IMG/VR virus record: IMGVR_UViG_3300025030_000395
Span: 1-25,193 of that record
From: a virus
Length of the DNA: 25,193 nucleotides
Direction: 5' to 3' (one strand)
The first letter of the stretch is position 1. Every line of letters starts with the position of its first letter. Below, one piece after another: positions 1 through 25,193 of the stretch. The notes under the pieces are model-generated. The model did no database searches. It saw nothing but the letters and a program-made list of their open reading frames with translations, and had not been told where the DNA came from. The position numbers and the translations under genes are program-made.

Positions 1-1072
1 CATACTTTATCGGCCTAGTATCGCGCGTAAAGGTTGTATCGTCGGAATCTCTGATTTCCACCATATTTGCACTATTCAAAACTTCTGGTGGAAGTTGTTT
101 TGCTGAAGGAATATATTCGACATTTATAGCGTCAATGTCATGCGGTAAAAAGAAATCTCCGACTCCTGGATATTGATGATAGCGAAGTGGTCCAAGCCAT
201 TCGTATCTGTTTGTTAACGCTAACGAACCAGAAGAAATATCCTCTACAGTAAATTTCGCGTCTGATGTTGTTGGAAGGCCATCACTGCTATTTCCACTTC
301 CTGTGATGTTTTCAAAATTCCAATGAAGAAGCAGGGTTTCCATTTCTGGAACTTCTATGATTTTCCTTGGCGCCAAAAGAGTATCTTCGCAAGATGAAAA
401 AGAAGCAGATAGAAGATTATATGAAGTATCTTGCGCAGTTATGAACAATGTAACTTCATATGTAAGAGAACCAGACGGATCGATAACTATAGAATATCCA
501 GTTTCAAATGGAGAAATAGATGAACTTACTCCGTTAAATGGAGCAACAAACGAACCAGAAACAAACGCACTTTGTAGAGAACCAGTTCCTTGTGTTATTG
601 AAATATTGATTGAGCTACTAGCAACTTGTGAACCAGCGTCTAAAATCTTAAATGTAATATTGTCATTTGTACTTCCAAATAAAGAATTGGGGATATAAAT
701 GTCATCAATATATGGGGGTGTGCCATGGCCAGAAAAGTTGTATAAAAGTGGTGATAAATTGTTTCCTTGAAAATCTGTCGTGCCAGAAACAATGTCTAGT
801 GTATAATTTGAGCTTCCATTGGTCATTTCCGTGTTGAATGACAAATCAATGTAAGTTGGATATGTAATCACCTCTGCCAAGGTTGCAATTACTGATAACG
901 GAATTGAACCGCCGTCAGGCGTCACAGAATAGCTTCCAGTTGCATTAAAAAGAGCAGATGAGCTCATTTGTCGCGTAAAGAAAACGCGAACAGCGCCCTC
1001 ATTGAGAGCTGTTATGTTCGAAACGCTAGCCGAAGGTCCAAGCCCAATGAAAAAATTCGAAAGATGCGTCAT
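1..1072 (-). CDS. Tail/baseplate-associated protein with SbsA-type Ig-like domain (3' part beyond window)
   Basis: An open frame of 357 codons starts at ATG 1072 and runs off the left edge without a stop, so only the N-terminal part is visible. An in-frame TAA lies a few codons upstream, which fixes the start region; no good ribosome binding site is visible. Residues about 10-130 resemble an SbsA/invasin-type Ig fold: a VRVFFTRQM strand, then a YTLDIVSGTTDFQGNNL stretch like the 'D..GN.L' ending of these domains. Around residue 245 an LLLHWNFE segment resembles the opening of a LamG-like domain. The protein is rich in Ser, Thr, Gly and Asn, like the neighbouring tail proteins. It lies after the LamG/tail-I gene and a homing endonuclease, so a host-contacting fibre or baseplate decoration role is inferred. 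Exact function is unknown. Confidence 0.75.
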   Translation of the reverse strand, partial: MTHLSNFFIGLGPSASVSNITALNEGAVRVFFTRQMSSSALFNATGSYSVTPDGGSIPLSVIATLAEVITYPTYIDLSFNTEMTNGSSNYTLDIVSGTTDFQGNNLSPLLYNFSGHGTPPYIDDIYIPNSLFGSTNDNITFKILDAGSQVASSSINISITQGTGSLQSAFVSGSFVAPFNGVSSSISPFETGYSIVIDPSGSLTYEVTLFITAQDTSYNLLSASFSSCEDTLLAPRKIIEVPEMETLLLHWNFENITGSGNSSDGLPTTSDAKFTVEDISSGSLALTNRYEWLGPLRYHQYPGVGDFFLPHDIDAINVEYIPSAKQLPPEVLNSANMVEIRDSDDTTFTRDTRPIKY

Positions 1073-1073
1073 G

Positions 1074-1122
1074 TTATCAACTATTAATTACAAAACAAAT
1101 GACAAATTAAATTATCAACTAT
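1074..1122. repeat. 11-bp direct repeat bracketing an endonuclease/tail-gene junction
   Basis: The sequence TTATCAACTAT occurs at 1074-1084 and again at 1112-1122. One copy sits just upstream of the tail-gene start at 1072. The other overlaps the stop codon of the GIY-YIG gene. The repeat may be a scar of endonuclease insertion or only a chance short repeat. Confidence 0.35.
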
Positions 1123-1904
1123 CGTTTCCAAGTTCTATTTTCGATTACTTTCTGAATAGTCGATATCGCAACTTCATATTCTTCTGATAATTGTTTATAT
1201 GTAACATCGCCAGTTTTATACTTTTCTCTTATTTCTCGTACCTGAACACAGGTGAGTTTAGAATATGCATTTTTTTCACCTTTATTTGATTCAGACATTT
1301 TCTGTTTAGTTTCTTCAGAATGATGCTTGCCAAAATTATGATGTTTTTCGCCTTTTCGCGCCTCAGACATTTTCTGTCTGGTTTCTTCAGAAAAGCGTTT
1401 ACCAAAATTATGATTTTTTTCACCTTTTCGCGCCTCAGATATTTTTCGTTTACTTTCTTCAGAAAGGTGTTTGCCAAAATTATGATGTTTTTCGCCTTTT
1501 CGCGCCTCAGACATTTTTTGTTTGGTTTCTTCCGAAAGATGCTTTCCAAAATTAGGATGATTTTCACCTTTATTTGATTCAGACATTTTCCTTTTTGTTT
1601 CTTCAGAACGCTTTGTTCCCAAAGCACTTCCTGCAATTTTACAAATATTATATTCTGGTTTTAATATATCAATATAGCATTGCTCTCTTTCGAGAAGTTT
1701 TTCTTTGTCCTGGACTTCTTCTATTACTTCAAATAGAAAATTTCCTTCTCCATGTTTATTCCAAGACTTTTGCAAACGGTCATTGTAGTGTCTGTTTTTA
1801 CATAAAATGGATTTATGTTCTCTCCAGCGCCTGCGAAGATCAACTGCACTCCCAACATAAACCTTACCATTAACTTTATTTATTATTTTATATATTCCAT
1901 GCAT
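1119..1904 (-). CDS. GIY-YIG homing endonuclease with five NUMOD3 repeats
   Basis: This is probably a free-standing homing endonuclease that nicks or cleaves a phage DNA target and spreads by recombination. Numbering from a TTG at 1910, the N-terminal catalytic domain has GIY (5-7), YVG (18-20), Arg in RRRWREHK, Glu76 in EREQ and Asn88 in PEYNIC, the expected active-site set. Residues 98-217 are five tandem 24-residue NUMOD3 DNA-binding modules. The last 45 residues form a helix-turn-helix-like region ending in TWKR. I prefer ATG 1904 as the start; the TTG at 1910 overlaps the TGA of the upstream gene at 1907. The gene abuts the 897-residue tail gene, as the other GIY-YIG genes here abut theirs. 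The family call is firm; target and activity are inferred. Confidence 0.9.
   Translation of the reverse strand: MHGIYKIINKVNGKVYVGSAVDLRRRWREHKSILCKNRHYNDRLQKSWNKHGEGNFLFEVIEEVQDKEKLLEREQCYIDILKPEYNICKIAGSALGTKRSEETKRKMSESNKGENHPNFGKHLSEETKQKMSEARKGEKHHNFGKHLSEESKRKISEARKGEKNHNFGKRFSEETRQKMSEARKGEKHHNFGKHHSEETKQKMSESNKGEKNAYSKLTCVQVREIREKYKTGDVTYKQLSEEYEVAISTIQKVIENRTWKR
1260..1619 (-). repeat. Five 72-bp tandem repeats encoding NUMOD3 modules
   Basis: These are in-frame tandem repeats with a 24-codon period inside the GIY-YIG gene. Each unit begins Gly-(Lys/Thr)-(His/Lys/Arg) and carries SEE(T/S)K..(M/I)SE followed by a KGE motif. They encode minor-groove-binding helices and are not CRISPR, since there are no unique spacers and the frame stays open. 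Confidence 0.85.
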
Positions 1905-1906
1905 AA

Positions 1907-4600
1907 TCAATATCCAACGCCAAAACTTTTTGAGATCTCAGACATAAAGCTGCCCCTATAGGGATGCGCCGTACCAAAATTAGAAGCGTCTTTTGCATGC
2001 GTTATCAATTCCTCATCAGACAAGTATTTTGCCCAAACTTTCAAATCACTTACTTTCGCATCTGAATACTCTCGTACAGAACCAGTGAAATTCTGTCTGT
2101 GGGCTCCAACAAAGAACCTCTTCGGAGCGGTCATAAACGCTTCTCCAGCCGCTTTTGTAATAGTTCCTGACGTGCTAAAACTATTATTTATAATATCTAC
2201 TACGCTATTATATCCAGAAAACTCTACGGTAAATGCATTATTGGCGCTCCCGCTTGCGCCATCAGCCCATGGATATGAAAGAGGTTTAACCCTTACGGAA
2301 AATAACCAGCGATTATTATCATAAACATCACGGAAAATGCTACTCGTAAGCTCTGGCAACATTGCCCCAGCAGTTCCACTAAGCATGAAATAACATTCTT
2401 TTGATTCCAAATACGGACGTACGGCATACACTTGAAAATTGCCATGGTCTGGAATGTCCCATTCTTTATTGCTTCCCTCAAAACATTCTGCTGTATGAGC
2501 TCCATAAATTGATGTAATTGTAAATGGAGTCTCAAAATACAAATTCGAATCAACAGCGAACTTTTTTGGAAATATCGCTTCACATTCATACGTTGCACCG
2601 TGATAAATTACATTTGATGGAGCGGCAATATACGACCTGGAAGACGGCGCACTAGAAGTTGATTGATACACAGTGCAATCAAATCTGTCGACGTCGTTGA
2701 AATCAACAAACTTTTTCTTTACAGCAACATATTGAACATTGTCCTTTAGTTCATAAGTCAAATTATCTGCATAAAGATTGATTTTTAATAACTCATTATC
2801 AATGCCGAAGCATCTTATCAAATTTCGAAATGACTTTTCCGTGCCCTTCGTTTTATAAATGTAAGGAAGATTGTTGTAGACATTTTGATAGATTTTATTC
2901 TTTATATCATAAAGCTTTTCGGAATATTCCCTGAAATCATCTCTCGCCGCGAGAGATTCTAGTTCTTCCGCTTCTGAAAAAATCTCTGGCGCAATCATTC
3001 CAGCGGCTTCCAAATAGCGAGAAACAAATGGGTATGGCTTCGCGCTTCCACTTGCATAAACTGGATTTTTTATATCTGGCAAAGCTTTAATTTGCAAAAA
3101 TAAATTATCAAGATAACTTGCCAATGTTTGAGTTACTTTCCTCAAAACTCTATGCTCTTTCTCTTCGTCATCGCTCGTTATCCACTCTGGAAAAGAACCA
3201 TATAAACTAGCATTATTTGTTGAATCATGAGCAAAACCAATTTCTTGTTTTGCCAAAGACAATGCAATTACTTCGGGATGAGAAGAATAAAGAATTGGAT
3301 CTCTAAATTCAGCTTCAGCGGCAGCCGATTCAACAATGGCCGAACCTGTGTTTCGCCCTCCAAGGATATAATTGGTCCAACTCCCATTTGAAATTCTTCC
3401 AGAATAATCCAAGACGTTCGCATCGAGAGCATTAACAGAACCAGTGGACATAATGCCTTCGTTAAATTTATAATAGACGCCCAATGTAGTGTTTGCTTCA
3501 TCTGTATTTGTACCCGCCCCAATTTGATTGAACCAATATCGGCCGATCTGTTTTGCGTTTCTTCGGGCTTTCCAAAACCTAAACTCGTCCAAAGAACCAG
3601 ATAAATTAGCCCAACCAAGCGCGCCAAACGCACCAGAAACGCTTGTAATCAACGAACCGACAGTGGCCAACATAGAGCCCGTAATACGCCCTATCGACGA
3701 GCCAGTTATTACAGTGTCGTTTAGCGTACCGCTGGTGTATAATCTGGCAACCATTGCACTGCCAGTGTTTATCAAAGATAACGAATATTGTTGCCAATGT
3801 GAGCCAGTTATATTTAAGCCATTGCCAATTGACGCTACATTGAGAGACTGGCTAACCGAAAAACCACTTGAACCAGATAGCAATTCAATGTAAAATTTTC
3901 GCTCTTCACCAGAAGTACCAGGATGTATTTCAACTCTAAAACGGCCATACCCAGGTGTGCCATATGAAGCGCTATTCCACGCATCAAAAATAACCTGCTT
4001 TGAACTTTGTGAACCAGAAACCCATGCAGACTTCTTCAGCCAAAATTCAACTGTTACACCATTATTTCCATTTATTTCTAAATTTGACTCACGATTTGAA
4101 CCAGTATTAAAAATGTTTGAATTGGCAAAAGTTTGATAAAGTGGAGTTCCTACCATTCCTTCCGAAGCGGAATGGGGACCGCCTTTTAACGAAATATAAC
4201 TGCTTGTAGAAAAAAGGGCATAACCACTTGAACAAGACAGTTGTGAACCTTGCGCGAGGAGGTTAATATAGCCATTTGTTCTTGGATAATCATGTTCAAA
4301 AATCCAGTTATCAAGATAACTGCCTGATAATTGCCAATTTATCTTCTCCGCCAAAGAAGCGTCGTAAGGATAATCATTGAGAATATAATTTATGCTATCT
4401 TCATAAGATTGTTCCGCAAGAGAAAAAAAAGCCCAATTAGCTGGATCTGAGAAATCTATCGATGGAACGAAGCGGTTTTTATTTTCTAACTCGGAAACAA
4501 CATATCGTGACGATTCTATTTCATCGCCAACTTCATCCAAGGATACGCTGGTTAAAACTTTTTCTGATATTTCAGAATTAAATAAATCTTTTATGGACAT
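1907..4600 (-). CDS. Baseplate/tail protein with LamG-like domains and tail-protein-I-like core
   Basis: This is an 897-residue virion protein. Residues about 170-385 look like a concanavalin/LamG fold: a TVEFWLKK strand near 183-190, then GSLDEFRFWKARR and YYKFNEG. The middle, near 574-598, carries NNLPYIYKTKGTEKSFRNLI, the 'LPY..KTKGTE' motif of phage tail-protein-I and T4-like wedge components. A second LamG-like region follows at about 660-880 (VSDLKVWAKYLSDEE). The likely role is a wedge or peripheral baseplate component carrying carbohydrate-binding-like folds towards the host surface. The start is ATG 4600 after a purine-rich GAGAGA stretch. The gene is flanked on both sides by GIY-YIG endonucleases. 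Domain calls are by eye; T4 gp numbers cannot be assigned. Confidence 0.85.
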   Translation of the reverse strand: MSIKDLFNSEISEKVLTSVSLDEVGDEIESSRYVVSELENKNRFVPSIDFSDPANWAFFSLAEQSYEDSINYILNDYPYDASLAEKINWQLSGSYLDNWIFEHDYPRTNGYINLLAQGSQLSCSSGYALFSTSSYISLKGGPHSASEGMVGTPLYQTFANSNIFNTGSNRESNLEINGNNGVTVEFWLKKSAWVSGSQSSKQVIFDAWNSASYGTPGYGRFRVEIHPGTSGEERKFYIELLSGSSGFSVSQSLNVASIGNGLNITGSHWQQYSLSLINTGSAMVARLYTSGTLNDTVITGSSIGRITGSMLATVGSLITSVSGAFGALGWANLSGSLDEFRFWKARRNAKQIGRYWFNQIGAGTNTDEANTTLGVYYKFNEGIMSTGSVNALDANVLDYSGRISNGSWTNYILGGRNTGSAIVESAAAEAEFRDPILYSSHPEVIALSLAKQEIGFAHDSTNNASLYGSFPEWITSDDEEKEHRVLRKVTQTLASYLDNLFLQIKALPDIKNPVYASGSAKPYPFVSRYLEAAGMIAPEIFSEAEELESLAARDDFREYSEKLYDIKNKIYQNVYNNLPYIYKTKGTEKSFRNLIRCFGIDNELLKINLYADNLTYELKDNVQYVAVKKKFVDFNDVDRFDCTVYQSTSSAPSSRSYIAAPSNVIYHGATYECEAIFPKKFAVDSNLYFETPFTITSIYGAHTAECFEGSNKEWDIPDHGNFQVYAVRPYLESKECYFMLSGTAGAMLPELTSSIFRDVYDNNRWLFSVRVKPLSYPWADGASGSANNAFTVEFSGYNSVVDIINNSFSTSGTITKAAGEAFMTAPKRFFVGAHRQNFTGSVREYSDAKVSDLKVWAKYLSDEELITHAKDASNFGTAHPYRGSFMSEISKSFGVGY

Positions 4601-4615
4601 TTCACTTGTCTCTCT

Positions 4616-5371
4616 TTACTCTATCCATTGTTTATTCCTGACAATGTTACTTATTTGTGTTTGATCTATCGTAAAAATTTCTTCTAATTGTTTTTGAGTG
4701 TAGTTTCCTGTTTTATACATCGCTCTTATTTCTCTAACTTTTTCCAAAGTTAATTTTGGATTGTTGCATTTTCTTTTTCTTTTTTTGTACGAAGAGGGTT
4801 TTTCTTCTACCCAAGTGTCATAATTAATAACATTTCTTAATGTTTTTTTATTAACAAAAGAATATTTTTTGTATATTTCTGTTAATTCGTTTTTTTCTAA
4901 AAAATATTCTTTTCTAATTTTTTCAACATCTTCTCGTTTAAGTTTCGCTCCTATAGGATTATCTATCAAATCTGTACGTTTTTTCCCAAACATTGGATGG
5001 TTTTCTCCAGACTGAATTCCAATGTGAGATTTACTCATTTTCTCTTTTTGCTCATTTGTGCGTTTTGTCCCCAATTGACTTCCAGCCGTTGGACATATAT
5101 TATATTCTGGATTTAAGATGTCCAAATAATATTGCTCTCTTTCAATGAGTTTTTCTTTTTCTTTAATTTCTTCAATAATTTCAAAAACAAAGTTTTCTTC
5201 TCCGTGTGTATTCCAAGAATTTTGTAAATGTTGAGAATGATGTTTATTGCTTTTCAAGCAACGAAAATGTTCTTTCTGTCGTTTAAATAAATTTATACTA
5301 CTTCCAATATAAATCTTTCCATTGACCAAATTACAAATTTTATATATTCCAGATTTTATATCTTTAAACAT
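4616..5371 (-). CDS. GIY-YIG homing endonuclease with C-terminal helix-turn-helix
   Basis: This 251-residue protein has GIY (8-10), YIG (21-23), Glu in EREQYYLD and Asn in PEYNIC, so the GIY-YIG catalytic set is present. Only about one NUMOD3-like module follows (LGTKRTNEQKEKMSKSHIG), unlike the arrays in two paralogues. The C-terminal 100 residues hold two helix-turn-helix-like segments, one starting near KLKREDVEKIRKEY and one near KLTLEKVREIRAMYKTG. An AAAGGTAG stretch directly before ATG 5371 is a plausible ribosome binding site. The gene lies 16 bases after the DNRLRE-like structural gene and 15 bases before the LamG/tail-I gene. It is probably a selfish intergenic endonuclease; the cleavage site is not known. 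Confidence 0.9.
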   Translation of the reverse strand: MFKDIKSGIYKICNLVNGKIYIGSSINLFKRQKEHFRCLKSNKHHSQHLQNSWNTHGEENFVFEIIEEIKEKEKLIEREQYYLDILNPEYNICPTAGSQLGTKRTNEQKEKMSKSHIGIQSGENHPMFGKKRTDLIDNPIGAKLKREDVEKIRKEYFLEKNELTEIYKKYSFVNKKTLRNVINYDTWVEEKPSSYKKRKRKCNNPKLTLEKVREIRAMYKTGNYTQKQLEEIFTIDQTQISNIVRNKQWIE

Positions 5372-5387
5372 CTACCTTTCGCTCCAT

Positions 5388-6803
5388 TCATTTTATACGG
5401 AACTTAAATGTTTCTTTTGCTTCTTCAAAATTTCCATTTATATCGTAAGCAAATCGAAATTCGTATAAATAATTTTTCTCGAGCATAGACATATCAAAAT
5501 CAAAAAAATTGCCTTGACCATCATACGACAATTTTGTATGCTTCGTTGATCCTGTTCCGAAAGGCACCACTTCATATTGGTCGTTTGTTCTCATAACTTT
5601 ATAATAAGCATTTTGAATAACACTTCCAGTAATGTTTTCTGATGCAATTGAAAACAAATTAGGATGCCAATTGTTTTCCCTAATAAACAATCTAACACGA
5701 GTTGTTTCGTTATTTGAATAAGAATTTTTCAAATTTGTTACCGCCGTAATGTACTTTTGTGTTGTCGCGCGAGAATTAGACGCATCAAACACAATTGGAG
5801 TAATAGAACCAGTATGATACACTGCGCTACCACTAAACCACACGTCGTATACAGTTCTTTCTGTTGTCGCAAGAGCAAATGAAGCTGAATATATTCCCGT
5901 AGAAACATAACCGCCAGTGACTGGCATGGGAGTTGTCGTTACTAAACTGCCATTTGAAGCTGAAGTATAGACGGAAACATAAACTGAACCGCTTCCAACG
6001 CTAGCAATATTTTTCAATTGACCATTGACATAATTGTACAAATATATCGTATGAGCATTATCTGTTGAATCCAACAACGAACTGCTTATAAAAAACCTCC
6101 CCCTGTCATCCGTCGTTGATGAGTCCCATCTTACTTCTATCGTTGGCCTGCTATAAAAAAACTCATTAGAACGTGCAAAAAACTTCTTTGTATAAAACGA
6201 ACTTGCTTGATTTTCATGACTAGAAGATAACGCTACTCCAACACCATAATTTGGAATCGCGCTGGCAACCCATTGCTCAACAAGTGGTGTAATGTTAACT
6301 TCCAAGTCTTCTGTCCCTGCATCAAAATATTGACTTGCCGTTGGTGAAGTAAGATAATCGCCTCCAGCCGTCGTCCACGCACTCGCCGAAGCAGCATAAA
6401 GCCAATTTGCACCGTTAATACCGTTCGGAGAAATATCATCTCCGTTCTCAAGATCTAAACCTGCGCCCTCGATCCAGGAACGAGAAACAGGAGAAACAAC
6501 AAGTGTAAATTGCCTAGGCAGCGTTTCACCATGTGGCGCGTTAAACATTCTCAAATAAAAATTAACACTGCCAGAAGCTGGAATAACATTAGCTGCCCTG
6601 TCTGATACAATTGTTGAAACTGGGAACTGAGCCAAAATCCTCATTGTTTCAACAGAAGATGTCGACGCTTGTCCATAGATTGAGAATAATTCGCATATAT
6701 CTGCGGCACCAAAATTACTAGAAGTAACACGCGTGCGCAAATTAGCCTTAAAAAAGTTAGAAATTGAAGCATCAGCAGAACAAATATAGCGCTTAATGGA
6801 CAT
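5388..6803 (-). CDS. Tail/baseplate structural protein with DNRLRE-like N-terminal domain
   Basis: This 471-residue protein has an N-terminal half (about 5-230) like the DNRLRE beta-sandwich found in surface proteins. It shows an SRSWIEGAG motif, an LEVNITPLVEQWV strand-helix and the closing SRPTIEVRWDSS. The C-terminal half is Ser/Thr/Gly-rich beta material, with RVRLFIRENNWHPNLFS and a final EFRFAYDINGNFEEAKETFKF. The start is ATG 6803, with GGAAAG ten bases upstream inside the end of the previous GIY-YIG gene. It sits between two homing endonucleases and after the gp6-like wedge gene. A peripheral baseplate or fibre-attachment protein is inferred from context; I cannot name a precise homologue. 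Confidence 0.8.
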   Translation of the reverse strand: MSIKRYICSADASISNFFKANLRTRVTSSNFGAADICELFSIYGQASTSSVETMRILAQFPVSTIVSDRAANVIPASGSVNFYLRMFNAPHGETLPRQFTLVVSPVSRSWIEGAGLDLENGDDISPNGINGANWLYAASASAWTTAGGDYLTSPTASQYFDAGTEDLEVNITPLVEQWVASAIPNYGVGVALSSSHENQASSFYTKKFFARSNEFFYSRPTIEVRWDSSTTDDRGRFFISSSLLDSTDNAHTIYLYNYVNGQLKNIASVGSGSVYVSVYTSASNGSLVTTTPMPVTGGYVSTGIYSASFALATTERTVYDVWFSGSAVYHTGSITPIVFDASNSRATTQKYITAVTNLKNSYSNNETTRVRLFIRENNWHPNLFSIASENITGSVIQNAYYKVMRTNDQYEVVPFGTGSTKHTKLSYDGQGNFFDFDMSMLEKNYLYEFRFAYDINGNFEEAKETFKFRIK

Positions 6804-6805
6804 TG

Positions 6806-7537
6806 TTATTCTTTCCAGATTTTATAACTTATTATGTGCTGAATGGTTGATTTAGCGACTTCATATTCGCACGCAAGTTTCAGTTGTGTATAATCCCCAG
6901 TTTTATACTTTTTTCTTATTTCATCAACTTTTTCCCAAGTAAGTTTCGAAAAATGATGTTTTTCGCCTTTTTTCGATTCTGACATTTTTTGTTTGGTTTC
7001 TTCAGAAAGATTTTTACCAAAATTATGATTTTTTTCACCTTTTGTCGATTTTGATATTTTTTGTTTGGTTTCTTCAGAAAGATTTTTACCAAAATTATGA
7101 TTTTTTTCTCCCATGCGAAGTTCAGATAATTTTTGTTTGACTTCTTCCGAAAGATGCTTTCCAAAAAAATGATGTTTTTCGCCCTTTCTCGATTCTGACA
7201 TTTTTTGTTTGGCTTCTTCTGTGAATTTAAGACCCAAAGTACTCCCCGCCGTCTTGCATATATTATATTCTGGCCTTAAAGCCTCTAAATAAAATTGCTC
7301 AGTTTCAATAAGATTTTCTCTCTCTTGCACTTCTTCGACAATTTCAAACAAAAAATTTTGTTCACCATGTTTATTCCAGGCTCTTTGCAACTTTCTATTT
7401 GGATGTTGGTCTTTTTTTAATTGTCTAAAATGATCCTTTTCTCTTCTTATTAACAAGACCGCACTTCCAATGTAAATCTTTCCATTAACCAAATTACGAA
7501 TTTGATATATTCCAGATTTTATTTCTTTATCGCTCAT
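6806..7537 (-). CDS. GIY-YIG homing endonuclease with four NUMOD3 repeats
   Basis: This 243-residue paralogue of the endonuclease at 1119-1904 shows GIY (9-11), YIG (22-24), Arg in RREKDHFR, Glu80 in ETEQFYLE and Asn92 in PEYNIC, which are the expected active-site residues. Residues 102-197 are four 24-residue NUMOD3 modules. The final part, beginning KLTWEKVDEIRKKYKTG, is a helix-turn-helix-like segment. The start is ATG 7537, one base after the stop of the gp6-like gene, with GAGGAAG upstream inside that gene. Its own end supplies the ribosome binding site of the 471-residue gene. Family assignment is strong; function as a homing endonuclease is by family knowledge. Confidence 0.9.
   Translation of the reverse strand: MSDKEIKSGIYQIRNLVNGKIYIGSAVLLIRREKDHFRQLKKDQHPNRKLQRAWNKHGEQNFLFEIVEEVQERENLIETEQFYLEALRPEYNICKTAGSTLGLKFTEEAKQKMSESRKGEKHHFFGKHLSEEVKQKLSELRMGEKNHNFGKNLSEETKQKISKSTKGEKNHNFGKNLSEETKQKMSESKKGEKHHFSKLTWEKVDEIRKKYKTGDYTQLKLACEYEVAKSTIQHIISYKIWKE
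6947..7234 (-). repeat. Four 72-bp tandem repeats encoding NUMOD3 modules
   Basis: This in-frame repeat array lies inside the GIY-YIG gene. Within it a 52-base stretch at 6985-7036 recurs without mismatch at 7057-7108, exactly 72 bases apart. This implies recent unit duplication. It is coding, not a CRISPR array. Confidence 0.85.
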
Positions 7538-7538
7538 T

Positions 7539-9347
7539 TTATTTCACACTTCCTCGAAGATCGTTATCCAAATCTTTTATTTCAATTATACAATTTTGTG
7601 GCACTGCTATAAAACGCCCATCTGGCGAAATTTGATCATTTATATTGAAAGTTATATCGCTATATGCCCCACCCTTTTTCTGAAATATTTTGATTTTTAC
7701 AACATCAATAACTCCATTGACTTTTTGCAATCGCTTGTAAATCCTTGTTATTGAAAAGTCTTCGCCAATGTTTTCTTTGTTTGAAAATTCGTCTTTTAAG
7801 TCGGCAATGCAATTATTCAGTATTTCAAATTTATTTTTTTCCAATTCTCCCGTCACAACGAAGTCAATTCCAATATTTATAATTTTTGCATCTAGAAGGT
7901 CCAGGGTATCTGACACCATTTTTCCCCGACCTATCCAAAACTTTAGATTATCTTTTATTGTTGAATTTGACGCAACAAGTGTGCCATCGCTATTTTCACT
8001 TATAACATAAACGTTGAGATTTCGTTTAAACGAGTCTGGGTCTTGTATGATATTAACTCTTTTTATCGCACCAAATTCTGGCGGCATAGAATACACAACA
8101 CTTCGATAATCTAACGCCGTAACGGCTCTGTTTTGCGCCGCAAACCCATCGAATACTCGCAATTTCAACTCTTGAACCGTTGGAGTTGTAACATCGCCTA
8201 TAATTGCTTCTTCGTTTGTCACTTCAATTGAATTTATTATTTCTCTTACCGATTCCAAATTTAATGTGTTTAAGTTAGCAAATTCCGTTAAAGGATTTAC
8301 AATGTCCGTTACGGAATTTACGGCCGCATTGACATTGTCGGTTGTGTTAACTCTATAAACAATTTTCAAATTTGTATTCGACGGTGCAATTCCTAGTTTA
8401 TCCGTTCCAAGGATATTGGTCGGATCTAAAGAAATATCAGAAACATAATTTTTGCCACGAATATCCAATATAACTTGAGCTGGGTCGACTAGTGGGTTGC
8501 TTGTTACATCTCTGTCCGACCCGAAACCAAATTGCAAAAACGTCCTTGTTCTTTCTCTTTCTACAACAAATCTTCTCGGAACAACAAACGGCCTCAATAA
8601 TGAAGGCGCCAACGCGTTCGTTGTATTAGACCTATTTGGTATTGCTTTATAAATTAAATCTTGCGACAAATAGTCAACTTCAAAAAACTCATTGCCTTCA
8701 GAATCAACAATTGACATTATTTCGCTAATATCTCTACCAGACAATTCTATTTTAAGAAACTTCTGAAAGCTTCCAACCGAAACTATTTCTTCTACAATTC
8801 TACCTGAAATAATTCGTCCGTGAGCCTTGACGGCATAAGCAGTTGGAAGACCAGTACTTTCATTAACTCGTGCAACAACGACTGCGTTTTGTGGGTTGGC
8901 AAAATTGACGTCTTCATTCAAAAGAAAACCGTTACCGCCGATAGAAGATAACTCTGTTCCTCTTTTCAGAATAAACATATAAGATGGATCTGGCCCCAGC
9001 CCACTAATGCTTGCGGGAATAATAGCGAAAAAAGTTGCTATTCCCATAGAAGTTGGGTTACCTTTAAATTTAAAGCCCATTTGTTTACCAAGCCTCAAAA
9101 CATTATTAAATTCTATTGCTGTATCCAAAAAGGTTTCATTGACTGAATAATCAAGATAAAATGAAAGCTGGTCTCCCACATAAGAAACAAGATCCATCAT
9201 GAGATCGTCGAATGATGCTTCGTTGCTGTCTTTTGCTATATTTGGGTAGTAACGACTCTTGTAATCAACAAGTTCACGCTTAATGGAATCAAAATCTCTG
9301 GCTACGTATGAAATACGTGGCAAGCGTCGTCTTTTAGTTATTGACAT
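7539..9347 (-). CDS. Baseplate wedge protein, gp6/J-like
   Basis: This 602-residue protein matches the baseplate J / T4 gp6 type. Its N-terminus carries RRLPRISYVARDFDSIKREL, then a FDDLMMDLVSYVGDQLSFYL segment and ETFLDTA, typical of large phage wedge proteins. The middle has AVTALDYRSVVYSMPPEFGA, the usual J-type core motif. The C-terminus ends in a beta-rich region (NGVIDVVKIKIFQK). In the assembled phage it would form the inner wedge ring around the hub together with the gp25-like protein. That gene lies immediately upstream in reading order, 31 bases away, as in T4 (25-6). The length is slightly below T4 gp6. The start is ATG 9347; the ribosome binding site is weak. Confidence 0.9.
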   Translation of the reverse strand: MSITKRRRLPRISYVARDFDSIKRELVDYKSRYYPNIAKDSNEASFDDLMMDLVSYVGDQLSFYLDYSVNETFLDTAIEFNNVLRLGKQMGFKFKGNPTSMGIATFFAIIPASISGLGPDPSYMFILKRGTELSSIGGNGFLLNEDVNFANPQNAVVVARVNESTGLPTAYAVKAHGRIISGRIVEEIVSVGSFQKFLKIELSGRDISEIMSIVDSEGNEFFEVDYLSQDLIYKAIPNRSNTTNALAPSLLRPFVVPRRFVVERERTRTFLQFGFGSDRDVTSNPLVDPAQVILDIRGKNYVSDISLDPTNILGTDKLGIAPSNTNLKIVYRVNTTDNVNAAVNSVTDIVNPLTEFANLNTLNLESVREIINSIEVTNEEAIIGDVTTPTVQELKLRVFDGFAAQNRAVTALDYRSVVYSMPPEFGAIKRVNIIQDPDSFKRNLNVYVISENSDGTLVASNSTIKDNLKFWIGRGKMVSDTLDLLDAKIINIGIDFVVTGELEKNKFEILNNCIADLKDEFSNKENIGEDFSITRIYKRLQKVNGVIDVVKIKIFQKKGGAYSDITFNINDQISPDGRFIAVPQNCIIEIKDLDNDLRGSVK

Positions 9348-9378
9348 TTCAACTTAAATAGTTCAAAAAGACAATAGT

Positions 9379-9786
9379 TTAAGTCGTAACTATGTCATCA
9401 TTTTCCCTGTTTAGAACGATTTCATCAATTGTTCCGAGCGGTATTATAGTATATTTTATTTTTATTGATAACAAATTAACATCCATTAAATTATTATCGT
9501 CAAAAGATTGAAATTGAATGTCAATTATCTCTATGTAAGACAAATATCTTTGAACTTGTTGTTTAATTTTGCTAGCAATTTCATTACGAAGCAAAATAGT
9601 GTCAGTTTCAAATAGATAACGTTTTAACCCTACACCAAAATCAGTAAGCATCACGCGCTCACCAGGTATGCAAAGAAGAATATTTAACAGATTTTGTTTT
9701 GCAACTTCACGATATGTCTTGTTATTTTTTATGCCATCGTCTGGTTCTAAAGATAATGGAAGTTTTGTTGAAATGCCTGATGCCAT
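9379..9786 (-). CDS. Baseplate wedge protein, gp25-like
   Basis: This 135-residue protein has the GPW/gp25 fold signature. It shows NLLNILLCIPGERVMLTDFG near residues 33-52, then VGLKRYLFE, a conserved arginine-helix region (EIASKIKQQVQRYL) and a beta end. The family forms part of the wedge and joins the sheath-initiation region of contractile injection machines. The length matches the family's usual size. It sits just before the gp6-like gene, a conserved pairing. The start is ATG 9786. In this genome the 1896-residue structural gene would be its upstream neighbour but for three intervening non-structural genes. Confidence 0.92.
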   Translation of the reverse strand: MASGISTKLPLSLEPDDGIKNNKTYREVAKQNLLNILLCIPGERVMLTDFGVGLKRYLFETDTILLRNEIASKIKQQVQRYLSYIEIIDIQFQSFDDNNLMDVNLLSIKIKYTIIPLGTIDEIVLNRENDDIVTT

Positions 9787-9804
9787 AATGTTAAATATAG
9801 CAAC

Positions 9805-10599
9805 TTAATGTTTATCAAATTCTAGTCGTTCTTTTGACAACTCACAATATTCGTTATTAATATCAATTCCTATAAAATTTCTATTGAGAATCTTTGCCAT
9901 TTTAAGAGTCGTCCCGCTGCCACAAAATGGATCAAGAACGGTGTCTCCTTCATTTGACCAGCTTAATATGTGATCTTCGGCTAGTTTTTCAGGAAAAATT
10001 GCTGGGTGTTGAAAAGCGATTTTATCTTTAGTGCTAAAACCCCTTCCAGTATTATATCGCCATATATTTGTTCTAATGCTATAGTCTGGTATTACTCTAT
10101 CGTTTTGTTTCTTAACTAATTGCTCACCATCGCCTTGACGAGTAGATAATTTACCCCAATATTTAGCACCAGCCCACCTATTTGGTCTGTCCTTTATGAG
10201 ATTTATCGTTTTCGGAGTTCCTTTGGAAAAGATAAACATATATTCAAATATTTGATAATACCTGTTTTTTGATGGAAATGATATTGAATTCTTTTCGTAA
10301 ATCATTGTATCGAATATCTTAAACCCAACTTCTTGAAAATGCAAAGCTTGTCGAAATGACGTTCCAGATTCTCCGCCGTCAACAACTGAGTCTCCGACAA
10401 CCCAAACAACAACTCCTCCTGGCTTTAGAACTCTATAAAGTTCAGAAACTAATCCGCAAAAATCAAACTCACTATTCTTTTTGTAAGAACGTAAATTGTC
10501 GTATGGAGGAGAAGTAACAACTAAATCAACAACTTCAGGAGTCAGTGCGCGCAAAACCTCTACATTATTGCCAACTACGACAGTATTGATTTCGTTCAT
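9805..10599 (-). CDS. Beta-class site-specific DNA methyltransferase (N4-cytosine or N6-adenine)
   Basis: This 264-residue enzyme would transfer a methyl group from S-adenosylmethionine to an exocyclic amino group in DNA. Catalytic motif IV TSPPY lies at residues 29-33. The AdoMet-binding motif DPFCGSGTT is at 223-231, after HPAIFPEKLAEDHI, and NFIGIDI follows at 241-247. The order IV then I defines the beta group. The TSPPY form is common among N4-cytosine enzymes, so m4C is favoured but m6A is possible. The region between the motifs (about 140-195) is the likely target-recognition part. The ATG at 10599 overlaps the TGA of the upstream nuclease by four bases (ATGA), so the two are translationally coupled. 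The recognition site is unknown. Confidence 0.93.
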   Translation of the reverse strand: MNEINTVVVGNNVEVLRALTPEVVDLVVTSPPYDNLRSYKKNSEFDFCGLVSELYRVLKPGGVVVWVVGDSVVDGGESGTSFRQALHFQEVGFKIFDTMIYEKNSISFPSKNRYYQIFEYMFIFSKGTPKTINLIKDRPNRWAGAKYWGKLSTRQGDGEQLVKKQNDRVIPDYSIRTNIWRYNTGRGFSTKDKIAFQHPAIFPEKLAEDHILSWSNEGDTVLDPFCGSGTTLKMAKILNRNFIGIDINNEYCELSKERLEFDKH

Positions 10600-11108
10600 T
10601 TTTCAGGAACTCCGTCAACAACATAAATCTTTTTGCATATTTTCAAATACTTTTCAATACGAACAAGAAAACCTCGCGCAGCCTTAATAGTACCGTACAT
10701 ATCGCCCATGGGCTTATCTTTTTCTACATAAAAAGATTCATCATTTAAGGCATTGACCAATTCTTGCCTATTGCATATGCCAATAGTTGTTTTTCTTTTT
10801 GTTAGATAATTTGGCATGGAAAACACATACTCGTCTGCGGTTGAAACAATTATGCCAGACGGCTCATTTATTCTATTGCAATATGTTTCTATTGCAATAT
10901 TTCCATACACGCAAGCAGAAAAATCAGTTTTGATTTCTTTGGTTACTCTTTCTAATGTTTCTTTCAAAAACCAGGAACCATCGTCAGTGTTGTGAAACCA
11001 ATCTGGGGATGAAACTGAATTGACAATATAGCCGATATCTTTTAACTTTTCTTCAACAAATATTTCACCAACTTTGCCACTTTTTAAATCTTCGTTAAAT
11101 GCCGCCAT
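10596..11108 (-). CDS. PD-(D/E)XK-type nuclease, putative restriction partner of the methyltransferase
   Basis: This 170-residue protein shows a PD-(D/E)XK layout: GKVGE with Glu15, a PD at 35-36 in SSPDWF, and the EIK triplet at 58-60 (KEIKTDF). These are followed by GNIAIET at 69-75, a pattern common in this fold. It ends four bases inside the methyltransferase start, so the two genes form a tight pair with the nuclease first. In this context a restriction endonuclease cutting unmethylated DNA is the simplest reading. A structure-specific nuclease or a DNA-degrading phage enzyme is an alternative. The start is ATG 11108, with no clear ribosome binding site. The fold is inferred from motifs only. 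Confidence 0.7.
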   Translation of the reverse strand: MAAFNEDLKSGKVGEIFVEEKLKDIGYIVNSVSSPDWFHNTDDGSWFLKETLERVTKEIKTDFSACVYGNIAIETYCNRINEPSGIIVSTADEYVFSMPNYLTKRKTTIGICNRQELVNALNDESFYVEKDKPMGDMYGTIKAARGFLVRIEKYLKICKKIYVVDGVPEK

Positions 11109-11155
11109 TTAAAGAGTTTAAAACATATCAAAATCAATGTCAATGGGAATGCTGA

Positions 11156-12109
11156 TTATTTTGCTTTTGGAATGTAAGATGGGTCGTGCCAGGATTTGTT
11201 GTTGAGAATCCTATTAATAGTAGACCAACAAACTTCAAATTTTTCTGACAAACAACTAGTTGGTAAACCAGTTCTATGCTCTTCTCTAATTTTATTAACA
11301 ATTTCCCAAGTTAATTTAGCTTTTGGATTATTTTCGCCAATCAATTTGCCATTCTTTTTTCTGGTTTGTTTTTGCTTTTCTATTGTTTCTTTTGAACGAG
11401 TTCTCCTACCATCAGATACTTCTACGAACTCATACAACGTATCGTACCAACTTTTGTTGTTAATTATTTTTTCAATATTCGAAGCGCTAATGCCAATATC
11501 CCTTGAAATAGATATCTTAGTAAAACCTAATTTATATTTCTCTCTAATTTGTCTAACAATTTCCCAAGTTAATTTAGCTTTCGGATTATTTTCGCCAGCA
11601 GTAATTCCAATACGAGATTTTGATATTTTTAATCTTGTTTCTTCCGAATGTAATTTTCCTTTCATAGTTGGAGGTCTTAGCTTTGCAGCATCAGACATTT
11701 TTTTCCTAACTTCTTCAGAAAAAATATTTTTTAAACCTTTATTCCACGGTGGATAAGTTTTTTTCTTTTTATTTGCTTCAGATATTTTTTTCTTTGTCTC
11801 GTCAGATCTTTTAACACCCAGACAAGAGCCAGCCACATTAGAAATATTATATTCTGGCGTTAGCGAATCTATCCAACACTGTTCTCTTTCAAGCAATTTT
11901 TCTTTGTTCGGCTCTATTTCTTCTATTATTTCAAATATAAAGTTTTCCTCTCCATCTTTATTCCATGCGTTTTGCAAATGCTTAGAATGATGTTTATTTC
12001 GTGTTAAAAGAAGTTTGTGTAAAGAAAATCTCTTCCTAAAATTAACAGTGCTTCCAATATAAACTTTTCCATTGACAATGTTTCTTATCTTGTATATTCC
12101 ACAGCTCAT
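11156..12109 (-). CDS. GIY-YIG homing endonuclease with duplicated helix-turn-helix modules
   Basis: This is the longest GIY-YIG protein here (317 residues from ATG 12109, 324 from ATG 12130). It has GIYKI, YIGST, RKRF, EREQCWID and PEYNIS, the full catalytic set. NUMOD3-like modules follow (VKRSDETKKKISEANK, LHSEETRLKISKSRIG). The C-terminal part then contains two copies of a roughly 50-residue unit, each starting ENNPKAKLTWEIV and ending INNKSW or LNNKSW, which look like duplicated helix-turn-helix binding units. ATG 12109 is preferred because it overlaps the TGA of the giant gene (ATGA), follows AAAGG, and puts GIY at the same distance as in the paralogues. It is probably a homing endonuclease. 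Confidence 0.9.
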   Translation of the reverse strand: MSCGIYKIRNIVNGKVYIGSTVNFRKRFSLHKLLLTRNKHHSKHLQNAWNKDGEENFIFEIIEEIEPNKEKLLEREQCWIDSLTPEYNISNVAGSCLGVKRSDETKKKISEANKKKKTYPPWNKGLKNIFSEEVRKKMSDAAKLRPPTMKGKLHSEETRLKISKSRIGITAGENNPKAKLTWEIVRQIREKYKLGFTKISISRDIGISASNIEKIINNKSWYDTLYEFVEVSDGRRTRSKETIEKQKQTRKKNGKLIGENNPKAKLTWEIVNKIREEHRTGLPTSCLSEKFEVCWSTINRILNNKSWHDPSYIPKAK

Positions 12110-15100
12110 TTTTTGCCTTTGTCTGGACATTTTATTTTGCCACCAAAACCAGAAAAGTCAATACCAAATTCCGCACCAATGTCATTTCTTTTGACTTCTT
12201 TACCTTGGGCGTCTGAGAATATATCGTCAATGTTTAGGGCCAGGTAGATAAACCCTAATGGCGAAATTGGAGCGCCGATTCCGATGCCCATCGGATAAGG
12301 CATGAAGACATTCATTGGCAATTGCCCCAACGATGCAACATGTATTGGCACGTTTTTGCCATTTGCCTTGGCAATATCAACAATTTTGCGAGCACGACTA
12401 ATGTTGGGGTCAATTAGCTCTACCAGGCCTTTTAAAATTAATATGGGAGTCCTAAGGGCCATCGCTGCCACATTAACCCCTGGCACCTTTGGATCCGTAT
12501 CGACATTGTTTATTGAAGTTGTATTAAGACCCGCATTACCTCCCATTTGCTCAATATACGCGTCTGAATATTGGTAATTGCCACTATTCAATAATAAACT
12601 AAAAACACTCTTTATCGCAATTTTTGTTCCTTCGAACAAATTTCTAACAGGTTCCAAATTAGACAAATACGTGATATTATACAACGACAATAACGAAAAC
12701 ATTCTATCAACTGGTATACAATAGCCAAAAATAAACTTATACTCTTCTGTCGCCAACAAAGATTCTCGTAATCTAGTTCTTTTGTCATTCCACAGAACGG
12801 TTATTACGCCTGGTACGTTAGTGTTTCTAGCTAAAAAGTTTATATCTTCTGGGATCTCTACGCATACAATTGGAAATTGGTATACTTCTCTGGTCCTTTG
12901 CTTTTGGTGTGTTTCGAAAGTTAAAGAGGATTGAACCAGCTCTGTAGTTTGTACTGATTCTTCAACAATAAATGACTTATTCAAATCGACTTCATTGTTT
13001 ATTTTTATTTTGTTTGACTCGGTATCTTTTAGTATTTCTCGAGAAACACTTTCTACGCTAGACAAAGTGCCAAATAATTTTTCTTCATTCAATGGCGGAA
13101 CGTAAACCAGTCTTAAACCAAAATGTAAACTTTCAATTATGTCTTCTAATTTTGTTCCATTTACAATTGTCTCGGGTAAAATAATCGTTTTTAATACTTG
13201 TTCGAAATCTTTTAGTCGTAGAACTCCAAATTGTCCTCTTTTTATTTTTCTTGACTCGGACAACAACGTTGCCTGTTGATCTGTTGTGGCCACGACAGCA
13301 TTAAGCAAACGATTAAATCTATCTTCTTCGTTTTTATAAGAAACCCTTACATATCTTTCCAAGATAAAATTTCCATTATCAAAACTAAAATTAACTCTTC
13401 CAGACAAAGATTCGGCATTTCTAATATTTTGAGCCAATGTTTCTTCTATTTCCGTTTGCTTAAAATCTCTAATCTGTAAAGACTTTTTTGTTTCAGACTT
13501 TACAAATCTTGGACCAGCAGCTTCCGATAAAATAGCTCTATCAGTATCAAACAATGGCAAATAATCACTAATCAATATTCTATCCAATTCTAATTGGTTG
13601 GTTCCGTCTGTTTTTTTCGCAAGAGAAGCTATTTGTTCGACAACTGATTTTATTTCTATATTAATGTAATAACGAGCGGCGATTTCGAAATTGTCTGTTT
13701 TATCCGCTTCTATTTCTCCCGTTTCGGCCGCTACATTATATGAAAGAAGTGTTTGTTCGGCAAACTGTTGAGCGAATTTATCATCTTTGGTGATTTCTCC
13801 AATATTCAAAAGTTCTTTATAAATCTTATTTGCAATGTAATTTACAATTGTCGAATCGATATCTTCAGAAATGTTTATTTTAAACTCTGAAAAAACGAAA
13901 ATAGTTCTCAAAATGTTTTCAATCGTAATCAACCGTACAAGCGTTCTAATCGCTCCATTAATTCCTTCTCGCTCCATCGAATTTGGAGTCTGCTTTCCCA
14001 ATCCATCTGTTGTTGGGAACAATGTCTCGACGCAAACATTATTCATCATTGCATCGCGCATTTTCATCTTTATATCATCCAAATTTAATAAATGTGGTCG
14101 ACATTTACCTGAAATCGAGTCTGGTGTAAAATCCAACAACGATAAAACTTTTAAATTAAACAATGGAGATTTCGATACCTGTTCCGCAAAGGAAGCAAAT
14201 GTATCAACAAACAAGTTCTTATAAGCAATTGTTTTGAACTCGTTTTTTAATTTTGTATCAATCTTGTTCAATAATTTTTCTGCCGCAACACCAACGGCAT
14301 AGTGAGGTTTCGAAACGGAAATTCCATTAATATAAATGGGCGCACCCTCTTTCCAAACCTTTGTTATAAAAGAACCAAAATAAGATTGTGGCAACGATGA
14401 TTCCATCTCAGGCTCAAAGACGCTCCTTTGCGGAACGTCATGTTCCAACTTTCTTGATTGAATAAAATTCAATACTTCTGGCTTTATTTCATCAACGGTA
14501 GCTACCGCCACTTCTGTTTCAACTATTTTATTATCACTTACGTCAAATTTCTGTATATCAATTGAATATTCATCTTTACCCTCTTTCAATAGATTCGAAG
14601 GTCTATATTGAATATAATACTCACTTATATTGGCAACGTCTTTTACATTCTTAAAGTTATTTATAGTTTTCAGTAATGTAGGGTCTTTTGTAACACTATT
14701 GATGTTTTTCAACAGAGTAGCACTAGACAATTTATTCACATCAATCATATTTGGAATAACGAAAGAAACATTTCCTCTCACATCAACATTGAAAAGCCTT
14801 TGATTTAATTGAATGTTTTTAAGATTTTCTTTAAGTCCGCGCGCGGCAAAACCAGTTGTAAACTGCATATCTTCGTAGACAATAACCGCTTCTTTGTCTA
14901 AATCTTCTGGTTCTTTTACCGAAACACCTTGCGAAATTAATCTTCTAAATTCTGGATTCTCTACTTCTTCTTTAAAGGTCTTACCATCTTCTGTAACGCC
15001 TTCTACGTTTATTTTTCTTTCTATCGCCCTTGGTATCTGAACCGCTGTAGTTTCTCTAAGTGCATTCGTGAAATTAGAAATCTCGTTATTAAATGTCATA

Positions 15101-17796
15101 TAAACACCGTCATATATGACATCGATGGTTTTATCCATCATATACGTAAACGATGGATGGTGACCTTTGATGATTCCTTCTTCTTTACCGTTTGAATTTA
15201 TAGTACAAAATATTGGTGGCAAAGCATCCTCTAATGGATTTCCTTTTAAAAGATTATTCAAAAATCCATCAAACAAATCTTCTTTTCTTTTTGTCGCCAT
15301 CTCGACTTGTCTATTTATTTCTTCGGGAGTTAATCCTTTATTTTCAAGCAGTCTCCTAAAATTTAAATCCTCTGGAATAGCACAAACGTCGTCCGATGAA
15401 AGTATTTCTGGCCTATTCAATTGTGCTATTTGTTCAAGTAGTTGTTTTTTATCTAAAACATCACCAAAACCTTTATAAAAATCATCAATTTTAGCCGATG
15501 AGTTTAATGCCGAGCGCAATCCTGGATATTTTGTATCAATTAGACAATTGATAAGCGCCATAACGTCTGGGTCTATGTCGCCATTTAAGAGATTTGCCAT
15601 TTCTGATGGCGATATGAGAGCTCCAACATCATTTGTCAATCCTATTAAAGAATTAATTGAATATTCCGCCCCTAATGTACCTAACGAAATCATCTTCATC
15701 GTATTCGTTTGAAGCGAGAAGAACGAATCAGTATCGATGCCTATGTCAAACGTTCTAGCTAGCATATCAGTCAAATTAAATTGTCCAAAATCTGGTGTCT
15801 TGAATCCATCTTCGCAATTTAATATTTGTTCTAAAATTGATTTAATCAGTTCTATCAAAGCGACTAATATCGCGTCTGTAATTGCTACCTCTATCGAAAT
15901 TGAAATACTTGCTATAATATCAATTGTTGGAAACCAGTTTGGAAGTTTTATTGTCGGAAACTCGCACTTTTTAGCAATATCACTTAACTCTTTATTCAAC
16001 TTCGAACACAACTCGTTTGGAACTGCATCAACTATTTGTTTTCTTGCCCTAGGGTCACTACAAATTTCTTCTAAGAAAACTTTCCCCCTCGAACCAAGAG
16101 CTCCCATAATGACGTCTATGCCAATTTCTCTAAGTTCAGAAGTAGATTTTATTTGCCTATTAGCAGCAAATTGTATTCTACCAAGTAAAAACTGCTTTTC
16201 TTCTTCATCTAGTCTACTCAAACATTCTATTATTCTTTGCCTAAGAATATCTTCCAATCTAACCGTTCCCAACGTTATGTCAGATATTCGCATCAAAAGA
16301 TTATTTGAAAAAAACTCTATAAAATCTTCACAATTTGCGCTAATCAATGCCGCCTTTCCCAAACGACACGCTCTGTCAGGTATTTTTAAACAATCAATTG
16401 CCACTTGCAATATTCTACAAATATTAACCCTATTGAGAAAATTTTCATAAACTTCATCTAATGATTTTAATTTATCTTTGACTTTTTTCATGTTGGGAAC
16501 AGAAAAAGAAACGTCGGCGACAAAATCTACTTTAGTCGACACAAACTTTGAATTAGAAGAACCGTGCGCATCTAAAAACTTTGCCGAATTAATAATAACG
16601 TCTTCTTTGTTTTTCTCTTCTTCTGTTTTGACAGGATTTTCATTAGTGAAATTAATGAAACTTTTCAAATCATTTTTGATATCTTTTGCTGTAAAAGGCT
16701 TTCCTTCAGTCATCGCATGCTGATTAACAACATCAAAAACATCTTTATCAAAAGATATTCCTACCTTACCATCACCACGAGAAAATTCTCTCAAAAAATC
16801 AGTCAAAGGAAAAGTTTGTGTGCCAGAGCCTTGAAGTTTTCCCATTTCGGACAAAAGTTTGATAGTTCTATCGTTAGATACAGATTTTGTCTTTATAAAT
16901 GAATTAAATCCCGCTTCGAGACTTAAAAACTCTTCTCCATCGTCATAAAGAACATATAAAACTTTAAAATTATTATCAACGCCGATAATAATCAAATCAT
17001 CTTCTCCTTCTCTTAAAGCTAGACCGTTTGCAACAAGAAGATTTTCAAGTACAAATAAAAACTCTTCTAATCTGTCAGCTTCTCTATCTAAAAAAATACC
17101 CCTTATTTGATAACCCGATTCGTCTGCTTCTTGTTGATATATTCGTAATATATTGGAAGCGTTTTTTATTTTATTTCTAGCTTCTGATGAAATTAAAACA
17201 ATCTCTTTTGTCGCCAACGGCAATGGCTCACCAAATGATTTTTCTTGTTTAAACTTTATTTCATCAAATTCTTTTCCTGGAATTGCAACCAGTATTCGCA
17301 CACCAAACAAAACTATTGTTTCGCCGTTTGCACCACATTTGGGATTTGGCCTAGGTGGAACAAAATTATCAACTATTTTCAATAACGCCAAAAGCTTCTC
17401 TCGTGTGTTTTTGTCAAAATCCTTATTATAAACATCTAACAAAGAATCAATTGCCGTTTCTTTAACTTCCCTGTAAATTTCATCAGCAATAGTTCCAAGT
17501 GTTTCATATTTTGTTGGTATTGTTATAAAATACTTGTCCTCTTTAGAATTATAATAAGGACTAAATTGGTCTAAACTTGTCCAATCAGGCGTAATCAGCA
17601 TTGCTGACCCAAATTGTGAATTTCTTCTGGAAGAGCGTCTATTATTTTTAGAGCTTATGCACTTCCTTTTTCTTACGCCATTATCCTTAAAGATTTCATT
17701 GCGAATGGCAGTTTCGGCTGCATCGCCTAAATCAACATTGGAAGCTTTTGCGAGACCAGAATTAATATCGCTAACTGTTTTTTTGAATTTGGACAT
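12106..17796 (-). CDS. Giant virion structural protein, probably baseplate-associated
   Basis: This 1896-residue open frame is the largest gene in the window. I do not recognise a family with confidence. Residues about 42-61 are very rich in Arg, Lys and Ser. Residues about 622-656 form a long hydrophobic segment (IDIIASISISIEVAITDAIL and onwards) that could be a membrane-like or buried helix. Several Cys are scattered through it. The C-terminus contains the runs AALRTPILILKGLVELIDP-like, PYPMGIGIGAPISPLGFIYL and FGGKIKCPDKGKK. Its position between the spike genes and the gp25-gp6 pair suggests a baseplate or hub-linked virion protein; large proteins of this sort occur beside baseplate genes in big myoviruses. 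Enzymatic function is not evident. The start is ATG 17796, close after the upstream HNH gene. Confidence 0.85.
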   Translation of the reverse strand: MSKFKKTVSDINSGLAKASNVDLGDAAETAIRNEIFKDNGVRKRKCISSKNNRRSSRRNSQFGSAMLITPDWTSLDQFSPYYNSKEDKYFITIPTKYETLGTIADEIYREVKETAIDSLLDVYNKDFDKNTREKLLALLKIVDNFVPPRPNPKCGANGETIVLFGVRILVAIPGKEFDEIKFKQEKSFGEPLPLATKEIVLISSEARNKIKNASNILRIYQQEADESGYQIRGIFLDREADRLEEFLFVLENLLVANGLALREGEDDLIIIGVDNNFKVLYVLYDDGEEFLSLEAGFNSFIKTKSVSNDRTIKLLSEMGKLQGSGTQTFPLTDFLREFSRGDGKVGISFDKDVFDVVNQHAMTEGKPFTAKDIKNDLKSFINFTNENPVKTEEEKNKEDVIINSAKFLDAHGSSNSKFVSTKVDFVADVSFSVPNMKKVKDKLKSLDEVYENFLNRVNICRILQVAIDCLKIPDRACRLGKAALISANCEDFIEFFSNNLLMRISDITLGTVRLEDILRQRIIECLSRLDEEEKQFLLGRIQFAANRQIKSTSELREIGIDVIMGALGSRGKVFLEEICSDPRARKQIVDAVPNELCSKLNKELSDIAKKCEFPTIKLPNWFPTIDIIASISISIEVAITDAILVALIELIKSILEQILNCEDGFKTPDFGQFNLTDMLARTFDIGIDTDSFFSLQTNTMKMISLGTLGAEYSINSLIGLTNDVGALISPSEMANLLNGDIDPDVMALINCLIDTKYPGLRSALNSSAKIDDFYKGFGDVLDKKQLLEQIAQLNRPEILSSDDVCAIPEDLNFRRLLENKGLTPEEINRQVEMATKRKEDLFDGFLNNLLKGNPLEDALPPIFCTINSNGKEEGIIKGHHPSFTYMMDKTIDVIYDGVYMTFNNEISNFTNALRETTAVQIPRAIERKINVEGVTEDGKTFKEEVENPEFRRLISQGVSVKEPEDLDKEAVIVYEDMQFTTGFAARGLKENLKNIQLNQRLFNVDVRGNVSFVIPNMIDVNKLSSATLLKNINSVTKDPTLLKTINNFKNVKDVANISEYYIQYRPSNLLKEGKDEYSIDIQKFDVSDNKIVETEVAVATVDEIKPEVLNFIQSRKLEHDVPQRSVFEPEMESSLPQSYFGSFITKVWKEGAPIYINGISVSKPHYAVGVAAEKLLNKIDTKLKNEFKTIAYKNLFVDTFASFAEQVSKSPLFNLKVLSLLDFTPDSISGKCRPHLLNLDDIKMKMRDAMMNNVCVETLFPTTDGLGKQTPNSMEREGINGAIRTLVRLITIENILRTIFVFSEFKINISEDIDSTIVNYIANKIYKELLNIGEITKDDKFAQQFAEQTLLSYNVAAETGEIEADKTDNFEIAARYYINIEIKSVVEQIASLAKKTDGTNQLELDRILISDYLPLFDTDRAILSEAAGPRFVKSETKKSLQIRDFKQTEIEETLAQNIRNAESLSGRVNFSFDNGNFILERYVRVSYKNEEDRFNRLLNAVVATTDQQATLLSESRKIKRGQFGVLRLKDFEQVLKTIILPETIVNGTKLEDIIESLHFGLRLVYVPPLNEEKLFGTLSSVESVSREILKDTESNKIKINNEVDLNKSFIVEESVQTTELVQSSLTFETHQKQRTREVYQFPIVCVEIPEDINFLARNTNVPGVITVLWNDKRTRLRESLLATEEYKFIFGYCIPVDRMFSLLSLYNITYLSNLEPVRNLFEGTKIAIKSVFSLLLNSGNYQYSDAYIEQMGGNAGLNTTSINNVDTDPKVPGVNVAAMALRTPILILKGLVELIDPNISRARKIVDIAKANGKNVPIHVASLGQLPMNVFMPYPMGIGIGAPISPLGFIYLALNIDDIFSDAQGKEVKRNDIGAEFGIDFSGFGGKIKCPDKGKK

Positions 17797-17802
17797 ATAT
17801 GA

Positions 17803-18594
17803 TTATTTATTGCCTTTTTTAATATTCGTATGGATAAGCTTTTTACCTTTTTTTAAATTTGCCGTAGCTTCTAGTGGTCGTAAGTTCTCTAATGCCCAAC
17901 ATTTTTGAAAATTAGGATGTTCAAATGAATTGTATTTTAATGCCGATTGAGGGATAATGTGATCAACGTGCCAATAAGTTCCGTGATTTTCCCACGACAT
18001 ATTTTCATCAAATTGGTTTTCAATATGTTCTCGCAATTGTTTTGGAGTATAAGGCAATATTTTCCAAATTTTCCCATTTTTGCTAAATTTATTTTCTCTA
18101 AAGAATGTATTAATTCTGCCCACAACGCTTGTCATTAATTTAAATGCAGGATCTTTCTTTTTTCTTTCCCTGCATAAGAAATTCGTCCTCTCTTTTACTT
18201 TAAGGTCTTTTCGTCTATTTTTATCATATTGTTTTTTCTTTTCTTTTTGTTTTGATTGAGCATTTCTTTTTGCTTGATAAGAAAGTATATTATCTTTGTT
18301 TTCTCTATAATATTCTCTTTTTCTTTTTCTAACGTTGTCTATGTTTTTCTCTCTATATTCTTTTTCTCTTTTTGTTACTTTTTCTAAATTCTTAATTCTA
18401 TAATTTCTCACTCTCCTACAAACTTCTTCACCATTTTCATCATAACGCTTTTTGGCTTTCATTAAAATTTCTTCTCTATTTTCAAGATACTCTAATTTTC
18501 TGCAATCTTTGCATATACTTCTATATCCAATTCCTTTTCTGCCAAAATGTATCAAAAGTTTTTCAACTTTACACCTTGAACATGTTTTTTTCAT
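17803..18594 (-). CDS. HNH homing endonuclease with N-terminal zinc finger
   Basis: This 263-residue protein has a treble-clef-like N-terminus with C5xxC8 and C28xxC31. A long Lys/Arg/Asn-rich middle follows, with repeated 'YREN/KR' units that likely bind DNA. The C-terminal HNH nuclease shows Asp211-His212 in HVDHIIPQS, Asn237 in ENLRPLE and Asn246 in ANLKKGK. It is a paralogue of the HNH gene at 21137-21913. It begins 18 bases after the 310-residue spike-associated gene and ends six bases before the giant structural gene. The location is that of a free-standing homing endonuclease. The start is ATG 18594. Family assignment is strong; its target is unknown. Confidence 0.9.
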   Translation of the reverse strand: MKKTCSRCKVEKLLIHFGRKGIGYRSICKDCRKLEYLENREEILMKAKKRYDENGEEVCRRVRNYRIKNLEKVTKREKEYREKNIDNVRKRKREYYRENKDNILSYQAKRNAQSKQKEKKKQYDKNRRKDLKVKERTNFLCRERKKKDPAFKLMTSVVGRINTFFRENKFSKNGKIWKILPYTPKQLREHIENQFDENMSWENHGTYWHVDHIIPQSALKYNSFEHPNFQKCWALENLRPLEATANLKKGKKLIHTNIKKGNK

Positions 18595-18612
18595 ATACTT
18601 ATACCAGCTATT

Positions 18613-19545
18613 TTATGTTAGATTACAATACCTTGAATTTATAAATTTATTACCTGATTGATAGAGGTACGAATGTTTGAACATCGCAAGGTTAGCCTTG
18701 TTCATGATAAGTGACATTTTGGTTTGCATCAAATGGTTCAATTGTGTCTGCATGCCAGCCGCCATTACAGGCGGTGAAGGACTAGTAGGTAACCCAAAAA
18801 AGGGACTGAAATGCACGTGGTGGGTCAAAGCAGTATTAAACGTCATTTGATACATTAACAAACTATCAACAATACCATTCAGCTTATCAACATGCATCGT
18901 CAACGTCTTTAGTGCTTCTTGAAGATTTCTTCCTTTAACCATTGGCTGAATATCACTGTCATCATTCCCCGCTATCAAATCGATTCCTGAAGTCGAATCA
19001 ACGCTTCCTCCCTGTGAATTGTTATCATCTGTTCTCGTAACAAGTTTTATTCCTTCTCTCGCCACAATTCGTATACCATCAGCTTTGAGCCCTATTGCTG
19101 ATTTTGTTTTTGAATTACCAACACGTCCATCAGCAAGACCAAAATTATCGTCAATATCTGTTTTTTGACTCAAATAAATCCTTGCTGCATCGTCTTTAAA
19201 TGACGGGTCGACCCAAAAACGAGTTCCATTATCAGCAAATTCTTTTGCTTTATACCCCATTCTACCAACAACAATATCGACAGAACCAGCGCCAGTGTGC
19301 CCAGCACCACCGTAACCACTCAAACGACTTGCGGGTCTGTCTCTTCCAAGAACAATAAAAGCATTATTGCCATTTTCTATATGCTTTTCGGTAGAAGTTT
19401 TTATAACTTGTGGAATTGACTCAAGTAAAGGGTGACCAGCGATACCGCGCGCAAAAGTTGTCTGATTCTCACTTGTTCTTTTGAGATTCTCTTGATTTAC
19501 TGGATTCCCACCAGTAATATCGAATGCTTTTTTGTCGACGGGCAT
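18613..19545 (-). CDS. Baseplate hub/spike-associated structural protein
   Basis: This 310-residue protein follows the spike peptidase gene. Residues about 153-175 contain GIRIVAREGIKLVTRTDD, alternating hydrophobic strands like the beta-helical repeats of gp5/VgrG spikes. The later part has NLQEALKTLTMHVDKLNGIV followed by a His-rich turn (THHVHFSPFFG) and TSPSPP, a pattern seen in phage hub and spike C-terminal parts. A Gly-rich region (GYGGAGHTGAGS) lies near residue 80. The likely role is a spike extension or hub cap acting with the 410-residue protein. No catalytic motif was found. The start is ATG 19545 with a weak ribosome binding site. An HNH endonuclease follows immediately. Confidence 0.75.
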   Translation of the reverse strand: MPVDKKAFDITGGNPVNQENLKRTSENQTTFARGIAGHPLLESIPQVIKTSTEKHIENGNNAFIVLGRDRPASRLSGYGGAGHTGAGSVDIVVGRMGYKAKEFADNGTRFWVDPSFKDDAARIYLSQKTDIDDNFGLADGRVGNSKTKSAIGLKADGIRIVAREGIKLVTRTDDNNSQGGSVDSTSGIDLIAGNDDSDIQPMVKGRNLQEALKTLTMHVDKLNGIVDSLLMYQMTFNTALTHHVHFSPFFGLPTSPSPPVMAAGMQTQLNHLMQTKMSLIMNKANLAMFKHSYLYQSGNKFINSRYCNLT

Positions 19546-19573
19546 AATCTTACTTATTTGTTTAATGTGTTAT

Positions 19574-20806
19574 TTAAGCGAACGATTTAAGTTTTTCTGA
19601 CAAGGGTGCTTTGCCTTCCGCAAGAATAGTTGGATGATTTATTCCCAAATAGACGAAATGCCAATGCTCTTTTTGCTCTTTGAAAAATCTTCCAGCATTG
19701 TAAAAGCCAAATTTGTGTCCATTTGACACAAGCCATCGATATATTTCTGTATTGGCACTACCACCAACAGCAAAATCAAATGCATTACCAGCTTGATGAA
19801 GGCTATATCCAGGTTTAGCAGCTTTATTGAAATTAGGACTTCCATCAATCCAGCCTTCGTATAGATACTTTTGTTGTTCATTAGACCTAAAACCACTGTT
19901 TAATCTTATTATTATGTTATCTTTTTTGGCGGCATTGATTAAATCATAAAATGGCTTTTCCTGTTGTTTGACAATAAAAATACCGTCTTTTGTTGCAATT
20001 GGAACTGGTATCTCCACTAAATCGACACTACCAATCGAGTTTCCATTTTTATACGCAATAGCTGGCGATGTCATTGGCGGCATCCCGTCTGGCGATTCGA
20101 CATGTTCTCTCTGTGGAGTAAAACTACCAACAGTCGTTTCGGAAGTTCTCGTCTGTTGAAGTGTAATGGGTTCTGGTAATTGAACTTCCTCTAATTTCGT
20201 ATTCGAAGTCGGATTATTTCCCGCTGGCGCCAACACACCAAGTGGTGGTTTTTTAGCAGTATCGAACATACCTTTAACCGAGTCGCGTCCGACAGCACCT
20301 CCCTGTGCATTTGCAAATGCTATTCCTTTATAAATTGGATCCGTCATGTTGTAACGATTGCCAAAATCGACCCACACAATATCTCCTGGTGCTACTGGAG
20401 CGTTAGCCGCCTCTTCTGACTCAGGCACAAAACTAGGATACATGTCAATAATATGGTTTGATGGTCCACAATTTGGGCCATAATTAAACGGCTCGAGCAA
20501 AGCCGCATGCAATTCAGGTATTCTAACTTTTAAAGTTTTCCTGGTTTTAGAAAGAATATTTACTTTTTGCACCCAAGATGTAATTGGATTATTCGAAGGA
20601 TTAGTGTCAACTCTTAGAACAATACCCTTGTAAGGTCCTGTTCCGATGATGGTATTCTTTTTGAAAGAATCGACAGCAACTTGTCGTACTATATCAATTC
20701 CAGAAGAATTTCTTGGATCTAGAGTTCTGCCAAAATTTTGTTCTTCGACATTGTTTAAAGTTCCATATCCAATGTCAATTCTGCCGTCTTTACCATTATT
20801 TGGCAT
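19574..20806 (-). CDS. Baseplate central spike with OB-type N-terminus and VanY-like peptidase domain
   Basis: This 410-residue protein joins two modules. Residues about 58-165 resemble a gp5/VgrG-type OB fold (YKGIVLRVD, LKVRIPELH, PGDIVWVDFGNRY, PIYKGIAF). Residues about 285-390 form a D-Ala-D-Ala carboxypeptidase/L-Ala-D-Glu peptidase (VanY/M15) domain. It shows SGFRS (304-308), the zinc-site SLHQAGNAFD (His337, Asp344), and EHWHF with Glu380 as probable catalytic residue and His383 as the third zinc ligand. A Pro/Thr-rich linker (about 185-250) connects them. The protein likely sits at the tail tip and cuts peptidoglycan stem peptides during DNA entry, the role lysozyme plays in T4 gp5. 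The start is ATG 20806 with GAAGGTGAAGG upstream, overlapping the previous gene by 11 bases. Confidence 0.9.
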   Translation of the reverse strand: MPNNGKDGRIDIGYGTLNNVEEQNFGRTLDPRNSSGIDIVRQVAVDSFKKNTIIGTGPYKGIVLRVDTNPSNNPITSWVQKVNILSKTRKTLKVRIPELHAALLEPFNYGPNCGPSNHIIDMYPSFVPESEEAANAPVAPGDIVWVDFGNRYNMTDPIYKGIAFANAQGGAVGRDSVKGMFDTAKKPPLGVLAPAGNNPTSNTKLEEVQLPEPITLQQTRTSETTVGSFTPQREHVESPDGMPPMTSPAIAYKNGNSIGSVDLVEIPVPIATKDGIFIVKQQEKPFYDLINAAKKDNIIIRLNSGFRSNEQQKYLYEGWIDGSPNFNKAAKPGYSLHQAGNAFDFAVGGSANTEIYRWLVSNGHKFGFYNAGRFFKEQKEHWHFVYLGINHPTILAEGKAPLSEKLKSFA

Positions 20807-21131
20807 TTTCCTTCACCTTCTTTTTAGTAGAAGTTATAGTTCCAACAATGGATGAATTTAGTTCATCGAATATTTTATCTCTCTCGCCAACGGAAAGTTC
20901 ATGACTAGAAGTTTCATCTTTTTTGACCAGCGCGGCAAGTTTAACTAACTGCTCATTTGAGCGCTGTAATGTTTCAAGATATTTGGCCATTGTCATTCCA
21001 ACACGCTCGTGTCTCTCCTTTCCTTCAACAATGTAATTGATTAAATCTTTCAACAATTCGTCAGTTTTTTCTCTGTCTTTTCGTATGTTTTCAATTGCTT
21101 CCTCGGCAAGTGATTCAAAATCTTTTTTCAT
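20796..21131 (-). CDS. Small coiled-coil protein of unknown function
   Basis: This 111-residue, highly charged protein is predicted to be mostly helical. Heptad-like stretches occur across residues 1-70 (ESLAEEAIENIRKDREKTDE and LETLQRSNEQLVKLAALV), followed by a Lys-rich tail. No cysteine, signal peptide or membrane segment is present. I do not recognise a family. The 11-base overlap with the spike-peptidase start suggests co-translation. An assembly or chaperone role for the spike is therefore possible, but this is context only. The start is ATG 21131, six bases after the HNH gene stop, without a visible ribosome binding site. Confidence 0.75.
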   Translation of the reverse strand: MKKDFESLAEEAIENIRKDREKTDELLKDLINYIVEGKERHERVGMTMAKYLETLQRSNEQLVKLAALVKKDETSSHELSVGERDKIFDELNSSIVGTITSTKKKVKENAK

Positions 21132-21136
21132 AATCG

Positions 21137-21913
21137 TTATTTGTAATTATCTAAACATAATTTATTGCTTTTTATTATGTTCTCAATAGATTCCAACGGA
21201 CGTAAGTTGCTTAAAGACCAACATTTGATAAAATTTGGATGCTCAAACGAGTCATACAGAAGGCTCGACTGTGGAATAATGTGGTCAATTTGCCACGTCC
21301 TCTTTTCAGAACTGATTTTTCCATAGTTATTCCAACTCATCCAAGGTTCCCAAAGCGATTCAAGATGCTCCTTAAGTTGTTGTGGCGTGTAAGTAAGTTT
21401 AGACCATGTAGAGCAATTTTTTGATGCACGTCTATTGCAAAGCGCGTGCCAAACAGAACTAGAAACCGATTTCCTCAATCTAAAAGACAAATCTTCTTTG
21501 CTTTTTATTTTAGTTCTGTCATTATTACGTTTTTTGTTTTCTTCCGAAGAGCGATAAATTTTGTTATATTTTTTAGTTTTTTCTTTGTTATTATTGCGAT
21601 AGTTCTTTTGATATTCTTTTATTTTGTCTTTGTTTTTTTCACAATAATTTGCACTACTCTCAATAATTTTCTCTTTATTATTATCGCGATATAGTTTCTG
21701 ACTATTTTTCAATGTCTCTTTATTGTCTTGATAATAATCTTTATTACGTTCTTTTACTTTTTGACCGTTATTTTCGCAATAATTCTTATCATATGCTCTC
21801 TTGCAATCTTTACACATTTGTGTTAAGCCATCTAGATTATTCTTATTTCTATGAAAATTGTCCAATGGTTTAATTTCATCGCATTTTGAACATCGCTTTG
21901 AATCGCAGAACAT
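21137..21913 (-). CDS. HNH homing endonuclease with N-terminal zinc finger and Asn/Lys repeats
   Basis: This 258-residue paralogue of the HNH gene at 17803-18594 has the zinc-binding pairs C8xxC11 and C34xxC37. Residues about 40-140 then repeat a roughly 20-residue Asn/Lys-rich unit with 'YY..N' and 'YR.NN' cores. The HNH site follows at Asp210-His211 (IDHIIPQS), Asn236 (SNLRPLE) and Asn245. The gene starts at ATG 21913, 12 bases after the sigma-factor stop, and precedes the coiled-coil gene. It is probably a selfish endonuclease inserted at the end of the sigma gene. The plus-strand complement of the Asn/Lys repeats gives spurious open frames. Confidence 0.9.
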   Translation of the reverse strand: MFCDSKRCSKCDEIKPLDNFHRNKNNLDGLTQMCKDCKRAYDKNYCENNGQKVKERNKDYYQDNKETLKNSQKLYRDNNKEKIIESSANYCEKNKDKIKEYQKNYRNNNKEKTKKYNKIYRSSEENKKRNNDRTKIKSKEDLSFRLRKSVSSSVWHALCNRRASKNCSTWSKLTYTPQQLKEHLESLWEPWMSWNNYGKISSEKRTWQIDHIIPQSSLLYDSFEHPNFIKCWSLSNLRPLESIENIIKSNKLCLDNYK

Positions 21914-21925
21914 ATTTAAAACTCA

Positions 21926-22621
21926 TCAATTTTCTTCATTGCGCCATTTATCATTAAACTCAATATATAATATTCTAAATTTATTCAACCCTATCAATAT
22001 TTGCTTTGTGTTTAAATTTGTAATTTCTCTTATATAAACGTATAAAGATTTTTTGTTTATTATTTCCATTGCATCTGGTTGAGCAAGAAGAATTTTTATC
22101 GCCATCAAAACTTTCTTTTCGTTATCATTCAACTTTAAGCATTCCCATTTAGATATCTCTTGCCAAAGCGATTCCAAATATTCTTTACTTGTCCTGTCTT
22201 CGTAATATGTTGATACTGTCGAAAGATGAGAATGCTCAATTAAACTTGATATGTCTTCGTGCTGCGATTCTTGAATAATTTGTGTAACGTTCTTTTTGAC
22301 CTTATGAATGAACCAATTTTTCGTTATGACAGAAAAATAAGAAAACGCTTTCGAACCTTTTGATTCGTCAAATTTACTTAAAATTGTAACCAAATGGCTC
22401 TCGCATTCTTGTATTAAAGAGTCTATATTTGGCAAAGAAAAAAACTTATATCTATAAACAATCTTTTTAATCATCTCATGAAATGCTGGTTGAATTATTG
22501 TCACATACAATTCATTTCTTTTTCTACTATCGGTAGTTTTGATATAGTCGATAATTGCCTGTTCGTGTAAAATAGTAAAATAGTTTTTAGGTTTTTTAAT
22601 TTGTTGTTCTTTTTCCGTCAT
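21926..22621 (-). CDS. Phage late sigma factor, gp55-like
   Basis: This 231-residue protein resembles the reduced sigma factors of T4-like phages. Residues about 85-130 contain SLIQECESHLVTILSKFDES and then KAFSYFSVITKNWFIHKVKK, matching the T4 gp55 region-2 pattern (a 'KFD..K...FAYF..I' core with basic residues) that contacts core polymerase and melts promoters. The N-terminus has a helix with an ILHEQAIIDYIKTTDSRKR motif. No clear region 4 helix-turn-helix is seen, consistent with gp55, which depends on other factors for -35 recognition. The start is ATG 22621, overlapping the membrane-protein gene by 26 bases, with AGGGAAGAGG upstream. The role in late transcription is by family knowledge. 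Confidence 0.75.
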   Translation of the reverse strand: MTEKEQQIKKPKNYFTILHEQAIIDYIKTTDSRKRNELYVTIIQPAFHEMIKKIVYRYKFFSLPNIDSLIQECESHLVTILSKFDESKGSKAFSYFSVITKNWFIHKVKKNVTQIIQESQHEDISSLIEHSHLSTVSTYYEDRTSKEYLESLWQEISKWECLKLNDNEKKVLMAIKILLAQPDAMEIINKKSLYVYIREITNLNTKQILIGLNKFRILYIEFNDKWRNEEN

Positions 22622-22934
22622 CGTCCTCTTCCCTCAGTTTTTGCACAAATTCTTCCATTTCCTCTCCGCCCAAAACACCAACTCCATTAAAATCATTCAG
22701 AAAGAGAACTAATTCGCGAGTATGGTTCAATACTCCTTGTAATTCTTTATCTCCATAAAACATCTGCAATTCGTAAATGCTTTTTAAATGTTCTCCATAT
22801 GCATCTAACTTAAGCAACACTTCTGAAAGCGCACTAGATGAAATGTAGCAGCTTCTAACAAGCCGTATAATATACCAAATTAAAATTGAATTAATTGTCA
22901 AAGACAATAACAGAAAAAATATCATCCACGTCAT
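22596..22934 (-). CDS. Small single-pass membrane protein of unknown function
   Basis: The N-terminus has a strong membrane segment (MIFFLLLSLTINSILIWYII) followed by Arg, so the protein likely has one inner-membrane span. The remainder is a charged, helical, acidic tail (EEMEEFVQKLREEDDD). ATG 22934 is preferred because it overlaps the FmdB-like gene's TGA at 22931 (ATGA) and follows GGAAG. A GTG at 22943 would add three residues. I do not recognise the family. The gene lies between a zinc-ribbon gene and the sigma-factor gene and overlaps both, so the three are probably co-translated. Confidence 0.75.
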   Translation of the reverse strand: MTWMIFFLLLSLTINSILIWYIIRLVRSCYISSSALSEVLLKLDAYGEHLKSIYELQMFYGDKELQGVLNHTRELVLFLNDFNGVGVLGGEEMEEFVQKLREEDDDGKRTTN

Positions 22935-23194
22935 GAATTCCACTTCCTATCTTTTAGATGTTGCTTCTCGACAGACAATGTCTCTTTTGTTTCTTCCAAG
23001 GAATTTTTATAAATTTCTTCTGCTTTTTTCTTTAGTGTTGCATCTTTACTATTGATAAAAACCTTAGATGGAAGTTTTTTTAAACTACTGCCTAAACATT
23101 TAGGACATTCTAGAAGTTTTTCATTCATCAAGTGAAAAGTATCAGTTACAACATTGCACTCTTCATTCAAGCACATATAAGTGTAATTTGGCAT
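22931..23194 (-). CDS. FmdB-type zinc-ribbon protein
   Basis: This short protein of about 87 residues has an N-terminal zinc ribbon. Its YTYMC..EEC pair of cysteines is followed by CPKC, then a KKLPSKVF segment as in FmdB-family proteins. The C-terminal half is a charged helix. FmdB-like ribbons are common in large T4-like phages and are thought to be regulators, but the actual role is unknown. ATG 23194 is chosen over the TTG at 23197, which lies right against the preceding stop. It overlaps the next gene by four bases (ATGA). Confidence 0.85.
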   Translation of the reverse strand: MPNYTYMCLNEECNVVTDTFHLMNEKLLECPKCLGSSLKKLPSKVFINSKDATLKKKAEEIYKNSLEETKETLSVEKQHLKDRKWNS

Positions 23195-23197
23195 CAA

Positions 23198-23407
23198 TTA
23201 TACTTCTTCTTTACTATCAAACTCTACAACTGGTGGATTCAGAACAATTAGTCCATCAACGCTATCTTCTATCTCAAGCCTCGTAAGTATTTTAGTGATA
23301 TCGCATTCTTCTTCTGGTTTACCTTGTGCGACTGCTACTAAACCCTTTTGCAAAGCCATCATAATTGAACCAACTGCTTGTGTAGATAATTTCATTTTTA
23401 ATGTCAT
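23198..23407 (-). CDS. Small conserved-looking protein of unknown function
   Basis: This 69-residue protein has an N-terminal helix (QAVGSIMMALQKGLVAVAQG) and an acidic C-terminal part with a short LIVLNPPVVEF strand. The start at ATG 23407 is supported by a GGAG located at 23414-23417. That site lies in the end of the degraded cupin gene. It is followed directly by the zinc-ribbon gene, three bases between stop and start. No domain is recognised. The small size and tight spacing fit a genuine phage gene rather than a chance frame. Confidence 0.7.
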   Translation of the reverse strand: MTLKMKLSTQAVGSIMMALQKGLVAVAQGKPEEECDITKILTRLEIEDSVDGLIVLNPPVVEFDSKEEV

Positions 23408-23408
23408 C

Positions 23409-23761
23409 TTAATCTCCTTTTGTAATCAATCTCGCGTACAATTCTGTAACCGTCAATAATTCTGAATGTTCCAAAGCAATCATTTGATGTCGTAAGCCTG
23501 GATAAACATGAACTGTATCTCCTGGTCTCATAATAATTGTTTCCGCCAAGTCCAAGTCGTCTTACTCGGATAACTTTACAGCCGAACAACCAGTATGCAA
23601 CAAGAAGACTTCATCTTTTAAAAGATGATAGTGGAGGGAGCATTTTTTCCTTTTTCGAAAACCAACAATTTACCACAGTATTCTGGCTTATTGACTGCCC
23701 AAAATTCCGAGCGCCATCCTTTATTTACAGAATGTGTTTTATTTTCCCATTTTTTCGTCAT
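23409..23761 (-). pseudogene. Degraded cupin (mannose-6-phosphate-isomerase-like) gene with frameshift and nonsense lesion
   Basis: Reading from ATG 23761 gives MTKKWENK and then KGWRSEFWAVNKPEYCGKLL, the usual start of small sugar-nucleotide cupins. It stops at codon 48 (TAA near 23618). In the -1 frame the protein continues as KKCSLHYHLLKDEVFLLHTG, the metal-binding cupin core, reaches an in-frame TAA near DDLDLAE, then resumes as MRPGDTVHVYPGLRHQMIAL to KGD and a stop at 23409. The frame change maps to a run of six A at A_AAA_AAT. Two separate lesions make a functional product unlikely. The start overlaps the HAD gene by 23 bases and follows GGAGAT at 23766-23771. A longer frame of 61 codons (23404-23589) in this stretch is only a by-product. 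Sequencing error at the A run could account for one lesion. Confidence 0.8.
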
Positions 23762-24086
23762 TTAAATCTCCAAAATATTCCTTATCGTTCATAGCTTTAT
23801 CATCAATCCAATGATCGTAACATGGCTTCCCGAGCTTCACTTCATGATACTTCGCTCCCCAGCTATCAAGTTGCTTCTTTGTGAAGTCAAAAAATCCTCG
23901 ATATGCCTTTTCAACAACTTCACAATATTCACTCATACCTCGCGCGGTCCAATAAATTATTATATGTCCTTCATCATAGAGTTTATTTATTTTTTCTATT
24001 CTGTTTTTGTAAGGAACGGCATTTTCATAATCACCTTCTGTCCTAGAACAGATTGTTCCATCAATGTCTACTATGTAAATTGCCAT
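23739..24086 (-). CDS. Small HAD-superfamily phosphatase, second copy
   Basis: This 115-residue protein has HAD motif I DIDGT (nucleophile Asp7, Asp9), motif II at Thr47 in YWTARG, Lys87 in KLGKPCYD and motif IV at Asp95-Asp96 in HWIDDKA. It should hydrolyse a phosphate from a small molecule, plausibly a sugar phosphate given its neighbours. It is a close paralogue of the copy at 24207-24578, sharing IDDKAM and the LYDEGH..IYYT/YWTARGM run. The start is ATG 24086, directly after a remnant of a nucleotidyltransferase gene. It is shorter than GmhB-type heptose phosphatases, so the substrate is uncertain. It overlaps the cupin pseudogene. Confidence 0.9.
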   Translation of the reverse strand: MAIYIVDIDGTICSRTEGDYENAVPYKNRIEKINKLYDEGHIIIYWTARGMSEYCEVVEKAYRGFFDFTKKQLDSWGAKYHEVKLGKPCYDHWIDDKAMNDKEYFGDLNDEKMGK

Positions 24087-24087
24087 G

Positions 24088-24162
24088 CTCTAAAATCCTT
24101 GCTGTAGAATATCCACGAATTCTATCAAAGTAAACAATTTCTTTACAATACTCTTCCTCAAC
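24088..24162 (-). pseudogene. Remnant of a second nucleotidyltransferase C-terminus
   Basis: In one frame, 25 codons from 24162 to 24088 align without gaps to the C-terminal segment of the intact nucleotidyltransferase (residues about 106-130). Fourteen of 25 residues are identical, including Cys, Arg and a GYST..ILE block. The frame has a stop a few codons upstream and no start. It ends exactly where the second HAD gene begins, the same junction as in the intact pair. It is therefore read as a fossil of a duplicated transferase gene. Confidence 0.7.
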
Positions 24163-24214
24163 CCTTGTTGATGATTTCTATTGGTTTAAGTTCGTATTTT
24201 TTCATATTATTCAT
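24158..24214 (-). pseudogene. Short frame resembling a cupin N-terminus (deletion scar)
   Basis: An 18-codon frame (MNNMKKYELKPIEIINKG, then TGA) overlaps the end of the first HAD gene. Its ending, NKG, and the KK(Y/W)E pattern resemble the N-terminus of the cupin pseudogene (MTKKWENKTHSVNKG), which overlaps the end of the second HAD gene in the same way. It is joined to the transferase remnant, as if a deletion fused the two. The match is very short. Confidence 0.4.
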
Positions 24215-24578
24215 TTTCAAAAAATTCCTTAAATGTCATAGCTTTATCATCAATCCAATGATCGTAACATAACTTGCCGAGTCGTAACTTGGTATATTTT
24301 GCACCCCAACCATCCAATTGTGATTTGGTTAAATTATACATGAAAGTATAAGCTTTTTTAACATTTCCATTAAATCTTTTCATTCCGCGAGAAGTATAAT
24401 AAATTATAACATGGCCTTCGTCATAAAGTCTATTAATTCTAATAATTTTATCTCTAAACGGAACAGCTTTTAAATAATCTTCTCCATCTTTCGTCTGAGA
24501 ACAAATTATTCCATCGATATCAACGCAATAGGTTTTTTTATACCTATTTTTCTCGTCATTTTGCTCTTTATTTTCCAT
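24207..24578 (-). CDS. Small HAD-superfamily phosphatase, first copy
   Basis: This 123-residue protein (from ATG 24578) has a DIDG nucleophile motif, YYTSRGM as motif II, LGKLCYDHWIDDKAM for motifs III and IV, and an acidic end. It is a phosphatase paralogue of the gene at 23739-24086. ATG 24578 is favoured because the second copy begins at the matching junction after GYST..ILE. It overlaps the nucleotidyltransferase by 11 bases. A TTG at 24626 behind a perfect ribosome binding site (24633-24640) would add 16 residues. The function is likely to dephosphorylate a sugar intermediate made by the neighbouring kinase and transferase, but this is contextual. Confidence 0.9.
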   Translation of the reverse strand: MENKEQNDEKNRYKKTYCVDIDGIICSQTKDGEDYLKAVPFRDKIIRINRLYDEGHVIIYYTSRGMKRFNGNVKKAYTFMYNLTKSQLDGWGAKYTKLRLGKLCYDHWIDDKAMTFKEFFENE

Positions 24579-24975
24579 TTCTATATTCGAGTATACTACT
24601 CGTCGAATATCCTTCAAGCCTTTCAAAAAACTTCACCTCCCCACAATGTTCTTCACCAACAATCTTTTTACCCTTCCAATCAGAGCCAGCAACGCGAATA
24701 TCTGGCTTTACGTCGCTCAATAGTTTTACCAATTCTTCTTCTGAATTAAAAATAACGACTCGGTCAATATATTTGATAGATTCCAAAACAAATTTTCTGT
24801 CCTCTTGATGAAAGAACGGCCTATCTTCACCTTTGTCTTTTTTTACTTTTTCATCTGAATCAATTGCAACAATCAAGTAGCATCCGAGAGACTTGGCATA
24901 TTTTAAAATCTCAATATGCCCTTTGTGCAATAAATCATAGGCACCAGAAACAAACACAACACTCTTTTCATTCAT
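24568..24975 (-). CDS. Cytidylyltransferase-fold sugar-phosphate nucleotidyltransferase (HldE C-domain-like)
   Basis: This 135-residue enzyme joins a nucleotide to a sugar phosphate. It has the GAYDLLHKGH start with the HxGH motif at 17-20, a VAIDSD segment, VAGSDW, and the closing GYSTSSI (122-128) that is typical of the RfaE/HldE C-terminal and GlmU-like cytidylyltransferase fold. The length is that of the stand-alone domain. It overlaps the kinase gene by eight bases at 24968-24975, so the two halves of a bifunctional HldE appear as separate, coupled genes. The activated product could be ADP-heptose or a related nucleotide sugar; the nucleotide used cannot be told from sequence. Confidence 0.9.
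   Translation of the reverse strand: MNEKSVVFVSGAYDLLHKGHIEILKYAKSLGCYLIVAIDSDEKVKKDKGEDRPFFHQEDRKFVLESIKYIDRVVIFNSEEELVKLLSDVKPDIRVAGSDWKGKKIVGEEHCGEVKFFERLEGYSTSSILEYRNGK
24633..24640 (-). promoter_or_regulatory. Perfect Shine-Dalgarno inside the nucleotidyltransferase gene
   Basis: GGAGGTGA, matching the full anti-Shine-Dalgarno of 16S rRNA, lies six bases before a TTG at 24626 in the HAD frame. It could serve that start or help reinitiation at ATG 24578. It may also be incidental, since it codes for the transferase residues Gly-Glu-Val. Confidence 0.35.
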
Positions 24976-25193
24976 CGTTTAATTCTTCTTTATTGATAAC
25001 AGTAACGCCGCGCTGTTGAACAGCATATGTTGCACACGTGTTGGCAAATTTAATAGCAACTTCAATGTCTTTTGTTTCAATGTATTTTACAACCAAACCA
25101 CTAAGAAAAACATCACCAGCGCCTGCGACGTCAACAGTTGTAATCTTTGGAACTGGATATGACATCCCTTTATATAAAGCTCCATCTGGTCCA
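24968..25193 (-). CDS. PfkB-family sugar kinase, HldE N-domain-like (5' end beyond window)
   Basis: The frame is open through the right edge, and only the C-terminal part is visible. It carries GPDGALYKG, YPVPKITTVDVAGAGDVFLS and IKFANTCATYAVQQRGVTVI. DVAGAGD is the anion-hole/catalytic motif of PfkB kinases, with the Asp of GAGD as catalytic base. The FAN.CA..AVQ..GV tail is typical of heptose-7-phosphate kinase (RfaE/HldE N-domain). An internal ATG at 25165 is not the start, since the frame continues upstream in good PfkB sequence. It couples to the nucleotidyltransferase by an eight-base overlap. The specific sugar is inferred from the pairing, not proven. Confidence 0.85.
   Translation of the reverse strand, partial: GPDGALYKGMSYPVPKITTVDVAGAGDVFLSGLVVKYIETKDIEVAIKFANTCATYAVQQRGVTVINKEELNDE

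Follow-up and report, generated by a model that had tools for sequence, protein, structure and literature searches.

Proposed sources of diversity among T4-related phages include ectopic insertion and illegitimate recombination (Petrov et al. 2010, PMC2993671), and the formation of mosaics by divergence-tolerant recombinases has been shown for temperate phages (De Paepe et al. 2014, PMC3945230). The locus described here lies in the window, the whole stretch of 25,193 nucleotides of viral DNA that we analyzed, and resembles the mosaic joints of tailed phages (PMC3945230, PMC2993671) in combining a recently exchanged fragment, diverged flanks and a new joint inside genes. In contrast to those mosaics, the exchange in the window would have been out of register, a second HAD gene was added instead of the first being replaced, and two gene stumps were left behind. 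The late genes around the exchanged block are of the T4 type (phrog_234 late sigma factor, baseplate wedge proteins).

With regard to gene content, the locus is comparable to the heptose-type nucleotide-sugar cassettes of the cyanophages P-SSM2, S-SM2, S-CAM3 and S-T4, which are composed of a kinase, a nucleotidyltransferase, a HAD gene annotated as phosphoheptose isomerase and a cupin. The neighboring families are the same, and the HAD gene is likewise followed by an overlapping cupin. In the window the order is kinase-transferase-HAD-cupin, with the HAD gene doubled and both cupins broken, whereas most of the fetched viral loci show the order transferase-kinase-HAD-cupin.

Gene content at the right end of the window

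On the minus strand, the right end of the window reads kinase (cut by the end), nucleotidyltransferase NT1, HAD2, a gap, HAD1, a broken cupin and late genes. The first HAD gene in reading direction is therefore HAD2, which carries a cupin fossil at its end, and HAD1 comes after a transferase fossil (NT2). The individual features are given below; L006 and G002 denote contigs of a related phage that served for comparison.

24968..25193, minus strand: sugar kinase (HldE domain I / PfkB type), 3' part only, putative resident; 78% amino acid identity to the L006 kinase, whose full-length sequence matches PfkB, with rfaE_dom_I below cutoff
24568..24975, minus strand: NT1, intact heptose-1-phosphate-type nucleotidyltransferase, putative resident orthologue; CTP_transf_like, with rfaE_dom_II below cutoff
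24207..24578, minus strand: HAD2, intact small HAD phosphatase, putative resident orthologue according to the tree; phrog_1238, with EcbF-BcbF below cutoff
24158..24214, minus strand: N-terminal fossil of the putative resident cupin, MNNMKKYELKPIEIINKG followed by a stop; top match of the cupin N-terminus profile, overlap with the HAD2 end
24076..24157, minus strand: NT2, C-terminal fossil of a second, putatively foreign transferase; over 33 amino acids 91% identical to the L006 transferase and 48% to NT1, also placed by DNA alignment
23739..24086, minus strand: HAD1, intact small HAD phosphatase, predicted import from a G002-like phage; 98% amino acid and 98.0% nucleotide identity to G002
23737..24162, minus strand: block of predicted recent import (true joint near 24157); 97.4% identity over 426 bp against a background of 61-71%
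about 23409..23761, minus strand: cupin pseudogene after HAD1, from reading of the frames; phrog_7851, weak Cupin_2 match

NT1 gave a near full-length match to NCBIfam TIGR02199 at 123 bits, below the cutoff of 181.5, and is related to HldE domain II (heptose 1-phosphate adenylyltransferase), with a putative substrate. Together, kinase and transferase resemble the two HldE domains (TIGR02198 and TIGR02199, both below their cutoffs). HAD1 and HAD2 reached 46.8 and 33.9 bits, respectively, against TIGR01689 (EcbF-BcbF capsule phosphatase), under the cutoff of 162, and both match phrog_1238 strongly; the cupin belongs to phrog_7851. Where phage records use the names "phosphoheptose isomerase" and "cysteine dioxygenase", these are labels from annotation and do not agree with the HAD and cupin domains. 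Upstream of the locus, L006 encodes a GDP-mannose 4,6-dehydratase-like protein and a DegT aminotransferase. Judging from these gene families, we take the product of the cassette to be, probably, an activated, heptose-like sugar for a surface glycan.

The gap between the two HAD genes (24079-24214, minus strand) consists of 18 codons of a cupin N-terminus fused to about 26 codons of a nucleotidyltransferase C-terminus, the transferase part lying in a matched open stretch of 33 codons. Translated on the minus strand, the transferase frame reads VEEEYCKEIVYFDRIRGYSTARILEHGNLHSRH and pairs without gaps with the C-terminal end of the intact transferase, VGEEHCGEVKFFERLEGYSTSSILEYRN. A count by eye gave identity at 15 of 28 positions, close to the 14 of 25 given by an earlier sequence-only reading, and when the intact transferase was searched against the record, 24079-24177 matched at 48% identity (E 3.3e-6). 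The remnant proposed in that reading is thus real. Its end overlaps the start of HAD1 as NT1 overlaps HAD2, and the related phage shows the same arrangement; the same reading had the remnant end exactly at the start of this HAD gene, as in the intact pair. The motif AAGGA is located within the stump, ahead of the HAD1 ATG.

The second frame of the gap reads MNNMKKYELKPIEIINKG*GR, that is, 18 codons ending in INKG followed by a stop. Its ATG (24214 or 24205) overlaps the HAD2 end, just as the cupins of relatives begin inside the end of the HAD gene. From the N-termini of 49 cupins at other viral loci, we derived a position-specific matrix around the KGWG motif; in the whole window (50,322 six-frame positions), its top score was that of PIEIINKG*GR in the gap, with 13.3 bits compared to 9.3 bits for the runner-up. 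This bears out the earlier proposal of an 18-codon cupin N-terminus overlapping the end of the first HAD gene. The stop sits where relatives have the conserved Trp of KGWG. Neither fossil is a usable gene. A conserved small gene in the gap, which the sequence-only reading had named as the alternative to its fossils, was rejected, since no ATG, GTG or TTG start was seen ahead in the transferase frame and the cupin frame stops after 18 codons.

A block nearly identical to a related phage

A comparison of HAD1 with viral contigs yielded two contigs at 98% amino acid identity, L006 (87.8 kb) and L007 (201 kb), which have the same sequence across the locus and come from different metagenome accessions. 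The larger contig, referred to as G002, was used for the syntenic comparison of the whole window. Both L006 and L007 have a kinase, an intact transferase and a HAD gene, a single copy of each and arranged in this order, at the syntenic position preceding the same late genes. Positions 23737-24162 of the window, comprising the transferase fossil, all of HAD1 and the sequence up to the eighth cupin codon, are 97.4% identical to L006 over 426 bases, whereas all other syntenic stretches of the 25-kb window are only 61-71% identical to G002. Within the block, 11 sites differ from G002. In HAD1, identity at third codon positions amounts to 96.5%, compared to 38-58% in 15 other gene pairs between window and G002 (binomial tail under the highest background value about 9e-22). 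Selection on the protein therefore does not account for the similarity, and compared with the separation of the two phages the exchange was recent. The block thus has the properties of a mosaic joint, in that high identity is bounded by low identity and synonymous sites are as conserved as the block itself.

The remaining copies diverge from G002 like the backbone. NT1 and the G002 transferase share 54% of amino acids and 43% of third positions, HAD2 and the G002 HAD 60% and 55%, so that NT1 and HAD2 represent resident orthologues. In the HAD tree, HAD1 and the G002 HAD form a pair (100/84) with HAD2 as sister to that pair (95/88), and in the transferase tree NT1 is sister to the G002 transferase (97/89). 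HAD1 and HAD2 themselves share 56% of amino acids. Since HAD1 and the transferase stump are near-identical to G002 while the residents show backbone divergence, they point to an import from a G002-like phage. On these sequence comparisons, the second copy was acquired recently by horizontal transfer (a xenologue) and did not arise by duplication in place. The branch of HAD2 is long (1.31, compared to 0.34 for the HAD1/G002 stem); HAD2 is perhaps evolving faster.

As to the direction of the transfer, we infer it from the G002 transferase being whole and the second one of the window being cut. The same direction is suggested by the donor-type unit, which two contigs of separate metagenome accessions carry in one intact piece, the truncated joint being present in the window only. 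The G002 kinase as query returned the same two contigs and no others, and the G002 transferase gave further relatives at 44-51% only. Among bacterial genomes, HAD1 found relatives at 39-51% only, and no host or closer donor emerged. Peptide patterns of HAD2 gave no usable match in viral sequences, a 310-aa late gene of the window had no relative in cultured phages, and the cupin produced only short 77% DNA matches there.

At the joint, donor-matching sequence begins at 24156, past mismatches at 24157-24158 and a GTTG overlap, and in the resident cupin the joint falls where the Trp of KGWG is found in relatives. A short-homology or end-joining event may have produced it, the GTTG overlap being too short to name or prove a mechanism. 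As an exact 29-base pattern, the joint was absent from every other viral contig searched. The right end of the identity block is where G002 has lost its own cupin; consequently, the right crossover falls at some point within 23408-23736.

The cupin behind HAD1 carries a frame shift near 23642 and an in-frame stop near 23562, so that no intact cupin is visible at the locus. Its first codons are donor-derived. The two cupin N-termini of the window are unlike in sequence, as expected of a resident and a donor allele. In G002 the cupin is deleted, with its first eight codons fused to the next gene (MTKKWENK-KLQFTPQAVGS, L006 4326-4544). This deletion and the broken cupins of the window suggest that the cupin is dispensable in the clade of the window and G002.

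Further differences from G002 were observed elsewhere in the window. Six free-standing homing-endonuclease-like genes (1119-1910, 4616-5371, 6806-7537, 11156-12130, 17803-18594 and 21137-21913; four GIY-YIG/NUMOD3, two endonuclease VII/HNH-like) are found between late genes that directly adjoin one another in G002, with empty sites within tens of bases. The first GIY-YIG gene (1119-1910) has five NUMOD3 motif stretches, more than the others in the window. Co-conversion of the imported block by a homing endonuclease was considered and is not supported, the nearest such gene being about 1.8 kb off. In addition, at 9805-11108, an N6/N4 DNA methyltransferase adjoins an unknown 170-aa gene (weak phrog_13596) in an insertion that G002 lacks, beside a baseplate wedge gene; the two are possibly a modification pair.

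Competing histories of the locus

Altogether, the locus can be read as two transferase-HAD-cupin units joined through a break, and in this respect the order of two truncated units in the sequence-only reading is right. That reading had explained them by a tandem duplication within the lineage and an internal deletion joining the first cupin to the second transferase. Such a history fits the fused fossil and the way the pieces are ordered, and in the tree HAD2 and the pair of HAD1 and the G002 HAD are mutually nearest kin (95/88). However, HAD1 and the transferase stump are 97.4% identical at the DNA level to the single-copy genes of another phage, whereas the supposed partner copies share only 56% (HAD) and 48% (transferase) of their protein sequence. 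With HAD1 at 98% to the G002 HAD and the stump at 91% to the G002 transferase, the supposed duplicates are not each other's nearest relatives, which effectively excludes duplication within the lineage as the origin of the two HAD genes. An intact doubled unit did not occur among the loci in the gene-order scan, an absence that says little given how few near relatives there are. A duplication that predates the split of window and G002, followed by an exchange that made HAD1 and the G002 HAD alike, would account for HAD2 being the sister of both; it is just as hard to credit, because a recent transfer is still required and G002 has one unit only.

Very probably, the locus is instead a recombination scar, in which a G002-like piece was imported out of register into the resident operon. 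That the scar is an artifact, with reads of a coexisting G002-like phage misjoined into the contig during assembly, seems highly improbable. The window is indeed a metagenomic viral contig, its exact joint is found in no other viral contig, and the cupin has two lesions. Against this, the flanks share about 4 nt at the joint while false assembly joins normally need a long exact word, the block and G002 disagree at 11 sites, and the other compared genes are open. A rather less unlikely possibility, and a variant of the import itself, is a history in two steps, in which the resident unit first gained a complete foreign unit as its neighbor and a later deletion took the 3' part of the resident cupin and the 5' part of the foreign transferase. 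It leads to the same end product and keeps the deletion step of the sequence-only reading on top of the import itself, which is shown, but it needs an extra event, and no intermediate with two full units appeared in the gene-order scan.

The simplest history is a single exchange in which the same operon of two phages recombined out of register. The ancestor of the window would have carried a kinase-NT1-HAD2-cupin operon, composed of gene families that are common neighbors in viral contigs. A related phage, whose kinase-NT2-HAD1-(cupin) operon occupied the corresponding place in its genome, may have supplied DNA out of register, presumably on the occasion of a coinfection. The resident cupin would thereby have been cut near codon 18 and joined to the final ~26 codons of the donor's transferase. 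From there, the incoming tract would extend across HAD1 into the beginning of the donor cupin, returning to resident sequence between 23736 and 23408. The outcome would be tandem HAD genes (resident HAD2, foreign HAD1), an intact transferase, a transferase stump, a cupin stump and a further broken cupin. The transferase stump probably persists because the event is recent and because the stump holds the ribosome-binding sequence of HAD1, for which it may act as a leader. The fossils, the identity block, the contrast with the backbone, the orthology and the damage to the cupins are shown by the sequences, whereas the coinfection, the direction of the transfer, the number of steps and the leader role are proposed. 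We see about even chances that one crossover created the tandem HAD pair in a single step and left the ribosome-binding site of the foreign copy inside the stump of a neighboring gene.

Significance for phage gene duplication

The locus is a clean but ordinary instance of phage mosaicism with unusually legible debris. It provides a well-preserved, recent case of a phage gaining a second gene copy from a relative, in which both stumps and the donor-type allele can still be read. Adjacent paralogues and gene fossils in one phage thus call for caution, and need comparison with relatives before a tandem duplication is assumed. If the proposed history is true, an apparent gene duplication in a phage genome can be an allelic import.
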